A stretch of 64,000 bases of DNA from Pseudomonadota bacterium (GTDB lineage: Bacteria > Desulfobacterota > Desulfobulbia > Desulfobulbales > Desulfocapsaceae). Shown piece after piece: positions 1 to 64,000 of the stretch (position 1 is the stretch's first letter; every line of letters starts with the position of its first letter). Under the pieces are notes generated by a model. That model made no database searches and had not been told where the DNA came from. It saw nothing but the letters and a program-made list of their open reading frames with translations. The translations under genes and the position numbers were made by a program. Location: the NCBI GenBank assembly GCA_018817385.1, contig JAHIUA010000043.1:124001-188000 (forward strand), written 5' to 3'.

Positions 1-1
1 C

Positions 2-94
2 CTCCTTGGGGCTATCGGAATCAGTTTAGGAGAGCCATCACGGGTCCTTGAACAGGCAACGCAAATTTGTCTGTCCTGTATAGGGATAGGCTAG
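2..94 (+). CDS. C-terminal end of a small CD1871A-type CXXC membrane peptide (partial)
   Basis: An open frame enters from the left edge and stops at 92-94, three bases before the next start. The visible 30 residues end in CLSCIGIG, with a CxxC five residues from the C-terminus. This tail closely resembles the one I recall for the short CD1871A family of CXXC proteins, which have one membrane helix followed by GE..VLxKAxxICLxCIGIG. Such peptides often sit beside 4Fe-4S NapH-like proteins and thioredoxins, as here. A redox or metal-binding role at the membrane is inference. The N-terminus lies outside the window. Confidence 0.6.
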   Translation, partial: LLGAIGISLGEPSRVLEQATQICLSCIGIG

Positions 95-97
95 CGT

Positions 98-988
98 ATG
101 GATCGCATTCGTCGATGGGTCCAGGCCCTGTTCTTTCTTATTACAAATGGGTACTGGAATTTTCCGCTTACGAGGGGCATATACCAGGGGCCGCTCAAGG
201 TGATTTGTTCGCCAGGGCTTAATTGTTATTCCTGTCCAGCTGCTACAAGCTATTGTCCCCTTGGTGCCTTGCAGCAACTCATTGCCGGGGTTCGCTTATC
301 CCTTGAGAACGGCCAGTTCTTTGTCGGCTTTTATGTTGTGGGTGCCATGGGCGCCATCGGGAGCTTTGTTGGCCGCATGGTTTGTGGCTGGGCCTGTCCA
401 TTTGGTCTTTTTCAGGAGCTGCTCCATAAAATCCCTTCACCAAAGTTTGCTGTCTGGCGACCGCTACGCTACTTGAAATATGCTCTCTTGCTTTTTATGG
501 TTATCCTCCTGCCCCTCTTTGTGGTTGATGAATCCGGCTTTGGCCACACATGGTTTTGCAAGTATTTATGTCCCGCAGGCACCTTAGAGGCTGGATTGCC
601 GATGCTTCTTCTCCAGCCTGCTCTGCGAGCAAACCTAGGTCTGCTCTTCTTGAATAAGCTTTTTTTTCTTTTTCTTTTTGTTGCTTGGTCTGTTGTGGCC
701 AGTCGGCCTTTTTGTCGAACTGCTTGTCCTCTTGGGGCTTTTTATGGCCTGTTCAGTAAAATAAAACTGGTCAAGTTGCGCCTGGATCCTGAAAAATGTA
801 CCCATTGCCAAGCCTGTCATGCCGTTTGTCCCATGGGGGTGCGCTTTAATGAATCCCCTGATGATATGGACTGTATCTCATGTCTTGCCTGCAGTAAGGC
901 CTGTACCTTTAACGCCATCAATCTTGAAGTCGGAGGGGTATCTCTTACAGGTCAAGCCCCTCAACGGCTGAGGAGAATTCACCCATAA
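98..988 (+). CDS. NapH-like membrane polyferredoxin (4Fe-4S)
   Basis: The 296-residue protein has about five membrane segments interleaved with CxxxCP-type motifs typical of the NapH/MauN/CcoG group (VCGWACPFGLFQELL near residue 100, CKYLCPAGT near 150, FCRTACPLGAFYGLF near 205). It ends in a soluble two-cluster ferredoxin (CTHCQACHAVCP and CISCLACSKAC, about residues 232-270). An extra cysteine-rich stretch occurs near residue 38 (CPGLNCYSCP). Such proteins pass electrons between quinol or cytoplasmic donors and extracytoplasmic acceptors. The partner is unknown, but the CxxC peptide upstream and the thioredoxin/CcdA genes downstream suggest it feeds thiol reduction. Its stop overlaps the next start by one base (TAATG). 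Confidence 0.85.
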   Translation: MDRIRRWVQALFFLITNGYWNFPLTRGIYQGPLKVICSPGLNCYSCPAATSYCPLGALQQLIAGVRLSLENGQFFVGFYVVGAMGAIGSFVGRMVCGWACPFGLFQELLHKIPSPKFAVWRPLRYLKYALLLFMVILLPLFVVDESGFGHTWFCKYLCPAGTLEAGLPMLLLQPALRANLGLLFLNKLFFLFLFVAWSVVASRPFCRTACPLGAFYGLFSKIKLVKLRLDPEKCTHCQACHAVCPMGVRFNESPDDMDCISCLACSKACTFNAINLEVGGVSLTGQAPQRLRRIHP

Positions 989-2340
989 TGCCCATGGACG
1001 AACAGACACATCTCAATGTTCTTGTGGTTGAAGATGACCAGGATATGCGTGAATTCATCGAAGAAATTCTCGCAGAGCAGGGCTATATCGTGACCACGGT
1101 GGCAAATGGAAAAGAGGCCTTGGCAAGATTGGAAGAGGTTGCCTTCCCTGTGATTGTCTCAGATCTTAAAATGCCGGTTATGGACGGTATTACCTTGTTG
1201 GAAGAAATAGGTGCGAGAGATATTTTCAAACCTTTTGTCATTCTGATCACCGCATTTGGTGATATTGATGATGCAATTACATTGATTAATCGTGGCGCCT
1301 ACGATTATATTATTAAGCCTTTTAAAATGGAACAGCTCCTTATCTCGGTTAGGAAGGCGGCGGCTGAGTTGGCAATGCGGCGCAAGATTGAAACGTTGGA
1401 GCAGATTAGCAAGGGCCGTCACAGTCTCCATGATCTGATCGGCAAGAGTCCCTCCATGCACAAACTTTTTCGTTTTATTGAGAAAATTGCCGATACCTCC
1501 GGAAATGTTCTCCTTGAAGGGGAGACCGGCACCGGGAAAGAAGTTATTGCCAGGGCCATTCACCAGATTTCCACCAGAAAAGAGAAACCTTTTGTGCCGG
1601 TTAACTGTGCTGCCATCCCGGAAGGGCTCTTGGAGAGTGAGCTGTTCGGGTATGTCAAGGGGGCCTTTACGGATGCCGCTTCCGACAAAAAAGGATTGTT
1701 TGTGGAGGCGGCTGATGGCACGATTTTGTTGGACGAAATTGGTGAAATGCCCGTGGCTATTCAGGCCAAGATATTACGGGTCTTGCAGGACAGACAGATA
1801 CGACCAGTTGGCTCGAATGTCTTTCATCCTGTCGAGGCTCGGATTCTGGCGGCAACAAATAAAAACTTAAAGGAAGAGGTTGCTGGCGGACGTTTCAGGG
1901 AAGATCTTTATTACAGGTTGAATATTTTTAAAATAGAAGTGCCTCCGCTCAGAGAACGCCGGGAGGACATTCCTCTCTTGATAAGAGAATTCTTGAACCG
2001 CCATGAACGGAATGGAAGACAGGCGCAAGTGTCCAGAGAGGTGATGCGTTTCTTTCTCGATTATCCATGGCCCGGCAATATTCGTGAACTGGAAAATGTG
2101 ATTGAACGCTGTGTCTTTCTGGCAGAAGGTGAAGAGATCTCTCTCCACGATTTACCAAGGGAAATGCTCGCTGCCTGTCAGGAGCAAGAAATCTTTTCAT
2201 TTGCTCAGATAATGCCTCTGGCTGACATGGAAATGAAATATATCAAATATGTCCTGGATAAATGCAAGGGGAATAAACAAAAGACCGCCTCTCTGCTTGG
2301 CGTCAATCGCAAAACTATTTATCGGAAAGTAGAAGAATAG
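988..2340 (+). CDS. NtrC-family sigma-54-dependent response regulator
   Basis: The 450-residue protein has the classic three-part layout. The receiver (about 10-125) has the acidic pair VVEDD and phospho-acceptor Asp59 in VIVSDLKMP. The AAA+ domain (about 150-380) has Walker A GETGTGKE near 177, and a C-terminal Fis-type helix-turn-helix ends at 450. The sigma-54 contact loop reads GAFTDA rather than GAFTGA, a variant seen in part of the family. A second ATG lies six bases in. Translation is coupled to the polyferredoxin upstream (1-base overlap). No histidine kinase gene is adjacent in the window, so the signal is unknown; it may lie to the left. Confidence 0.93.
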   Translation: MPMDEQTHLNVLVVEDDQDMREFIEEILAEQGYIVTTVANGKEALARLEEVAFPVIVSDLKMPVMDGITLLEEIGARDIFKPFVILITAFGDIDDAITLINRGAYDYIIKPFKMEQLLISVRKAAAELAMRRKIETLEQISKGRHSLHDLIGKSPSMHKLFRFIEKIADTSGNVLLEGETGTGKEVIARAIHQISTRKEKPFVPVNCAAIPEGLLESELFGYVKGAFTDAASDKKGLFVEAADGTILLDEIGEMPVAIQAKILRVLQDRQIRPVGSNVFHPVEARILAATNKNLKEEVAGGRFREDLYYRLNIFKIEVPPLRERREDIPLLIREFLNRHERNGRQAQVSREVMRFFLDYPWPGNIRELENVIERCVFLAEGEEISLHDLPREMLAACQEQEIFSFAQIMPLADMEMKYIKYVLDKCKGNKQKTASLLGVNRKTIYRKVEE

Positions 2341-2406
2341 AGCAGAGAAATATCCTCTCCAGTATGCCCGCTTGAGGCAGAGTCTGTCTCCAGAGGTTGA
2401 GGGGCC

Positions 2407-2555
2407 AGGAGCCTGTCCGAGAAGGTCCTTTTCCCCAAACGCTTCGTTACTTTTAAAAAATAATGCTGGCAACAAGAGCGAGATGGCTGCGCTAATTTTT
2501 AGGAATACCTCGATGTTGGATGAAATACCAGTTTTCGGACAAGTCCGAGGCTAGC
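2407..2555. repeat. Repeat R1, copy A
   Basis: A non-coding element of about 149 bp that aligns along most of its length with the reverse complement of 55241-55386. Shared blocks include the CTTCGTTA and AAAAAATAATGC core. The ends are imperfectly inverted (AGCCTGTCCGA at the left, GTCCGAGGCT at the right). This looks like a miniature, transposase-less repeat. It fills most of the gap between the regulator and the lipoprotein. Confidence 0.7.
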
Positions 2556-2578
2556 TATTTAAGAATTTAATTATTTTC

Positions 2579-2608
2579 TTGACAACCTGCTGTCCCCGTT
2601 TATATTAT
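2579..2608 (+). promoter_or_regulatory. Sigma-70-type promoter for the lipoprotein/CcdA pair
   Basis: A perfect -35 TTGACA (2579-2584) is followed after 16 bases by TATATT (2601-2606), or after 18 by TATTAT. It lies about 95 bases upstream of the start at 2705 and just right of repeat R1. The rest of 2341-2704 shows no gene. Confidence 0.6.
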
Positions 2609-2704
2609 TCCTGCAGGGTTGGAAAATACTGTAACAATAGAGTACGTTAAGTCAATGTGGTAACACTTTGAAAAGATAAAACAAACACATCTCCAAGGTC
2701 CAAT

Positions 2705-3136
2705 ATGTCCAGATATTTTCTTTTTTTCTTTTTGCTCACCTTCCTTGCCGCCTGCTCGAATGACGAACAGCCAGGGGTCCCTGTCAACACTGTTGAGACG
2801 GGGGGGCAGGCAGTTGTTTCACTGCCGGCTTCGCAAGCAACTCATGACGCGACTGCTTTTAAACTTGTTTTCTTTTTGAACCCGAATGGTGGGCCATGCC
2901 GGATGCAGGATGCTATCCTGGGTGAGATGACAAAGGAACTCACAGGTAAGGTGGAGATCCAATACGTCAAGACCTCTGTCCCTGGTGATCGAGACATCTT
3001 TTATCAGTATGGGATTCGCTCGCTTCCTACCCTGCTGCTGGCAGATGCAAATGGCAGGGAAATCAAACGCATGCCTCCCGGGGTACAACGTGTTGACGAT
3101 ATCCGTCGCTTGATCCAATCCATTCCACAATCATAA
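2705..3136 (+). CDS. Thioredoxin-fold lipoprotein lacking the first active-site Cys
   Basis: The 143-residue protein starts with a lipoprotein signal (hydrophobic stretch then LAAC, Cys17), so it is expected to be anchored outside the inner membrane. From about residue 48 it follows the thioredoxin pattern, with the cis-proline segment IRSLPTLLLAD near 110 and a helix close. The active site, however, reads NPNGGPCR: the resolving Cys is kept but the usual first Cys (WCGPC) is replaced. That rules out ordinary disulfide exchange by this protein alone. A one-Cys role, such as a mixed disulfide, metal binding or partnering with CcdA, is inference. It is four bases upstream of the CcdA gene. Confidence 0.8.
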   Translation: MSRYFLFFFLLTFLAACSNDEQPGVPVNTVETGGQAVVSLPASQATHDATAFKLVFFLNPNGGPCRMQDAILGEMTKELTGKVEIQYVKTSVPGDRDIFYQYGIRSLPTLLLADANGREIKRMPPGVQRVDDIRRLIQSIPQS

Positions 3137-3140
3137 CGGT

Positions 3141-3806
3141 ATGCTTCCTTTAGAAATTAACATAACCACTCTCTTTATGGTGACCTTTGCCGGCTTCGCT
3201 TCCATAGCCTCTCCCTGCGTCCTGCCTATGGTGCCGATCATCGTGACCGGGACCAATGATGATCACCGGTATCGGCCATTGCTTATTGTTGCCGGTCTCA
3301 GTTTCAGCTTTATCATGATGGGTGTGCTGACCTCTATTTTTGCCGGAGCCGTTGCCGGGATAATGCCGACAGTGGAAAAAGTGGTCGGAGTGGTCGTTAT
3401 TGTTTTTGGCCTTTCCATGTTGCTCGGAATCAATGTCTTCAAACGCTTTACTTTTTTTTATAAGGCCCAGCGCTTTGAAAGTAAGGGGAAATGGTCTGGA
3501 CTGATACTGGGCATTACCCTTGGTATTATCTGGATTCCCTGTGTAGGTCCCATGCTCTCCGGAGTATTAGCACTGGTGGCAACACAGGGGCAACTTGCCT
3601 CAGGTCTGCTCCTCCTCGGGTTTTATTCTCTGGGATTTTCTATCCCCATGTTGCTGGCTGGTTATGCCTCACAATCGTTTCGGCATAGGATTCGCGTTGT
3701 TAATGCCCATCCCACAGTCGTACGCCTGGTCAGCGGATTGCTTCTTGTCGGTTTCGGTTACTATATCCTCAGCTCCGGTATGCTGGCAATAGGGGCTTCT
3801 TTTTAA
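3141..3806 (+). CDS. ccdA: CcdA/DsbD-type transmembrane thiol transporter
   Basis: The 221-residue protein has six hydrophobic segments and the two conserved intramembrane cysteines of the CcdA family, in ASPCVLPMVP near residue 26 and IPCVGPMLSG near 135. Family members carry reducing equivalents from cytoplasmic thioredoxin to periplasmic or outer-face thiol proteins, for cytochrome c maturation and similar uses. The immediately preceding lipoprotein is the likely partner. A second CcdA-like gene lies at 7668-8375, so the cluster has two electron entry points of this kind. Function by family is secure; the client is inference. Confidence 0.88.
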   Translation: MLPLEINITTLFMVTFAGFASIASPCVLPMVPIIVTGTNDDHRYRPLLIVAGLSFSFIMMGVLTSIFAGAVAGIMPTVEKVVGVVVIVFGLSMLLGINVFKRFTFFYKAQRFESKGKWSGLILGITLGIIWIPCVGPMLSGVLALVATQGQLASGLLLLGFYSLGFSIPMLLAGYASQSFRHRIRVVNAHPTVVRLVSGLLLVGFGYYILSSGMLAIGASF

Positions 3807-3825
3807 GCAAGCCTGGATGAAGAGA

Positions 3826-3878
3826 AAGGGGCATGGCCTGGGCCTTTATGGCCTGAGCCAGGTCCCTTTTCTTTTTGC
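3826..3878 (+). terminator. Probable terminator after ccdA
   Basis: An imperfect GC-rich hairpin (AAAGGG paired to CCCTTT, with GGCC/GGCY inner pairs) is followed by TTTTCTTTTT. It lies 20 bases after the ccdA stop, between two convergent genes. Confidence 0.5.
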
Positions 3879-4010
3879 TGGGGGGGGAGTCTCTCAGGGA
3901 AAAGGCATATCAAGGCAGGTCGTCACCTCTAAGCTGGAGAGGAAGATCTGTCGCTCAGTCTGCTCTGGCTGACTGTTTCGTGGCCCAGCCACTGGGGGGA
4001 GAAACGGTGT

Positions 4011-4859
4011 TCAGGGCTGGACTTCTTTTCTCCGTGTTGTCTGGCTTTGTGGATAATAGGGGCAATTGGTCTTCCTGCAGCCGTGGGGATGTTTTGTCAT
4101 ATGCTGGCAGATGGCAGTATCTGGGTTTGGTAAGGGGAGAGCAAACGTTGCCTGGAGAAAATTGATGGCAACCTCAAGGGAGATCCGGACATAGGCCTTG
4201 CAACAGCTTGGTCCGCTGAGCTCAGTTATGGCCCTGACTACTCTCGAGACAAGCTCCATGGTCAGTCGTTGTTCTCTGTCCAGACCGCATTTTGAGCCAG
4301 TGATGACGGCTACACAGGCGCCCAGGGCCGGAACAACACCACAGACCCCGGTTAGTCCGCAATATCCTCCGTGTGCCTGTTTCTCCGTACGATTGAGTAC
4401 TTCCCGAATGTCATGGTTCGTCAAGTTGAATGCGCCACTGTTTTTGAGGGCGGCTATCAAGGCTCCGCCGGCAATAAAGGCATGTTGACAGCCGAGCATG
4501 GGGAGAATGGGAAGGTCCATGCACTGTTCGCTAATTTCCAGAGGACTGCTTGAGACGGCTTGAAAAAGAATGGCCTCGACTTGAGCCAGGGTCTCCTGGT
4601 TGTGACAGCTGTCACAGACGACATGTCCGTTGGCACAGGATATATACCATGTTCCTCTGCTCTGGCAATAGGTGCAGCAGGTCGCAATGGCCTGGGTCTG
4701 GTACTGGAGGGGAGCAGCGCAGACCATGCAGTGCTCATTGCTTCTTTTTTCCGTGACTGTTGACGTTGTTTGTTTTTGCAGCCGGTGCCCACCGCTGTTG
4801 TCACTGGGACCTCAGCAGGCAGATAAGAGAACCGGAGTCTGTGGCGTACTGTTTTTCAT
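4011..4859 (-). CDS. DUF5714-type cysteine-rich protein, candidate selenoprotein (in-frame TGA at codon 16)
   Basis: From ATG 4727 an intact 238-codon frame resembles what I recall of DUF5714 proteins: a zinc-ribbon-like start (CCTYC, then SCANGHVVCDSCH), then conserved blocks with HGGYCGLTGVCG and GPSCCKAYV. That ATG would cut through the expected first CxxC. The same frame extends upstream to ATG 4859, which has a good ribosome site (AAGGAAG). The extension supplies EHCMVC (Cys44, Cys47) and is broken only by one TGA at 4812-4814, reading SAC-TGA-GPSD. A hairpin with the geometry of a bacterial SECIS lies downstream of the TGA (separate entry). The simplest reading is a 282-residue selenoprotein with a Cys-Sec pair. 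Alternatives are a real stop with re-initiation, or a sequence error. It lies between ccdA and arsR, in the thiol-redox cluster. Confidence 0.7.
4779..4814 (-). promoter_or_regulatory. SECIS-like hairpin downstream of in-frame TGA
   Basis: On the minus strand, TGA at 4814-4812 is followed after 14 bases by CAGCGGT, loop GGGC, ACC, a bulged G, then GCTG. This gives seven pairs with a four-base apical loop starting with G, 21 bases after the TGA. Known bacterial SECIS hairpins place a small loop with a G in its first two positions about 16-37 bases after the UGA, so the geometry fits. A competing pairing (GGTCCCA with TGGGcACC) is also possible. No folding energy was calculated. Confidence 0.5.
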
Positions 4860-5221
4860 GATTTCTTCCTTTGCAGAGGCGTAACATTGCCTGTCCCCCT
4901 CTCTTTACCTTCCGGGACAGCTTGGCCTGCTTTGCCTCCTTCTGGGTATTCATGGTAAATGGATACTGATATGATAGGAGAATATTCCATCCCTGTCAAT
5001 CCGCGAAGATTGTTGGCGGTTGCCTTAGCCAGGGCGGCGAACGGGTGGATACCTGAGGAAGAGAGTGGCTGCCTGCTGCTGCTCTGCGACGGCTTCTTTT
5101 GCCTGATGAATAAGTTGGGGAATCGTTTGCAAAAACCCCGATACTGCCAAGCGTCCCCTTTGAAAAAGAGTGCTCGGCGGAATTGATGCTTGACTTTAAG
5201 CAATGGCTTGCTTAGTATGTC
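4860..5221. other. Gap between DUF5714 gene and arsR
   Basis: No intact gene is convincing. Forward-strand stretches look weakly coding but are broken by stops: one frame gives ANGWIPEEESGCLLLL around 5040-5085, and another reads GESFAKTPILPSVPFEKECS and stops at 5215. They may be a decayed gene or chance. The divergent promoters for the DUF5714 gene and arsR should lie here. Confidence 0.35.
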
Positions 5222-5245
5222 CCATATCGCCATATGGCAATATGG
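5222..5245. promoter_or_regulatory. 24-bp palindrome, probable ArsR operator
   Basis: CCATAT-C-GCCATATGGC-A-ATATGG is a palindrome with a single mismatched pair. It lies 20 bases upstream of the chosen arsR start. ArsR/SmtB regulators bind AT-rich inverted repeats at their own promoters, so autoregulation of the arsR-permease operon is the natural inference. Confidence 0.6.
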
Positions 5246-5265
5246 CCAACATGAGGATGCGTGCT

Positions 5266-5610
5266 ATGAAACAATTTGTTCGTGTTATGAAGGCCCTGTC
5301 TGATCCTAATCGAGTTAGGATGATCAAGATACTTGGGGTCAAGGAGCTCTGTGTCTGTGAACTTCAGGATCTTGTCGGCTTGGCTCAATCGACAGTCTCC
5401 AAGCATTTGAAAGTGTTGGAAGAGGCTGGTCTGGTGGACTATCGCAAGGAGGGTTCATGGTTTATTTATCGGCTGAGCAAAGGTGAAGAGTCAGAGTATG
5501 CCAGAGTGATGCTCAAGAACCTCAATGCCTGGCTTGCTGACGAGCCGCAGTTGCAGGAAATGATAGCCAGGCTGCCCCAGGTTGACAGGGAACGAATCTG
5601 TACAGCATAA
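5266..5610 (+). CDS. ArsR/SmtB-family transcriptional repressor
   Basis: The 114-residue winged-helix protein has the family signature. ALSDPNRVRMIKIL starts helix 1. ELCVCEL carries the Cys-x-Cys metal site of ArsR-type alpha-3 helices, and STVSKHLKVLEEAGLV is the recognition helix. A longer frame reaches back to 5203, but it would read through the operator palindrome. ATG 5266 is preceded by AGGA at a proper distance and gives the usual family length. It likely senses As(III) or another thiophilic ion or compound and represses the downstream permease/thioredoxin genes. Confidence 0.9.
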   Translation: MKQFVRVMKALSDPNRVRMIKILGVKELCVCELQDLVGLAQSTVSKHLKVLEEAGLVDYRKEGSWFIYRLSKGEESEYARVMLKNLNAWLADEPQLQEMIARLPQVDRERICTA

Positions 5611-5643
5611 GTTGTATGGGAAAGTGTTGAAGGACTCATATCT

Positions 5644-6741
5644 ATGGAATCGATAAAACCAATAAAGAGTTGTGACGATGGTGGTAACTGTGGTTCGTCC
5701 AGCAGTGGTGTGAACAACAAAAAAATGACAGGCCGCCAGCTGGGGCTTGGCCTCCTGGGCCTTGTCCTCTGGTATCTTCTCTATACGCAGCTGCTTCCTT
5801 TTTCTCATTTTTTTTCCTATGACCTCCTTGGCTTCGAAAAGGGCAGTCATCTCGGTGATTCGATACAGTTTTTTGTTTATGATACCCCCAAGGTCATGAT
5901 GCTTCTCACCCTTATCGTCTTTGTGGTGGGGGTGCTCCGTTCTTTTTTTACTCAGGAACGAACGCGGAAATTTTTGGCCGGCAAACGAGAAAGTGCCGGG
6001 AATGTTATGGCCGCTCTTCTTGGCATAGTTACTCCATTCTGTTCTTGTTCGGCCGTGCCGCTTTTTCTTGGATTTGTCCAGGCAGGAGTCCCCCTGGGAG
6101 TGACCTTTTCCTTTCTCATCGCTGCCCCCATGGTTAATGAGATTGCCCTGGTGTTGTTGTACGGTCTTTTGGGCTGGAAGGTGGCCGCGATTTATCTGGG
6201 GACAGGATTGGCTATTGCCATGGTGGCCGGCTGGGTCATTGGTCGTTTGAAACTCGAACACCTTATTGAAGACTGGGTCCAGGAACTGCGGGCTGGAGAA
6301 GCTGTGGTCATCGAAGAAAAACTGAATTGGACGGATCGGATTGATCGTGGCAGGGAGGCAGTCCGTGATATTGTTGGTAAGGTCTGGATATACGTGGTTG
6401 CCGGAATTGGAGTCGGGGCCATGATTCACGGCTATGTCCCCGAGGATTTCATGGCATCGGTGATGGGCAAGGATGCATGGTGGTCAGTGCCGGTCGCTGT
6501 TTTGGTCGGTATCCCCATGTACTCCAATGCTGCGGGTATTGTGCCAGTGGTTGAGGCCCTCCTTGGCAAGGGGGCAGCGCTTGGCACCGTGCTGGCTTTC
6601 ATGATGAGTGTTATTGCCCTCTCTTTGCCGGAAATGGTCATCCTTCGCAAGGTGCTCAAACCAAAATTGATAGCTGTCTTTATTGCCGTGGTCGGGGGGG
6701 GGATATTGTTAACCGGCTTTCTGTTTAATCTGATTATCTGA
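5644..6741 (+). CDS. ArsP/DUF318-type permease
   Basis: The 365-residue integral membrane protein has about eight to ten helices and the family hallmark TPFCSCSAVPLFLGF near residue 130, followed by AAPMVNEIALVLLYG. The second half repeats the fold (SNAAGIVPVVEALL, SLPEMVILRKV). The N-terminus is short, soluble and cysteine-containing (SCDDGGNC). Characterised ArsP members export trivalent organoarsenicals; many homologues beside ArsR and redox-disulfide proteins have no proven substrate. It lies 33 bases after arsR and is likely co-transcribed. Confidence 0.85.
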   Translation: MESIKPIKSCDDGGNCGSSSSGVNNKKMTGRQLGLGLLGLVLWYLLYTQLLPFSHFFSYDLLGFEKGSHLGDSIQFFVYDTPKVMMLLTLIVFVVGVLRSFFTQERTRKFLAGKRESAGNVMAALLGIVTPFCSCSAVPLFLGFVQAGVPLGVTFSFLIAAPMVNEIALVLLYGLLGWKVAAIYLGTGLAIAMVAGWVIGRLKLEHLIEDWVQELRAGEAVVIEEKLNWTDRIDRGREAVRDIVGKVWIYVVAGIGVGAMIHGYVPEDFMASVMGKDAWWSVPVAVLVGIPMYSNAAGIVPVVEALLGKGAALGTVLAFMMSVIALSLPEMVILRKVLKPKLIAVFIAVVGGGILLTGFLFNLII

Positions 6742-6797
6742 TACTTCTCACCGCCAGGTGAAGAGTATGTTATAGACTTCAAAAAGAGGAAAAAAAG

Positions 6798-7031
6798 ATG
6801 GAAATAAAAGTATGCGGACCGGGTTGTGCCTCTTGTGAAAAGACACAAAAAATTGTTGAGGCAGCAGTCGCTGCTCAAGGGGTTGAGGCAACAATCAGCA
6901 AGATTACAGATTTTCAGGAAATTGCCAAATTGGGTATCTTTTCAACCCCGGCGGTGATTGTTGACGGTGCGGTGAAGTCCGTGGGGAATGTTCCCAAACA
7001 GGCGGAAGTTGAAGGATGGTTGAAGGCCTGA
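6798..7031 (+). CDS. Small thioredoxin-like redox-active disulfide protein
   Basis: The 77-residue cytoplasmic protein has a thioredoxin fold with CASC (Cys10, Cys13) after an extra Cys6, and the cis-Pro segment IFSTPAVIVDG. This matches the redox-active disulfide protein 2 family, which is commonly encoded beside ArsR and DUF318 permeases. It probably reduces or delivers the permease substrate, or serves as electron donor for CcdA; that role is inference. A strong ribosome site (AAAGAGG AAAAAAAG) precedes the start. Confidence 0.88.
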   Translation: MEIKVCGPGCASCEKTQKIVEAAVAAQGVEATISKITDFQEIAKLGIFSTPAVIVDGAVKSVGNVPKQAEVEGWLKA

Positions 7032-7152
7032 GAACAACAGAACCGGACGGCAATGGGGAATGATGGTTGAGTCGTTTCTCCTTATCTGTGTCAGTGGCCA
7101 CGGTTGCTGATCATGATTCGTAACGAACACCACTGGTAAAGGAAGAAATACT

Positions 7153-7539
7153 ATGTTGCGACGTTATCCACAGAGGAAGATTTTTTTGACAGTATTGTGT
7201 ATTGTTCTGCTGCTCCTGTCTTGTGGTGCTCAGGCCAGTGAAGAAAACGAAATACCCGTCAAAAATATGGTGACCATGGTGGATCTGGGGGCCGATAAAT
7301 GTATCCCCTGTAAACTAATGGCTCCGATTCTTGAGAAGTTGGAGTCCGAGTATCAGGGCAAGGCTGCTATTATTTTTATCGATGTCTGGAAAGATTCTGA
7401 GCAGGCCCAACAGTTCGGAATCAGGAGTATTCCTACGCAGATTTTCTTCGACAAGAGTGGCCAGGAAAGATATCGCCATGTCGGCTTTATGGAAGAAAAA
7501 GCAATCAAAAAACAGCTCGATCTGCTGCTTGCCATTTGA
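7153..7539 (+). CDS. Exported thioredoxin-like protein
   Basis: The 128-residue protein has an N-terminal export signal (hydrophobic residues 10-24 ending LLSC, possibly a lipobox). A thioredoxin domain follows with active site CIPC (Cys50, Cys53) and cis-Pro IRSIPTQIFFD near 95. Unlike the lipoprotein at 2705, both active cysteines are present. Placed before a CcdA-like gene, it is a likely extracytoplasmic thiol reductase kept reduced by that protein. Confidence 0.88.
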   Translation: MLRRYPQRKIFLTVLCIVLLLLSCGAQASEENEIPVKNMVTMVDLGADKCIPCKLMAPILEKLESEYQGKAAIIFIDVWKDSEQAQQFGIRSIPTQIFFDKSGQERYRHVGFMEEKAIKKQLDLLLAI

Positions 7540-7667
7540 CATTTGGGAGATGGTGGTGACGTTTACCGTGGTCCAGGGCAACGGCTTCCCCTCACTTGCT
7601 AACGCTTCGCTACTCCATCCTTCCGGTGAAGATGAGGCCAGAATGCGTTTTTTCATTGAGGAATCCA

Positions 7668-8375
7668 ATGCTTGATACTCTCTTTCTTACCATTAACTCA
7701 TGGATGACAGGTGGCCTGTTAGCTGCAGCCGTTGGCTGTTTCAGCTGGGGGATGGTCAGTGTCTTGTTCAGTCCCTGTCATATGGCCTCCATCCCCCTTA
7801 TTATCGGCTATGTGGGTGGGCAGAATACTATTCTGAATGAGCGAGAGGCTATTCCCTATGCCCTCTGGTTCACCAGTGGACTTTTTATCACCATCGCCCT
7901 GGTTGGTTTTATCTGTGTCTTGCTGGGGCGGATGATGGGGGATGTCGGTCCCTATTGGACACTCCTGGTGGGGGCTCTCCTTATATGGGTGGCCATGGAT
8001 ATGCTCGGCATTGCAAGTTGTAAGATGCCTGCTAATTCTTTACATCGCCTGCAAGTCCGGGGGCTCTCCGGTGCCTTTATCTTAGGACTTGCCTATGGTG
8101 TTCTCTCCGGTTCCTGTACCTTTGGCTTTATAGCCCCTATTCTTGCTATCATCACTGTCCAGAAACAAATTGCTTCCGGACTTTTTCTCCTCACCCTCTT
8201 TGCCCTCGGTCACTGTCTGCCCATTGCAGTCGCCGGCAGTTCGGCAACCCTTGTCAAAAGATTCATCAGTAATTCTTCATTTCAGCACAGCGGCATCTGG
8301 TTCAGGAAGGGGGCAGGGGTATTGATAGGTGGCCTGGGGATATATTTTATCGCTCGACCCTGGATAATTGCCTAA
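7668..8375 (+). CDS. Second CcdA/DsbD-like transmembrane protein
   Basis: The protein has 235 residues from ATG 7668 (GAGGA ribosome site). The frame is open upstream to 7596, but that part is unlike the family. Six to seven helices carry two conserved cysteine motifs, LFSPCHMASIPLIIGYVGG near residue 32 and SGSCTFGFIAPILAI near 145. This is the CcdA-like subgroup found beside periplasmic thioredoxins. It probably powers the thioredoxin encoded just upstream. Confidence 0.85.
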   Translation: MLDTLFLTINSWMTGGLLAAAVGCFSWGMVSVLFSPCHMASIPLIIGYVGGQNTILNEREAIPYALWFTSGLFITIALVGFICVLLGRMMGDVGPYWTLLVGALLIWVAMDMLGIASCKMPANSLHRLQVRGLSGAFILGLAYGVLSGSCTFGFIAPILAIITVQKQIASGLFLLTLFALGHCLPIAVAGSSATLVKRFISNSSFQHSGIWFRKGAGVLIGGLGIYFIARPWIIA

Positions 8376-8489
8376 CCTGGGGAAGTCATGACGTCACCAA
8401 GGCAATCGCATCTTTTCTGGCCGTGATCTCAGGCTGGGGGAGAAGATTCCTCACTGCTCTCTGACCCAGAATTCTCGCTTTGCCGCTAT

Positions 8490-9086
8490 TCAGTTGACTG
8501 AGTCCTTGTCGTAAAAACAGGTCCTGATAGAGAGCATTTCCTGCTTGCCCTTGAGAATTGCGACCGCGGTATCCAGGGTTTCTTGGGGCAAAAATTTCCA
8601 CAGGGCTTGCTCTAACTGCAAGATTCTCGGAAAAGCGGCAGCAATTTTTGTGTCCCATAGTTCTGCATAACGGAGGAGGTCATCGGGGTAGACGACTGTT
8701 CGGGTCTGCCCTTCAGGTCGGGCTGCGAAGGGCTCAATAATGTTGAGATAGCCATAATCGTCCGTCAACTCTTCACCCGCCTCAATATCTCTGACCGCAA
8801 TCTCGAAATTATAGGGGGTGAGGCAACAGTTTGAGTTGAAACTGTGGTTTATGTATCGGCCATTATCCCAGCAAAAAATATAGTTTCCCTTATTATTACG
8901 GTATGAATACTTCAACAGTATTTCTTGATACTGCTCGTCGTAGCGTTCCATTTCCGAAGGTTCAATTTCTCTGTCCAGTTTGTCGAGAATCCAGGTGATT
9001 GTGCCTTGGGGAATGGGTCTGGTGGCAAAGAGGCCATAGCCTTTTTCTTCATCTATGTAGCGTACTTCTGTCTTGGGGTGGATCAT
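8490..9086 (-). CDS. SET-domain protein (putative protein lysine methyltransferase)
   Basis: The 198-residue protein has SET-domain landmarks: KGYGLFATRPIPQGT near residue 15 (SAM side), YINHSFNSNC near 77 (the NHS..NC motif), and EAGEELTDDYGYL near 100 (catalytic Tyr region). Bacterial SET proteins are uncommon outside Chlamydiae and a few environmental groups. Their substrates are mostly unknown. It is the last gene of a three-gene operon and overlaps the GNAT gene by four bases (ATGA), which implies coupled translation and a shared job. Confidence 0.85.
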   Translation of the reverse strand: MIHPKTEVRYIDEEKGYGLFATRPIPQGTITWILDKLDREIEPSEMERYDEQYQEILLKYSYRNNKGNYIFCWDNGRYINHSFNSNCCLTPYNFEIAVRDIEAGEELTDDYGYLNIIEPFAARPEGQTRTVVYPDDLLRYAELWDTKIAAAFPRILQLEQALWKFLPQETLDTAVAILKGKQEMLSIRTCFYDKDSVN

Positions 9087-9544
9087 AACGTTGTATCCTC
9101 ACAACTCAGATTTTTTTTCCACAGCAATGCTGTACAACCGTCCTCATAATAATTTTTTTTCAGACCGTACTGATTGAACCCTGTATCGAGGTAGAGTTGC
9201 ACTGCTGAAGTGTTGTGTTCACACACCTCCAGGGTCAGCTGCTTGCAGTGATAATTCGTTGCTATTTTTTCCGCATAGGTGAGCAGCGCTCTGGCTATTC
9301 CCTTTTTTCTGGATGATGGCGCCACTCCAATGGAGTATAGGCGCAGCTTGCTGCTGGTTTTTCGTTTGAGCAGCACCATATAGCCGGTCACTGTTTCATG
9401 ATCTACTGCCTTGACGACAATACTGTTCGCCTTGGTTAAGAGATATCTGAATTGCCGTGGTGAGATGCGGTCAGAGGAAAAGGATTGGTCTTCAAGGGCA
9501 GTAAGCTGCGGGATGTCACTCGGTTCGGCTGGGGCTAGGTGCAC
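9083..9544 (-). CDS. GNAT N-acetyltransferase (RimI-like)
   Basis: The 153-residue single-domain GNAT carries the acetyl-CoA loop VAPSSRKKGIARALL near residue 75 and the C-terminal EHNTSAVQLYLDTGF motif typical of RimI-type N-terminal acetyltransferases. It sits nine bases after the ATP-grasp gene and overlaps the SET gene, in the middle of the operon. RimK-like ligases with an RLAN domain are known to be associated with GNAT genes. The substrate is unknown, but a peptide or small amide made by the ligase is likely. Confidence 0.88.
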   Translation of the reverse strand: MHLAPAEPSDIPQLTALEDQSFSSDRISPRQFRYLLTKANSIVVKAVDHETVTGYMVLLKRKTSSKLRLYSIGVAPSSRKKGIARALLTYAEKIATNYHCKQLTLEVCEHNTSAVQLYLDTGFNQYGLKKNYYEDGCTALLWKKNLSCEDTTL

Positions 9545-9553
9545 TGTCTTTTC

Positions 9554-11023
9554 TCAGGATCTTCGTTTCTTATTCAATCGGGCGATGAACTCTCGCAGGA
9601 TAATCCGGTACAGTTCGTTGCCCAGAACCTTGTCCTCGATACCGTGGTCGATGGAGGGGTTGTCGTTAACCTCAATAACCAGTGCTTGATCGTCAACACT
9701 CTTGATGTCGACTCCGTACAGGCCTTTACCGATGATGGCCGACACTTTTTTGGCAATACGGGTAACCTGCCGCGGCACCATATGGACAGGAATGGTTTCC
9801 ACCTTGCCCGATTTGGTGTGGCCGCTTGATTTATGCTGGTAGATCTGCCAGTGACCACGGGCCATAAAATATTTACAGGCATAGATGCATTCACCATTTA
9901 AGACGCCAATTCGCCAGTCAAATTCGGTGGGTACAAACTCTTGGACGAGCAGGATGGAAGAGCGCTGAAAGAGGGCTTCCTGGAGTGCGAAGTATTCTTC
10001 CTCAGAGCTGACCAGAGAGACGCCGATTGAGAAGGAGCCATCCGGAATTTTCATGACCATGGTCTTGCCAAGATATTCCGAAACTTCTTCATAGGATGGC
10101 ACCATTGCCTTGAAGAGGAGTATGGATTTCGGGGCCGGGATTCCCGATCTATCCATGAGCTCCTTGAGATAGACCTTGTTGGTGCAGCAAATGATTGATG
10201 CTGGATCGTCAATAACCACCATGTCGGCCTGCTGTGCCATCTGGGAGAGCTGGTAGGTGACATGGTTCACCGCAGTTGTCTGGCGGATGAAGAGGGCATC
10301 AAATTCCATCAGTCGGGTGGCATCTTTTTCGCTAATGAGTTCAGCGTTGATGTTCATCTTCTTGGCTTCGCTGACAAAGAGCTGCAGTGCACTCTTGTTG
10401 CTGGGGGGAAAGGTCTCGGACGGATCATAGAAAATTGCCAGATCGTAGCGCGCCGGTTTTTTGCTACGCGGCTGACGCCAGACTTTTTTATTGAAAAGGT
10501 CCAGACTGTTGGCAAAGAGGTCCTGCTGATGGTTGTCGAGTTCAGCCAGTGACAGGGGGCGGATGGCTGTAATCTGTGTCGGTTGCTGGTGATCGAAACT
10601 GATGCGCAGCAAGGGGCAAGGATACTGGTCAAAAATAAAACGGGCCAGTCGTTCGTATTTAGGGTTTTCACACTTGCCAAAAAAAAGATCTAATTGGAAG
10701 CCATCTCGCTCCTCTTTACTAGGAATCTCATGGCACTGGCAGAGTCGGCTCAGTAAGCTATCAAGCTTGAGAGGCGTACAGGTGTCGAATTTGTTCAGCG
10801 TTTCAACACTCGGGATAACCTTCTGTTTGCGGGCTTGAGCCAGGAGTGAGCAGTAGTAGCCTTCCGAGTGATAGGAGAGATCCGAACAGAGATTGATGAC
10901 CAGGTGGGAGTGGTGACTCAATTCCTCTTGCTGCAGATATTGAATCGCTGTGATGACACTCTCGGTGTGGTAGTAAGGCGCCCACAGGTCCAGCGAGTCA
11001 ATTATGATAAATACTGAGTTCAT
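9554..11023 (-). CDS. RimK-family ATP-grasp ligase with N-terminal RLAN-type domain
   Basis: The 489-residue protein has two parts. The N-terminal ~190 residues (DSLDLWAPYYHTESVITA, then YHSEGYYCSLLAQARKQ) match the RLAN domain known to precede RimK-like ATP-grasp modules. The C-terminal ~290 residues have the ATP-grasp core: SGIPAPKSIL, VMKIPDGSFSIGV, FVPTEFDWRIGVLNGE, and metal-binding VIEVNDNPSIDHGIE. Members form amide bonds by adding an amino acid to a carboxylate. It is the first gene of an operon with GNAT and SET genes, suggesting a ligation-acetylation-methylation pathway. Product unknown. Confidence 0.88.
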   Translation of the reverse strand: MNSVFIIIDSLDLWAPYYHTESVITAIQYLQQEELSHHSHLVINLCSDLSYHSEGYYCSLLAQARKQKVIPSVETLNKFDTCTPLKLDSLLSRLCQCHEIPSKEERDGFQLDLFFGKCENPKYERLARFIFDQYPCPLLRISFDHQQPTQITAIRPLSLAELDNHQQDLFANSLDLFNKKVWRQPRSKKPARYDLAIFYDPSETFPPSNKSALQLFVSEAKKMNINAELISEKDATRLMEFDALFIRQTTAVNHVTYQLSQMAQQADMVVIDDPASIICCTNKVYLKELMDRSGIPAPKSILLFKAMVPSYEEVSEYLGKTMVMKIPDGSFSIGVSLVSSEEEYFALQEALFQRSSILLVQEFVPTEFDWRIGVLNGECIYACKYFMARGHWQIYQHKSSGHTKSGKVETIPVHMVPRQVTRIAKKVSAIIGKGLYGVDIKSVDDQALVIEVNDNPSIDHGIEDKVLGNELYRIILREFIARLNKKRRS

Positions 11024-11068
11024 GGGTGAATGAGGGAGCTGTTATTAGTGCCCACGCACGGACGAAAT

Positions 11069-11096
11069 TTGCATGCGGATGGGTATCCGCATGCAA
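11069..11096 (-). terminator. Perfect 12-bp hairpin downstream of citrate synthase
   Basis: TTGCATGCGGAT, loop of four, ATCCGCATGCAA. It lies between the citrate synthase stop and the ATP-grasp start, both on the minus strand. There is only a weak T tract, so it may be a terminator or an mRNA-stabilising stem. Confidence 0.5.
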
Positions 11097-11124
11097 TTGT
11101 TGGTTGTAAGCCTATCTATGATGC

Positions 11125-12279
11125 TTATCTGGATCGTTGGTCAATGTTGATATAATGGAGATCGGTGGGTCCGACATATTCCGCTCGTGGACGGATGAGA
11201 CGATTGTTGCTCCACTGCTCCATGATATGTGAAGTCCAGCCAACTGTCCTGCTGATGGCAAAAATCGGGGTGAACAGTTCTCGTGGCAGGTCCATGGCAC
11301 TGTAGAGTGAGGCAGTATAGAGGTCGACATTGGGGAATACCTTGGTCTGCTCAAGTACTACCCGTTCTATTTCCTGGGTGACTTCAAATATCGTGCTCTT
11401 ACCGGTGTATTTGGTGATGGTTCGGGCATGATCTCTGATGATACCCACCCTGGGGTCTTCGCAGCGATAAACACGATGGCCGAATCCGGGAATCTTGATC
11501 TTGTTTGCTAGCTTGTCCAAAATGATTTTTTCGGCCTGTTCCGGGCTGCCGATTTCTTCGATGAGTTGCATGACCTCCATGTTCGCCCCGCCATGGAGGG
11601 GACCCTTGAGAGCGCCGATGGCAGAGGTTACAGAAGAATAGATGTCAGACATCGTTGCCGCGGTCACCCGGGCCGCGAATGTGGAGGCGTTCAGTTCATG
11701 ATCGGCATGAAGAATAAGGGCGACATCGAAAGCCCGTTCTATCAGAGGATCAGGTTTCTTTCCTTGCAGGGTGTAGAGGAAGTTGTAGGCTATGCCATGT
11801 CCCGGTATCGGTTGGATTGGTTCCAGGCCTTCCCGCAATCGCTGGTGGGCTGCGATGAGCAGTGGGATACGCAGGGTGAGGCGTTGTGCCTTGCGCAGAC
11901 AGGCGTCCAGTCCGGTGCTTCCGCTATCTGGATCCCAGTGGCCCAGAGAAGAAACCGCGGTGCGGATGACTTCCATCGGGGTGGCTGCTTTAGGGAACAT
12001 TCGCAGGATCATGATAGTTTCCACAGGCAGTGCCATGGAGCCTGTAAATCCATCCAGAAATGCCTTGAATTCTGTCACACGGGGGAGACAACCGTACCAG
12101 AGAAGGTATGCGACCTCTTCGAAAGTACTTTTTTTGGCAAGTTCCAGGGCATCATATCCCCGATAGACGAGGCGTCCTTTATCCCCATCAATAAAGCAGA
12201 TATCTGAATCACAGGCGACTATATCGGCGAGTCCTGCTTCCGCCTGTTTCGGCGCCTTGGGGGTGCATGTTTTCTTCAT
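11125..12279 (-). CDS. gltA: Citrate synthase (citrate/2-methylcitrate synthase family)
   Basis: The 384-residue protein is the short (type I-like, dimeric) form. Catalytic motifs are visible: LHADHELNAST, GPLHGGANMEV, GFGHRVYRCEDPR near residue 270 and NVDLYTASLYSAM with the catalytic Asp. It condenses oxaloacetate with acetyl-CoA; a propionyl-CoA preference cannot be ruled out from sequence. A sigma-54 promoter lies about 50 bases upstream and a sigma-54 activator is transcribed divergently, so expression may depend on that activator. Confidence 0.9.
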   Translation of the reverse strand: MKKTCTPKAPKQAEAGLADIVACDSDICFIDGDKGRLVYRGYDALELAKKSTFEEVAYLLWYGCLPRVTEFKAFLDGFTGSMALPVETIMILRMFPKAATPMEVIRTAVSSLGHWDPDSGSTGLDACLRKAQRLTLRIPLLIAAHQRLREGLEPIQPIPGHGIAYNFLYTLQGKKPDPLIERAFDVALILHADHELNASTFAARVTAATMSDIYSSVTSAIGALKGPLHGGANMEVMQLIEEIGSPEQAEKIILDKLANKIKIPGFGHRVYRCEDPRVGIIRDHARTITKYTGKSTIFEVTQEIERVVLEQTKVFPNVDLYTASLYSAMDLPRELFTPIFAISRTVGWTSHIMEQWSNNRLIRPRAEYVGPTDLHYINIDQRSR

Positions 12280-12330
12280 CGTTATTTTCTCCTAAAAGTG
12301 TAATGATGCAGTTGTTCGAAGCAGATGTAA

Positions 12331-12346
12331 AGCAAAAAAAATGCCA
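12331..12346 (-). promoter_or_regulatory. Sigma-54 (-24/-12) promoter for citrate synthase
   Basis: On the minus strand, TGGCAT, five T, TTGCT matches the TGGCAC-N5-TTGCW consensus, with the invariant GG-N10-GC spacing exact. Transcription would start near 12320, about 40 bases before the gltA start, and the ribosome site AGGAG is in place. Confidence 0.65.
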
Positions 12347-12444
12347 CTTGCGTATCGAAATCTTATCCGCTTGTAATTGCGATATAAATAGGGGCGGTCG
12401 ATAGAGGAGGCGTGGGATTGACAGTAAAAAGAGAAAATGGTTTC

Positions 12445-12461
12445 CTGTTTACTGTAAACAG
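12445..12461. promoter_or_regulatory. 17-bp palindrome in the gltA/activator divergent region
   Basis: CTGTTTAC-T-GTAAACAG is a perfect inverted repeat about 100 bases upstream of the gltA -24 element, where a sigma-54 enhancer site is expected. It may be the binding site of the divergent activator. The rest of 12280-12694 is AT-rich with no gene. Confidence 0.45.
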
Positions 12462-12694
12462 TTTATTTCTAATGTGTTAGCTCTGTCTTGCTGGTTTTTT
12501 TATGGAATCAGATGTTAGATTATTCAGGCTTAACATCCTTATCTTATAGAATTAGTTGTCAAATTGTGGTTTTTGGGTGATACTCGTGGCTGAATTCCCA
12601 CAGTGATGGAAGAAGAAATTATATTCTCGAAAAACTGTTTTGTGGCCCGGGGATTGGGGGGGATTGGGAAAATGTTTTCCGAAATGGAGCATGT

Positions 12695-14125
12695 ATGCTG
12701 ACTAGAATGGTCTTGGCGGTAAAAGATCTGCAGTTGCAGCGACGGTTAGAAGAGCAGATCATGCTCGCTGATATCCAGGTTGAGGTCGTTGATCAGGAAA
12801 AAAATGTCTGGCAGCAGGTGGTGGAGAGTTGTGCTGATATAATTGTCATTAGCGATAAGCTGATACCGGAGCCGATAGAGTCGGGTATTGCCATGTTGAA
12901 TGAACTCCCGGAAATTCCCACCTCGGTGATTCTGGGCGAGACAAATTCAGCTGAGGTCCAGGCGACCTATATTGCCGCAGGAGCGGATTCCGTTCTCTTT
13001 TCTGGGATTGCCCTGCAAAGCCTGATCAATGCTATCGAGGCCACTGCTGAGTCCCGGCGGCAGGCTGTACAGCACGAGCGCTTCGACCACAGGGGAAAAG
13101 TAAAGGCCAAACTCTCCGATTTTGCTTCAAACAGCGAGGTAATGCAGATTTTCATGAATGATGTACAGATGGTGGCTCCCAGTGACTCGTTATTGCTGAT
13201 CACAGGAGAAACAGGCGTTGGAAAAGAACATCTGGCTAAAGTTATTCATGCCGAAAGTCCGCGGGTAGCGGGCCCCTACGTTGTGGTTAATATTGCGGCC
13301 CTGCCTGAACAATTACTTGAAAGTGAGCTTTTCGGTCATAAACAAGGGGCCTTTACCGGTGCGACCAGATTACATCGGGGGGCTTTCGAGCAGGCCCATG
13401 GCGGAACCATTTTCCTAGATGAAATAGGGGAGATGCCGCTCCACCTGCAGGCCAAGCTGTTACGAGTGTTGCAGGAATATGAGATCCGACCTATCGGGGC
13501 AGAGAAACCCACTTGGGTAGATGTCCGGGTTATTGCTGCAACGAATCGGGATCTTGAAGAAGAGGTGGCCAAGGGTAATTTTCGCAAAGATCTCTATTAT
13601 CGTCTCAGCGTTGTTCGCCTCCAGATTCCCAGTCTTCGTTATCGACGTGAGGATATTCCCAATCTTGCCCGCAGATTTGTCATGCAATTTAAACACAAAA
13701 TCGGCAGGGATGTGCGCCAGATCTCTGAATCGGCAATGTCGGCCCTCTGTCGCTATGACTGGCCGGGAAATATCAGAGAGCTGATGAATGTCATAGAGCG
13801 CTCAATGCTGTTGTGTCGAAGCAGTGATATCACCGTTGAGAATCTCCCCAATGTCTTCCAGTACGAAGATACTGTGCTTGACGAAGAGAATGGGGTGCAA
13901 CATGCCCCGCAAAGCTGGCGGGGCAAGAGTCTTGGCGAAGTCAAGGAGGGTATCCTGGAAGAAGTGGAGAAACTCTATCTGCAGATGGTATTGAAAACGA
14001 CCCACGGACGCTTAAAAGATGCATCACAGGTAGCCGGCATTACATCCAGGAGTTTGTACAGTAAGATGAAAAAACATGGCCTTCATAAAGAAACATTCAA
14101 AAAAGGCTGGAAGGAGCGGAGTTAG
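12695..14125 (+). CDS. Sigma-54 activator with degenerate receiver domain
   Basis: The 476-residue protein has an N-terminal ~120-residue receiver-like fold, an AAA+ domain (Walker A GETGVGKE near 170, sigma-54 loop KQGAFTGA near 215) and a C-terminal Fis-type HTH (about 440-465). The receiver keeps an Asp at the usual site (VISD, Asp54) but lacks the acidic doublet after strand 1 (VKD) and the conserved Lys of strand 5 (ADSVLFSGI). Phosphorylation control is therefore doubtful. It is transcribed divergently from gltA, whose promoter is sigma-54 type. Confidence 0.9.
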
Positions 14126-14364
14126 TCGGGGGGCGGCAACTGGCCTGTGTTTCAGGTGCTTGCCGTGATTGAAGGGGAACTGCAGTTTTTTTGTGGCTTA
14201 CCGTTGCTGGCAGGGAGGGGGAGGAGGCATACCAAGTGTGGACGATGGTCACTGGCAGGGAACACACAAGACAGAATCAAATAGATGACTCTGCCTTGTG
14301 TCCGTGAAGATGCTCTGCCTGCCAGCTTCGCAGTAGGTATTGACTGGCAATGCGGCCTTTATCC

Positions 14365-14967
14365 CTAGCCCTTGTTCTTTTTTCTCAGCTTGGAGCTGAG
14401 GAGACCAGCCAGGCCGGTCCCAAAGAGGAGCATGGTAGCTGGTTCGGGGACTGGTGCGCTGTCAAAGGGGGGAGGCTGGGAGACCGTTGTATCGCCAAAT
14501 TCGTCGAGGTGGCTCAATTTTGCTATCTTTGTGAGATCGGTGACTCCTAATTCAGAAAGATCGATCACCGCCCAGCCCGTTCCGGCTTCATTGGAGTACA
14601 AAAAATGGGTATCCGTTTTTTCGCCATCAACCTTGATGACTCCAGTCTTGATCAAAAAATGGACAGGGACAGATTGCAGTTCATATGCAAAAATACCGGC
14701 AGTGTCGGTAGCATACCAGGTCCACGGATCGGCACTGTTGGTATCCTTGATAAAGGACAGATACATCTCATCTCCGCTCAGCTCAAGTATGTCGTTCACC
14801 CAGTCTAATTCTGTCTGTTCGCCACTGTTTTTGAGGCTGGTAGAAAACAAAAGTGTGTCAATTGAGCCAACATCAGTAGTAGCATCAGTGAGCAATAGTG
14901 CCATTGCTGATCCTGTGCCCATCATCAAAGCCAGAGCGACCAGTCCTGTTACCAGTATTTTCTTCAT
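14365..14967 (-). CDS. PEP-CTERM sorting-domain secreted protein
   Basis: The 200-residue protein has a Sec signal peptide (residues 1-23, ending SAMA). The C-terminal sorting signal VPEPATMLLFGTGLAGLLSS is followed by a basic tail (KLRKKNKG). The middle part has no motif I recognise. PEP-CTERM proteins are processed by an exosortase and often placed in an exopolysaccharide matrix. No exosortase is in this window, so the enzyme must be elsewhere. The sigma-54 regulator upstream on the other strand could be related to PrsR-type control, but that is only a guess. Confidence 0.88.
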   Translation of the reverse strand: MKKILVTGLVALALMMGTGSAMALLLTDATTDVGSIDTLLFSTSLKNSGEQTELDWVNDILELSGDEMYLSFIKDTNSADPWTWYATDTAGIFAYELQSVPVHFLIKTGVIKVDGEKTDTHFLYSNEAGTGWAVIDLSELGVTDLTKIAKLSHLDEFGDTTVSQPPPFDSAPVPEPATMLLFGTGLAGLLSSKLRKKNKG

Positions 14968-15592
14968 TTTGTACCGCCTTGTTTTGGTGTAAGATGTTAT
15001 AAGTTAAAAGGATTTGCTATGATCTTCAGGATTGAAAAATCGAGTTGCACCAGCGAGCAGATAATTCGCCTGAAGCTATTGGGCCCTGTGGTTTTCCGTC
15101 CTTGTCTCTCAACAGCTTTGAGGAACAATTAGAAGAAGACTCATTCTCTACAAAACACGTTATGTCTGTATAAGATCATAGTCGGGTAGCCTTGAATATA
15201 GGCAAAATACGTATTTTGAGACGAATTCGGGAAATAGTTTTTTTCAGGATCGGCAACGATTGGAATTGATGAGCGGAGAGGAAACTCGCTACCTGCGATG
15301 GATCCTGCCCTCACCAAAGAAAAATGGTTCAGCCCCTCCAGGAATTGAAAGGAGGAGTGTCAACGTGGTGACCAGCTCGGCAGTCCCTGCTGGAGACACA
15401 CTGGTGCTTGGTAGTATTGCCAGTGAAATGGTTATCATATCAGAGAACTAAAATCAGGAATGGTTCTTTGTGCTTCATTTGTTTGCGTAAATATGATATG
15501 AAATAAGGTGTCGTTTTAAAATGTCATGAATATCAGAAGGATAGCAATTTCTAATGCAGGATAACAGTTAGGAGCTGGCACAAGGTGAATTT
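14968..15592. other. 625-bp gap with no convincing gene
   Basis: AT-rich sequence between the PEP-CTERM gene (leftward) and the HU gene (rightward), so it should hold both promoters. One small frame (15260-15451) has a tail faintly like a secretin fragment but no other support. Confidence 0.4.
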
Positions 15593-15883
15593 ATGAACAA
15601 ATCTGAACTGCAAGAAGCATTGGCCAAAGAATTAAATCTTTCTCTTCAAACAACGACCAGCATTGTCGCCACGATCCTTGATTCCATGACTGATGCTCTG
15701 GTCAGGGGGGAAAATGTCGAGATCAGAGGCTTTGGCAGCTTCACTGTCCGGCAATATGATGCGTATACCGGTAAGAACCCGAAAACAGGGGAAAAGACTA
15801 GGGTGAAAGCGAAAAAGCTTCCTTTTTTCAAGGTGGGTAAGGAACTGAGGGAAGCTGTTGATGCGGGAAGGCCTAAGGAATAA
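15593..15883 (+). CDS. HU/IHF-family DNA-binding protein
   Basis: The 96-residue protein is full length for the family. MNKSELQEALAKEL begins helix 1, VEIRGFGSFTVRQY is the strand pair, and KNPKTGEKTRVKAK is the DNA-intercalating arm with its proline. The sequence does not decide between HU and an IHF subunit. It bends DNA and probably shapes sigma-54 promoters such as that of gltA nearby; the latter is inference. Confidence 0.92.
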   Translation: MNKSELQEALAKELNLSLQTTTSIVATILDSMTDALVRGENVEIRGFGSFTVRQYDAYTGKNPKTGEKTRVKAKKLPFFKVGKELREAVDAGRPKE

Positions 15884-16125
15884 TCACAGCCAAAGGCAAA
15901 ACAATCACCAGAGTTCTCGGAGACAAAAAGAGTTTGCAGGGGCAAGGTCGCAGGGGGCTCAGGAGGAGCGTTTTCCTTTTACACTCTTGCGCTGACGTTG
16001 CCAGCCAGGATGAGATACATGGGGGGATTGAACTCCTGACAGGTATCATAGAAGAAGGTGCAAAACTTGATTCTCCAAAGGTTTTGAAAAAAATCACATA
16101 AAAATAAGGTAATGGATCATCAATT

Positions 16126-16335
16126 ATGGAGCTTAATGAGAATCAATCTGCGCTGATACTTGAGACTGATGAGAATGGTGAAATATCCGTAGAGGTTGCT
16201 TCTGGCGATCATAAAGGCATTACAGGAGCTTTATGTAAAGCTCTGGCGATTAAATTGATGCAGGATGTCGATTTTCAGGAAGAGTTGATGGAGATGCTGG
16301 ATGAAGATGATGAAGAGGACGAAAAGAGTAAATGA
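16126..16335 (+). CDS. Small acidic protein of unknown function
   Basis: A 69-residue cytoplasmic protein, strongly acidic at the C-terminus (DEDDEEDEKSK), with a predicted amphipathic middle (GALCKALAIKLMQDVDFQEELMEML). I recall similar short proteins in Desulfobulbaceae that were mislabelled as twitching-motility proteins; no function is known. Its stop overlaps the ATG of a second, frame-disrupted ORF, so the two were probably translationally coupled. Confidence 0.7.
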   Translation: MELNENQSALILETDENGEISVEVASGDHKGITGALCKALAIKLMQDVDFQEELMEMLDEDDEEDEKSK

Positions 16336-16549
16336 TGGGTAAGCAAGACTTCAAGAACGCAATCGCTTTGTCGTTCTCTATGCTCGAGAACGCCCTGTTC
16401 TTGAGAGGTTGAAGACTATCGTGCTTGAAGCGCAACAAGGTGATGGGCTCATTTCCTCTGAGTTACAACTGCTGTTCTGGCAAAATGTGAAAAAACAACA
16501 TCAAAAACGCCTTGAATTTTCTGTATCATTTCATCGCGTTCCATCTTAG
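16332..16549 (+). pseudogene. Frame-disrupted small gene coupled to the acidic protein
   Basis: ATG 16332 overlaps the upstream stop (ATGATG), but its frame soon diverges. The coding-like frame (16343-16549, 68 codons) begins right after a TAA and has no start codon of its own near its front. It reads RLQERNRFVVLYARERPVL and continues with a basic/aromatic pattern to the stop. One missing base around 16340-16348 would join the two into a protein of about 72 residues. This is either a recent frameshift mutation, a sequence error or a programmed shift. Confidence 0.45.
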
Positions 16550-16632
16550 TCCTATCTGCGACCTTCTGACAGGCGATGGGTTTTTTTAGGAGAATAAGAA
16601 AAATTCAAACTGTGCCATGGCCCCAAACGAAA

Positions 16633-16665
16633 AAAGGACTTAGAAGAAAATCTTCTAAGTCCTTT
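16633..16665 (-). terminator. Rho-independent terminator of tRNA-fMet
   Basis: A perfect 15-bp inverted repeat (AAAGGACTTAGAAGA / TCTTCTAAGTCCTTT) with a three-base loop, followed on the minus strand by a T run. It begins 8 bases past the tRNA 3' end. Confidence 0.85.
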
Positions 16666-16672
16666 AGCTAAT

Positions 16673-16749
<77 letters not shown>

Positions 16750-16828
16750 TTGCGCCTACTAATATAAACTAAGGGGTGATGGATGTCAAGATTAAATCGA
16801 TGCCTGCAGTGGGGGGATGGCGTTTTTT

Positions 16829-17263
16829 TTAGGTTGGGTCAGGAAGCAGGGCCTGCAGGCGGGGAATGAGGTTGATTGGCAGGGGGGTCAACTTGCCCTT
16901 ACGGTTGATGGAGGCATGGACTGTGTGGCCCCTGGCCAGGAGCAGTTCCCTGCCTGTTGCTTCATCTGGGCGCAGAATTTTGTAGGTGAATTTGCAGGTG
17001 ATTTGTGTCAGCTCATTGAGCCGGGTTTCGATGATGAGCAGGTCGTCATAGCGGGCAGGCGCTTTAAAGCGAGTATAGCATTCGATGACAGGGAAGATGA
17101 GGCCCAATTCTTCTATCTCCCGGTAGGAACAGACATTCTCGCGCATCAGTTCGGTGCGGCCGATTTCAAAAAAGCGGAGGTAGTTGGCGTTATAGACGAC
17201 AGCTGCGGCGTCGGTATCTCCATAGAGGACCCGGTACTGGCAGCGATGATTTTTGTCTTTCAC
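16829..17263 (-). CDS. YbgC/FadM-type acyl-CoA thioesterase
   Basis: The 144-residue hot-dog protein has the active-site motif YGDTDAAAVVYNANYLRFFE near residue 14 (catalytic Asp) and is full length for the 4-hydroxybenzoyl-CoA thioesterase family. It hydrolyses acyl-CoA or acyl-ACP thioesters. Homologues are often tied to phospholipid or Tol-Pal functions, but neither neighbour supports that here. Confidence 0.85.
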   Translation of the reverse strand: MKDKNHRCQYRVLYGDTDAAAVVYNANYLRFFEIGRTELMRENVCSYREIEELGLIFPVIECYTRFKAPARYDDLLIIETRLNELTQITCKFTYKILRPDEATGRELLLARGHTVHASINRKGKLTPLPINLIPRLQALLPDPT

Positions 17264-17394
17264 TTCGTTGGTGCCTTTCAGATGAAATTCTTGTTTTTTA
17301 AGCGCAGACCGCTGGGACTATATCGTTGACATTTTGTCGGCGGCTCCTGTGCCGTCAGGTCTTTCCCGCATGGGGAAAAAAGAGTCTTGGCAGA

Positions 17395-18618
17395 TTATGT
17401 TTGCCGCTGCAGTAGCTTCAACATCAGGGCTTCCCCATCAGGGAGGGTCCCTCCCTCTTCCTGACCTGCAACATCACCGGTCTTCTCTGAAAAATCGAGA
17501 CCACTCCCTTTTTTTTCTTCACGGGAGTCGTAGAGGAGGGTGGGGACTGGTCTGTCAATGTGGGTACGGAGAGAAAGCGGGGTGTAATGATCCATGGTTG
17601 CCACCATGCGGAATGTCTCGTTTCTTTCCTCCAGACCTCGGAGGATGGGGGCAACGATTTTCTGGTCAAAATCTTCAATGGCCTGGAGTTTGTCCTGGAG
17701 AAGGCCCTGGTGTCCAGCCTCATCCGGCGCTTCCACGTGGACAAAGACGTAATCTTGTGTCTTCAGGCACTCGAGAGCGGCTTCGGCCTTCCCCTGGTAG
17801 TTGGTGTCAATGTATCCCGTGGCGCCTGGAATGGTGATGACATCCAAGCCCACATTGACGGCCAGCCCCTTGAGGAGATCCACCGCAGAGATGAGACTGC
17901 CCCGGAGGCCGAAACGGTCAAACAGGGATGGTACTGTCGGCAGTTTTCCCTCGCCCCAGAGCCAGATAGCATTTGCCGGATTTTTGCCTTTTTCTCTCCT
18001 TTTCTGGTTCACAGGGTGGTTTTCCAGGATGGTGCTTGCCTTGTTAAGCAGGTCTGCCCATTCGGGGGCGTTCATGTAGCGCTGCCATGGGGTGGTGACA
18101 TCTTTTTCAATGTGATCATGGGGCGGCACGGTATCCAGAACAGGATACTCACCTGCCACGACCAGGATGTGCCGGTAACTGACTCCGGCCTTGAAATGGA
18201 ATCGGTCTGTGCTGCATGTTTTCTCCAAGGCTTCAATAAGCTGGTGGGACTCGTCGCTGGAAATATGGCCTGCTGAATAATCGATCAGGCGGACTTTTTT
18301 TCCGGCTTCTCGCTGAAGTGTTACGAAGTTGCAGCGGAAGGCAGTTTCGTCTGGGCTAAGCTTTACTCCCATGGCTGCAGCTTCCAGTGGGGCACGGCCG
18401 CTGTAGTACTCTTCAGGTCTGTAGCCGAGCAGGGAAAGGTTAGCGACGTCAGAGCCGGGTGGGTAGCCAACGGGCACGGTACGAGTGAGGAAAAGCTCTC
18501 CCCGCTGGCAGAGACTGTCCAGGGTCGGGGTTCGGGCCGCTTCCAGCGGGGTACGATTTTCCAGCTCAGGCAAGGGGAGGTCTCCCATGCCGTCACCTAC
18601 AAGAATAAGATATTTCAT
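17395..18618 (-). CDS. ApgM-type enzyme: cofactor-independent phosphoglycerate mutase family, likely homoserine kinase
   Basis: The 407-residue alkaline-phosphatase-superfamily enzyme has metal-site motifs GDGMGDLPLPEL at the start, PGSDVANLSLLGY with the phosphorylated Ser near 55, HVEAPDEAGHQG near 300 and MDHYTPLSLRTH near 353. The family contains archaeal-type phosphoglycerate mutase and a subgroup proposed to be an alternative homoserine kinase. The latter subgroup sits beside homoserine dehydrogenase in Deltaproteobacteria, as here (15-base gap). The threonine-pathway role is therefore favoured by context; glycolytic mutase activity cannot be excluded. Confidence 0.85.
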   Translation of the reverse strand: MKYLILVGDGMGDLPLPELENRTPLEAARTPTLDSLCQRGELFLTRTVPVGYPPGSDVANLSLLGYRPEEYYSGRAPLEAAAMGVKLSPDETAFRCNFVTLQREAGKKVRLIDYSAGHISSDESHQLIEALEKTCSTDRFHFKAGVSYRHILVVAGEYPVLDTVPPHDHIEKDVTTPWQRYMNAPEWADLLNKASTILENHPVNQKRREKGKNPANAIWLWGEGKLPTVPSLFDRFGLRGSLISAVDLLKGLAVNVGLDVITIPGATGYIDTNYQGKAEAALECLKTQDYVFVHVEAPDEAGHQGLLQDKLQAIEDFDQKIVAPILRGLEERNETFRMVATMDHYTPLSLRTHIDRPVPTLLYDSREEKKGSGLDFSEKTGDVAGQEEGGTLPDGEALMLKLLQRQT

Positions 18619-18633
18619 CGGTTTCCTGAGGTT

Positions 18634-19941
18634 TTACTTTGTATCCCGGAGGATACGGATTTTTACTGCGGCCTCAGTACAGACGTCCAAGGCATCGATT
18701 TCGCTGATTGCCTCTTGCACTGCCGCCTCATTGGCCACATGGGTGTGGATGACGATGGAGACCGGTTCATATTCATGACGGCTTTTTTGGATAACGGATT
18801 TTATGGAGATATTGTGCTTTCCGAAAATTCCGGAGATGGTTGACAGGACTCCGGGTTTGTCCATGGCCGTGATGCGAAAGTAGTAGGGGCAGGTCAGCTC
18901 TGTCATGGGGGTGATTTTTGGGATGCCAATGTTCTCTGGCAGGTAAGAGAGTGCCGGTACCCTGTTGATAGAATTGCAGAGGATGTTGCGTCCGATATCC
19001 ACCACATCGGCGGCCACTGCACTGCCGGTGGGCATCATTCCGGCACCGAGACCGTAAAGGAGGACATTGCCTACTGTGTCGCCGGTAAAATAGATAGCGT
19101 TATAGGCCCCGTTGATATTGGCCAGCATATGTGATTCGGGGACCATGGTGGGGTGTACCCTGGCTTCCACGTGAGAGCCATGGTTGCGGCTGATGGCCAG
19201 GAGCTTGATACGACAGCCGAATTCCCGGGCAAATTCAATATCAATGGGTTTGATATTGCTGATTCCTTCGGTATGGATGTCATTGAGGTGGACATATTTA
19301 CCGTAGGCTATGGTCATAAGGATGGCAAGTTTGTGGGCGGTATCGATACCCTCTACATCGTAGGTGGGGTCGGCCTCGGCAAATCCTTGTTGCTGGGCAT
19401 CCTGTAATACTTCGGCAAAGGGAACACCATGGTCGGTCATCTTGGTGAGGATGTAATTGGCGGTGCCGTTCATGATGCCCATGATGGATTCAATACGGTT
19501 GGCCACCAGGCCCTCTTTCAGGGATTTGATGACAGGAATGCCGCCTCCTACGCTGGCCTCAAATCCAACTTCTACCTTATTGGCTACAGCGGCCTCAAAA
19601 ATTTCTTTTCCATGGATAGAGAGCAGGGCCTTGTTGGCGGTGACAACATGCTTTCCATTTTTGATCGCTTCCAGAAGAAACGTCCGTGCCGGCTCCATGC
19701 CGCCGATCAGTTCCACCACGATATCGATTTTCGGATCGCTGAAGATATCGCCGGCATCTTTTGACAGGGTGATGTCGCTGAATGGTTCCGGAAGAGAATC
19801 AATGCTGATATCGGCTATCCGGGAAAGGACTATCTGGGTTCCTATCTTGCGGAGGAGTCGGTCTTTTTGCTCGTGAAGGGTCTGTGCCAGTCCACGGCCT
19901 ACGGTACCAAAACCAATGAGGCCAACATGTATCTGTTTCAT
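18634..19941 (-). CDS. hom: Homoserine dehydrogenase
   Basis: The 435-residue protein has the NAD(P)-binding GFGTVGRGLAQTL at the N-terminus and catalytic segments GGGIPVIKSLKEGL and GFAEADPTYDVEGIDTAHK. It ends in an ACT domain (about 355-430, FRITAMDKPGVLSTISGIF) for feedback by threonine. It reduces aspartate semialdehyde to homoserine. It is the first gene of the pair with the putative homoserine kinase, so both steps to O-phosphohomoserine would be co-expressed. Confidence 0.95.
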   Translation of the reverse strand: MKQIHVGLIGFGTVGRGLAQTLHEQKDRLLRKIGTQIVLSRIADISIDSLPEPFSDITLSKDAGDIFSDPKIDIVVELIGGMEPARTFLLEAIKNGKHVVTANKALLSIHGKEIFEAAVANKVEVGFEASVGGGIPVIKSLKEGLVANRIESIMGIMNGTANYILTKMTDHGVPFAEVLQDAQQQGFAEADPTYDVEGIDTAHKLAILMTIAYGKYVHLNDIHTEGISNIKPIDIEFAREFGCRIKLLAISRNHGSHVEARVHPTMVPESHMLANINGAYNAIYFTGDTVGNVLLYGLGAGMMPTGSAVAADVVDIGRNILCNSINRVPALSYLPENIGIPKITPMTELTCPYYFRITAMDKPGVLSTISGIFGKHNISIKSVIQKSRHEYEPVSIVIHTHVANEAAVQEAISEIDALDVCTEAAVKIRILRDTK

Positions 19942-20333
19942 AGGGTGTTGTCTGTGTTGTGTTATTGTTAGTCACAAGATAAGGGACGTGACAGTCAGTG
20001 AATGATGAAAAGAAACCTAATTTTCAGCTTGAAAAGTACTCTCTTTCCTTGGGAAAGTCAAAAAGTAAGAGCGGATATTTTAGTGGCGAGGGTTTTGTTT
20101 TTGGATTATATTTCTAATCTGCTGTTTTTGAGTGAGTATTCATTCACAAACTAGTTCGGACAAGTACTGATTGTATCCGTTTTTCCGGTTCTGAAGAAAA
20201 ATGTCTGTCAGCTCCAGTGAATTGGGGAGAGTTCGTCTCTTTCCCGTTCCTGTTGATGAGATTTTTTACAGAACCAATATTATCTTTTCGGGCTTGTGAC
20301 CAGGCCTATACAATTTGCTTAAAGGAGACAAAT
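19942..20333. other. 392-bp gap between hom and adk
   Basis: Divergent promoter region for hom (left) and adk (right). The adk frame is open back to 20217 but lacks a start with a ribosome site there. No repeat or RNA structure stands out. Confidence 0.5.
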
Positions 20334-21011
20334 ATGGCTGTAAATATTCTTGCATTTGGACCAAACGGCAGTGGTAAGGGAACCCAGGGTGCCATTGTTA
20401 AAGACAAGTACAATATGGATCATATCGAATCTGGTGCCATTTTCCGTGAGCATATCAAAGGCGGAACCGAGCTCGGCAAAAAAGCCAAGGAATTTATTGA
20501 GCGTGGTGATCTGGTTCCTGATGAAATCACTATCCCCATGGTCCTTGAAACCCTGGCCAAATCAAAGGAAAAAGGATGGTTGCTTGATGGTTTCCCTCGT
20601 TCTCTTGCCCAGGCAGAGGCCTTGGACAAGGCCCTCAAAGAGGCAGGAATGGCTCTTAATTATATTATGGAGATCGTTCTTGATCGTGAGATCGCTAAAG
20701 AGCGTATTATGGGACGTCGTCTCTGCGCCAATGACAACAATCATCCCAATCACATTGCCTTTGATGCCATCAAGCCTGTTGAAAAAGATGGAAAGCTGGT
20801 TTGTCGCGTCTGCGGTGGCGAGCTGAGTGCCCGTGCCGATGATCAGGATGTGGATGCCATTAATAAACGCCATGACATCTACTACGATACCAAGACTGGA
20901 ACCATGGCAGCGGTTAACTACTTTAAGGCTGGCAGTGCCAAGGTGATTTCTGTGGATGGCTCCAAGTCTATCAAAGAAGTTACAAACGCTATCCTTGCAG
21001 AGCTGGATTGA
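20334..21011 (+). CDS. adk: Adenylate kinase
   Basis: A 225-residue enzyme converting AMP plus ATP to two ADP. The P-loop is GPNGSGKGTQ (residues 8-17). The AMP site has ESGAIFREHI and LDGFPRSLAQAEAL, and the LID begins at GRRLCANDNN. The LID contains one Cys plus CRVC and nearby His, suggesting a metal-binding lid of a non-standard kind. ATG 20334 follows AAAGGAGAC; the longer frame from 20217 has no such site. Confidence 0.93.
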   Translation: MAVNILAFGPNGSGKGTQGAIVKDKYNMDHIESGAIFREHIKGGTELGKKAKEFIERGDLVPDEITIPMVLETLAKSKEKGWLLDGFPRSLAQAEALDKALKEAGMALNYIMEIVLDREIAKERIMGRRLCANDNNHPNHIAFDAIKPVEKDGKLVCRVCGGELSARADDQDVDAINKRHDIYYDTKTGTMAAVNYFKAGSAKVISVDGSKSIKEVTNAILAELD

Positions 21012-21046
21012 TCCTTTAATATCAGGATAAGAGAGTCTTTTTGGTC

Positions 21047-21088
21047 TGGGCATACTGGCGGCAACTGCTGGTATGCCCATTTTTTTTT
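21047..21088 (+). terminator. Rho-independent terminator of adk
   Basis: TGGGCATAC paired with GTATGCCCA around a 15-base loop, then nine T. It lies 36 bases after the adk stop. Confidence 0.85.
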
Positions 21089-21192
21089 GCCTTTTTGGCC
21101 AAGATCTTTTATCTTCTGGCTTTGTTTAACCCTCATTTCTCATCAAGATCGTTACGAGATGCTGAAAAGTGCTGCAGATCTGAATCACAGAG

Positions 21193-21348
21193 ATGAACAT
21201 ACTCGCAGGTAACCTGTTGGTCTGTCGAGATTGTTGTTATGTTTGCAACGAAGGTGATGCTGTCCTTGTCGGCCTCGCAGGAGATTTTGCGGAGGACTGC
21301 GGGTTAGATCCTGCCCACGGTATGGGTAAAATTCGTAATCATTTATAG
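21193..21348 (+). CDS. Short cysteine-rich ORF (possible small zinc protein)
   Basis: A 51-codon frame with ATG and stop, reading CRDCCYVCNEGD at residues 11-22 (CxxCCxxC), then AVLVGLAGDFAEDCGLDP. The spaced cysteines and balanced composition look protein-like, but the ribosome site is weak (AGAG). It lies alone between the adk terminator and gmhA. I do not recognise a family. The rest of the 21089-21416 gap shows nothing else. Confidence 0.4.
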   Translation: MNILAGNLLVCRDCCYVCNEGDAVLVGLAGDFAEDCGLDPAHGMGKIRNHL

Positions 21349-21416
21349 GGGCCAGGCTCATGGCCGTCTTTTCCCTGTAATCGCTTGTTTATCTTTTCCT
21401 GTGGAGCTGAATTGTT

Positions 21417-22001
21417 ATGGAACATCTTGTCGCCAATGCATTGATAAATTCCGTGCTGGCCAAAGAGGCCTTTGTCAAGGAGAGTGGCAAGGCTATTGTG
21501 GAACTGGCCTGTCAGATGGTGGTGACCATCCGCCGGCAGGGCAAAATCCTTATTTTTGGTAACGGTGGCAGTGCCGCCGATGCCCAGCACATGGCTGCTG
21601 AATTTGTGAATCGTTTTCTCATTAACCGCAGGCCCATGGCTGCCATTGCTTTGACCACAGACACTTCGACGATTACTGCCATCGCCAATGATTTTTCTTT
21701 TGATGAAATATTCTCCAAGCAGGTACAGGCCTTAGGAAAACCCGAGGATCTGGCCCTGGGGATTTCCACCAGTGGCGGCTCCGTTAATGTCATCAAGGGG
21801 ATAGAAGCCGCTAAAGAAATCGGCATGCGTACTGCCGTTCTCACCGGTGGACTGAGTGGAGACGGTGGTGAGTTAGGAAAAATCGCCGACTTTACCTTGA
21901 ATGTCCCGGCAGCGAAGACGGCCCATATCCAGGAAGTTCATCTCTGGGTGGAGCATCTGCTCTGTGAACTCGTGGAAAGGGAGATCTTTGGTGAAAATTG
22001 A
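21417..22001 (+). CDS. gmhA: Sedoheptulose-7-phosphate isomerase (SIS domain)
   Basis: The 194-residue protein is the usual GmhA length, with SIS motifs FGNGGSAADAQHMAAEFVNR near residue 44, DTSTITAIANDF near 83 and LGISTSGGSVNV near 118. It makes the first heptose precursor of lipopolysaccharide core. It overlaps the next gene by 11 bases, so the two are coupled. Confidence 0.93.
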   Translation: MEHLVANALINSVLAKEAFVKESGKAIVELACQMVVTIRRQGKILIFGNGGSAADAQHMAAEFVNRFLINRRPMAAIALTTDTSTITAIANDFSFDEIFSKQVQALGKPEDLALGISTSGGSVNVIKGIEAAKEIGMRTAVLTGGLSGDGGELGKIADFTLNVPAAKTAHIQEVHLWVEHLLCELVEREIFGEN

Positions 22002-22941
22002 ACCTCTTGATTTCAGTGGCCTGCAGACCTATTCTCTCCATGATCGGTATTCCAAGGTCACAGTGGACCATTTTGGAACGCCTCTCAAAGAAAATTCCAC
22101 TCTGCGCAGTTTTCTTGCCTCGCTTCCAGATCAGCTTCTCGGCCATGATTTTCCCGAACTTGTTCGCTGTCTGGCCGAGGTCCATCGCAATGGCAGGCCA
22201 ATCCTGGTGGGAATGGGAGCTCATGTGATTAAGGTGGGGCTCAACCCGATTCTTATTGATCTGATGGAACGTTCCATTATTAGCGGCCTGGCCATGAATG
22301 GGGCCTGTATTATTCACGATGCTGAGATCGCTATGGCAGGATCCACTTCGGAAGAGGTGGGGGATGTGTTGGCTGATGGGGCCTTTGGGGCGGCTCGAGA
22401 GACCGGCGAGGTGCTAAACGGTGCCATTGCTCTGGGGGCCAGAGAGGGTATGGGTATGGGACAGGCCGTGGGGGAATATCTCCTTGCCAGAGAGTATCCT
22501 CATAACGACAAGAGCCTGTTGGCAATGGCCGCTAAGCTTGGAATTCCGGTTACTGTCCATGTCGCCATTGGCACCGATATCATCCATATCCATCCTTCTG
22601 CCTCAGGAGCTGATATCGGAACGACATCGCACCATGACTTTCGTCTGTTCTGTAGTGAGGTGGCGGGTCTGCAGGGAGGGGCCTATCTCAATATCGGCTC
22701 TGCCGTCCTGCTGCCCGAAGTTTTTTTAAAGGCCCTGACCCTGGTACGAAATCTTGGCCATCGGGTGGATAATTTCACCACAGCTAATTTTGATTTTATA
22801 AAACAGTACCGTTCCCTGACTAACGTGGTTCTCAGGCCTACTGCTCAGGGAGGGCGAGGGTACAATGTTACCGGACACCACGAGTTGATGATTCCCCTTC
22901 TTGCCGCATCTTTACTTGATGAATTGAGTGAAAGCTGCTAA
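21991..22941 (+). CDS. Deoxyhypusine-synthase-like protein of unknown role
   Basis: The protein has 316 residues from GTG 21991; an in-frame ATG at 21901 would lie deep inside gmhA. Motifs match the deoxyhypusine synthase fold: GAHVIKVGLNPILIDLM, AMNGACIIHDAEIAMAG, VHVAIGTDIIHIHPSASG, YLNIGSAVLLPEVFLKAL, and FTTANFDFIKQYR. Bacteria lack the eIF5A substrate of the classical enzyme; some homologues make homospermidine. The overlap with gmhA points instead to a sugar or envelope-related pathway. The substrate is open. Confidence 0.75.
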   Translation: MKIEPLDFSGLQTYSLHDRYSKVTVDHFGTPLKENSTLRSFLASLPDQLLGHDFPELVRCLAEVHRNGRPILVGMGAHVIKVGLNPILIDLMERSIISGLAMNGACIIHDAEIAMAGSTSEEVGDVLADGAFGAARETGEVLNGAIALGAREGMGMGQAVGEYLLAREYPHNDKSLLAMAAKLGIPVTVHVAIGTDIIHIHPSASGADIGTTSHHDFRLFCSEVAGLQGGAYLNIGSAVLLPEVFLKALTLVRNLGHRVDNFTTANFDFIKQYRSLTNVVLRPTAQGGRGYNVTGHHELMIPLLAASLLDELSESC

Positions 22942-23045
22942 GAAAAAGCACCGTGAACAGTAAGGGGATTTTTCTTGTATGAGAAACGTAATGTTATGAT
23001 TTATTAAATTTATTTAGGATCTTTGGATCCAGTTGTTGGATAATT

Positions 23046-24614
23046 ATGAGTGAACAAACAAGCACAAAGCGGCCTGGTAAGGTGTATCTGGTAGGTGCAG
23101 GTCCCGGTGATCCAGGATTGATAACCGTGCGTGGGAAATACCTCCTCGGCAAGGCAGAGGTGGTGGTGTATGACTATCTGGCCAGTCCCAAACTCCTCAA
23201 ACATGTGCCAAAAGGGGCGGAGCTGATCTATGCTGGAAAAAAAGGTGGTGTGAAGCATACCCATACTCAGGAAGAGATCAACCAGATGCTGGTGGATTGG
23301 GCCTTGACCGGAAAGACCGTGGTTCGTCTCAAGGGGGGAGATCCTTTTATCTTTGGGCGTGGCGGTGAGGAAGTCGAAGTCCTGGCCAAGGCCGGAGTGG
23401 ATTTTGAGGTGGTCCCCGGAGTGACCTCGGCCACGGCTGCTGCTACCTACGCCGGGATTCCCATTACCCATCGGGAGTACACTGCGTCGGTTGCCTTTCT
23501 CACCGGTCATGAGGATCCGACAAAACCCGGCTCTAAGATTGATTGGGCCAAACTTGCGACTGGGGCAGGGACATTGGTTGTCTATATGGGTATCAAAAAT
23601 CTACCCATTATTGTCAAACATCTCATCGACAATGGAAGAGACCCTAAAACACCCGTGGCAGTGGTTCGCTGGGCATCTACCCCGGAACAACGTTCGGTTG
23701 TTGGAACTCTGGAGACCATTGCCGAGATCGTTCAGGGGGCTGATATTAAACCCCCTGCTCTGATAATAGTCGGTGAAGTGGTAACCTTGCGTGATACCAT
23801 CAACTGGTTTGAAAAACGTCCTCTGTTCGGGAAACGGATAGTGGTTACCAGGACCAGGGAGCAGGCTTCAGAGCTGGTGGCTGGCCTGGAAGAAGCCGGG
23901 GCCAATTGTGTAGAGTTTTCGACGATCCAGATTGAACCTGTGGACTCGTATGACGTTCTTGATGAGGAACTTGATCGTTTGGAAGAGTATCACTGGATCG
24001 TTTTCACTTCTCTCAATGCTGTCAATTACTTTTTCGAGCGTCTGTACCGCATGGGCAGGGATGCCAGGGATATGAAGGGACCTGGGATTGCAGCTGTGGG
24101 AAAGGCAACGGCAGATCTTCTTATGAATTATGGCGTCCGGGCAGATCTTCTCCCTTCAGTTTTTACCGGAGAAGGATTGGCAGAAAGTCTTCTTGACCAG
24201 GGCGTGGAAGGGAGAAAAATCCTTATTCCAAGGGCCATAAAGGCCAGGGAGATCCTTCCGGAAACCTTGCGTGGTGCCGGAGCCCAGGTAACAGTGGCCC
24301 CGGTGTATCAGAATGTGGCTCCAGAGGGGAAAAGGGAACAGCTGCGTGAGCTGCTCGAGTCTGGAGATGTTGATATGGTGACTTTTACCAGTTCTTCAAC
24401 TGTGCGCAATTTTCTTTCCATGGTCAGTGCTGCTGATCGTAATGAGCTTAATATTCTTATGCGTGATGTGATAATCGCTGCGATTGGACCAATTACTGCA
24501 AAGACTGTGACAGATAACGGCTTGCAGGTCCATGTCCAACCTGAATCGTATACCATACCAGATATGACCCATGCTATTGTGGAGTACTATAAGGCCCAAA
24601 AAAAGAAGGGATAA
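23046..24614 (+). CDS. CobA-HemD fusion: uroporphyrinogen-III methyltransferase / uroporphyrinogen-III synthase
   Basis: The 522-residue protein is a fusion. Residues 12-255 are SUMT/CobA (YLVGAGPGDPGLITVRG, VVRLKGGDPFIFGRGGEE, GVTSATAAATYAGIP). From about 260 (FGKRIVVTRTREQASEL) to the end is HemD. It makes uroporphyrinogen III and methylates it to precorrin-2, the branch point to siroheme, cobalamin and, in sulfate reducers, heme by the alternative route. The matching Met8-type and HemA genes are at 59.3-62.1 kb. Confidence 0.93.
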   Translation: MSEQTSTKRPGKVYLVGAGPGDPGLITVRGKYLLGKAEVVVYDYLASPKLLKHVPKGAELIYAGKKGGVKHTHTQEEINQMLVDWALTGKTVVRLKGGDPFIFGRGGEEVEVLAKAGVDFEVVPGVTSATAAATYAGIPITHREYTASVAFLTGHEDPTKPGSKIDWAKLATGAGTLVVYMGIKNLPIIVKHLIDNGRDPKTPVAVVRWASTPEQRSVVGTLETIAEIVQGADIKPPALIIVGEVVTLRDTINWFEKRPLFGKRIVVTRTREQASELVAGLEEAGANCVEFSTIQIEPVDSYDVLDEELDRLEEYHWIVFTSLNAVNYFFERLYRMGRDARDMKGPGIAAVGKATADLLMNYGVRADLLPSVFTGEGLAESLLDQGVEGRKILIPRAIKAREILPETLRGAGAQVTVAPVYQNVAPEGKREQLRELLESGDVDMVTFTSSSTVRNFLSMVSAADRNELNILMRDVIIAAIGPITAKTVTDNGLQVHVQPESYTIPDMTHAIVEYYKAQKKKG

Positions 24615-24669
24615 CAATATACACGACGTTATAGGTGGCAGAGCAGAAGTTCAATCTGATTGCCGCAGG

Positions 24670-25062
24670 ATGGCCTCTCTCTTTCTCCGTGGTAGAGGGG
24701 AGGAGTGGGCCGTTCCCCTGCTTACGGACCGATCCGCAGAGAAGAGGTCTGAGAAGGAACAGAAACTGCTCTGCAGTCTCTGTCGTCTGGTCATAACAGA
24801 TACAAGCCAGGCCATGGAGGTAAACGGCCTCCATGGTCACGCCTTCTTTAATCCGGCAGGTCTGGTGTTTGAGATTGCTTGTTTTGCTGATGCCGTGGGC
24901 TGCAGGCAGGAAGGAGTGCCTTCCAGCCATTTTTCATGGTTTGCAGGCACGACCTGGCAAGTGGCTGTCTGTCGAAGCTGTGACAGCCACCTGGGCTGGT
25001 TTTTTCAGGGCCGGGGAATGAGTTTCTTCGCTCTGATCCGGAATCGCCTCCTAAACGAGTGA
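24670..25062 (+). CDS. CULT-domain (cereblon-type) protein
   Basis: The 130-residue protein has the features of the CULT domain, the thalidomide-binding fold of cereblon. LCSLC and VCRSC form a four-Cys zinc site, and HSWFAG-like FSWFAGTTWQVA and HLGWFF supply the three Trp of the binding cage. GHAFFNPAGLVFEI and the C-terminal FALIRNRLL also fit. Single-domain bacterial CULT proteins are known but their natural ligand and role are not established. The frame is open to 24571 inside the cobA-hemD end; ATG 24670 is the more likely start but has a poor ribosome site. Confidence 0.75.
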   Translation: MASLFLRGRGEEWAVPLLTDRSAEKRSEKEQKLLCSLCRLVITDTSQAMEVNGLHGHAFFNPAGLVFEIACFADAVGCRQEGVPSSHFSWFAGTTWQVAVCRSCDSHLGWFFQGRGMSFFALIRNRLLNE

Positions 25063-25074
25063 ACGTACTTATTG

Positions 25075-28000
25075 TCAGCTTCCTCTTATCAAATCCAAGA
25101 GATCTTCACTGCTCATTTTGGCACTCATGTCAGATCCTTCCAGAAGGCTGCCCGCCAAGTCTCGTTTTTCCTGATGTAATTTGACGATTTTTTCTTCAAT
25201 GGTACGCTGGCAGACGAGTCTGTAAATGGTGACGGGTCTGGTTTGGCCGATGCGATGAGCTCGATCCGAGGCCTGATCTTCAACTGCTGGGTTCCACCAT
25301 GGATCCATGTGGAGGACATAGTCGGCAGCGGTTAGATTGAGGCCGAGCCCGCCTGCCTTGAGACTGATGAGAAAGAGATCTCCTTTTCCCGCCTGAAAGT
25401 CGTCGACTTCCTGTTTACGACGAATGGTGCTGGTGGTACCGTCCAGATAACGGTATTCGATTCCTTTCTTGTCAAGATACTCCCGGAGAATGGAGAGGTG
25501 GCCAATGAACTGGCTGAAGACCAGGGCTTTGTGGTTTCCACCGAGCAGCTCTTCTACCACTGCGGCAAAGACCTTGAGCTTGGAACTGGCAATACGCGTG
25601 TCGGCGGCAATGAGTCTGGGATTACAACATGCCTGCCGCAGTTTCATTATTTCGGTGAGGATCTGGAGGTGGCGGGCCTTTTTTTCTCTGCTGTTTTCCA
25701 AAACTTCCAGGGCGTTCTGCCTCAGTGCCTCGTAAAAGAGCATTTCCTCTTCGCTCATTTCTACTTCGAGGGTGATTTCAGTACGTGGTGGCAGTTCTTC
25801 AAGGACCTCGGATTTGATGCGACGGAGGATAAAAGGGCGGATGAGTTTTTTGAGTTTTAGCCGCGCCTCACGGTTGCGGTAGCGTTCGATGGGAATAGCG
25901 AAACGCTCGTTGAAGCGATTCAGACTCCCGAGAAGGCCTGGATTGATGAAGTGGAAGAGATTCCACAGCTCTCCAAGGTGATTTTCCACCGGAGTACCGG
26001 TGGTGAGCAGTTTGAACTGAGCCTGAAGGGCCATGGCGGCCTTGGAGCGTTTGGTCGCCGCATTTTTGATGGCCTGGGCTTCATCGAGGATCACTGTCTG
26101 CCACTTGACAGAGGAGAGCAGGTCATTTTCCTGCTGAAGGAGGGTGTAGGTGGTGATCAGCAGGTCGAATTTACCAAGCTCTTGTATGGTCTGAGCCCTG
26201 TCTTTTCCCGTCAGGGTTTTAATAGTCAGTGTAGGCGTAAAGCGATTTGCCTCGGTCTGCCAGTTGTTGGAGACAGAGGTAGGGGCTACCACCAGCGAAG
26301 GCCCATCAGAGGCCAAAGACAAGACGATGGCCAGAGACTGGATCGTCTTTCCCAGTCCCATATCATCGGCAAGACAGCCTCCTACACCCCAGTAAGCGAG
26401 ACGAGAGAGCCAGTTGTAGCCCTCGATCTGGTAATCACGGAGTTCGGCCTGGAGCGTTGACGGAAGCTGAGGAACAAAGGTCTGACTTTCATGGATGTTG
26501 CGGATCTGATTTTTCCAGCCCTCGTCAACGACGGACTGGGCCTCGTTAACCAGCTTCTCCAGGGGAATGGCGGCCAGGCGGTGGATGAGCAGTTCTTCGT
26601 CGTCCTCTCCCCCATACCCCTCGGCAAACAGGTTGATTTCTTCCAGCTTCTTTTTGAATTCCTGAGTCAGAGCCAGAAACTGGCCCTCTCCGATCTGGAT
26701 GAACCGTCCATGGGCCGTTTTGACCTTGGCCAGGAGTTCCCGCAGTTCAATGACAGTATCCTGATCAATTCTGAGTTCACCTGAAAGTGCAAACCAGTTC
26801 TGCTGGTTGGTACGGACCTTGAGATTGAGATTTTTCAACGAGGCCTGGTGGCTGATACTCAGTTTCTCTCCCTCAGGCCATTCGATAATGACCTGGTCTT
26901 GAATGTTCTGCAATTCCTGCAGGGCGTGGAGGCAGTCATCAGGATCCTGCAGGTGCCACTCACGATCATTTTCCTGTTCCAGGTCAATGGCCAGGTCAAG
27001 GATGGGGCAGGATTCTTCAATTTCCCTTGCCTTTTGTTCCTCCAGGGCCAGATTGCGTTTCGTCTGCAGGCGGCGGCCCCGCACCTCGGCCATGATGTTT
27101 TCGACTCCCTGTCCCGGTTTGAGGTAATGACCTCCTTCGGCAAAAGGTTTGACAAACATTTCCAGTCTGAAGCCGGTGCCATAGGGGAGCAGGTGCATAT
27201 AGATAGATGGATCGGCCTCAACAAACTCTATGTTTCCTTCGCTGTCCGCTGTCGCGTCGGCGGCAATGGCTGAATGGACGGTCATAAAGGAAGAAATATT
27301 ACCGATGGCCGTCAGGACTTGATCGCTGGCTTCGATGGGTACTGTGAGGCCGTTTTCGCCGGTGATCTGGGCGATTCTTCTGTGGTTGTCGTTGATTTCG
27401 ATAATCTTGTAGCGGGTGGGAGTTTCGTGAAAGACTGTGATGTTGTCGTCTGAGATCTTTTGGGAAAATCGGATATGGAGTTGGGAACCTCTTTCTTCCA
27501 CCAGCAGCTCCGGTTCTCCGGACACAAATTCCACAGGGGTGGCTGGTGATTTAGCAAGGAAGAGGAGAGGGTGGTTGATCATTGCCGGCAGGGCCTTATC
27601 CATGGCAAAGGAATAACTGACTCCGTGGGTCTCTGGGTTTACTTTCTTTTGAATGGATGTGGCAATTTTTCTGTCCTGAATCGTCAGGTATACAAGTTTA
27701 CCGGAATAGAGGCGGGAAAGAGATATGGGTCTGCCTTTGCTCCAGGCTCCGGAGGGATTCAGTTTCTGTTCTTTGGGGCTGATTTGTATCTTTCCTTTTC
27801 TGTCGTCTATCATCCAGATCAGTCGCTCACTCTGGGAAATATTATTTTCCTGGGGAGAAGAGGTGATCTGAATCAGGGCTTTCAGGTTCCGTTTCCATGG
27901 TTCTTCCGATTTGAGGACATTGATAAGGGGAAAAAGACCGGTTGTCTCCTGGAGACGTTTGACAACGGAGTTGTTTTCTTCAGCATTTTGACCGATTCCG

Positions 28001-29247
28001 GCCAGGATGGCGGCCAGGTTAAGGCTGAAGAAGTGAAAATCATTGGCAAGGGCTTGTTGATAAAGGGCATCAACCTGTTCTTTTACATCGGGCTGGAGAC
28101 TGGAATTTAACCAGTACTGGCACAGGGCAGTAAAAAGGATGGTCAGGCTGTGCGGTTCTTCATCTTTATGAAAGCCCAGAGACTCATTGAGGAGGGTGTT
28201 GTTATGTCTGGCCTGCAGGAAAGCAGCGAGTATCTGGTATGCCCTCTCTTCGACATTGCCTGGGAAGAGGGTCAAGGCGATGGCAATCTGCTGGGCCACC
28301 TTTTGCTCCGGGTCTGTCTGCTCTATCTGGAGACTGGCGAGGGTGTGGAGAAGACCTGTCGCACCGAAAAAAGCGACATTTTCACTGCCGCTGAGGTCGG
28401 AGAGAAAGTCGAGATCTGTTTGAAATAAGTCTGGCGTGCTATCACTGTCTCCGGAGAGAAAGGCGAGGACACCAGCAGCTCCTGTTCCACAAAAAACCTC
28501 ACTGTTTTCCGAAACAAGATTTTGGGCCTCTTCCAGTCTGCCTCTGAAAAGTAACTGGGTAAAGAGGAGGCGCTGAAAAGGTACTTTCTCGTCACTGTTC
28601 GGTTTTTCAAGGCCGGTTTCTTCCTGAAGATAAGTAAGGATCTCAGAATAGCTATGAAGAATGGAAAAGCCATGGCGGAAAATAGTATCGAGGAGAAAGA
28701 ATTGAAATGAGGGGGCCAGGCTTCTGAACCAGATAGGATCAAAGGGGCTTGTTGCAACTTGAACTGTTGGCGGCAAAGAAGACAAGATGTCCCGGCATTG
28801 GCCTGACAGGAATTCCAGAGCACTGTCTATGAGCTCAAAGTTTTGGGTGTAAATGCCAATACGTATCTCTCGCATGGCCCGCCAGCAACGGGTCGTCCAT
28901 TTCCCGTAGTAGTAGGAGACCGGGGCCTCGTCGCGGATAACCTTGGCGAACTCTTCAAATCTTCCGTTTTTTACAGCTATACGGCTAAGGGTTTCCACAA
29001 GGGATTGTGGGCACTGATGGTTTTTTGTAAGAAGACCGGCCTGTCGAAATTTCGAAAAATAATGATTTAGATTGGCGGCGGTGGGCCGATTACCGCGGGG
29101 ACTGCGAATATCGAGTTCTCTCAGGCAGTTGACGATAAGAGTATTGTGGGCCGGTTCATAAATAACTGAGAGAAATTGGAGAAGGGTCTGCTCAAAGGGG
29201 CTGAGTCTGTCGTATTGTAGGAGAAACTTGTCAATCGAGTCTGGCAT
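25075..29247 (-). CDS. Large SNF2-family helicase/ATPase
   Basis: The 1390-residue protein has its SNF2 motor in the last third: DYQIEGYNWLSR, Walker A DDMGLGKTIQS near 962, Walker B DEAQAIKN near 1056, LTTGTPVENHLGELWNLFHF, then helicase C with SLKAGGLGLNLTAADYV near 1300 and DRAHRIGQTRPVTIYRL. The first ~900 residues have a possible winged-helix start and an alpha-helical repeat-like region without motifs I recognise. It is probably a DNA or nucleoprotein remodeller, translocating duplex. No nuclease or methylase partner is adjacent, so a defence role is not supported here. Confidence 0.88.
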   Translation of the reverse strand: MPDSIDKFLLQYDRLSPFEQTLLQFLSVIYEPAHNTLIVNCLRELDIRSPRGNRPTAANLNHYFSKFRQAGLLTKNHQCPQSLVETLSRIAVKNGRFEEFAKVIRDEAPVSYYYGKWTTRCWRAMREIRIGIYTQNFELIDSALEFLSGQCRDILSSLPPTVQVATSPFDPIWFRSLAPSFQFFLLDTIFRHGFSILHSYSEILTYLQEETGLEKPNSDEKVPFQRLLFTQLLFRGRLEEAQNLVSENSEVFCGTGAAGVLAFLSGDSDSTPDLFQTDLDFLSDLSGSENVAFFGATGLLHTLASLQIEQTDPEQKVAQQIAIALTLFPGNVEERAYQILAAFLQARHNNTLLNESLGFHKDEEPHSLTILFTALCQYWLNSSLQPDVKEQVDALYQQALANDFHFFSLNLAAILAGIGQNAEENNSVVKRLQETTGLFPLINVLKSEEPWKRNLKALIQITSSPQENNISQSERLIWMIDDRKGKIQISPKEQKLNPSGAWSKGRPISLSRLYSGKLVYLTIQDRKIATSIQKKVNPETHGVSYSFAMDKALPAMINHPLLFLAKSPATPVEFVSGEPELLVEERGSQLHIRFSQKISDDNITVFHETPTRYKIIEINDNHRRIAQITGENGLTVPIEASDQVLTAIGNISSFMTVHSAIAADATADSEGNIEFVEADPSIYMHLLPYGTGFRLEMFVKPFAEGGHYLKPGQGVENIMAEVRGRRLQTKRNLALEEQKAREIEESCPILDLAIDLEQENDREWHLQDPDDCLHALQELQNIQDQVIIEWPEGEKLSISHQASLKNLNLKVRTNQQNWFALSGELRIDQDTVIELRELLAKVKTAHGRFIQIGEGQFLALTQEFKKKLEEINLFAEGYGGEDDEELLIHRLAAIPLEKLVNEAQSVVDEGWKNQIRNIHESQTFVPQLPSTLQAELRDYQIEGYNWLSRLAYWGVGGCLADDMGLGKTIQSLAIVLSLASDGPSLVVAPTSVSNNWQTEANRFTPTLTIKTLTGKDRAQTIQELGKFDLLITTYTLLQQENDLLSSVKWQTVILDEAQAIKNAATKRSKAAMALQAQFKLLTTGTPVENHLGELWNLFHFINPGLLGSLNRFNERFAIPIERYRNREARLKLKKLIRPFILRRIKSEVLEELPPRTEITLEVEMSEEEMLFYEALRQNALEVLENSREKKARHLQILTEIMKLRQACCNPRLIAADTRIASSKLKVFAAVVEELLGGNHKALVFSQFIGHLSILREYLDKKGIEYRYLDGTTSTIRRKQEVDDFQAGKGDLFLISLKAGGLGLNLTAADYVLHMDPWWNPAVEDQASDRAHRIGQTRPVTIYRLVCQRTIEEKIVKLHQEKRDLAGSLLEGSDMSAKMSSEDLLDLIRGS

Positions 29248-29475
29248 ATTGTCTGCTTAGTCTTACACCCCTTAAGGGGTCCTGGAAAGAGTCCCGCAAC
29301 GCATGCTGCGGAAGGCGATGGGCCAAAACACCCTATTATATCATGTCTGGCCAATAAACGTATGAAAAAGAGCATCTTTAGGTGAAAAGAATACAGCTCT
29401 GCCTGCAAAAAAACCTCTGTAAAAGAGAACTCCTCCTCTTTTGATTGGGGGAAAAAGAAGCGATGTCAAGTGGCT

Positions 29476-29639
29476 AGGAGCCTATCGGACTTAGACATAA
29501 TTCTGCTGCAAATTTGACTAATCGGTTCATATTTTCATGGCTTTTCGTTTAAGGGGCGTGTTGTTCGCCGCGAATCCATGCAAATCTGGTCGGGATTTCT
29601 CTGAGTTGCGTTACGAATCTCTCAATCCGACAGACTCCT
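29476..29639. repeat. Repeat R3: 164-bp element with terminal inverted repeats
   Basis: AGGAGCCTATCGGACTTAG at the left pairs with CTCAATCCGACAGACTCCT at the right (19-bp ends, few mismatches). The interior is non-coding. The ends resemble those of R1 (AGGAGCCTGTCCGA), so R1 and R3 may be related miniature elements. The rest of 29248-29981 shows no gene, but has a CCCCTTAAGGGG palindrome near 29266. Confidence 0.65.
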
Positions 29640-29900
29640 GAGGAGGTATGGTCACCTTGTCTGCCTTGCCTTGCGATAGGTGCTGTGGGGGAGGTTCGCA
29701 AAGGAGAAGGGCAGGGAAAAGAGGGTGGTCGAATCGGTTCCCTCTGCCTGGCAAGTGCAAATGTTGAAGGGGAGAGCAGAAGCTTTTCGGCGAACAGTGC
29801 AGAGTGAAGGGTGGTCGTTTGGTGTATGGTGATATGGTCAGAAAATTGAGAAAGAACAGGGAGTGAACTCTTTCTCTAATGCCATGCCTTCTCGCGGGAT

Positions 29901-29943
29901 TCTCACTCACTGCAGGGTCTGGGGACCACTGCAGTGAGTGAGA
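29901..29943. terminator. 15-bp perfect hairpin downstream of ppiD
   Basis: TCTCACTCACTGCAG pairs with CTGCAGTGAGTGAGA; an inner GGTC/GACC extends the stem. It lies 39 bases past the leftward gene's stop. No T run follows, so it is a likely but unproven terminator. Confidence 0.5.
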
Positions 29944-29981
29944 AAATCATCAATAACGGAGATGCGTACTTTCTGCTGCGA

Positions 29982-31880
29982 TCAGAGGTTTTTGTTGCTA
30001 TAAATTTTGGCATTTTTCTCCTGGTGGCGCAGCCAGGCGATCAGGAGGCCATCCTGCTTGGTGCGGAGAATTTCAGCTCGATAGCGTTCTTTTTCATCAG
30101 TGGTCAATCCTGCAGGATCAGGCAGTTTTCTCTCGGAAAACTGGTAGATAAAGAAGTCGTCTCCAACTGTTGCCGTTTTTTCAGGAAGGGGAGTGTCGTT
30201 GCTCAAGGTAAAGGCATTTTGTACTAAGGATGGGGGAAAACCGTTGGCTTCGGAGCCAGTGGAATTCCTGAGAAGGGTAGCGCTCTTGACTTCGACCCCC
30301 AGGGCTTTTGACGCCTCGGTAAATGGGGACCCTGATATGAGTGCGGAAAGGAGTTCTTCACTTTTTCCAAGAGCCAAGGTTCTTGCCAGTTCAGCGGTAT
30401 AGTCTTCAGTTACTTTCTTTCGGATACTGTCCAGTTCAGGAACAGTGGGTTCCTCTATGGCCTCTGCATAAAGAACAGAGTAGCCGTTAGGAGATTCGAG
30501 CAGTGAACTGAGTTCCCCGTTTTTTAACGAGAACGCCGTATCCTGGACGATTGGGTCCTTATCCAGTTGTTCGGGAAAGTCTGACTGGGAAAAGAAATCT
30601 GTTTCCAGGATGGTGGTATCAGGGGTGAGCCGCGCATATTCTTGCAGGCTTCCTGCGGCAATAATTCCTTCGTAGGCATCATTGGCTTTTTGGAAGACAG
30701 CAGGCCGTGCCAGGCCATTTTTGAGCTCTTTTGTAAGTTCCTCACGAACTTCAGCTAAGGGGCGGGTTGTTGCAGGCAGGATTTCTTGCAAAAGAATGAC
30801 ATGGTAACCAAACCTGGTTTTGACGATTTCGCTGATTTCTCCTTCCTGCATCGAGAACACAGCATCGTCAAAGGGTTCAACCATTTGGCCTCTGCTGAAC
30901 TTGCCGAGATCACCGCCATTCGCTTTTGTCGGTCCCTCGGAATAGGTTTGGGCCAGGATGGCGAAATCTTCCCCTGCCTTGGCTTTCGCCTTGGCTTCTT
31001 CCGCTTTGGCCAGCTGACTTGCGTGGGTTTCTGCTGTACTGTTTTCATCGGCTTTCAGAAGAATGTGCCTTGCATGGCGTTTCTCAGGTTCTTGATAACG
31101 GGCAAGGTTTTCTTGATAACTCTTTTCGATCTGTTCATCGCTGACAGTGAGGTTTTTTAATTCATTGTCATACGGAAAGGAAAGAAATTTGAGTTTGATC
31201 CGGGGTGCGGTTTTATAGGCCTCTTTGTTCTGGTCGAACCAGGTCAGCAGCTTTTCTTCTTCGACCATCACCTGGTCATGAAAGTCCAGCGGTCTGATTG
31301 TGGTAAAAAGGAGGGAGAGGCTTTCTTTGTCCTCTTGAAATCTGTCAAGAATCTCCGTGTCGGCAACGATAGTGGAAAAATCCACTATTGAGGTGATGGC
31401 TTTTCCCGAGAGCATATCGTGACGGATATCTGCTTCAAATTTGTGAGGTGTCAGGCGATTGCTGGCGAGTATGGATTGGTATTTGGCTAGATCAAAGGAG
31501 TTGTTTTCCTGGAACTGAACCATTCCCTGGATACGTCGCTGTATTTCAGGAGCAGAGGCCATCAGTCCCATGCTAGTGGCCCCCTGACGAAGGAGTGCCC
31601 CCTGGATCAGTTGATTTTTTACCTGTTGGCTCAGGCCTAGGGTCTGGAGTAATTCCTCGGGGACCGAACCTCCGAATTGTTGACGATAGTCGGAAAGGAG
31701 TTTGTCGTAGACCTGTTGGTATTCTTGAAAACTAATTTCTTCATCGTTGACGACGATGGCGGCCTCGCGACTGCCCATCATGTTGGTTCCCACTCCCCAG
31801 AAGATAAAAACCAGGGCGATAACCAGAACAATTGCCTGGATGAAGGTTGACTGGGCTTTGTCGCGAAAAATTTGCAGCAT
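29982..31880 (-). CDS. PpiD-like periplasmic peptidyl-prolyl isomerase
   Basis: The 632-residue protein has a single N-terminal membrane anchor (about 13-33) preceded by a basic start, a SurA_N-type chaperone region, a parvulin domain (about 265-370: HARHILLKADE, GGDLGKFSRGQMVEPFDDAV, RFGYHVILLQ), and a second chaperone-like C-terminal part. This is the PpiD layout: anchored in the inner membrane, facing the periplasm, assisting newly exported proteins. A separate soluble SurA-like protein is at 55.4 kb. Confidence 0.88.
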   Translation of the reverse strand: MLQIFRDKAQSTFIQAIVLVIALVFIFWGVGTNMMGSREAAIVVNDEEISFQEYQQVYDKLLSDYRQQFGGSVPEELLQTLGLSQQVKNQLIQGALLRQGATSMGLMASAPEIQRRIQGMVQFQENNSFDLAKYQSILASNRLTPHKFEADIRHDMLSGKAITSIVDFSTIVADTEILDRFQEDKESLSLLFTTIRPLDFHDQVMVEEEKLLTWFDQNKEAYKTAPRIKLKFLSFPYDNELKNLTVSDEQIEKSYQENLARYQEPEKRHARHILLKADENSTAETHASQLAKAEEAKAKAKAGEDFAILAQTYSEGPTKANGGDLGKFSRGQMVEPFDDAVFSMQEGEISEIVKTRFGYHVILLQEILPATTRPLAEVREELTKELKNGLARPAVFQKANDAYEGIIAAGSLQEYARLTPDTTILETDFFSQSDFPEQLDKDPIVQDTAFSLKNGELSSLLESPNGYSVLYAEAIEEPTVPELDSIRKKVTEDYTAELARTLALGKSEELLSALISGSPFTEASKALGVEVKSATLLRNSTGSEANGFPPSLVQNAFTLSNDTPLPEKTATVGDDFFIYQFSERKLPDPAGLTTDEKERYRAEILRTKQDGLLIAWLRHQEKNAKIYSNKNL

Positions 31881-32597
31881 AATTATTTCTCTGTCGTTTT
31901 GAATGAATTGTCGTTGGTTGGGGTGTCTTTCTTTCCACCCATATACATGTCTTGTGGCAGGGATAAGTCTCGATTAAACCAGAGATACGTGTCGCTGGAA
32001 AAGTCTTCAAGACTTTGGTGTCTGGATCATCAAGGATCCTCACTTTTTTAATTATTTAAGAATTTTAAAAAAAATTTACATCTTCTCTGAAGTCAGTGCA
32101 AGAAAAAACGAGTGTATTGCTGAACGCTCAGCACCAGGTTCCTCTGATTTTAGTTAAGAATTTATATCAGGTAAAGGCTTTAATAATTATTTTGCTACAG
32201 GAAAAAAAATGAGTTGCATTTGTAGTCTGCCGGTTCTGCAGTGTTTCAGGTGGGTAAACATTTACCCTGCGGTGTAAGCAAGTTGATAGGCAGGAAAGGG
32301 ATATTGATGAATAGTCGTGCTGTAATAACTTCCGTTAACAGATGATAATACCGGTGTTTTTTTTCTGGCCTGTAAAATTATTATCTTGCTGGCACGCCTG
32401 GGATAAGGCTTGGGAAAATGTCGATGTTACAATATGTTATGAGGAGTTGAGTTTAAGGCAGAGAATGATGAGCCATTCACTTGACAAACTTCCTGGTTTA
32501 TAGTAATTAGGCCTTCAATACTTTAAAAACGATCAGTACTTTAGAAACAGAAAACGGTGAAAGCCACACAAAACAATATTTTTAAGGAGGATTTAGG
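31881..32597. other. 717-bp gap upstream of dsrC
   Basis: AT-rich, no convincing gene. It should hold the leftward ppiD promoter and the rightward dsrC promoter. A TTGACA box at 32481-32486 lacks a good -10. The dsrC ribosome site AAGGAGG (32583-32589) is strong. Confidence 0.5.
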
Positions 32598-32918
32598 ATG
32601 CCTACAATAGAACACAATGGAATCAGCTATAATTGTGATGAGGATGGATTCTTGCTCAATGGCATGGATGACATGAATGACAATTGGATCGACTATGTAA
32701 AGACTGTTGAGGGTATTAGTGAGCTGACCGACGAGCATAACAAAGTGATTGATGCTCTTCGTGAGTACTACAAGAAAAACGGTATCGCTCCTATGGTACG
32801 TATCCTTTCCAAGACCACTGGCTTTCCTCTGAAAAGGATCTACGAACTGTTCCCTTCAGGACCAGGTAAAGGTGCTTGTAAGATGGCTGGTCTGCCAAAA
32901 CCCACCGGTTGTGTATAA
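32598..32918 (+). CDS. dsrC: DsrC sulfur-carrier protein
   Basis: The 106-residue protein carries both conserved C-terminal cysteines, Cys94 in GKGACKMAGLP and penultimate Cys105 in TGCV. This marks a true DsrC rather than a TusE homologue with one Cys. In sulfate reducers DsrC receives sulfur from dissimilatory sulfite reductase as a trisulfide, and DsrMKJOP reduces it. The gene stands alone with its own terminator, as is common; the dsrAB genes are not in the window. Confidence 0.95.
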   Translation: MPTIEHNGISYNCDEDGFLLNGMDDMNDNWIDYVKTVEGISELTDEHNKVIDALREYYKKNGIAPMVRILSKTTGFPLKRIYELFPSGPGKGACKMAGLPKPTGCV

Positions 32919-32950
32919 TTAGATAACTGTAGGTTTTAGATGAGTTAAAA

Positions 32951-32984
32951 AAAGGGGTTGCCGTAAGGCAACTCCTTTTTTTTT
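32951..32984 (+). terminator. Rho-independent terminator of dsrC
   Basis: A stem AAGGGGTTGCC/GGCAACTCCTT with loop GTAA is followed by a long T run. It begins 32 bases after the dsrC stop. Confidence 0.88.
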
Positions 32985-33073
32985 GTTTTACGATATGGAG
33001 AGGAGTGAGTTGGTTTTCCCGGTCCTCAACTACACTGTCGAGGCGTGTTATTTCGGCGCTCAGGAGTAGGGAT

Positions 33074-33850
33074 TCAAGAGAGTCTCTGGATTTTATTCTC
33101 CAGGATTTTCTTTTCTATTGCCTGTACTTTTTTACGGTAGGTGTCTGGGTCGATGAAAGCTCCACGAATTCCACCACGGAGATTGATCTCCGCCAGGTAC
33201 GTTTCGCCCTCTTTGGTGATCATAAGGTCCAGATGTCCGTAAGGAAATGAACCTCGTCGCATGGCCTCATGGCAGAGTTTCATTTGCTGCTCAGTGAGGT
33301 GGTAGGGAATGGCCTTGCCTCCGCAGTGCAGGTTGTTACGGAAATTATCGGGATTGTGCCGTTCATAGGCTTCCATATAGTCGTCGAGAAAAACAACTCG
33401 TACATCAATACTGTCTGCAACAAAGGGTTGGAGGACAAAGGGGTAGGGGAGGACGTTGTTGGCTGCCTGGGTGTACACATCTTCGATGTTGTGAAAGAGA
33501 TGGATTCCCAGGCCGGCGTTTTTTCGATCGTGCTTGAAAACAACTTTTTTGATACAGTGCCTGCCGTACAATGAAACTGTTTCCAGGAGACCGTGTATGT
33601 CATATATGACTGTGGTCTGAGGAAGCATCAGGGGCCCAAGGAGACGGGCTTGGAATGTTTTGGAGCGACTGGCCAGCTGGGAAGTGGCGGATGGAATGAG
33701 CTGCACTCCACGTTCCACCAGATCAAGGAGGAGATGCTCTTCTTCATATTTCAGGCGGAGCCTGCAGGCAATAATATCTCCCGCCCGCAGTTTATGAAAA
33801 ACCGAGGGCAGTGCACTGTTTTCTGTTAAAATACGTCGCTGGCTGGTCAA
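33074..33850 (-). CDS. ATP-grasp family protein, YheC/RimK-like
   Basis: ATP-grasp signatures are visible: KTFQARLLGPLMLPQTTVIYD early on, KVVFKHDRKNAGLGIHLF for the ATP loop, VLQPFVADSIDVRVVFLDD, then YGHLDLMITKEGETYLAEIN with the metal-binding Glu-x-Asn. I chose TTG 33850, which overlaps the upstream stop (TTGA), giving 258 residues. An ATG at 33910 would overlap the upstream gene by 64 bases. The substrate is unknown. It is the last gene of a run with a zinc-ribbon protein, bactofilin and an M23 peptidase, suggesting envelope or peptidoglycan-linked amide chemistry. Confidence 0.78.
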   Translation of the reverse strand: MTSQRRILTENSALPSVFHKLRAGDIIACRLRLKYEEEHLLLDLVERGVQLIPSATSQLASRSKTFQARLLGPLMLPQTTVIYDIHGLLETVSLYGRHCIKKVVFKHDRKNAGLGIHLFHNIEDVYTQAANNVLPYPFVLQPFVADSIDVRVVFLDDYMEAYERHNPDNFRNNLHCGGKAIPYHLTEQQMKLCHEAMRRGSFPYGHLDLMITKEGETYLAEINLRGGIRGAFIDPDTYRKKVQAIEKKILENKIQRLS

Positions 33851-34092
33851 AAGAGCATTTCTGAGAATCGTTGATGGAATTCGCTGAGATCTTCCTGGCA
33901 TTGGCCGCAAATAAGTTTGATTTCGCCCAATATCTGAGAGTCGTCCGCTTCCGGGGTAAAGCTTCCATCCTGATTTTGGATGTAGTGGGTGGTGATAACG
34001 ACATCTTCGGCAATTTCGTAGAAATCGCTATCGTTGCCGCAGCTGGGGCAGGATAGACGGTTGGCAGGGGCAGGAAGGTCACTTGGTTGCAT
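33847..34092 (-). CDS. Small zinc-ribbon protein
   Basis: An 81-residue protein with LSCPSCGND near residue 14 and LICGQCQEDL near 61: two CxxC pairs expected to bind one zinc. ATG 34092 follows AAAGGA; the open frame to 34215 would run into the bactofilin gene. I do not know its function. It lies between bactofilin and ATP-grasp genes with tight spacing. Confidence 0.75.
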   Translation of the reverse strand: MQPSDLPAPANRLSCPSCGNDSDFYEIAEDVVITTHYIQNQDGSFTPEADDSQILGEIKLICGQCQEDLSEFHQRFSEMLF

Positions 34093-34105
34093 GAAACTTT
34101 TCCTT

Positions 34106-34546
34106 TTAACCCTTGGCTGCTTTTTCTGCGGCGAGATTGGAACTGTTGGCATCGTTGTTGACCAGATGCAGTTCTCTGGAGGCGGCAACTTTGAGTTCCC
34201 CACTGAGGCTGGCACCGGGTTCTACAGTGAGGCTGTTGCTTTCAACCAAGCCATGGATCTGACAAGTCTTTCTTGCTGTTACCAGGTTAGCCGTTATATT
34301 GCCCTCTATGGTACCGTGACAGACAAAAGATGCGACATTGATGTCGCCTATGATTTTCCCGCTTTCACTGAGGATCAGGTATTCTCCTGTGATATTCCCT
34401 TGCACAGTTCCGTCTATTCTGGCTTTGCCTTCAAAAGAGAGTTCCCCTTTGATCACCATCTTGATGTCGATGATGGAAGAAATAGCCTCTTTTTCCGCCC
34501 TCTGAGTTTCCTGTTCGAAACTGTTTTTTTTGCTGAAGAGAGACAT
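34106..34546 (-). CDS. Bactofilin (polymer-forming cytoskeletal protein)
   Basis: The 146-residue protein has the bactofilin beta-helix core from about residue 28 (VIKGELSFEGKARIDGTVQG, then SGKIIGDINV and GASLSGELKV). Flexible ends flank it. Bactofilins form membrane-associated filaments that position cell-wall enzymes. It is one base downstream of an M23 peptidase gene, the classic partner arrangement. Confidence 0.92.
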   Translation of the reverse strand: MSLFSKKNSFEQETQRAEKEAISSIIDIKMVIKGELSFEGKARIDGTVQGNITGEYLILSESGKIIGDINVASFVCHGTIEGNITANLVTARKTCQIHGLVESNSLTVEPGASLSGELKVAASRELHLVNNDANSSNLAAEKAAKG

Positions 34547-34547
34547 G

Positions 34548-35549
34548 CTACTTCTCCAAAGCTGTGGCCGGTACAGGTTTGTTTTCAGCGACTAGAATAT
34601 TTTTCCGGGTTTTTATTTTTTTGGCCACGAGCTGAGGGATAACAGACGGCTGAACGAGCTGGTCCACCCGCATGAATTTTTTCGGATTGACTGGCTTGTC
34701 ATAGAGGCAGATCTCATAGTGCAGGTGAGGTCCGGTCGAACGTCCGCTGTTGCCAACCTTGCCGATGGCCTGACCTCGTTTGACCGTGGCGCCTTTTTTG
34801 ACCAGGAATTTTTTCATATGGGCAAATTTTGTCACATAGCCATTTCCGTGATCGATTTCAATGTAACGACCATAACTGCCATTAAAGCGAGCCTGGGTCA
34901 CAACTCCGTCCGCAGTCGCCTTGATTGCCTGTCCACTGGGAGCGCGCATGTCAACACCTTCATGGAAACCTTTTCTGCCGTTTACCGGGTCGGCCCGGTG
35001 GCCAAAACGGGAGGTTATGGGGCCGGGAACCGGTCGGCCCAGGGGGAGGTAGTTAAAGGTGTTCAGGTAACGATCGGAGCGATAAAGAAGGTCTTTGCCC
35101 AGAGTTTCTCGAGGGACGAGATAAGGGCCGCCGGAGTTGCTTGTCTCTTCCTGGACATCTGCAACGTCTATGCCGATATTGCACATGATCTGTTCGATCA
35201 GGTTGCTCCGTTCTTCAAGTTCAGTGACAGCTTCGTTGAGCAGCGTTGTCTTTTCCTCGAGAAAGGCTGCCGCCTGGCCGGAATTCAACTGTCGGAGATT
35301 GTTGACCTGGCTGGCAAGCAGTTTTTTGCGAGCATTACTCTTCTCCAGTTCAGTGGCCAGTTGGACTACTTGCTGGTCCAGATCAGCCTTGACAGTTAAC
35401 AGACGTACCGTCTGAAAACAGGCAATACCTAAGAGAAAGAAGGTGAAAACAGAGGCCAAGATGGTTAATCGCAGCCTGCGCCTGGAAAGAAGGAAGCTAC
35501 GGGCTCTTCCCGCATCTCCTGAGATAATAATATGCAGACGGTCACTCAT
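34548..35549 (-). CDS. M23-family peptidoglycan endopeptidase (bactofilin-linked)
   Basis: The 333-residue protein has a cytoplasmic basic tail, one membrane helix (about 25-47), a coiled coil (about 50-125), and a C-terminal LytM/M23 domain. Zinc ligands are in GFHEGVDMRAPSG and HLHYEICLYD, with ITSRFGHRADP before them. It cleaves peptidoglycan cross-bridges at the cell surface. ATG 35549 (MSDRLHIIISGD) fits the family; the frame is open to 35615. It is first in the operon with bactofilin. Confidence 0.9.
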   Translation of the reverse strand: MSDRLHIIISGDAGRARSFLLSRRRLRLTILASVFTFFLLGIACFQTVRLLTVKADLDQQVVQLATELEKSNARKKLLASQVNNLRQLNSGQAAAFLEEKTTLLNEAVTELEERSNLIEQIMCNIGIDVADVQEETSNSGGPYLVPRETLGKDLLYRSDRYLNTFNYLPLGRPVPGPITSRFGHRADPVNGRKGFHEGVDMRAPSGQAIKATADGVVTQARFNGSYGRYIEIDHGNGYVTKFAHMKKFLVKKGATVKRGQAIGKVGNSGRSTGPHLHYEICLYDKPVNPKKFMRVDQLVQPSVIPQLVAKKIKTRKNILVAENKPVPATALEK

Positions 35550-35763
35550 TGCGGTTTGCTTGGTCCCGGTGTATATATAATGTTCAGAAGGAACTGACAG
35601 GGAGTCACACTTCACTGTCTATTTTAGTTCAAGAAATCATTTTTGTTATAATCGCGGTATGTAAAATTTTCAATAAAAAAGGAAATCCCAATCAGTTCTG
35701 TGAGTTCTGATTTTTTCTATCCATATCCGCTTCTCATTCTTCTTTAGCAACCGCAAAATATAT

Positions 35764-37611
35764 ATGTCTCACCTTCTTACCTGTCAGGGCCTCGGTAAGT
35801 CCTTCGGGGCCCAGCGTCTTTTTGTAAATATCAATCTGGTGATCAATGACGGTGACCGGATCGGTCTCATCGGGCCAAACGGCAGTGGCAAGTCCACCTT
35901 TCTTAATCTGGTCTGTAAACGCATGGATCCAGATGAGGGAAAGATTTTGAGCAGGCGGCATGTCAGAAGCGCCTATCTCGAACAATCCGATGTCTTTGAT
36001 GAGCAGGCAAGCGTCATGGAGAATCTCCAGGCCGCGCTCGATGGTCTGCCTCTTGATGAAACCGAACGGTCTAATAGAGTCCAAGCCTTGCTTTCCAGGG
36101 CCGAATTTCCCGATACCAATATCCCCGTGCAACTTCTCTCCGGTGGCTGGCGAAAGAGGTTGTCCATCTGCCGCAGTCTCGTGGTCCAGGCCGATATCCT
36201 GGTTATGGATGAACCGACAAACCACCTTGATATTGAGGGTGTGATCTGGTTGGAGAAGATGCTTTCCGGTATTCTTCCGGAAAGCCCCAATGCCTTTTTG
36301 CTGGTCAGTCATGATCGTCGTTTTCTCGAAAATACCGTGAATCGAGTGGTGGAACTCTCTGCTGTATACCCGGAAGGGTCTTTGCAGGTAGAAGGTGGAT
36401 ATTCCCGTTTTCTCACAGTGCGAGCCGAGTTTCTGCAGCAGCAGCAGCAATTGGAGGAACGACTGGCCAATAAAATGCGTCGAGAAGCAGAATGGCTGAG
36501 TCGCGGTCCCAAGGCCAGGGCTACCAAGGCACGGTATCGTATTGATGAGGCCCATAAGCTGCAGGGGCATCTTTCAGAAGTCAAGAGCAGAAATCGAGCC
36601 CTGAAACAGGTGCGGATCGATTTTGATACCACGGGCCGAAAGACCAAGAAACTGTTTGAGGCAATCGCCATAAGTAAGGGCTATGAGGGGCGAACACTCT
36701 TTTCCGACCTCGATATAGTCCTCTCGCCAGGGACTAGACTCGGGCTCTTGGGCAGAAACGGGTGTGGTAAATCCACCCTCATGCAGATTATAGCTTCAAG
36801 TACGGACCCCGTTGGCCTTAAACCAGATTCTGGGGTGATCAAGGTAGCCCCGGATGTGCGCATCGTGAGCTTTGATCAGAAGCGAGAGCGTATCGATCCC
36901 CATATCAGCCTGCGTCGCGCCCTTGCTCCAGACGGAGATTCGGTGGTGTTTCAGGAACTTTCTCTGCATGTGGTTTCCTGGGCACAGCGCTTCCTTTTTC
37001 GAGCCGATCAGTTGGAGACCCCGGTGGGCCAGCTCTCCGGCGGTGAACAGGCTCGTATCCTTATCGCTGAACTCATGCGTCAGCCCGCCGACATCCTGCT
37101 TCTTGATGAACCCACCAATGATCTGGATATCCCCTCTCTCGATGTCTTAGAAGAGAGTCTCCTCGATTTTTCCGGAGCTTTGGTTCTGGTCAGTCATGAC
37201 CGCTTTCTCCTTGATTCGGTCTGTGATCAGGTGATTGGTTTTGATGGGAAGGGTGGGGTGACTTACTATGCTGACTATGAACAGTGGTTGGCGGACCTTA
37301 AGGAGGGGCAGAAGGAAGAGGGAGAGCTGGCAAAGCCAATTGCCGAGCGGACAGCGGAAAAGAAGAATAAGAACCGGGCAGGAAAACTTTCTTATTTGGA
37401 TCAGCGGGAGTACGAGCAGATAGAGGAGAAGATCCAGGAGGCAGAGGAGGAGCAGGATCGCCTGCAGACGCTCATGGATGCACCTGAAACCGCCTTGGAT
37501 TCACATAAGTTGAAAACGGTTTGGGACGACCTGCAGCAAGCCCAGCAACGAGTTGAGCAACTCTACGATCGCTGGGACGAGTTGGAAGGGAAGAAACAGA
37601 GTGATGGCTGA
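35764..37611 (+). CDS. uup: ABC-F ATPase Uup
   Basis: The 615-residue protein has two ABC domains without membrane segments: Walker A GPNGSGKST near residue 39 with LLSGGWRKRLSIC, and GRNGCGKST near 335 with LSGGEQARILIAELMRQP. A C-terminal coiled coil (about 535-610) binds DNA or ribosomes in Uup. The linker is rich in Arg/Lys (SRGPKARATKARYR), as in ribosome-acting ABC-F proteins. Uup acts on the ribosomal exit site and affects transposon excision. Confidence 0.9.
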   Translation: MSHLLTCQGLGKSFGAQRLFVNINLVINDGDRIGLIGPNGSGKSTFLNLVCKRMDPDEGKILSRRHVRSAYLEQSDVFDEQASVMENLQAALDGLPLDETERSNRVQALLSRAEFPDTNIPVQLLSGGWRKRLSICRSLVVQADILVMDEPTNHLDIEGVIWLEKMLSGILPESPNAFLLVSHDRRFLENTVNRVVELSAVYPEGSLQVEGGYSRFLTVRAEFLQQQQQLEERLANKMRREAEWLSRGPKARATKARYRIDEAHKLQGHLSEVKSRNRALKQVRIDFDTTGRKTKKLFEAIAISKGYEGRTLFSDLDIVLSPGTRLGLLGRNGCGKSTLMQIIASSTDPVGLKPDSGVIKVAPDVRIVSFDQKRERIDPHISLRRALAPDGDSVVFQELSLHVVSWAQRFLFRADQLETPVGQLSGGEQARILIAELMRQPADILLLDEPTNDLDIPSLDVLEESLLDFSGALVLVSHDRFLLDSVCDQVIGFDGKGGVTYYADYEQWLADLKEGQKEEGELAKPIAERTAEKKNKNRAGKLSYLDQREYEQIEEKIQEAEEEQDRLQTLMDAPETALDSHKLKTVWDDLQQAQQRVEQLYDRWDELEGKKQSDG

Positions 37612-37624
37612 GGGTGTTTTACTC

Positions 37625-38383
37625 CTAAGTCGTGAGCAGTGCATTGAAATAAGGAGGGATTTTTGTCTCAAAGCTCAGCTCCTCTTTGCTGTGAGGGTGG
37701 GAGAATGTTATGGAGAAGGCATGGAGTGCGAGTCTCTTGATACCCTTTGCCTTTTCTTTCCCCCCATAGAGCTTATCTCCGGCAACAGGACACCCTTTTT
37801 CGGCAAAATGGACCCGAATCTGATTTTTCCTCCCTGTGAGCAGATCTATCTCAAGCAGACTGAATTCCTTTGATTCCCTCAGAACTTTATAGCCGGTTTG
37901 GGCAAGTTTGCCCTTTGCCGGATCAGCGACAGAATACATCTTGTGAATACTGTTTTCTGCAAGATATGAAGCGATAATCCCCTCTTTCTCCTCGAGTGTA
38001 CCATGCACTACGGCATAGTACTTTTTCTTGAATTTCGGCCACTCTTCCTGAAGATAGTGCTTGGCCTTTTCGTTTTTAGCAAAAACAAGAATACCGGAAG
38101 TGTCTCTATCCAGACGATGGACAATAAATATCCGGTTTTTTGATTTTTGAATACCTTTGCGCACGTAATCCGTTAAGCGATAATAGGCTGTATTTTCTTT
38201 TTCTTTTTCAGTGCCTACGGTCAAAAGGCCATTCACTTTATCCACAACCAAGATATCATGATCTTCATAGAGAATAGAAAGTCCTCGCGGCTGATATCTC
38301 TTGGGGGGGCTTTTAAATTTTTTCTGACTTTCACGCATAATCGTAACGTTTGATTGTTCCACAGTAAAAGAGTTCTTCTTCAT
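37625..38383 (-). CDS. RluA-family pseudouridine synthase
   Basis: The 252-residue protein has the catalytic HRLDRDTSGILVFAKN near residue 90, LLTGRKNQIRVHFAEKG near 185 and GDKLYGG. It lacks an S4 domain at the start. The target in rRNA or tRNA cannot be decided. It converges with uup, with a 13-base gap. Confidence 0.9.
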   Translation of the reverse strand: MKKNSFTVEQSNVTIMRESQKKFKSPPKRYQPRGLSILYEDHDILVVDKVNGLLTVGTEKEKENTAYYRLTDYVRKGIQKSKNRIFIVHRLDRDTSGILVFAKNEKAKHYLQEEWPKFKKKYYAVVHGTLEEKEGIIASYLAENSIHKMYSVADPAKGKLAQTGYKVLRESKEFSLLEIDLLTGRKNQIRVHFAEKGCPVAGDKLYGGKEKAKGIKRLALHAFSITFSHPHSKEELSFETKIPPYFNALLTT

Positions 38384-38520
38384 TTCTGTTCAGGGACTGT
38401 AACTATACACCCTTGACAGTTCTTCTGCGATCTTTACCTTGTCCCATCAAGGTAATTCTTCTTCTCCTTTCTCTCTGCTGACCAAGGTGTAATCAGACTC
38501 TGCAAGGAATGCGGGCCTTT

Positions 38521-39291
38521 TCAGGCATCTGCCGATGTGACCTCAGGACCGGTAAGGGGAATGGTCTGATCCTTTTGCCTGTCACTATCTGGGGCAGGGG
38601 AGAAGGGCCTGTCACGGTCGCAGGCCAATGCCTTTTTCAGGGGACAGTTCTCGGCAAGCTCTTGTCCCTGGCGATAGGCCTTGAGGATTTCAACAGATTT
38701 TGCGGCGAGCTGTTGACGGATCTCTCTTCGTTTCCCCTTGATGCGGGCGATACGCATGGAGTCGTAGGCTGTCGTCTGGTGGCGCATCCAGGCGATAACA
38801 GCGGCCTCTGCGCGTCTGGCAATGGGGATGCGTTCGGTTCTTGCCACTGTACCACTGCCGACAGGGGTTGCGTGAGTGGTGACTTTTTTGCCAAGAAGGG
38901 TCGCCTCATCCTGATATCTTGGATGAAAATTGAGGAATCTGATGACTTCATCATAAAAATCTCCGACATATGCCTCCTGTTTGGCCTCACGTCTGGCGAG
39001 ATCCATCTTGCGCCGTCTCTCGTATTCAGGGCGAGTCCTTTTGGCTTCGATCTCCTTTTGGGCTGCCAGGATGTGCGCCTCTTTTGCCCATATCCCCTTT
39101 GAAATCAGGCGCATGCCTTTGCGAACCTGTACGACCCAGGTCTCGCCCATGCTCTTTACACTCCTGGTTATTGCTGCGTCTCCGGCTGGAAGAAAGATCC
39201 AGTCGTCGGGAGGGGTCAGACGTTCCCCGGATTCCAGGAGAACGGTGCCTTGTATGCGACTGTACAGTACTAGACGGTGTGTATATGCCAT
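38521..39291 (-). CDS. DUF2293-domain protein
   Basis: The 256-residue basic protein matches what I recall of DUF2293: a central AEAAVIAWMRHQTTAYDSM and IKGKRREIRQQLAAKSVEIL, common in proteins that end with a Cys-rich region. The N-terminal half has an RNA-binding-like beta region and a long basic helix (EAKRTRPEYERRRKMDLARR). Function is unknown; nucleic acid binding is inference. Confidence 0.65.
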   Translation of the reverse strand: MAYTHRLVLYSRIQGTVLLESGERLTPPDDWIFLPAGDAAITRSVKSMGETWVVQVRKGMRLISKGIWAKEAHILAAQKEIEAKRTRPEYERRRKMDLARREAKQEAYVGDFYDEVIRFLNFHPRYQDEATLLGKKVTTHATPVGSGTVARTERIPIARRAEAAVIAWMRHQTTAYDSMRIARIKGKRREIRQQLAAKSVEILKAYRQGQELAENCPLKKALACDRDRPFSPAPDSDRQKDQTIPLTGPEVTSADA

Positions 39292-39374
39292 AATGTATAG
39301 AGATTCCCTGTAAAAGGGTGCTCATTCCTAATGTAAAATTTTAATGCCTGGAAATATGAAATTATGAGGATGAA

Positions 39375-39743
39375 TCATCCTCCGGCCCGTTTCACCTGGT
39401 AGCCAAGGAGGCTCAATTCTTTTTCCAGTACATCTCGGTGATCACCCTGAATCTCGATGACTCCATCCTTGACACTGCCACCACTGCCACATCTTTGTTT
39501 CAGGGATTTTGCAATTTTTTTCAGTGCCTCATTATCCAGGGGGAGGCCAGTTATCAAGGTGACACCTTTTCCTTTCCTCCCCTTTGTTTCTCTTCTTAAC
39601 CTGACAATGCCATCACTTGCGGGGGCTGGTTGTTTTTCCCGGCAAGTACATTGGGTGGCAGATTTATTACACTTGGGACACATTGTACCAAACTCGGTCG
39701 AATACACTGAGCCAGAACCTGTAGTACGGTATTTTGGGGTCAT
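39375..39743 (-). CDS. SUI1/YciH-family translation factor-like protein
   Basis: The 122-residue protein has a short Cys-rich segment (MCPKCNKSATQCTC), then an eIF1-like fold with VTLITGLPLDNEALKKIAKS, KQRCGSGGSVKDG and EIQGDHRDVLEKELSLLGY. Bacterial YciH binds the 30S subunit and may affect start-site fidelity. It is a stand-alone gene. Confidence 0.9.
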   Translation of the reverse strand: MTPKYRTTGSGSVYSTEFGTMCPKCNKSATQCTCREKQPAPASDGIVRLRRETKGRKGKGVTLITGLPLDNEALKKIAKSLKQRCGSGGSVKDGVIEIQGDHRDVLEKELSLLGYQVKRAGG

Positions 39744-39994
39744 ATTGTTTCACTGCGATTGCAGCCTCATCAGTGATGCCGTTGCATCTGTTGGTTCATG
39801 GTCAAGGGTTTGCGGGTAGGAAAAGATATCCTCCAGCCATGGCCTCAGCCTCCAGCATATTTTTTCAGTTCCAGTCTGGCCTCCACTTTTTTCCCCTTCT
39901 GGATTGGATAAGGAAATGAACTCTGCACTGGAAATGGGCTTTTTAAAGTCTCCAGTGAGGAGCCTTGGCAGAAAATTGCTGCAAAAAACGGACT

Positions 39995-41605
39995 TCAGAG
40001 TCCGGATAGATGGACTTGCCTGATGGCCTGACATTGCGACACCTGTTTTTCCACGGCCCTGATAGCATCTGCGGCAGAGCTGGTTATACCTCCGGTATAG
40101 CCGGAACCCTCGCCAATGGGGTAGAGATTTTTTGTGTTTATTGATTCGTAATTTTCATTGCGTGTAATCCGTACCGGTGAGGAGGTTCTGGTTTCCGCAG
40201 CCAGCAATATCGCCTGGTTTGAGACAAATAAGGGCATCTCTTTTTTCCAGGTATGAAAGGCGGCCATCAGCTGCTCGGTCACAAATTGAGGATAAATCTC
40301 GTGCAAATCAGCAGTAACGGTTCCCATCTTGTATGAGTTTCGAGGCAAGCCGGCAGAACTCTTCTCACCTAAAAAATGCATCAAATTCTGGGCGGGGACT
40401 TCCCAGTCGCCACCTCCGGCCTGAAAGGCCTTGCGCTCAATATCCTTTTGAAATTCATAGCCGGCAAGTGGACTGGCTGAGTTGTAATCAGCGGTGTGAC
40501 AGCTTACCACCAGGGCGGCATTTGAAAAGGGTGATGATCTGCGGGAGTAGCTCATTCCGTTTAAAACCAGGAGGCCTTGTCCGGAAGAGGCGTTCACTAT
40601 CTCCCCACCAGGGCACATACAGAAGGTATAAACCCCTCTTCGGATGTTGCGATTGGTATAATTCAGAGAATAGGTGGCAGCCCCTAATTTCTTGAAGTTG
40701 CAGTATTTGTCACCATATCGTATACGATTGATCGTTGCCGCTGGATGTTCAATTCTCACTCCGACAGAAATCGGCCTCTGCTCCATGGCAATACCTTTGT
40801 TATGCATCATCTCCACGGTATCGCGGGCAGAATGTCCCAAGGCAATATAAATACTTGAAGAAAGATACTCCTTTTCACCATTTATTGTAATTCCTGAGGC
40901 CCGCCCCTCTGCTATCAGGAGGTCTGTCATTTTTGCGCTATAATATATTTCCCCCCCTCTCTCCAGGATATAGCATCGTATGTTGCGAACTATTTTGCAT
41001 AAGACATCGGTTCCCAGGTGCGGTTTGCTGATGTACTCAATTTCTTCAGGCGCACCAAATTTAACAAAGGTCTTTAAGACCCGATTGACATAACTTGTGT
41101 TCTTGTTTCTCCTCGAAAACAGCTTGCCATCGGAGTAAGAACCGGCCCCCCCTTCACCAAATTGGATATTTGATTCAGGATTGAGTTCTCTTTTTTGTAT
41201 AAACCTTTGCACATCAACAGAGCGGGCCTCGATTTTTTTCCCTCGTTCAAAGATGAAGGGTTTAAACCCATTGTCGATCAGTTCAAGGGCAGCAAACATT
41301 CCGGCAGGACCGAAACCGACGATGAGGGGCCTGTCTGTGCTCTCTGTTATTTTTCTGCTTAGCGCTATCTGTTCCCTGTAGAGGGGAAAGTTTTTCTTGT
41401 TTACAAAGCTGGCCGTAGTACTGACAACCAGTGAAATTTTATAGAAAAATTGTTCTTGATTCCGCAGATCAAGTGCTTTGCTCAGGATTTTGGTGATAGA
41501 AAACGTGCCTTCTCCTGCCTCCAGCTTTTGAGAAACGGATTTTACATATTCATCCATCCCATCTTTTTCAATGGGAATGTGTAAGTTGCTAATTATGAGA
41601 TCCAA
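39995..41605 (-). CDS. FAD-dependent oxidoreductase, COG2509 type
   Basis: The 536-residue protein has a ~85-residue alpha/beta N-terminal domain, then the FAD motif PLIVGFGPAGMFAALELIDN near residue 95. FGEGGAGSYSDGKLFSRRN and YTFCMCPGGEIVNASS follow, and the C-terminal FAD contact is NLYPIGEGSGYTGGITSSA. This is a conserved uncharacterised dehydrogenase family with a possible role in redox or vitamin chemistry. No neighbour defines the substrate. Confidence 0.85.
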   Translation of the reverse strand: MDLIISNLHIPIEKDGMDEYVKSVSQKLEAGEGTFSITKILSKALDLRNQEQFFYKISLVVSTTASFVNKKNFPLYREQIALSRKITESTDRPLIVGFGPAGMFAALELIDNGFKPFIFERGKKIEARSVDVQRFIQKRELNPESNIQFGEGGAGSYSDGKLFSRRNKNTSYVNRVLKTFVKFGAPEEIEYISKPHLGTDVLCKIVRNIRCYILERGGEIYYSAKMTDLLIAEGRASGITINGEKEYLSSSIYIALGHSARDTVEMMHNKGIAMEQRPISVGVRIEHPAATINRIRYGDKYCNFKKLGAATYSLNYTNRNIRRGVYTFCMCPGGEIVNASSGQGLLVLNGMSYSRRSSPFSNAALVVSCHTADYNSASPLAGYEFQKDIERKAFQAGGGDWEVPAQNLMHFLGEKSSAGLPRNSYKMGTVTADLHEIYPQFVTEQLMAAFHTWKKEMPLFVSNQAILLAAETRTSSPVRITRNENYESINTKNLYPIGEGSGYTGGITSSAADAIRAVEKQVSQCQAIRQVHLSGL

Positions 41606-41703
41606 AGGGACATTCCTCTCATTCTATTTTTTTAATTGGCTCAGGGGCGTTGGAGGGATATCTGAAGAGAACGGAGGATTACCAGGTGTTTTGTGGTCTC
41701 TTC

Positions 41704-41753
41704 CCACAGGAAAGGCAGAAAAGGCGGCCAGGGAACGAGGGAAAAATTGAAAT
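41704..41753. repeat. Repeat R4, copy 1
   Basis: CACAGGAAAGG-AGAAAAGG and a following GAAAAATTGAAATA segment recur at 42703-42747 in the same orientation. The two copies flank nudC as direct repeats of about 50 bp. Confidence 0.5.
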
Positions 41754-41780
41754 ATGAGCTGGTTTCCTGGTACGCTCCGG

Positions 41781-42641
41781 TTATTTGCCATGCTCTTCCA
41801 GGAAAAGGTTCAGTAAATGACGTGAAAGACTGATGCGTGATGGGAGCACAGGCAGGTTGTCAATATGGAACCAGCGTGCATCTTCAAGTTCGTTGGTATC
41901 AATTGATATCTCTCCACTGAAATATTCTGTTCTGAAACCAATCATCAGTGAGTGCGGAAAGGGCCATGGCTGGCTGGCTGCGTAAGAAATATTGCAGACC
42001 TCAATGCCAACTTCTTCCTGGATTTCTCGGATCACAGCCTCTTCAAGGGTTTCCCCGGCTTCAACAAAGCCAGCGAGTGGGCTGTACATTCCTTTTGGGA
42101 AATGCGGAGATCTGCCAAGTAATATGGTATCATCTTTCTCGATGGTCATGATGACAACGGGTGAGATTCTGGGGTAGACAATAAATCCACAGGCTGTGCA
42201 CTGTTTGGCCAGTTCCCCCGTGTCCTCGCTCATAGGGGAGCCACATTTTCCACAAAACTTGTTTTCTTGATGCCAGGAGAGTATCTGCAATGCCTTGCCT
42301 GCCAGGGAAAAGAGATCATCTGAAATGGCACCAAATAATTCGCGGAGATTCATTCGTGGGAATGATTCGTTATGTGATGTTATATCAATAAGTTCCATAG
42401 TGTAACATGGTGTGTTACAATACATACCCATAAATCTACGATAGGTGACATTTTGGTGGTCAAAGTGTTCAAGCGTAACAGTAGGGATGTTGAGTTTCCC
42501 ATCATTCTCTGTAACCAGGATTTTACCCCGGTAAAAAATAAACAGATAGGCATGTTGGGGAGATAGCAAATTATGGCTTCGAGTATGAGAAGGTATAAAT
42601 TCGTTTTTTAAGGCGAAGGGATATGATGTCTCTCTTTTCAT
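41781..42641 (-). CDS. nudC: NAD(+)/NADH diphosphatase NudC
   Basis: The 286-residue protein has a four-Cys zinc ribbon (CGKCGSPMSEDTG, CTACGF) near residue 130. The Nudix box is GFVEAGETLEEAVIREIQEE, followed by the NudC tail SQPWPFPHSLM. It hydrolyses NADH and removes NAD caps from RNA. Direct repeats R4 flank it. Confidence 0.93.
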   Translation of the reverse strand: MKRETSYPFALKNEFIPSHTRSHNLLSPQHAYLFIFYRGKILVTENDGKLNIPTVTLEHFDHQNVTYRRFMGMYCNTPCYTMELIDITSHNESFPRMNLRELFGAISDDLFSLAGKALQILSWHQENKFCGKCGSPMSEDTGELAKQCTACGFIVYPRISPVVIMTIEKDDTILLGRSPHFPKGMYSPLAGFVEAGETLEEAVIREIQEEVGIEVCNISYAASQPWPFPHSLMIGFRTEYFSGEISIDTNELEDARWFHIDNLPVLPSRISLSRHLLNLFLEEHGK

Positions 42642-42702
42642 GGCGTTTTCGGTGATTTCAAATGAAAGCTGAGGGGGAAAATTGTTATTGGTGTCAGGTC
42701 CT

Positions 42703-42747
42703 CACAGGAAAGGTAGAAAAGGGGCGCGATGGCACAATTGAAAAATA
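42703..42747. repeat. Repeat R4, copy 2
   Basis: The partner of 41704-41753; same orientation, with a short internal deletion. It lies upstream of nudC. Confidence 0.5.
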
Positions 42748-42784
42748 AATCGCTCTCCTTTGGCACTGCCGTATCTTGTATCTC

Positions 42785-43216
42785 TCAAATGACTCGTTCC
42801 CATTCTTCTACCCCTCCTTTGACTTGCACAAACAGAGGGTGAAGTTTGACAGTTTTTACAGTCTTGAGGCGGTGGTGAAGGTCCTTGTCTCTTTTTTCGA
42901 GTTTTCCCAGGAGATGGTTGTATTCATATTCAATCTGTCCGCTTGTGACAGGGAGTTTGCTCTTAATGTTTTTGTTTATTATTTTAGTTCGGTTAAAAGC
43001 ATACCCTCTTCTCCGGGCCTCATTATTTACCTCTCTTAAATAGCTGGCGATGGCTCCTGTGGGATGATTCGTCCTTTTAAATCGTAATAATTGCGGGTGA
43101 TTTTGATAGGCCATTGTCTTTCCCAGCAATACGCTTTGGGCCAGTAGACCTTCTCTCCACAGGGCAACGAGACCTTTTGCATCTAAGTAAGAAGGATGTA
43201 TTGACCAGAGTCTCAT
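42785..43216 (-). CDS. Pyrimidine-dimer DNA glycosylase/endonuclease V-like protein
   Basis: The 143-residue protein starts MRLWSIHPSYLDAKGLVALW, the pattern of T4 endonuclease V-like and related bacterial proteins, and contains NHPQLLRFK and YEYNHLLGKLEKRD. It is expected to repair UV dimers by base excision. Whether the catalytic N-terminal amine and Glu are conserved needs an alignment. Confidence 0.75.
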   Translation of the reverse strand: MRLWSIHPSYLDAKGLVALWREGLLAQSVLLGKTMAYQNHPQLLRFKRTNHPTGAIASYLREVNNEARRRGYAFNRTKIINKNIKSKLPVTSGQIEYEYNHLLGKLEKRDKDLHHRLKTVKTVKLHPLFVQVKGGVEEWERVI

Positions 43217-43325
43217 GGCTTGTCCTCTGGCAGGGGCCCAATCCTTTTTGCGGAGAGCTTTAGCCAGTCATCAGTGTTGCCCGGATCTCTCTCGGAGAGG
43301 ATGTGAGAATGAGGTTTCTGATTGC

Positions 43326-43865
43326 TTAATAAAATTTTTCCAGTACCAGGCCTATGATCTGTTTTTGCAGATCGAAATCTTTTGGGCTTAAGACATCAAT
43401 TACCACATTTTCCTTTACCGCGACCAGTCGTTGAAAACGACTGGCGCCTGCCCAAAAAGCCTCGTCACCGATATCTGCGATACCCTCGACAGTGGAGGTG
43501 GATGCAAAGCCTTTTTTCATCTTGCTGAATTCCAGCCGTGCGTCACCAGGGGCATTGTACACATAGGTGACATAGGTGATACCCTTCAGGAAATTCGATT
43601 TTGATCTGATGCTGCAGCTGTATGGTGGTCGGGTATAGATGTTTTTTTTGAGATCATCAGGGGAAACCGGAAGATCACTGCTGCTTTGCTGGAGATCAGT
43701 AATGGAAAGAGCCAGGAGAGTGGCACCCCCTTCGAGGCTAATGCCACTGCAGCGATTGCTCTTCTCGGTTTCTGAGGCCAGGGCCTTCGGATTGGTAGCC
43801 GACAGAGTCAAGGCCAAAAAAAGAATTGAAAGTATCGTGACTTGCCTGACTGGTGTGAGATTCAT
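43326..43865 (-). CDS. Secreted protein of unknown function
   Basis: The 179-residue protein has a Sec signal (about 1-30, ending ALA). The mature part has two Cys (RCSG, SCSI) that may form a disulfide, and a C-terminal half resembling DUF-type lipoprotein-like sheets (IGDEAFWAGASRFQRLVAVKE). I do not recognise it. It is followed downstream by the pyrimidine-dimer glycosylase gene in the same orientation. Confidence 0.7.
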   Translation of the reverse strand: MNLTPVRQVTILSILFLALTLSATNPKALASETEKSNRCSGISLEGGATLLALSITDLQQSSSDLPVSPDDLKKNIYTRPPYSCSIRSKSNFLKGITYVTYVYNAPGDARLEFSKMKKGFASTSTVEGIADIGDEAFWAGASRFQRLVAVKENVVIDVLSPKDFDLQKQIIGLVLEKFY

Positions 43866-43986
43866 ACTCTTTTCTCAAAAACGGTGAATTGCATCTGCCT
43901 CAACAGAAAAGAGATAAAAATGGTGTCACCATTTCTGACTTCTTCTGCTTTCTCCCCCCTGTCGTGCTGTGATGATTGGCTTTGAA

Positions 43987-44247
43987 TCAGGGATTTTGCT
44001 TGCCGGTATCTTTTTTGAGAGATTTGTCCACCTGGGCAAGGACGTCATTGATACCTGCGGCAATCAGGTCTGGTTGCAATGCCAGGTTGAATTTTTTATT
44101 TCCCCGGGCATCGACAAAAGTATTCTCATAGCGGATATTGGTTTTTTTGAGAACTTTCAGGCTACTGTCGAGGAGCACAAAATGGTAACTCAACAGTCCG
44201 TATCCAGCCGCTGCTGCTATAATAAGTCCTACGATTGATTTTTTCAT
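43987..44247 (-). CDS. Small single-helix membrane or exported protein
   Basis: An 86-residue protein with one N-terminal hydrophobic stretch (VGLIIAAAAGYGLLSYHFVLL) and a hydrophilic tail (YENTFVDARGNKKFNL..). Similar short proteins with a conserved YxxTFVD-like segment occur in Deltaproteobacteria as far as I recall; function unknown. Confidence 0.65.
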   Translation of the reverse strand: MKKSIVGLIIAAAAGYGLLSYHFVLLDSSLKVLKKTNIRYENTFVDARGNKKFNLALQPDLIAAGINDVLAQVDKSLKKDTGKQNP

Positions 44248-44412
44248 TGATCTTCCTGGGTGAATGGTGATTGTTGCTCATAGTAAAGGCGGTCCCTTTG
44301 TCTTCTGGCAGTGAGGGGGGACGTCCTTCTTCCTCTTGTTGTCTCCAGCTGTCTGCCACCGTGGCACTGCTCCAGTTTTCGGCTGTTGGAGAAACCGACG
44401 ACTGGTAAGACA

Positions 44413-44688
44413 CTACATTCCGATTTCAAACATTGCTTCAAGGTCATGACGAGAAAAGGCCTTAAAGGCGAGCATGGTCTCTGATTTTATAATGTGATCA
44501 ATACTCAGTAATTTTTTTGTCACAAGATTCGCAAGGTCATCATTTGCGGGAATACGGGCAATTGCGATAAGGTCATAACTGCCACTGACTGAGTAAACTT
44601 CTGATATCCCCTCAAGCTCTGCCAGTTGTTCAGCCACTTCGTTGATTTTTGTTCTTTCTGTATTTATGAGAATAATTGAGGTGACCAT
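44413..44688 (-). CDS. Stand-alone Lrp/AsnC ligand-binding (RAM) domain protein
   Basis: The 91-residue protein has the RAM fold without the DNA-binding domain (EGISEVYSVSGSYDLIAIARI, SIDHIIKSETMLAFKAFSR). Such short proteins oligomerise and bind small effectors, probably amino acids. The target is unknown. Confidence 0.85.
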   Translation of the reverse strand: MVTSIILINTERTKINEVAEQLAELEGISEVYSVSGSYDLIAIARIPANDDLANLVTKKLLSIDHIIKSETMLAFKAFSRHDLEAMFEIGM

Positions 44689-44713
44689 ATTCGCTCCTTA
44701 TCAATATTTTCTG

Positions 44714-44862
44714 TACCTGTTCTGGAATGCCCAATAGTGGCAGATACCGGTTCTGCAAGTGGTCAGCAAGGCTTTATATTCGTTCAGTTAAGACTTCGAG
44801 GCATACTCGTGCCAGTCGAGAAGACCTTGATGGACGAAGATGGAGTGCTGCTGAACAGTGAC
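44714..44862. repeat. Repeat R2, copy 1
   Basis: About 150 bp that aligns with 62107-62268 in the same orientation. The best block ends in a shared GATGGAGTGCTGCT. The ends carry the inverted motif ACCTGTTC/GAACAG. It is non-coding and lies in the 44689-45025 gap, which holds no gene. Confidence 0.65.
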
Positions 44863-45025
44863 TCTTTTCTTATGGGTGTGATTGAGTTATTTATTACTCT
44901 TTTTTCATACTACAATTGCTCGAATATTACATACAATCTTTAGCTGGCCAAGCCCTCTGGGAAACGGTTCTCCTCTGTGTATGGCTCCAGATTGTAACCA
45001 TATTTTCCTGAAATTCCTCACCGGA

Positions 45026-45622
45026 TTATTTCACAGAGTGGCCTGTGTCTCCCCAGATAGCTTGCAATCGTTGATCACGACCACAATTCCAGCGATAGTA
45101 TCTGTAACGAATTGCATAATTCTTATAATAATCTTGATGGTAACTTTCACTCCCTTGAATGGGATAAAATGTTGCTGCCTTGAGGATTGGGGTAATAACT
45201 TTTTTGTCTGGGAATTGGGCCACAACTTTTTTTCGAGAAATTTCTGCCAGCTCTTTTTCTTTTTCGTTGGCCACGAAAATTGCACTTAAGTAACTTGGGC
45301 CCTTGTCACAAAACTGTCCTGTGGCGTCAAATGGATCTATGCTATGCCAATAATAGTCTAACAGCTCTGTGAAGCTTAATTTTTCTGGATCATAGGTGAT
45401 TTCAATGGCCTCATAGTGGCCCTCGTGGTTGCCGGAGTAGGTTGGGTTGGTTGCTGTTCCGCCCGTGAATCCAGAGACCACCGCAGTCACACCTTCAAGT
45501 TTTTCAAAATCTGCTTCCATGCACCAAAAACATCCTCCAGCGAAAACAGCTCTATCTGCTGTGGCGTCTGTAGCAGAGGCCAACATGGCGACTAAGAGAA
45601 AAAAGGGCAATTTGTTTTTCAT
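45026..45622 (-). CDS. msrA: Peptide-methionine (S)-S-oxide reductase, exported
   Basis: The 198-residue protein begins with a signal peptide (1-22) and has the active site AGGCFWCMEADFE (catalytic Cys31). GYTGG-like GFTGGTATNPTY and the C-terminal CGRDQRLQAIWG provide resolving Cys. It repairs oxidised methionine in exported proteins, so it needs an outside thiol donor, possibly the CcdA/thioredoxin set. Confidence 0.92.
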   Translation of the reverse strand: MKNKLPFFLLVAMLASATDATADRAVFAGGCFWCMEADFEKLEGVTAVVSGFTGGTATNPTYSGNHEGHYEAIEITYDPEKLSFTELLDYYWHSIDPFDATGQFCDKGPSYLSAIFVANEKEKELAEISRKKVVAQFPDKKVITPILKAATFYPIQGSESYHQDYYKNYAIRYRYYRWNCGRDQRLQAIWGDTGHSVK

Positions 45623-45924
45623 GGCAGTTCACTCATCGTTCGTCTGTGGGCGAGGAAAACAGTGTCTCCCCGATAGACTGCTGCTGGTATTGATCTGCAA
45701 TAGCTGTTTTGAGGCCGAATGCTCTAAGTATAACATCGCTTGTCATTTTGAAAAGGCGGTTGAGAACTTATTTTTCTACCATGTTTGTGTCTTTGAGAGG
45801 GGGCAGGAGATGAGTATGGGCCAGGCGATGCCAAAAATAAACTGGATGAGTGTCTGGCCAATAACCATATTGCGGCTCTTCGTTGACTGGGGCCCTTCGC
45901 TATCTCTTCCTCCTTTTCCTGATT
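45623..45924. other. 302-bp gap with no gene
   Basis: No convincing ORF, RNA or repeat was seen between msrA and the DUF6790-like membrane protein gene. Confidence 0.4.
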
Positions 45925-46395
45925 TTATTGCTGGAGTGCAGCAATCATGGGGGGGAGGAGGACGCCTATCAAGACCAATGTCATTATTGGTCGCATCAAA
46001 TTGACTGGCTTCATATTGTGTTCTTTGATTGCCGTTACAGTATGATTGCTGGCGGAAAGAATAAAGAACAGCAACATTACGGTGACAACAGTTGCGTCCG
46101 CATATCGGCCCCAATCTAAAACAAAAACAAGCAGGGCCGTAAACGCCGTTGCCAGGTTATTCAAGGCGGATTGGACCTGATAGGCACGGTTGGGTGTATA
46201 GCCGATTTTTTCAGAAGCGACAGCTCCCATGAACAGCGATTCAAATGCTACAGTACCTGACATGACCATGACTATGAGTGGTCCGAGAATATGGAATTTC
46301 CCTATGGCATCAGTGCCGAGATATTCTGCAAGGAAATAGACCAGGCCAATGGCAGCCGGGCGAATCCACTCCAGCAGTATTGAAAATTTTTTCAT
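45925..46395 (-). CDS. Four-helix membrane protein, DUF6790-like
   Basis: The 156-residue protein has four hydrophobic helices (about 10-30, 38-60, 85-103, 132-152) with the segment YTPNRAYQVQSALNNLATA between helices 2 and 3. This arrangement reminds me of DUF6790; function unknown. It is in the same orientation as the DUF6544-like gene upstream. Confidence 0.6.
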   Translation of the reverse strand: MKKFSILLEWIRPAAIGLVYFLAEYLGTDAIGKFHILGPLIVMVMSGTVAFESLFMGAVASEKIGYTPNRAYQVQSALNNLATAFTALLVFVLDWGRYADATVVTVMLLFFILSASNHTVTAIKEHNMKPVNLMRPIMTLVLIGVLLPPMIAALQQ

Positions 46396-46497
46396 CTCTC
46401 TTTTCCTCTTGAATTGCAGCTAGGACAATGATCGAGACCCTTCGCCGGGTTAAATGGTTTGCTTGTCGTACTCCGAACCCCATGGTAGATACCCGTG

Positions 46498-47337
46498 TTA
46501 CTCGTAGCGTATTTCTCCAAGCCTTGCTTTCCAATAGGGGTAAATCCGATCTTTTAAATGCCATTCAACTACCCCTTCTTGAGGAATGAGATAGTCATTC
46601 ACCTGCTTATACTTTGAAAATCTTCCTTTCCATGGTGTTCGTTCGTATTTCCCCGAGACCTCTTTGTATCGTGATGGAGAATATACAGAAATTGCCTCTC
46701 CCCTGTCATTGAATTCGAATTCCACTGATGTGCTTATGTTAGAATCCGTTATGGTGGCTTGGGCCCTCGAGTCGTCCAGTCTTTGCCACGTAACTCCTTG
46801 ACTTGGCAACAATGCCGTTGGAAACCAGACTGACTCAGCTAAATATCGCTGCAGGGCCGCTTCATTTAATTCTTTCTGGTTGTGTGCATCAACCACTGTG
46901 AAGAGCGACACCAGCTTGGCCTTTATTCTTCCCTTTCCTTGACTGTAGCTGTCACAGACCCGGATTGAAAGACCGAAGCCGATGGAGATGGTTGCCTCCC
47001 ATACAAATGCTCGAGGTCTTGCTGAGAAACATTGTTTCGCTTCCATCTTGGACCATTCTTGTGTCTCCGGCCTGGCTCTAAATCCGCCAGTTTGAGTTAT
47101 GAAGCCGCGGTTGATAATGGCTGCGCCATCTTTGAGCACTAAATGGAAAAATCTTTGTACGGGCTGCGGCAGTTCATTCACTTCCTCAAGATCGACATAG
47201 TGGACCTCTGGTGATGCGGCCGTTCTGATTTCTCGAGATTGGCGCGCTGTATATCGGTTCCATGTTACCCGTCCCAGCCAGAACAGGATCATTACACCGC
47301 TTAGGATACATAGAAGCACAGGGATTAATTTTATCAT
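46498..47337 (-). CDS. DUF6544-like membrane-anchored protein
   Basis: The 279-residue protein has one N-terminal helix (about 5-25) and an outer or inner globular part with LPQPVQRFFHLVLKDG, a pattern I associate with DUF6544. Beta-rich repeats follow (TDSNISTSVEFEFNDRG, YERTPWKGRFSKYKQVN, LIPQEGVVEWHL), reminiscent of lipoprotein-carrier folds. Function unknown. Confidence 0.65.
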   Translation of the reverse strand: MIKLIPVLLCILSGVMILFWLGRVTWNRYTARQSREIRTAASPEVHYVDLEEVNELPQPVQRFFHLVLKDGAAIINRGFITQTGGFRARPETQEWSKMEAKQCFSARPRAFVWEATISIGFGLSIRVCDSYSQGKGRIKAKLVSLFTVVDAHNQKELNEAALQRYLAESVWFPTALLPSQGVTWQRLDDSRAQATITDSNISTSVEFEFNDRGEAISVYSPSRYKEVSGKYERTPWKGRFSKYKQVNDYLIPQEGVVEWHLKDRIYPYWKARLGEIRYE

Positions 47338-47564
47338 TTCTATCCTTTCTCAAGGAAAAAAAGTCGAAGTTAGGGCGAGGGGAGGATGTGGTTCGGGAAC
47401 AGTGGCTTTGGGCTCAGGAAAGGAGGCAAGAAGACCGGGTCTCAAGCGCTTGTCTCAGGTCAGCAACAGGTGGGAGCCATGGACCGGAAAAGGTCGGTTC
47501 CAACACAGGCGGGGAGCTTTTCCCATCCTGTGTCGGGGAGAAGGAGGCTGGTCGACCTGAGATT

Positions 47565-47906
47565 TCAGCCGGGAGGCCACTGCATGGAGCGGCCTCCCAG
47601 AACATGCATGTGGATATGGAAGACGGTCTGGCCAGCCTCCGCTCCGCTATTGAAGACCAGGCGGAAGTCTTGGGCTCCGTTCTCTTCAGCTATGGCAGCC
47701 CCGCGGCGCAACATTCTGCCCATGAGCTTCTCATCTTCACTCCCCACAGCGGCAGGATTCTCAATATGCTTTTTGGGAATGATCAGAAAGTGGACGGGGG
47801 CCTGGGGCGCGATGTCACGAAAGGCAAGTATTTCATCGTCTTCGTAGAGTTTGTCTGCGGGGATATCCCCTGCAGCTATCTTGCAAAAGAGGCAGTCCGT
47901 TTCCAT
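47565..47906 (-). CDS. HIT-family nucleotide-binding hydrolase
   Basis: The 113-residue protein begins METDCLFCKIAAGDIPADK and has the catalytic FHIHMHVLGGRSM. ATG 47906 follows AAAGG; a nearby ATG at 47912 is possible. It probably acts on adenosine 5'-phosphoramidate or dinucleoside phosphates, as HinT does. It is 11 bases after the cpYpsA-like gene. Confidence 0.92.
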   Translation of the reverse strand: METDCLFCKIAAGDIPADKLYEDDEILAFRDIAPQAPVHFLIIPKKHIENPAAVGSEDEKLMGRMLRRGAAIAEENGAQDFRLVFNSGAEAGQTVFHIHMHVLGGRSMQWPPG

Positions 47907-47917
47907 GGGCATCCTTT

Positions 47918-48469
47918 TCAGGCTTTGGTAAAAGAATCGGCAAACAGTTTTACAATGGCTTCCCGTCCTGCATCGCTGAGATAGCGGGTGCCCGAGCCGA
48001 CAAAGGTGTCGAATTCGATTACGGGGTTGTCTTCTATCCACTCATTTCCCTTCCAGGTGAACCACTGTTTTCGTGGTTGGTCAAAGACATGGAGGGGGCG
48101 GTTGAAGAGTTTCGCAAGTTCCACGGCCCACCCTGTGCCGCCTTTAACGGAGTTGTCTTCTTGAATTGTACCGATAACAAAGACCTGATGTCCGTTGTTG
48201 ACCATGTGAAAGATAGTCTGCAGGACCTTGCGAATTTTTTCCGTCTCGTAGTAGGTCCTGTTGAGCATGCGTGAGGCCAGTTCCATGGAGATGTCTCCCC
48301 GTTCCAACTCTTCTTTGCTCAGGGTCACCGCATTTTTATTGCGGTTCAGTTTATGGTCTTCAAAGGTGAAAATAATCTCTTTCACCCCTAATTGTTCAGC
48401 TACTTCACCAAAGGTAGCTTCGGCACCTTTGAGGCCGCCACTGTACAGTGTACAGGTTTTATGATTCAT
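47918..48469 (-). CDS. cpYpsA-like SLOG-family protein
   Basis: The 183-residue protein has a Rossmann-like start TLYSGGLKGAEATFGE and a conserved NRTYYETEKIRKVLQTIF. The nucleotide loop is NSVKGGTGWAVELAKLFNRP, then LHVFDQPRKQWFTWKG. This pattern fits the SLOG superfamily (YpsA/cpYpsA) that binds nucleotide derivatives. ATG 48469 follows AAGGAG. Co-encoded with a HIT hydrolase, it may take part in nucleotide-signal or damage metabolism; that is inference. Confidence 0.75.
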   Translation of the reverse strand: MNHKTCTLYSGGLKGAEATFGEVAEQLGVKEIIFTFEDHKLNRNKNAVTLSKEELERGDISMELASRMLNRTYYETEKIRKVLQTIFHMVNNGHQVFVIGTIQEDNSVKGGTGWAVELAKLFNRPLHVFDQPRKQWFTWKGNEWIEDNPVIEFDTFVGSGTRYLSDAGREAIVKLFADSFTKA

Positions 48470-48572
48470 TGCATGCTCCTTGTCCTGAATTTTCACCCTG
48501 AAATCTATACGAAAATCATAACGAGTTTACCATACTTGCAGGCAAAGGCAAGAAAGAGCTGTCCTCCCATTA

Positions 48573-49532
48573 TTATTTTTTTTGGGCCAGCAGGTAAACC
48601 CGTTCCGGGGCCGGGTAGCCCTCTAAGGTCTTTTGGGGATCAGAGGGGTCGATGAAATCGGAGTAGGACTCAAACTGCATCCAATCCGTACGGCGCTGTT
48701 CTTTGCTGGACATGGGATGCTGACAGAGGATTTGCACATCCTTGAATCCGGCCCGGAGGACCCAGTTTTTAAGACATTTAGCGGTGGGGACAAAGTAGGT
48801 GCCGGGGACTTTGGCATAGGTTTTTTCTGGAAAGAGGGCTATTTCGTTCTCACCTGGGAGGGCCTGGGATTCGAGGACAAGGGTTCCGCCCATGCGCAGG
48901 GAGGAAAAAATATCGCGCAGGGTATCCACTGGAGAACTGCGGTGGTAGATGATTCCCATCAGGAAGAGGACGTCAAAGCAGTCAGGGAAGAGTGGCAGGT
49001 GTTCTACCCCCAGGAGATCGATGTGCAGGTTCGCCTGGCGGGCCATCCCATTGAGTCCCTTAAAACAGTAGTAGTGTTGTACCGAAGGTTCGAAGCCGAT
49101 GACCACCTTTGGCTGCAAAGGAAGCATGCGAAACATGTAGTAGCCGTTGTTACAGCCGATGTCAGCCACAATCTTGTTTTTCAGGTCGGGGAGGTGGGGG
49201 AGGAGTCGCTGCCACTTGCGTTGGCTCTGCCATTCGGCATCGATGTCGATCCCGAAAACAGAAAAAGGTCCTTTGCGCCAGGGCATAAAAGTCCGCAGGT
49301 GGCCTTCCACTTCTGTTCGTTCTCCTTCCGAGAGCGCAGCTGCTGCACCGATGGTGACCGCTTCACCTGTGCAGTCAAGGTACTCTGCCGGAAAGGCTTG
49401 CAAGGCTTCACAGGGGAGGCGATAACGGAGAAATCCTTTTTTGGGCTGGTTGACCCACAGTTGTCGCTGTTGGTGAATGTGGATGATTTCGTCTTTTTGG
49501 GCGGAACCCGGCAACTGGTCGAGGTAGTTCAT
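48573..49532 (-). CDS. cmoB: tRNA U34 carboxymethyltransferase CmoB
   Basis: The 319-residue protein is full length. Motifs: PWRKGPFSVFGIDIDAEWQS, SAM-fold ADIGCNNGYYMFRML, then GIIYHRSSPVDTLRDIFSSL. It transfers a carboxymethyl group from Cx-SAM to 5-hydroxyuridine of tRNA. The donor-making gene cmoA is directly upstream. Confidence 0.95.
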   Translation of the reverse strand: MNYLDQLPGSAQKDEIIHIHQQRQLWVNQPKKGFLRYRLPCEALQAFPAEYLDCTGEAVTIGAAAALSEGERTEVEGHLRTFMPWRKGPFSVFGIDIDAEWQSQRKWQRLLPHLPDLKNKIVADIGCNNGYYMFRMLPLQPKVVIGFEPSVQHYYCFKGLNGMARQANLHIDLLGVEHLPLFPDCFDVLFLMGIIYHRSSPVDTLRDIFSSLRMGGTLVLESQALPGENEIALFPEKTYAKVPGTYFVPTAKCLKNWVLRAGFKDVQILCQHPMSSKEQRRTDWMQFESYSDFIDPSDPQKTLEGYPAPERVYLLAQKK

Positions 49533-49548
49533 GACAGAAAAGGGGGAG

Positions 49549-50328
49549 TTAGGATGTTGGTGGTTTTACAGCAAGGAAAGAGACAAAATTGAACCATTGG
49601 AAGAAAGGTTCAACCTCAGTGAAGCCGGCTGCTTGGAGGAGGTTGCGGTTCTCTTCAAGGGAACAGGGGATAAGGACATTTTCCAGGGCCTCTCTCTTTT
49701 TGGCAATTTCCAGTTCGGAATAGCCGCGCTCTTTTTTGAACTGATGATAGATTTCGATATAACGGCGATTGAGGCCGGGGTGATGGGAGATGATCTTTTC
49801 GCTGAGAATGAGAATACCGCCGGGACGGAGACTCTCGTAAATTCGTCGCAGAAAAGGTTCCCGGTTCAGAGGGCGAATGAATTGGAGGGTGTAATTGAGG
49901 AGAAAGGCGGAGGTCCCGGGCTGGTCTACTTTGGTGATATCTCCATTGATAAAGTGGAGGCATTCCTGTCTGGAAAAAAGTTCGGCCTTGAGTATGGCCT
50001 TATCGAGCATGGCAGGAGAGTTGTCTATCCCCAGGTAGTGGAATTTTTTTTCTTCAAGAATGCGGCTTAGTTGCAGGAGTGTAGTGCCGGTGGAACAGCC
50101 GAGATCGACTATCTGCGACCCTTCTTCGAGGAGGCAGCCCACTATTCGGGCAATGGAGTGAATGACCTCCTGGTAATGGGGAACGGAGCGGTCAAGCATA
50201 TCGTCGAAGACTTGGGCCACGCGATCGTCAAAGATGAAGTCTCTGTTGATGCGCTCTGTTTGAAAGAGAGAATCCCTGCCTTCGCTTTGGTCTTGGGCAC
50301 TATACTTATTTTGGGTGATTTTTTTCAT
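49549..50328 (-). CDS. cmoA: Carboxy-SAM synthase CmoA
   Basis: The 259-residue protein has FIFDDRVAQVFDDMLDRSVP near the start, SAM-fold VDLGCSTGTTLLQL, then LLNYTLQFIRPLNREPFL. It makes carboxy-S-adenosylmethionine from SAM and prephenate. It is 16 bases upstream of cmoB, and together they provide wobble modification. Confidence 0.95.
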   Translation of the reverse strand: MKKITQNKYSAQDQSEGRDSLFQTERINRDFIFDDRVAQVFDDMLDRSVPHYQEVIHSIARIVGCLLEEGSQIVDLGCSTGTTLLQLSRILEEKKFHYLGIDNSPAMLDKAILKAELFSRQECLHFINGDITKVDQPGTSAFLLNYTLQFIRPLNREPFLRRIYESLRPGGILILSEKIISHHPGLNRRYIEIYHQFKKERGYSELEIAKKREALENVLIPCSLEENRNLLQAAGFTEVEPFFQWFNFVSFLAVKPPTS

Positions 50329-50710
50329 GGGTAGCTTGGGGCGCCTGGTATATTGGTGAGCAAACTATATACCACTGTTAGCGGGGAGGGAAAAGGTCAA
50401 AGTCAAGAGAATCTGAGGAGCGGCTTCAAAAACACCTGGCCAGGGAGAGTAATTCTTCGCTTGCCAGGTTTGCTCTCCTCTCCATGATTTTTTTTTTGAG
50501 TGTGCTTCGAGCACGAATAGGCTTGCCTTCAAGGGATTATCTAAGTATAAAATACAGTTTTATTGTTGGATAGTCACATAGTAAGGGAGATTCGAAAAGA
50601 CGAATTTTGCGATGACTAAGTAAAATAGCTTCATATGCGAGGCCTTTGAATTTAAAGTTTACAATGCCATCATAATTAGGTTGTAGTGTACGACAAGGGA
50701 GGAGTGTATC
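50329..50710. other. 382-bp divergent gap, cmoA and 50711 gene
   Basis: No gene. A small hairpin (ACCTGGC at 50434 / GCCAGGT at 50463) is present. The 3' half is AT-rich and likely promoter for the rightward secreted protein, which has AGGGAGGAG before its start. Confidence 0.45.
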
Positions 50711-51235
50711 ATGAATGGAAAGTTTTGGGGAAATGTTGGCTTGAGTGTTGTTCTTGTCGGTCTGCTGTCTTTTGCATACGGCAAAGTCAGTGCTTCATCT
50801 GGTGTTCAAGGTCTTTTTTTACCGGAGGTAAAGGTTTCAGCGTCCACTGAAGCACTCCTTCATTCAGTGGCTCTTGTCCGCTCAGAGGTCAAGGTGCATG
50901 CTGACAACCTTCAGGTCGATTCATCTTTTTCCATTGAAAATAAGAGCGAACAGGATATCAAGAATGTCGCGATACTCTGCACTCTTTTTGATAGTCAGAA
51001 CAGAGAGCAGGGGCGAGATAAATGGGTCGTTTACGACACGGTGAAGTCTCAAGGAAATGGGGACTTTACTTTTTCCGATAAGAGATATATCAGTGATACT
51101 GTGGTTCGCTCCGATTGTCAGATCGTCGATATCCAAGTTGCCAAGGCTCCTTTTATAAGCGTGCATCGGGTAGCTGCCGGACAGGGTGGCGGACATGAGA
51201 AACAAGGTGCTGCAGGTCATGGCGCCCAACACTGA
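50711..51235 (+). CDS. Exported protein with FxLYD-like domain
   Basis: The 174-residue protein has a signal peptide (about 1-29, ending VSA) and a beta-sandwich-like stretch (FSIENKSEQDIKNVAILCTL.. then VVYDTVKSQGNGDFTFSDKR) resembling small extracytoplasmic modules such as FxLYD. The tail is His- and Gly-rich (GGGHEKQGAAGHGAQH), perhaps metal-binding. It precedes the lipoyl-like gene. Function unknown. Confidence 0.65.
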   Translation: MNGKFWGNVGLSVVLVGLLSFAYGKVSASSGVQGLFLPEVKVSASTEALLHSVALVRSEVKVHADNLQVDSSFSIENKSEQDIKNVAILCTLFDSQNREQGRDKWVVYDTVKSQGNGDFTFSDKRYISDTVVRSDCQIVDIQVAKAPFISVHRVAAGQGGGHEKQGAAGHGAQH

Positions 51236-51362
51236 GCTTGGTGTCTTGTGGTTTTTTCGCCAGGTGGGATAACTTGACCGTTGGACGAACGAAATCCTCA
51301 TGCAGTACCCAAGTCCCCATTGCTTGAATGGGGTATTGAATTTTTCCGACGTAGGTTAAGTA

Positions 51363-52031
51363 ATGTCTGACGAAATAGATTTTGATGAGATTTTGGGGAA
51401 GTATCACTCCGACCCCTATGAGGATGTGGAAATCTGTGCCGAGCACACCGGTAAGATTCGTTTTCTGGTGGAAGATGGCAGCAGTGTGGAGTCCGTAAGA
51501 GGAGAGTGGAAGCATATTCCCGGGACGCCTCTTTTTGAGATTACCAGGGAAAGGAATCCGAAAAAGTTTACTGCCATGACCAATGGAGTGGTTGCTTCTC
51601 TGCGCAGTGAGCTTGAAGGGCGCTTTGTGGAGGCGGGAGAGAAGCTTATGGTCATCCGCCATCCCTTAAAGAAAAAAGAGATAATAGAGTCTATTCTTAA
51701 GGAAGTCCTCTATATCTTCCCTGCTCCTGAGCGGGCAAAATATTTTTTCTCTTTGGATGTGCAGTCAAGAATTGAGAAAAAAGGTTCTCGTGCGGTCTCG
51801 GTTAAACCGGGAGATGAGATTATTATCATGTCCCTGATGAAACGAGATACCCCTGTCTATTATAACGGCGAAAAAGGGGTGATTCATTCCGTCTACTTTA
51901 CGCCGGGAGTGTCAGTCGACCAGGGGGCTCCTCTTATCGGGGTGTGCCCCGCTGACAAACTTCCTCTTATCCAGAAGATCGTCACCAGAGTGAAGGCTGA
52001 CTGGGACAAAAAAGAGGAGCATGGCGTCTAG
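51363..52031 (+). CDS. Protein with biotinyl/lipoyl-like folds, no target Lys
   Basis: The 222-residue protein appears to contain two half-barrel segments of biotinyl/lipoyl type (TAMTNGVVASLRSELEGRFV near 75-95, and GEKGVIHSVYFTPGVSVDQG near 175-195), each with a turn where a carrier would have MKM. No Lys is in the tip. This suggests a structural or binding use rather than a carrier. A biotin-ligase homologue is encoded next. Confidence 0.55.
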   Translation: MSDEIDFDEILGKYHSDPYEDVEICAEHTGKIRFLVEDGSSVESVRGEWKHIPGTPLFEITRERNPKKFTAMTNGVVASLRSELEGRFVEAGEKLMVIRHPLKKKEIIESILKEVLYIFPAPERAKYFFSLDVQSRIEKKGSRAVSVKPGDEIIIMSLMKRDTPVYYNGEKGVIHSVYFTPGVSVDQGAPLIGVCPADKLPLIQKIVTRVKADWDKKEEHGV

Positions 52032-52089
52032 ACTATATCTCTCAGCAAAATTTACTGCGAGGGATGTCCTTTGTGACTAAAGACATTGT

Positions 52090-52148
52090 CGAAAAGCTCG
52101 AAAGTGGGTTGGTCCGGGGCTTGGACCAACCCACTTTCGAGCTTTTCG
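52090..52148. repeat. 26-bp perfect hairpin between lipoyl-like and biotin-ligase-like genes
   Basis: Arms 52090-52115 and 52123-52148 are exact complements around a 7-base loop GGGGCTT. No T run follows either arm, so it is not a simple intrinsic terminator. It could act as a transcript stabiliser, attenuator or protein site. Confidence 0.7.
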
Positions 52149-52237
52149 TGACGACCTTGATGGGAAATGTGGCCAGGGAGGCACCAATGCCTCAAGAGTC
52201 TTTTCTGCTGTAACCTCAAGGCATTACTTTATTTTCG

Positions 52238-53242
52238 TTGTCCAGAATTCCTGTACTGCCTTCTCGCTCTCTTTTTTACAACCATTCAGGCGTTGTGATC
52301 ATTCCCGGTACCTCATTGATGAACAATCTTGCTCCGCTCACTGCAGCGGCCTTGAATGAGTATGTTTCGGCCATTGAACTCCCGGGGCAGCAGCAGGAGA
52401 GCAGTCCCGAGACGGAAATTATTTTCCGTCTCGGGGCGTATGTCGGGTCACTTATTCGCGTCTATCCCTCTCTCGATCGTGCCATGGACAAGGCACGCCA
52501 TCATATTGTTTCTCAAGAAGGTGAAAATGTATCCGTTGCCAATGGGTCTCTGATTCTTGCTTCCTCCCTTCATCTCTCAAAAGGACGGTTCAGTCGTTCA
52601 TGGCATGCTCCGCCTGGGGGACTCTGGGGCTGCCTTATTCTGGCCGACACCTTCCTCCCTCCCTTCAGGCAGCTGCTGCCCCTGATCCCTGGAATGGCCT
52701 GTTGTGAGGCCCTGCATGAGGAGGGAGCGTCAGCCGCCTCCATCCGTTGGGTCAACGATGTCCTCCTGCAAGGGAAAAAACAGGCCGGGTTTCTCATTGA
52801 AGGGTTTCGCAGCCCCAGACATGGGGAAAATTACCATCTTCTCGGTTTTGGCCTCAATCTCAATAACGATTCCTTTCCTCCAGAGCTTGAAGGCTCCGCT
52901 GTCTCACTCTCTCAGTTTCTGGGACGTCCTGTGAACATCTCTCGCTTTGCCCTCTCTTTTCTGGCCAAGCTGCGCTGGTATATCGGCCTTCTTCTCTTTG
53001 AAGAGCAACAGTGGCTGGCGCGCACAGGTGGAGGTGTCTATGAGGATGAGCATCCGCTCCTCAAACGCTGGAAAGAGTTGTCCGATACCGTGGGGAAACG
53101 GGTTCTCTTTGGCTATGATGTTGTCCAGCATCCTCAGTATGAGGCGGTTGTAGGGGCTGTTGCCAACGACGGGGCGCTTATCCTCAACCATGATGACGGA
53201 ACGACCAGTATTGAGCACAGCGGAGAAATTCGTTACCTGTAA
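52238..53242 (+). CDS. Biotin-protein-ligase-like (BPL/LplA fold) protein
   Basis: The 334-residue protein has ligase motifs in divergent form: GRFSRSWHAPPGGLWGCLIL for the GRGR..W loop, SIRWVNDVLLQGKKQAGFLIEG with the catalytic-site Lys, and LGFGLNLNND. A C-terminal BirA-like SH3 domain follows. The start is uncertain: TTG 52238 or ATG 52319. It lacks a DNA-binding domain, so it is not a BirA regulator. It likely attaches biotin or a similar acyl group to a carrier, although its neighbour lacks the target Lys. Confidence 0.78.
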   Translation: MSRIPVLPSRSLFYNHSGVVIIPGTSLMNNLAPLTAAALNEYVSAIELPGQQQESSPETEIIFRLGAYVGSLIRVYPSLDRAMDKARHHIVSQEGENVSVANGSLILASSLHLSKGRFSRSWHAPPGGLWGCLILADTFLPPFRQLLPLIPGMACCEALHEEGASAASIRWVNDVLLQGKKQAGFLIEGFRSPRHGENYHLLGFGLNLNNDSFPPELEGSAVSLSQFLGRPVNISRFALSFLAKLRWYIGLLLFEEQQWLARTGGGVYEDEHPLLKRWKELSDTVGKRVLFGYDVVQHPQYEAVVGAVANDGALILNHDDGTTSIEHSGEIRYL

Positions 53243-53414
53243 CGGCTTTGCTGTGTGGGCGTTATTCCTTGCGTGCCTGGGAGAGGCTTGCTGGTTCAAT
53301 CTTGTAGATTGAGCCACTTGTCTCTCACAAATCCTGCTCCAACAAACGTCGTTCCTTATCATTATTCTGCAGGACAGTGTCCTGTCCGCAACTCGAAGCA
53401 CTTCTCATGGACGG

Positions 53415-54245
53415 TTACTGTGGCTTGTTCCTCTTGCCTTTCGGGGAGATGGTGTCGAGAAACGACCAGGAGATGATTTCTCGTTGAAAGAGTTGGCGGC
53501 CATAGTGGTGGAGAAAGGTGAGGGCCTCTTTTTGGCAGTGGCGGGAAAGGTGCAGGCGGTGGATTCTGTTCAGGGGCTGATCTTGGGCAGCTGCCAGTGA
53601 TCTGATGGTTCCCAGGGTGAGTGGGCTGCCGTTTGACTCCTTTCCCTTGTTGCAGATACTGCAGCGAATAGTTCCAGCTGCGGGGAAAAAGGTGTAGGTC
53701 TCAGTCTCGTTGATCTCCTGGCTGCAGTCAGGGCAACGATGGAGTTGCGGACTGTAGCCGATGGCTGTGTAAAAACGGATGAGAAAGAGGATGAGGATGG
53801 CCCGGGGAGGTCGACCGTTATCCAGGCTGGTAAAGGCCCAGACCAAAAGAGGGTAGAGTTCCTCATCACCCTCCATTTCGTGAGTGGCCAGGAGGGTGAA
53901 TTCACGGATGATGCTTGCTGTTATATAGCAGAGGAAATCCTGACGGAGGGTGAGAAAACTTTCCACAAGTTCAGCCTCTGCAATAAAGGCCAGGCGGTTG
54001 TTTTTCGGTATGGTGTGGCGGATGCGGAGGGAAGTGAAGATCTCCAGTTTGTTGACAAATCGTTTTTTGCTCCGTTTTGCACCCTTGGCAATACCGGTCA
54101 GGCGGCCATGATGACGGCAGAAAAAGGTGACGATAAGGTCCGATTCGCCGTGTTCACGGCAGTCAAGAATAATGGCTGCAGACTCCAGCTGCTGCTTACT
54201 GTTCCTGTCCGAAACTGCGGTTGCCATCTGGTGAATTTCGAACAT
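53415..54245 (-). CDS. recO: DNA repair protein RecO
   Basis: The 276-residue protein has an OB fold at the N-terminus (AIILDCREHGESDLIVTFFCRHHG, GAKRSKKRF), then a helical domain with zinc site CPDC and CSIC near 175-205. It loads RecA at single-stranded gaps with RecF/RecR. The gene is alone. Confidence 0.9.
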   Translation of the reverse strand: MFEIHQMATAVSDRNSKQQLESAAIILDCREHGESDLIVTFFCRHHGRLTGIAKGAKRSKKRFVNKLEIFTSLRIRHTIPKNNRLAFIAEAELVESFLTLRQDFLCYITASIIREFTLLATHEMEGDEELYPLLVWAFTSLDNGRPPRAILILFLIRFYTAIGYSPQLHRCPDCSQEINETETYTFFPAAGTIRCSICNKGKESNGSPLTLGTIRSLAAAQDQPLNRIHRLHLSRHCQKEALTFLHHYGRQLFQREIISWSFLDTISPKGKRNKPQ

Positions 54246-54282
54246 TGAACGACTGACTTTTGTCTGTTAACTAGCTGAAGGT

Positions 54283-54438
54283 ATGAATAAAAAAACTGTT
54301 ATGTTTGTTCCCCGTGGGCAAGATCCTGATCAAGAAGCTCTTTCCAAAGAGGGAGCCGTCGCGGTCCGTGTTTTTACTTCCGGCACAGGGGGGCTTTCTC
54401 GTTTAGTAAAGGAGTACGGTTTGTCGTTTCCGGCATGA
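54283..54438 (+). CDS. Short ORF divergent from recO
   Basis: A 51-codon frame with ATG and TGA, starting MNKKTVMFVPRGQDPDQEAL and continuing in charged and small residues. A purine stretch (GAAGG) lies just before the ATG. No family is recognised and it lies in a gap where chance ORFs are expected, so support is modest. Confidence 0.4.
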   Translation: MNKKTVMFVPRGQDPDQEALSKEGAVAVRVFTSGTGGLSRLVKEYGLSFPA

Positions 54439-54511
54439 TAAGAATACTCTTGTTGTTCACCAGCCACAACAGTGTTTCAGTGGCGGCAAGACCTTTTCAA
54501 TAATACAGCCA

Positions 54512-55072
54512 TTATCGAGTGGTTGTTGCAGGCTGCACCTCTGTGGTGGGGGAAAGGTTTTGTGGAGTCGGCTTAATACTCTGCTCCTGCTGAGGGAGGG
54601 GCGTTGCCTTCAGGGTTTGGAGCTTGGCACTGATATATGTTGCTGGATTCCAGTTGAGGGACCAGCAGATTGCGGCCACCGCGATGAGTGCTGCCACAAT
54701 GATAAAGTTTATTGTGGAGACGGAAGAGAAAGAAACTGGCTCAGCATATGTACTGAATTCCCTTCTGTTTTTTGTCCGTGGTTTGGTTTGGACTCTTTTC
54801 GAGAGTGGTTGCTGTCCTCGACTCTTCAGGTATCTGGCCAGGATCTCTTCAGGGTTTAGTTCAAGAAATTTTGCATAGAGGGTGTAGAAACCTCGGCTGA
54901 ATGTCTCGGCCGGCAGGTTGTCGTAATCGTCATTTTCAATGGCCTTCAATATCCTATCGGAGATCTTTGTGCTTTCCGTTGCCTCACCCAGGGTGATTCC
55001 CTTTTGTTCTCGATGAGTACGTATAAAGGTGCCGAGCGTTGGTGGCTCTTCGACTGTATTTTTCTGAGACAT
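54512..55072 (-). CDS. RodZ-like helix-turn-helix membrane protein
   Basis: The 186-residue protein has an N-terminal HTH (LGTFIRTHREQKGITLGEA, FSRGFYTLYAKFLELN), a basic linker and one membrane helix near 122-141 (INFIIVAALIAVAAICWSL), then a short periplasmic tail rich in Pro/Gln. This fits RodZ, which links MreB to the envelope, but the C-terminal domain is short. Confidence 0.85.
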   Translation of the reverse strand: MSQKNTVEEPPTLGTFIRTHREQKGITLGEATESTKISDRILKAIENDDYDNLPAETFSRGFYTLYAKFLELNPEEILARYLKSRGQQPLSKRVQTKPRTKNRREFSTYAEPVSFSSVSTINFIIVAALIAVAAICWSLNWNPATYISAKLQTLKATPLPQQEQSIKPTPQNLSPTTEVQPATTTR

Positions 55073-55240
55073 GTAATGTACCCTGTGGTTCTTGGTTGGT
55101 GTCTGTTCAGAAATGAGATGTTTGGACTCTTACTGGCTTGCTTACCTGATCTAAGTGGAGATGTCCGCAATATTTAACCATAAGCATCTATTCGATATTC
55201 TGAGGATTAAAATTTGGAGGTAATGAAGAGTAAGAATATA

Positions 55241-55386
55241 CTAGGGGCCTGTCTGAAAAGAGGCATTTTGTCCAAAATCGAACCATTTCTGAAAAATAAG
55301 GGCAGTCATCTAATGTATATTGCCCGCATTATTTTTTGAAATAACGAAGAGTTTGGGAAAAAGGGCATTCTCGGAAAGGATCCCGG
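55241..55386. repeat. Repeat R1, copy B (reverse of copy A)
   Basis: Aligns in reverse complement with 2407-2555, including AAAAAATAATGC and CTCTTCGTTATTT blocks. It begins TAGGGGCCTGTCTGA. It fills much of the 55073-55414 gap between the RodZ-like and SurA-like genes, which shows no gene. Confidence 0.7.
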
Positions 55387-55414
55387 TCATTTATGGACAA
55401 TCACTAATTAACAA

Positions 55415-56443
55415 TCAAAGTTTCTTGATATATGCATCTTCTTTCAGTTTTTTGACCCAGTTGTCAAATTCACCCTTGAGTTCTTGTTCGTAGAGCTTGT
55501 TTCTGATCTCCTCTTTGACCGATTCAAAGGAGGCCTGGACCACAATCTGCCCATCCTGGCTGGAGAGGAGTTTGAAAAATTGGTATCCGGATGGTGTTTC
55601 GATTATTTCGCTGACTTCTCCTGGAGTGAGTGTTAAGACAGCGTCTCGCATATAGGGGGCCATTTCGTCCGCCTCAAAGACCCCGAGATCCCCACCGTCA
55701 CGAGCTGAGGGAAGATCGGAGAATTTTTGGGCCAGGGTCCGGAAATCCTCTCCGCTGAGGACCAGGGCGCGAACTCGTTCGGCCCGTTTTTGGGCATCTA
55801 CCTTGGCTGCATAGCTGGCCGGTTGAGAACTCGACGTCGTGGAATCTTTGGCCCAGATAAAACCCATCTGCATGAGGTAGTAGCCTCCCTGGCTCACATG
55901 TTTCGTGTAATGGGTGTCATAATAGTCGAGAACCATATTGTCGGTGATGATGATTTTGGAACGGATCTCATAATTGACCAGTTTGCTCTGGAGGATTTGA
56001 TTGCGCAGGGTGCTGAGGTAGGCTTCGTAAGACATGCCCATTTGGGCAAGTTGGGCATCGAGCGTTTCTCTGGTGATTTTGTTATTGACGAGCATCTGTT
56101 CGGCAGCTGCCCGTAATTCCTCATCGGAGATGCTGACATTTTGCTTGGCTGCTACCTGATTTATCAGTTTTTTATCAATGAGGTTGTTGAGAACCTCTTC
56201 TCTGCCCTCACGCAGGGCCTCTTCCAGTTGTGAGCTCGGGGCCTGTTCTCTGATTTTCTGAAAAAATCCTTTCCCCTCCTCGTTGACTTCGGACATGGTG
56301 ATCACATCGTCATTGACCACAGCGACTACGCGGTCTACCAATTCGGCTGCCTCCACATTGGTTATGGCGAGGGAGGTGAAGAGAACAAAAAGGGCAGTGG
56401 TCCGCAGTCGGGAAAAAGAGCATGCAGAAAAAAAGTTGATCAT
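55415..56443 (-). CDS. SurA-like periplasmic peptidyl-prolyl isomerase
   Basis: The 342-residue protein has a signal peptide (about 1-33), SurA_N chaperone part (AAELVDRVVAVVNDDVITM, VLNNLIDKKLINQVAAKQN), then one parvulin domain with SARDGGDLGVFEADEMAPYM and PSGYQFFKLLSSQDG. It assists folding of exported and outer-membrane proteins. SurA usually has two parvulin domains; this has one. Confidence 0.88.
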   Translation of the reverse strand: MINFFSACSFSRLRTTALFVLFTSLAITNVEAAELVDRVVAVVNDDVITMSEVNEEGKGFFQKIREQAPSSQLEEALREGREEVLNNLIDKKLINQVAAKQNVSISDEELRAAAEQMLVNNKITRETLDAQLAQMGMSYEAYLSTLRNQILQSKLVNYEIRSKIIITDNMVLDYYDTHYTKHVSQGGYYLMQMGFIWAKDSTTSSSQPASYAAKVDAQKRAERVRALVLSGEDFRTLAQKFSDLPSARDGGDLGVFEADEMAPYMRDAVLTLTPGEVSEIIETPSGYQFFKLLSSQDGQIVVQASFESVKEEIRNKLYEQELKGEFDNWVKKLKEDAYIKKL

Positions 56444-56759
56444 GATTAAGTCTTGTCCTTGATAATACTTGGGAAAAAGTGTGCCGTCGCTGGGACAGCA
56501 GTAAGAGAAATCAATGTTACTTTACCATAAAATGTCTTTCCGGACAGCATTTCCCGCGAAAAAATATGCCTGCTGAAGCTTTTTGTCTTTTTGGGCTTGC
56601 CGATAAGGTGTGGTTGTTGTGAACATACTTTCTTCAGAGAGTGCTTTGCAGGTTGACTTTCTCAAGAGATGGAATATCATTTTAACACTCGTATATGGAA
56701 AAGTATTGTGCTTTTTCCTTTTTCCCAAGGTACCCCAATTTCTCAAGAGGATATAGTCT
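56444..56759. other. 316-bp divergent gap, surA-like and tlpA-like genes
   Basis: No gene. It holds the rightward sigma-70-type promoter at 56653-56680 and should hold a leftward promoter for the SurA-like gene. Confidence 0.5.
56653..56680 (+). promoter_or_regulatory. Sigma-70-type promoter of TlpA-like gene
   Basis: TTGACT (56653-56658), 16-base spacer, TATCAT (56675-56680). It lies about 80 bases before the GTG start. Confidence 0.55.
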
Positions 56760-57263
56760 GTGAAACAATTCAAATATTCCCGTTATGTTGGGATGCTGTT
56801 TGTCTCCGTTATGTGGTTGCTGTTGGCAGTGGAAATTGCTCCTGCAGCAAAGCAAATGCCATCTTTTTCTCTACCTGACGCAGTGACCGGGGCCAGTGTT
56901 GATAGCAGCAGTTTTGCCGGCAAGACCCTTCTGGTGACCTTTTTTGCAACCTGGTGTCCTCCCTGCATGCAGGAGGTACCTGATTTGATTGATCTTCAGG
57001 AACAGTATGGGGAGAAGGGCTTTTCAGTCGTTGCGCTCTCGGTTGATCAAGGTGGTGCAAAGGTGGTCAAGCGACTGGTTGAAAGACGTTTCATTAATTA
57101 TCCGGTGTTGATGGCAGACGGGGCAACAGCCAAGGATTTTGGTGGAGTGGTGGGGATCCCCACCAGCTTCCTGGTGAACAGTAAGGGGACTGTTGTCAAA
57201 AAATATCCAGGCTATGTGCCACATGCAATTCTGGAAAATGATATTAAGAAAATAATGAATTAG
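56760..57263 (+). CDS. TlpA-type exported thioredoxin
   Basis: The 167-residue protein has a signal or anchor (about 10-30), then FSLPDAVTGASVDSSSFAGK, active site FFATWCPPCMQEV (Cys66, Cys69), and cis-Pro VVGIPTSFLVNSKG. GTG 56760 is the start, with AGAGGA upstream. It reduces periplasmic disulfides, for example for cytochrome c maturation, and would be a client of a CcdA-type transporter. Confidence 0.9.
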   Translation: MKQFKYSRYVGMLFVSVMWLLLAVEIAPAAKQMPSFSLPDAVTGASVDSSSFAGKTLLVTFFATWCPPCMQEVPDLIDLQEQYGEKGFSVVALSVDQGGAKVVKRLVERRFINYPVLMADGATAKDFGGVVGIPTSFLVNSKGTVVKKYPGYVPHAILENDIKKIMN

Positions 57264-57287
57264 TATTCAGTGTGCTTTGGATTTTGG

Positions 57288-57316
57288 TTGACAAGTGTTA
57301 GGCGGCTTTCTATAGT
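57288..57316 (+). promoter_or_regulatory. Strong sigma-70-type promoter of small exported protein
   Basis: TTGACA (57288-57293), exact 17-base spacer, TATAGT (57311-57316). With a strong terminator downstream it makes a compact, highly expressed-looking unit. Confidence 0.7.
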
Positions 57317-57391
57317 AATAAATTAGATCATGGGGATATTGTTCTGGGTGATTCCAGAAAATTATAAACCGCTACTGAGGAGAAAAGACAA

Positions 57392-57604
57392 ATGAAAAAA
57401 GGTATCGTATCTGTAATATTGGCCCTGGCTTTCGCTGCAAGCACCGTAAGTGTTGGTATGGCTGCTAAAGTAACATGCACCGTTGATTCTGTTGCCGGCG
57501 ACACCGTGACCATGACCTGCAAAGGCGCTGATAGCCTCAAAGCTGGTGATACCGTAAGCGTAAAAGCTAAAAAGAGCGGCGGCGCAGCCATCGAGGGTTG
57601 CTAA
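57392..57604 (+). CDS. Small exported protein, ExtJ-like
   Basis: The 70-residue protein has a signal peptide (1-24, ending GMA) and a mature domain KVTCTVDSVAGDTVTMTCKG with two Cys, ending AIEGC with a C-terminal Cys. I recall similar short proteins named ExtJ (selenite/tellurite operon), but that link is from memory and no partner genes are nearby. A near-consensus promoter and terminator suggest abundance. Confidence 0.7.
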   Translation: MKKGIVSVILALAFAASTVSVGMAAKVTCTVDSVAGDTVTMTCKGADSLKAGDTVSVKAKKSGGAAIEGC

Positions 57605-57637
57605 TTGACATAACCCAGTTTTTTAGTTAGTTTACCG

Positions 57638-57672
57638 GGGCCGATTGATGTTTCATCAATCGGCCCTTTTTT
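57638..57672 (+). terminator. Rho-independent terminator
   Basis: GGGCCGATTGATG paired with CATCAATCGGCCC, loop TTT, then TTTTTT; 33 bases after the small exported protein's stop. Confidence 0.9.
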
Positions 57673-57749
57673 GTGTTTTGAGAGACGGCTGCTAAGAAGG
57701 CGGTCGGGAAAACGATGGGTCTTCACAGCGCAAGGCCAGAGGGGACTGT

Positions 57750-58559
57750 GTGGAGATTATCAAGGCAATAGTACTGGGGGCGGTGCAGGGACTGACAGAG
57801 TTTCTGCCCATCTCCAGTTCTGGGCATCTGGTCCTGTTCTCTGAGCTTCTCAATTTTCAGGAACAGGGAATGGCCTTTGATATCTTCGTTCATTTCGGTA
57901 CCCTGATTTCTGTCTGTATTGTCTTTCGTAAAGAATTGGCTGCCATGCTGGCAGCTCCTGTGCTTGTCTTCCAGGGACGGGCAGATGATGAGTTGAAACG
58001 TTTTTTGTACTGGGATATCTATGTGGTGGTGGCCACTCTGCCGGCAGTTGCGGCCGGACTCCTGCTCAAGGATTCCATAGATGGGATATTTAACAATACC
58101 CTCCTGGTCTACTGCATGCTTTTCATTACCGGTATGATCATGTCTGTCACCCACTATATCAGGGAGAGGTCAGTGAGTCTGAATTGTCCCCGGGCATTGG
58201 TCATCGGCTGTGCTCAGGCACTGGCAATCTTTCCTGGTCTTTCCCGTTCCGGTTCGACTATCTTTGCCGGAATGGCCCTGGGCTTAAATCGAGAAATGGT
58301 GGCCCGCTTTTCCTTTATCATGTCCATCCCTGCAATCCTCGGGGCAGTGGTTCTCCAATCCAGAACCCTGTTGCAGCATCCTCCAGAATCCGGCAGTATA
58401 CTCATGATCGCTGTCGGTACACTTGCCTCGGCCTTTTGTGGGTATTTTGCTATTATTTTGCTTCTCGACATTGTGCGTAGAAATCGCCTGCAATGGTTTG
58501 GCTATTACTGCCTCCTGCTCTCCAGTGGAGGCCTACTCTATACTTTTATAACCAGTTAG
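57750..58559 (+). CDS. uppP: Undecaprenyl-diphosphatase
   Basis: The 269-residue membrane protein has the BacA/UppP motifs GAVQGLTEFLPISSSGHLVL near the start and GLSRSGSTI near 165. It recycles undecaprenyl pyrophosphate for cell-wall synthesis. The start is GTG 57750. It is followed closely by a methyltransferase gene. Confidence 0.95.
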   Translation: MEIIKAIVLGAVQGLTEFLPISSSGHLVLFSELLNFQEQGMAFDIFVHFGTLISVCIVFRKELAAMLAAPVLVFQGRADDELKRFLYWDIYVVVATLPAVAAGLLLKDSIDGIFNNTLLVYCMLFITGMIMSVTHYIRERSVSLNCPRALVIGCAQALAIFPGLSRSGSTIFAGMALGLNREMVARFSFIMSIPAILGAVVLQSRTLLQHPPESGSILMIAVGTLASAFCGYFAIILLLDIVRRNRLQWFGYYCLLLSSGGLLYTFITS

Positions 58560-58590
58560 TTGACCTCAGAGACTGTTTTTGTGAAATAGA

Positions 58591-59283
58591 ATGGATATCA
58601 GAACATTACCGGAAGAAGAACGAGCCATTTATAACCGCATCCGTGCGCGATATAAATTGACATTTGACAAGTTGATTGTAAAAGAGCAGACTGTCCGCCT
58701 GCTCAAGGTCGCTGATATCGAGGAGTTTCTTGACGGTAAAGATCCCTTTGCCAATGTGACTGAATTTCCCTTCTGGGTAAAGCTGTGGGAGGCAGCTATG
58801 GTCCTTTCCTATGTCCTTGCCTCCCTGCCGGAGCCCAAGGGGAAGAGACTGCTGGAAATCGGCGCTGGACTGGGCGCTCCAGGGATAGCTGCTGCTGCCT
58901 GTGGTTTTGATGTGACCCTTTCCGATTATGAAGACATCATCATGGATTTTCAGAAGGTGAGTGTTGCTGCCTCAGGGCTCAGGGATGTGAAATGTGTCCA
59001 TCTTGATTGGCTGGATCCGCCGGAGCTTGCGCCTTTTGATATTCTGGCCGCAGCAGAGGTCCTCTTCCGAGAAGAATTCTTTGAGCCTTTGCTTGAGGTC
59101 TTTCGGAAATACCTCAAGCCGGGAGGATCTATTTTTCTGGCTCACGATGCGAGAAGAAAGTGTCTGCCCCTGTTTCTGGAAAGGGCCAAAAAAGAGTATC
59201 ACATAGCAATAAACAAGCAGGTGATAAAGAAGGACGGGCGAGAGATTATTATAATTATTAACCGATTGCAGCGCAAGTCGTGA
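58591..59283 (+). CDS. Class I methyltransferase, lysine-methyltransferase-like
   Basis: The 230-residue protein has EFPFWVKLWEAAMVLSYVL before the SAM motif LLEIGAGLGAPGIAAAACG, then LAAAEVLFREEFFEPLL. This order resembles the METTL/Methyltransf_16 lysine methyltransferase group. The target is unknown. It lies 14 bases before the Met8-type gene, so it may be co-transcribed with the tetrapyrrole genes. Confidence 0.78.
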   Translation: MDIRTLPEEERAIYNRIRARYKLTFDKLIVKEQTVRLLKVADIEEFLDGKDPFANVTEFPFWVKLWEAAMVLSYVLASLPEPKGKRLLEIGAGLGAPGIAAAACGFDVTLSDYEDIIMDFQKVSVAASGLRDVKCVHLDWLDPPELAPFDILAAAEVLFREEFFEPLLEVFRKYLKPGGSIFLAHDARRKCLPLFLERAKKEYHIAINKQVIKKDGREIIIIINRLQRKS

Positions 59284-59297
59284 ATGGGAGTTGATCC

Positions 59298-59975
59298 ATG
59301 ACCCACTATCCTGTAAATCTGGTAATCAAAGATCAACTCTGTCTGGTCATCGGTGGTGGCAGTGTGGCGACCCGAAAGGTGACATCCCTCTTGGCCTGTG
59401 GCGCAGCTGTTCGGGTGATCAGTCCCCAGGCGAAAAAAAGAATTTGTGAGTTGGCAGAGTCAGGGGTGCTGGAATGGCAACAGCGAAAATACCGGCACGG
59501 CGATCTGCAGGGAGCAAGGCTGGTGTTTGCAGCAACGGACAGTCATGATATTCAAGACCTGATTATCGCTGAAGCCAATGCTGCAGGTATCCTGGTGAAT
59601 GTAGTTACCCGACCGGAGGCCTGTACTTTTCAGGTTCCTGCGGCCTTGCGACAGGGTGAACTCTTGATTACCGTGTCCACAGGTGGAGGAAGCCCTGCCC
59701 TGGCTACCCGTATCAAACAGGAATTGCAGCCTGTTTATGGGCCTGAGTATGGGCGACTGGTGGCCTTGATGAGCGAATTGCGGCGGCAGGTCGTCCCTTC
59801 CAGCGGGCTGCAGACAGAGCATAAACGGATTTTTGAAAGAGTCCTTGAAGCTGATACCTTTACGCATATCAGGAAACAAGAGTGGGGTGAACTTGAAGCC
59901 CTGCTGCGAACTATTTTGCCCTCCACTCTCAATATTTCGAGTCTGGTGGAGTGTGCCCGGAAAGAGGTGTCTTGA
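59298..59975 (+). CDS. Met8-type precorrin-2 dehydrogenase / sirohydrochlorin ferrochelatase
   Basis: The 225-residue protein matches CysG N-terminal/Met8: LVIGGGSVATRKVTSLLACG at the NAD site, then FAATDSHDIQDLIIAEAN, and ELLITVSTGGGSPALATRIK. It oxidises precorrin-2 and may insert iron to give siroheme, used by sulfite reductases. It precedes ccsA and hemA, as in several sulfate reducers. Confidence 0.9.
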   Translation: MTHYPVNLVIKDQLCLVIGGGSVATRKVTSLLACGAAVRVISPQAKKRICELAESGVLEWQQRKYRHGDLQGARLVFAATDSHDIQDLIIAEANAAGILVNVVTRPEACTFQVPAALRQGELLITVSTGGGSPALATRIKQELQPVYGPEYGRLVALMSELRRQVVPSSGLQTEHKRIFERVLEADTFTHIRKQEWGELEALLRTILPSTLNISSLVECARKEVS

Positions 59976-60005
59976 TGACGGTTTTATCCCACGGGAGAGG
60001 GTGTC

Positions 60006-60836
60006 ATGTTGAGTGAGGTCAACTACCTTTTATTTGTTCTGGTCCTGGCTGTAAGTTTTGTGGCCTCAGCTGTCTACCTCGTGTTTTTTTTCAGTCAGCG
60101 TGAGAAAATTCGTACCACTGCCAGGATGATTCTCATCGGTTCGGGGATTCTCCAGAGCTGCTATATTCTCTCGCGCTATTTCATTGCCGGGCATACCCCC
60201 ATTACCTCCCAGCATGAGGCGGTGACCTTTTTTGCCTGGTCGGTGACCTGGGCCTATCTCTCCTTTCGCTGGCGTTATACAGTGAAAAATTTCGGGACCT
60301 TTGTCTCCCTCATGGTCTTGATACTGCTCGTGTTGGCCGCCTCTGTGTCGCGTGAGTTTTCGCCACTGGTTCCAGCCCTGCAGTCGCTGTGGCTTCCGAT
60401 TCATGCCGGAGTCGCTGTTATTGCCTACGGCTTCCTGGCTCTGGCCTTCTGCGGTGGCATCATGTATCTGCTTCAGGAAAGGGAGTTGAAGTCTAAACGA
60501 TTCGGTTTTTTCTTCAGCCGTCTGCCTTCTCTGGATGCCCTGGATCAGCTCAACAGCCATTGTCTGACAGCGGGTTTTGTCTTTCTCACCCTTGGCATCA
60601 TAACCGGTTCTGTCTGGGCCCGTCAGGCCTGGGGGACTTATTGGCAATGGGATCCCAAAGAGACCTGGTCCCTGATTACCTGGTTTCTTTATGCGGCCCA
60701 GATTCATCAGCGGTTCACCGCCGGTTGGCGTGGTAAGCGGGCAGCGGTTATGGCCATTGTTGGATTTTCCTCGGTGATTTTTACCCTTTGGGGGGTCACC
60801 TATCTGCTTGGGGGTGTACATAGCTATGCCCAATGA
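60006..60836 (+). CDS. CcsA/HemX-type cytochrome c assembly membrane protein
   Basis: The 276-residue protein has about eight helices and the tryptophan-rich heme-handling motif WGTYWQWDPKETWSLITW near residue 210, with HAGVAVIAYGFLALAF before it. Located between met8 and hemA, it fits HemX/CcsA that helps heme handling or cytochrome c maturation. Its end overlaps hemA by 11 bases. Confidence 0.88.
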   Translation: MLSEVNYLLFVLVLAVSFVASAVYLVFFFSQREKIRTTARMILIGSGILQSCYILSRYFIAGHTPITSQHEAVTFFAWSVTWAYLSFRWRYTVKNFGTFVSLMVLILLVLAASVSREFSPLVPALQSLWLPIHAGVAVIAYGFLALAFCGGIMYLLQERELKSKRFGFFFSRLPSLDALDQLNSHCLTAGFVFLTLGIITGSVWARQAWGTYWQWDPKETWSLITWFLYAAQIHQRFTAGWRGKRAAVMAIVGFSSVIFTLWGVTYLLGGVHSYAQ

Positions 60837-62100
60837 GATGATTCTGCTCCTTGGGGTTAATCACAAGAGTACCCCGCTTGAGGTCCGTGAAAAATTGGCG
60901 TTGAGCAGCGGCTACGAAAAGCCCTTGCAGGCCCTGAAACGGATAGAAGGTATACGGGAGTACTATCTCCTTTCCACCTGTAATCGGGTGGAGATTCTGG
61001 TCACTGCCAGGGATGAGGCCCGGGTGGTGGAAGAACTGTCCCGTTTTCTCTTTGGTGACGCCCTTACTCCTGAGCAGTATGAGAAACATCTCTACTGTTA
61101 CCGGAATGAGGAGGCCATTCATCATCTGTTCCTGGTGGCTGCCAGTCTTGACTCCATGATCGTTGGGGAAGCGCAGATCCTGGGGCAGCTCAAGGAGGCC
61201 TATCGTTGGGCTGCGGCAGAGAAATGTACCGGACCTGTTCTCAATAAACTTCTGCACAAGGCCTTTTCTGTGGCCAAACGGGTGCGAAGTGAGACCTGCA
61301 TCGGTTCTTCCGCTGTCTCCATCAGTTATGCCGCCATTGAGCTGGCCAAAAAGATATTTGGCTCTCTCGAGAACAAGCGGGTTCTGCTTATCGGTGCCGG
61401 AGAGATGGCGGAACTGGCAGCTGAACACCTGGTTGGAAACGGAGCCCGGGAAGTAGTGGTGGCCAACAGGACCCTGGAGCGGGCCCTCAACCTGGCAAAA
61501 CGGTTTAATGGCCGTGCCGTGGGCCTGGATGAACTGTTTGAGCAGCTGGAACTGGTGGATATCATCGTCAGTTCCACCGGTGCGCCCAATATTATCCTGC
61601 ACAAAGAAGATGTAAAGCCCTTGATGCGCAATCGTCGCAACAAGCCCCTTTTCTTTATCGATATTGCTGTTCCCCGGGACCTCGATCCGGCCCTTAATGA
61701 CCTGGATAATGTCTACCTCTACGATATAGATGATCTCAATAACGTGGTGGAGCTGAATAAGGCGGAGCGGGACAAGGAGGCCATCAAGGCCAAACGGATA
61801 GTGGATGAGGAGGCCCTGAAGTTTAAGGACTGGCTTGCAGGTCTTGCCATTACCCCCACCATTGCTGCTTTGCGGGCCAAAGGGGACCAGGTTTGTACTC
61901 TGGAGCTTGCCCGAACCTTGCCTCGATTGACGAACTTGACAGCCAAGGAACGTCAAAGTGTGGAAAAAATGGCAGCCGCCATTGTCTCCAGGCTGCTCCA
62001 TGATCCTGTTGTTTTTTTGAAAAATGAAAGCTGTAAGGACCAGTCGGAGATGAAGGTGGGTATCTTCCGTTCTGTCTTTGGCCTGGAGAAAAAGGAATGA
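60826..62100 (+). CDS. hemA: Glutamyl-tRNA reductase
   Basis: The 424-residue protein starts at ATG 60826 (another ATG at 60838). It has LLGVNHKSTPLEVREKLAL, YLLSTCNRVEI with catalytic Cys, GEAQILGQLKEAY, and NADP site VLLIGAGEMAELAAEHLV. It makes glutamate-1-semialdehyde, the first committed step to tetrapyrroles. An antisense open frame of 401 codons (60796-62001, minus strand) is a shadow. Confidence 0.95.
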   Translation: MPNEMILLLGVNHKSTPLEVREKLALSSGYEKPLQALKRIEGIREYYLLSTCNRVEILVTARDEARVVEELSRFLFGDALTPEQYEKHLYCYRNEEAIHHLFLVAASLDSMIVGEAQILGQLKEAYRWAAAEKCTGPVLNKLLHKAFSVAKRVRSETCIGSSAVSISYAAIELAKKIFGSLENKRVLLIGAGEMAELAAEHLVGNGAREVVVANRTLERALNLAKRFNGRAVGLDELFEQLELVDIIVSSTGAPNIILHKEDVKPLMRNRRNKPLFFIDIAVPRDLDPALNDLDNVYLYDIDDLNNVVELNKAERDKEAIKAKRIVDEEALKFKDWLAGLAITPTIAALRAKGDQVCTLELARTLPRLTNLTAKERQSVEKMAAAIVSRLLHDPVVFLKNESCKDQSEMKVGIFRSVFGLEKKE

Positions 62101-62106
62101 ATAGGG

Positions 62107-62268
62107 GAACTGTTCAGGTGATGGTCAATCATTGGCCAAGAACCGCTCTGTAACTGGTTGCTACTGCTTTCTCTTCATTCAATCAAGACGTTGAAGTATA
62201 CTCCTGCCCTTCGGGAAGACCTGACCAGTCAAAGATGGAGTGCTGCTCAACTGTTACTGAACAGGTAC
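62107..62268. repeat. Repeat R2, copy 2
   Basis: About 160 bp, same orientation as 44714-44862, with GATGGAGTGCTGCT near its right side and inverted ends (GAACTGTTCAGG / CTGAACAGGTACC). It lies directly after hemA. Confidence 0.65.
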
Positions 62269-62306
62269 CTTTTCCAGTGTCCATATAGTCCCCCAAGATA
62301 GCTGCA

Positions 62307-62810
62307 ATGACTGACCAAGAGCGCGAAGATATCCTGGCCGATGAGTGGCTCATCGTCAGAAATTCCGGTGAAATTCCCGAGATCGCCTTTTATTCTTCCC
62401 TTTACTACCTGACGGAAGATGATGATGGGCCCCGCATGAGCCTCAGTGGAGAAGAGGTCCATGTCCTGAAAGAGGCCGCGGTAGAACGTTGTCGAGAGAT
62501 TGTTCTCCGGGATATGCTTGTGGAAAATTTTAATAAGACCATCTATCGGGGGATCAGGCGCTCCATCTTTAACTGGCGGCGCTACCAGACTTTTTGCCGG
62601 AGACAAGCCCTCAGTTTGCACGATTTTCGGCCAAGGGCTACAGATACTTTTCTCCTTTTTCTCGAGCAGGGTGTCAGGGCGGCGGGAGACAGTCTGCCGC
62701 AGACCTTTATCAACTGTTCTCTTGAGGAATTGACTCGCTTCGCTGAAGAGCTGGGAGTGGCCGCGGAACGGCTGCCTGAGAATATCGGTCTGTTTTGTCA
62801 GAAGAGCTGA
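62307..62810 (+). CDS. Conserved-looking cytoplasmic protein of unknown function
   Basis: The 167-residue helical protein contains EDILADEWLIVRNSGEIPEI and FNKTIYRGIRRSIFNWRRY. It has no motif I recognise. It lies between the tetrapyrrole operon and the ClC gene; the ribosome site is weak. Confidence 0.65.
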   Translation: MTDQEREDILADEWLIVRNSGEIPEIAFYSSLYYLTEDDDGPRMSLSGEEVHVLKEAAVERCREIVLRDMLVENFNKTIYRGIRRSIFNWRRYQTFCRRQALSLHDFRPRATDTFLLFLEQGVRAAGDSLPQTFINCSLEELTRFAEELGVAAERLPENIGLFCQKS

Positions 62811-62855
62811 AAGGGTGGTAATGGCTCGCTTGTGATTTCGGGAGGTTCGTCTTGT

Positions 62856-64000
62856 ATGTTTAAATTGCCTTCTCAAAGACAGAGCCTGAAAACCATCCTA
62901 TCCCCCATTGTCCTGGCCCTGGTGATAGGCTCCCTGGCTGGTCTTGGGGCCGTCGCTTTCAAATTTCTCCTGGTGCTTGGTATCGATCTCCTCTGGTCAG
63001 GTGAAGGCGCATTCTGTCACCGTTTTGCTGCCGCTCCCTGGTACTTGCAGCTTGCCATCCCATGTCTCGCCGGATTGGTGGTGGGGCCGGTAATCACCTG
63101 GCTGGCACCTGAGCTCCGAGGGCCAGGGGTCCCTGAGGTAATGGAGGCCATGGCCCTTTCTGAAGGCAGAATCCGGGGGCGGGTTGTCCTTTTGAAAACT
63201 GCGGTTACCGCCCTCATGATCTCAGCCGGAGGCTCCCTTGGCCGTGAAGGCCCCATAGTCCAGATTGGTTCCTCCATCGGTTCGGCTATCACCTCTCTCT
63301 TTCATATGCCCACCGAGCAGCGACGTCTGGCAGTGGCCTGTGGAGCGGCGGCCGGGATAGCCGCAACCTTTCAGGCACCCATGGCAGGGACCCTTTTTGT
63401 GGTGGAGATCCTGCTCTTTGATCTGGAGGTGATGAACCTTTCTAATATCGTTATTGCTGCGGTCACCGGGACCTTGATCTCCCGGCCCTTTCTCCATGAG
63501 ACCTCCATTTTTATCATCCCGGAATTCAGTCTCAACCATAGTGCGGAGCTGGGGCTCTATCTCGCCCTGGGGCTGGTGGCCGGCTTCCTTTCCCTGTTGT
63601 TGATGCTGGCCGTGTTTTCCCTGCCCCGTTTTTACCAATGGCTGCGTGTCCCGGCCTGGCTTACTCCGGCCTGCGGCGGTTTGCTGGTGGGCTGTGTGGG
63701 GCTTGTCATGCCCCGGGCCCTGGGCGTCGGCTATGAGACTATCAACGATGCCCTGGCTGGTAATCTCTCCCTCTCCCTGCTCCTGATCATCCTCTTCTGG
63801 AAAGTGGTGGCCACTGGGTTTTCCCTTGGTTCTGGAATGAGTGGCGGCATCTTCGCCCCCTCCCTGGTGCTGGGGGCTATGCTTGGTGGTTGCGTGGGCT
63901 ATCTGGCCCAGCTTATCTGGCCGGAACATCCTATTTTCCCTGCCCACTATGCCCTTATCGGTATGGGTGCCGTGGTCTCTGGGACCACGCTTGCTCCGAT
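62856..64000 (+). CDS. ClC-family chloride channel/transporter (truncated by window)
   Basis: The open frame from ATG 62856 runs off the right edge after about 381 codons. ClC motifs are present: RGPGVPEVMEA, GGSLGREGPIVQIGSS, GCAAGIAATFQAP-like GAAAGIAATFQAPMAGTLF, and GSGMSGGIFAPSLVLG. It should be a homodimeric Cl-/H+ transporter or channel. The end, including any regulatory CBS domain, is not visible. Confidence 0.92.
   Translation, partial: MFKLPSQRQSLKTILSPIVLALVIGSLAGLGAVAFKFLLVLGIDLLWSGEGAFCHRFAAAPWYLQLAIPCLAGLVVGPVITWLAPELRGPGVPEVMEAMALSEGRIRGRVVLLKTAVTALMISAGGSLGREGPIVQIGSSIGSAITSLFHMPTEQRRLAVACGAAAGIAATFQAPMAGTLFVVEILLFDLEVMNLSNIVIAAVTGTLISRPFLHETSIFIIPEFSLNHSAELGLYLALGLVAGFLSLLLMLAVFSLPRFYQWLRVPAWLTPACGGLLVGCVGLVMPRALGVGYETINDALAGNLSLSLLLIILFWKVVATGFSLGSGMSGGIFAPSLVLGAMLGGCVGYLAQLIWPEHPIFPAHYALIGMGAVVSGTTLAP

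Follow-up and report, generated by a model that had tools for sequence, protein, structure and literature searches.

A one-selenocysteine, DUF5714-only relative of MbdU predicted in a Desulfocapsaceae genome

The closest described relative of the protein analyzed here is MbdU, the metal-binding double selenoprotein of NCBIfam family NF045648. In the review PMC13188914, MbdU is listed with the motif CU and two selenocysteine (Sec) residues, citing Haft and Tolstoy 2025, and the adjacent Cys-Sec motif is listed there for several metal-related families: SaoL, SaoC, HgcA and MbdU. Full MbdU proteins were encoded at loci L079 and L074, in records titled Nitrospirae MAGs, and scored 783 and 749 bits against NF045648, which has a cut-off of 600 bits. 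The protein at L079 consists of DUF5714 and DUF2284 according to Pfam, where DUF2284 is described as 'predicted metal-binding'. DUF5714 (PF18978) is also the domain that frames of roughly 1050 codons have in common with the protein described here. The paralogue L062 differs from it in that its DUF5714 follows CC motifs and is fused to an ArsM-like methyltransferase, and that there is no in-frame stop. DUF5714 was named in no paper found in the literature searches; NF045648, PF18978 or IPR043768 appeared only in PMC13188914, which was also the sole selenoprotein paper among the matches listed for MbdU. The DUF5714-only variant itself may be mentioned in Haft and Tolstoy 2025.

The gene under study is located in a window of 64,000 nucleotides, the whole stretch of DNA that was analyzed (contig JAHIUA010000043.1, positions 124,001 to 188,000); coordinates without a locus name are those of the window. 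The frame starts at ATG 4859-4857 and finishes at the stop codon TGA 4013-4011, and the only in-frame stop between them is TGA 4814-4812. When this TGA is read as a residue, frame 4859-4011(-) gives MKNSTPQTPVLLSACUGPSDNSGGHR...NEHCMVC... The features of the gene are the following.

4011..4859, minus strand: gene of a predicted selenoprotein of 282 residues (Sec at residue 16), related to MbdU but with DUF5714 only (translation, Pfam, NCBIfam, homologues)
4865..4871, minus strand: putative ribosome-binding site AAGGAAG (read from the sequence)
4815..4817, minus strand: Cys15 codon TGC directly ahead of the Sec codon (45 of the 48 TGA loci have Cys here)
4812..4814, minus strand: predicted TGA Sec codon, residue 16 (of 55 distinct loci whose N-terminus is visible, 49 have TGA at the same site)
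4779..4797, minus strand: bSECIS-type hairpin; its GGGC loop (4790-4787) follows the TGA by 21 nt, and its stem has 4 bp, a bulged G and 3 more bp
4605..4730, minus strand: zinc-ribbon-like CxxC region, residues 44-85 (C44, C47, C62, C65, C75, C82, C85; alignment A2)
4053..4577, minus strand: DUF5714 domain (PF18978), residues 95-269 (Pfam, E 1e-45)

An earlier note on this DNA had described the frame from ATG 4859 with its AAGGAAG site and single in-frame TGA, the position of that TGA directly after a Cys, and an N-terminal extension that restores the first CxxC (EHCMVC). All of this proved exact: the coordinates agreed, TGC 4817-4815 immediately precedes TGA 4814-4812, and C44, regained through the extension, is lost if the start is placed at ATG 4727. 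Taken alone, the window gene provides modest evidence for Sec. An upstream TGA accompanied by an ATG and a purine-rich site was seen for 4 of the 88 window frames of at least 150 codons, this gene included, and it is the comparison with homologues that takes the Sec signal far beyond chance. We infer the zinc-ribbon label for residues 44-85; Zn_ribbon_PriA gave a weak match, below its cut-off, in homologue L039 only. A second Sec at the final TGA (4013-4011), after which one can sketch a short GC-rich hairpin by eye, was considered and rejected because the closest homologue, L010, has TAA at that place and no Cys nearby.

A search of NCBIfam at E 0.01 returned a single family, NF045648. Residues 13-277 matched profile positions 6-274 of 468 with 351.4 bits, below the cut-off of the family. 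The likeness to MbdU consists of the DUF5714 half and the N-terminal Cys-Sec site, with Cys15-Sec16 aligning with the Cys-Sec of L079, but the window protein has neither the DUF2284 half nor the second Sec. No DUF2284 was found in window positions 1-12000 and no full MbdU match in the genome from which the window comes, where the only other match was a paralogue on contig C37 (132 bits). The suggestion of the earlier note that DUF5714 represents a new selenoprotein family was therefore wrong, since NF045648 has the same DUF5714 half and the same Cys-Sec site. The Sec site is already known in its two-domain form, the window form is the DUF5714 half only, and the protein is best called a one-Sec, DUF5714-only variant outside the curated MbdU definition. 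Judging from the sequences, its kinship with MbdU is very highly probable, and we assign a probability of roughly 0.92 to the joint claim that the Sec is real and that the protein is kin to MbdU.

Close relatives (E 1e-40) were present in 22 of the 257 genomes of the order that includes the window genome, and a class-level search covered the same 257 genomes. The order-level search produced 25 loci, 3 of them cut by contig ends, and the TGA was found in all 22 with a visible N-terminus, preceded by Cys in 20 and by Gly in 2. The likely start was 13-15 codons upstream of the TGA in 20 of these 22 loci; the exceptions were L015 (19-23 codons) and L047, whose start lies off the contig and which was omitted from alignment A2 (21 of the 22 loci). 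Scanning the contigs of GTDB genomes yielded 60 loci, mostly in records titled Desulfobacterota or Nitrospirota MAGs. In total, 83 rows were collapsed to 61 distinct ones and L112 and L114, which the pattern had missed, were added to make 63. Seven loci cut by contig ends (L050/L116, L055/L115, L056/L122, L100, L102, L117 and L120) were dropped, as was L087, identical in sequence to L086 from another record, and 55 loci remained.

The TGA column, which the earlier note had proposed to align, has TGA in 49 of these 55 loci. Loss of the TGA, regarded there as evidence against Sec, does occur in the other six: one has CGC (L106) and five have no N-terminal tail (L105, L107, L112, L113, L114) and carry a Sec-type TGA at the other end of the protein. 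One of the 49, L109, has a frameshift further on and was not used for the hairpin analysis. In the 48 loci used, the frame from the TGA to the domain is open without exception and a Cys codon precedes the TGA in 45. The whole CxxC region is gone in L053, and the Cys-TGA ahead of DUF5714 is kept. No orthologue among the 55 has Cys at the Sec site; in a loose alignment the distant paralogues L017, L018, L025 and L062 have CC at or near it, and a CC or SCC motif was found before DUF5714 in the paralogues checked. From this comparison we consider it almost certain that UGA 4814-4812 is a conserved and genuine Sec codon. As a separate observation, L106 is the sole orthologue seen with CGC. Its stem is down to three pairs, as read from the printed sequence, and no tRNA-Sec match was found in its genome (1.9 Mb, completeness unknown), a possible case of joint Sec loss.

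The hairpin after the TGA has the sequence CAGCGGU[GGGC]ACC(G)GCUG, and its loop begins 21 nt downstream of the TGA, as the earlier note had stated. It resembles the bacterial SECIS model, as given in PMC13188914, in its loop of 4 nt with G first located 21 nt after the UGA, and differs from it by a one-base bulge in the stem and a borderline energy. The window sequence gave -6.4 kcal/mol for the hairpin alone and -7.5 kcal/mol within 50 nt, the bSECIS energy criterion being -7.5 kcal/mol or lower, and a different fold reached -11.8 kcal/mol. When the 50 nt from the TGA are folded for minimum energy, a structure other than this hairpin results (z -0.17, no signal), and the window's stem is among the weaker ones of the set.

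Comparison among the loci gave a stronger signal. A stem of at least 5 bp was found in 40 of the 48 loci, whereas 300 synonymous-codon shuffles gave 4.0 such loci on average and never more than 10, and the mean stem run was 5.23 versus 1.82 (maximum 2.40) in the synonymous control. In this analysis and in that of covariation, the offset of the loop could be 15, 18 or 21 nt and was taken so as to favour pairing; the synonymous control was given the same choice. Covariation was analyzed in 43 of the 48 loci, excluding L045, L084, L090, L097 and L098, which have another loop size. In this set, 92.5% of the cells were paired, against 58.5% after shuffling and no more than 63.5% after sliding, cells with double changes numbered 82 versus 31.9, and the covariation value was 0.833 versus 0.232 in shuffles. 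Both-side changes were found at all six stem pairs, a count that was not above that of the shuffles (250 of 500). The encoded residues vary (GGR, AGGH, SGQT, ADSCQ) while the stem stays. The earlier note had held that the lack of a folding hairpin would speak against Sec; the hairpin is indeed not the minimum-energy fold in the window, but it has been kept by covariation.

The genome has the machinery for Sec incorporation. The selA, selB, selC and selD genes that the earlier note had asked for are all present, with tRNA-Sec at 75.8 bits, SelB at 373, SelA at 607, and two SelD proteins at 376 and 347 bits with one in-frame TGA in each. A tRNA-Sec was also found in 20 of 21 carrier relatives and not found in the remaining one, G107. 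This co-occurrence says little, since 211 of the 257 genomes of the order have tRNA-Sec. In a set of twelve genomes, nine had it; no match over the cut-off was obtained for L105 and L079, and none at all for L106.

The gene is surrounded by the following genes, identified by NCBIfam or by Pfam and NCBIfam.

5203..5610, plus strand: divergent ArsR/SmtB metalloregulator (NF033788, 94.6 bits, cut-off 55)
5644..6741, plus strand: ArsP_1 permease (best NCBIfam match SaoE with 143 bits, below the cut-off of 325)
7153..7539, plus strand: thioredoxin-like protein (Pfam, NCBIfam)
7596..8375, plus strand: DsbD transmembrane-domain protein (Pfam, NCBIfam)
2705..3136, plus strand: thioredoxin-like protein on the convergent side (Pfam, NCBIfam)
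3141..3806, plus strand: DsbD transmembrane-domain protein on the convergent side (Pfam, NCBIfam)

A sigma-54-type regulator (988) and a NapH-like ferredoxin (98) precede the convergent thioredoxin-like/DsbD pair. All eight neighbours are also found around the gene in L064, which comes from a record titled Desulfocapsa sp. and shares its genus with the window's genome. Neighbours and DUF2284 were searched in 62 stretches, many with little flank, and within that limit ArsR genes were near the DUF5714 gene in 22 and a TsoA-like protein of roughly 170 residues was encoded upstream in 24. The latter has an in-frame TGA in the motif MVE[YH]UIxxC in 38 of 38 rows of a position-open pattern, the one test made of it, with duplicates and three TsoA-type rows included; a count of 13 of 13 obtained otherwise tests nothing because the search behind it required the TGA. 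The genes at L012:923-1456(+) and L042:720-1238(+), for example, reached 88 and 90 bits for TsoA, whose cut-off is 170. A best-of search without shuffle control found a hairpin of at least 6 bp at about 21 nt in 23 of 23 distinct loci and one of only 3 bp in the three TsoA-type rows. The TsoA-like protein is possibly a further selenoprotein family; the literature search on TsoA and selenoprotein found only PMC13188914. In L039, L041, L042 and L072 a CMD-type protein with Sec either follows or forms a fusion; it is decayed in L012 and was not found in the window.

Two side observations concern these companion proteins. Sec-type TGA codons of CMD-type proteins (GC[EQ]PU and more near the C-terminus) occur in a DUF5714 fusion at L039:1156-2331(-) and in the separate genes L042:2284-2625(+) and L041:2313-2681(+). 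In the window's own genome, L063 (G000:C69, minus strand) has a TsoA-type gene (NLULAEC) and then a TsoX-like HSGNPAU frame, both labels being given by motif only.

An AlphaFold model built with 21 sequences and Cys in place of Sec had a mean pLDDT of 72.5. Residues 1-40, including Cys15-Sec16, were below 50, residues 50-75 were beta and residues 83-239 helical. A Foldseek search of the PDB found nothing with E at or below 0.001; with no solved DUF5714 relative from this search, the function rests on the neighbours. The link to metals or metalloids is indirect and is suggested by the ArsR and ArsP-type neighbours, the gene order in L064, DUF2284 in full MbdU and the ArsM-like fusion in L062, so that a metal(loid) function is proposed tentatively. 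The first 40 residues, with Cys15-Sec16, would then be a flexible arm on a Cys/His-rich body. This arm may bind a thiophilic metal, metalloid or organometallic as a selenolate-thiolate ligand, and the bound metal(loid) might then be handed on, either to the body itself or to what the divergent cluster encodes (ArsP-type permease, thioredoxin, DsbD). The gene or the cluster would probably be controlled by the ArsR regulator.

The main rival on function accepts the Sec and gives it a role in thiol-disulfide or peroxide redox reactions, together with the thioredoxin and DsbD neighbours, instead of metal(loid) binding. The presence of thioredoxin-like and DsbD-type genes on both flanks agrees with it, as do the CMD/AhpD-type Sec proteins that follow or fuse to the relatives L039, L041, L042 and L072. 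However, the spacer-less Cys-Sec is listed for metal-related families in PMC13188914, and neither the ArsR and ArsP-type neighbours nor the DUF2284 partner domain of full MbdU favour it. We regard the redox role as a serious possibility, though less likely than not.

The distribution of the domains was examined in a tree of DUF5714 built from 52 loci and three outgroup paralogues, where the window falls inside a 20-row clade with support 98/98. No DUF2284 was found in any row of this clade, and the short form is therefore old. Forms with DUF2284 lie outside it, mostly in Nitrospirae-titled records and some in Syntrophales or unplaced ones. The architecture labels of the tree are pattern-made, so that L085 is marked 'alone' yet has DUF2284, and DUF2284 is cut or shortened in L084 and L098. 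The five loci that lack the N-terminal tail group together as one clade (100/99). All of them (L105, L107:4004-4789, L112:4004-4780, L113:4001-4786 and L114) end in AC[VT]TU[KR][PV]-stop, with hairpins of 7-8 bp that lie 17-19 nt after the C-terminal TGA and extend past the stop codon. In L067:1211-2122 and L069:477-1388 the N-terminal Cys-Sec is accompanied by GSSUA near the C-terminus, where the hairpins measure 7 and 5 bp. These C-terminal hairpins come from a best-of search without shuffle control.

The tree bears on the idea that the window gene is left over from a larger MbdU and in decay. The missing DUF2284 and second Sec, the bulged hairpin and the decayed CMD neighbour in family member L012 could be read in this way. 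Nevertheless, the clade without DUF2284 is well supported, the changes with respect to L010 are mostly at third codon positions (5/8/20; body 21/20/56) and the gene order is kept in L064, which leaves little probability for a remnant. Least probable of all is that the TGA is a true stop that closes a 15-residue leader peptide, with DUF5714 starting internally, e.g., at ATG 4727 in CMVC: the Met of CMxC could serve as an internal start and occurs in 46 of the 47 loci with the motif, and the differences between the window and L010 directly behind the TGA carry no coding bias across codon positions (7/10/7), but the frame is open to the domain in 48 of 48 loci, L053 has neither the CMVC region nor an ATG between the TGA and MLGC in the domain and yet keeps Cys-TGA, a covarying hairpin lies at the bSECIS distance, the 4727 start removes the first Cys of a conserved CxxC, and the relative MbdU is annotated with the same Sec in PMC13188914.

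The reading of the gene as a one-Sec relative of MbdU has consequences for annotation and for the family. A curated model that requires two domains would leave the window protein unnamed, and a start call at ATG 4727 would hide the most conserved feature of the protein. The hairpin provides a clear case of bacterial SECIS covariation, where the amino acids change and the RNA stem stays. The Cys-Sec arm occurs with DUF5714 alone. Somewhat short of an even chance, in our estimation, is the broader proposal that Sec is a portable tail of DUF5714, N-terminal as Cys-Sec in most members, C-terminal in the five-member Nitrospirota clade and at both ends in L067 and L069, and that, with the TsoA-like UxxxC protein and the CMD-type protein, both with in-frame TGA, the relatives hold an ArsR-linked selenoprotein set for a soft metal or metalloid; the window would then have a reduced form of this set. 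The analysis points to an ArsR-linked selenoprotein set whose substrate can be sought directly.
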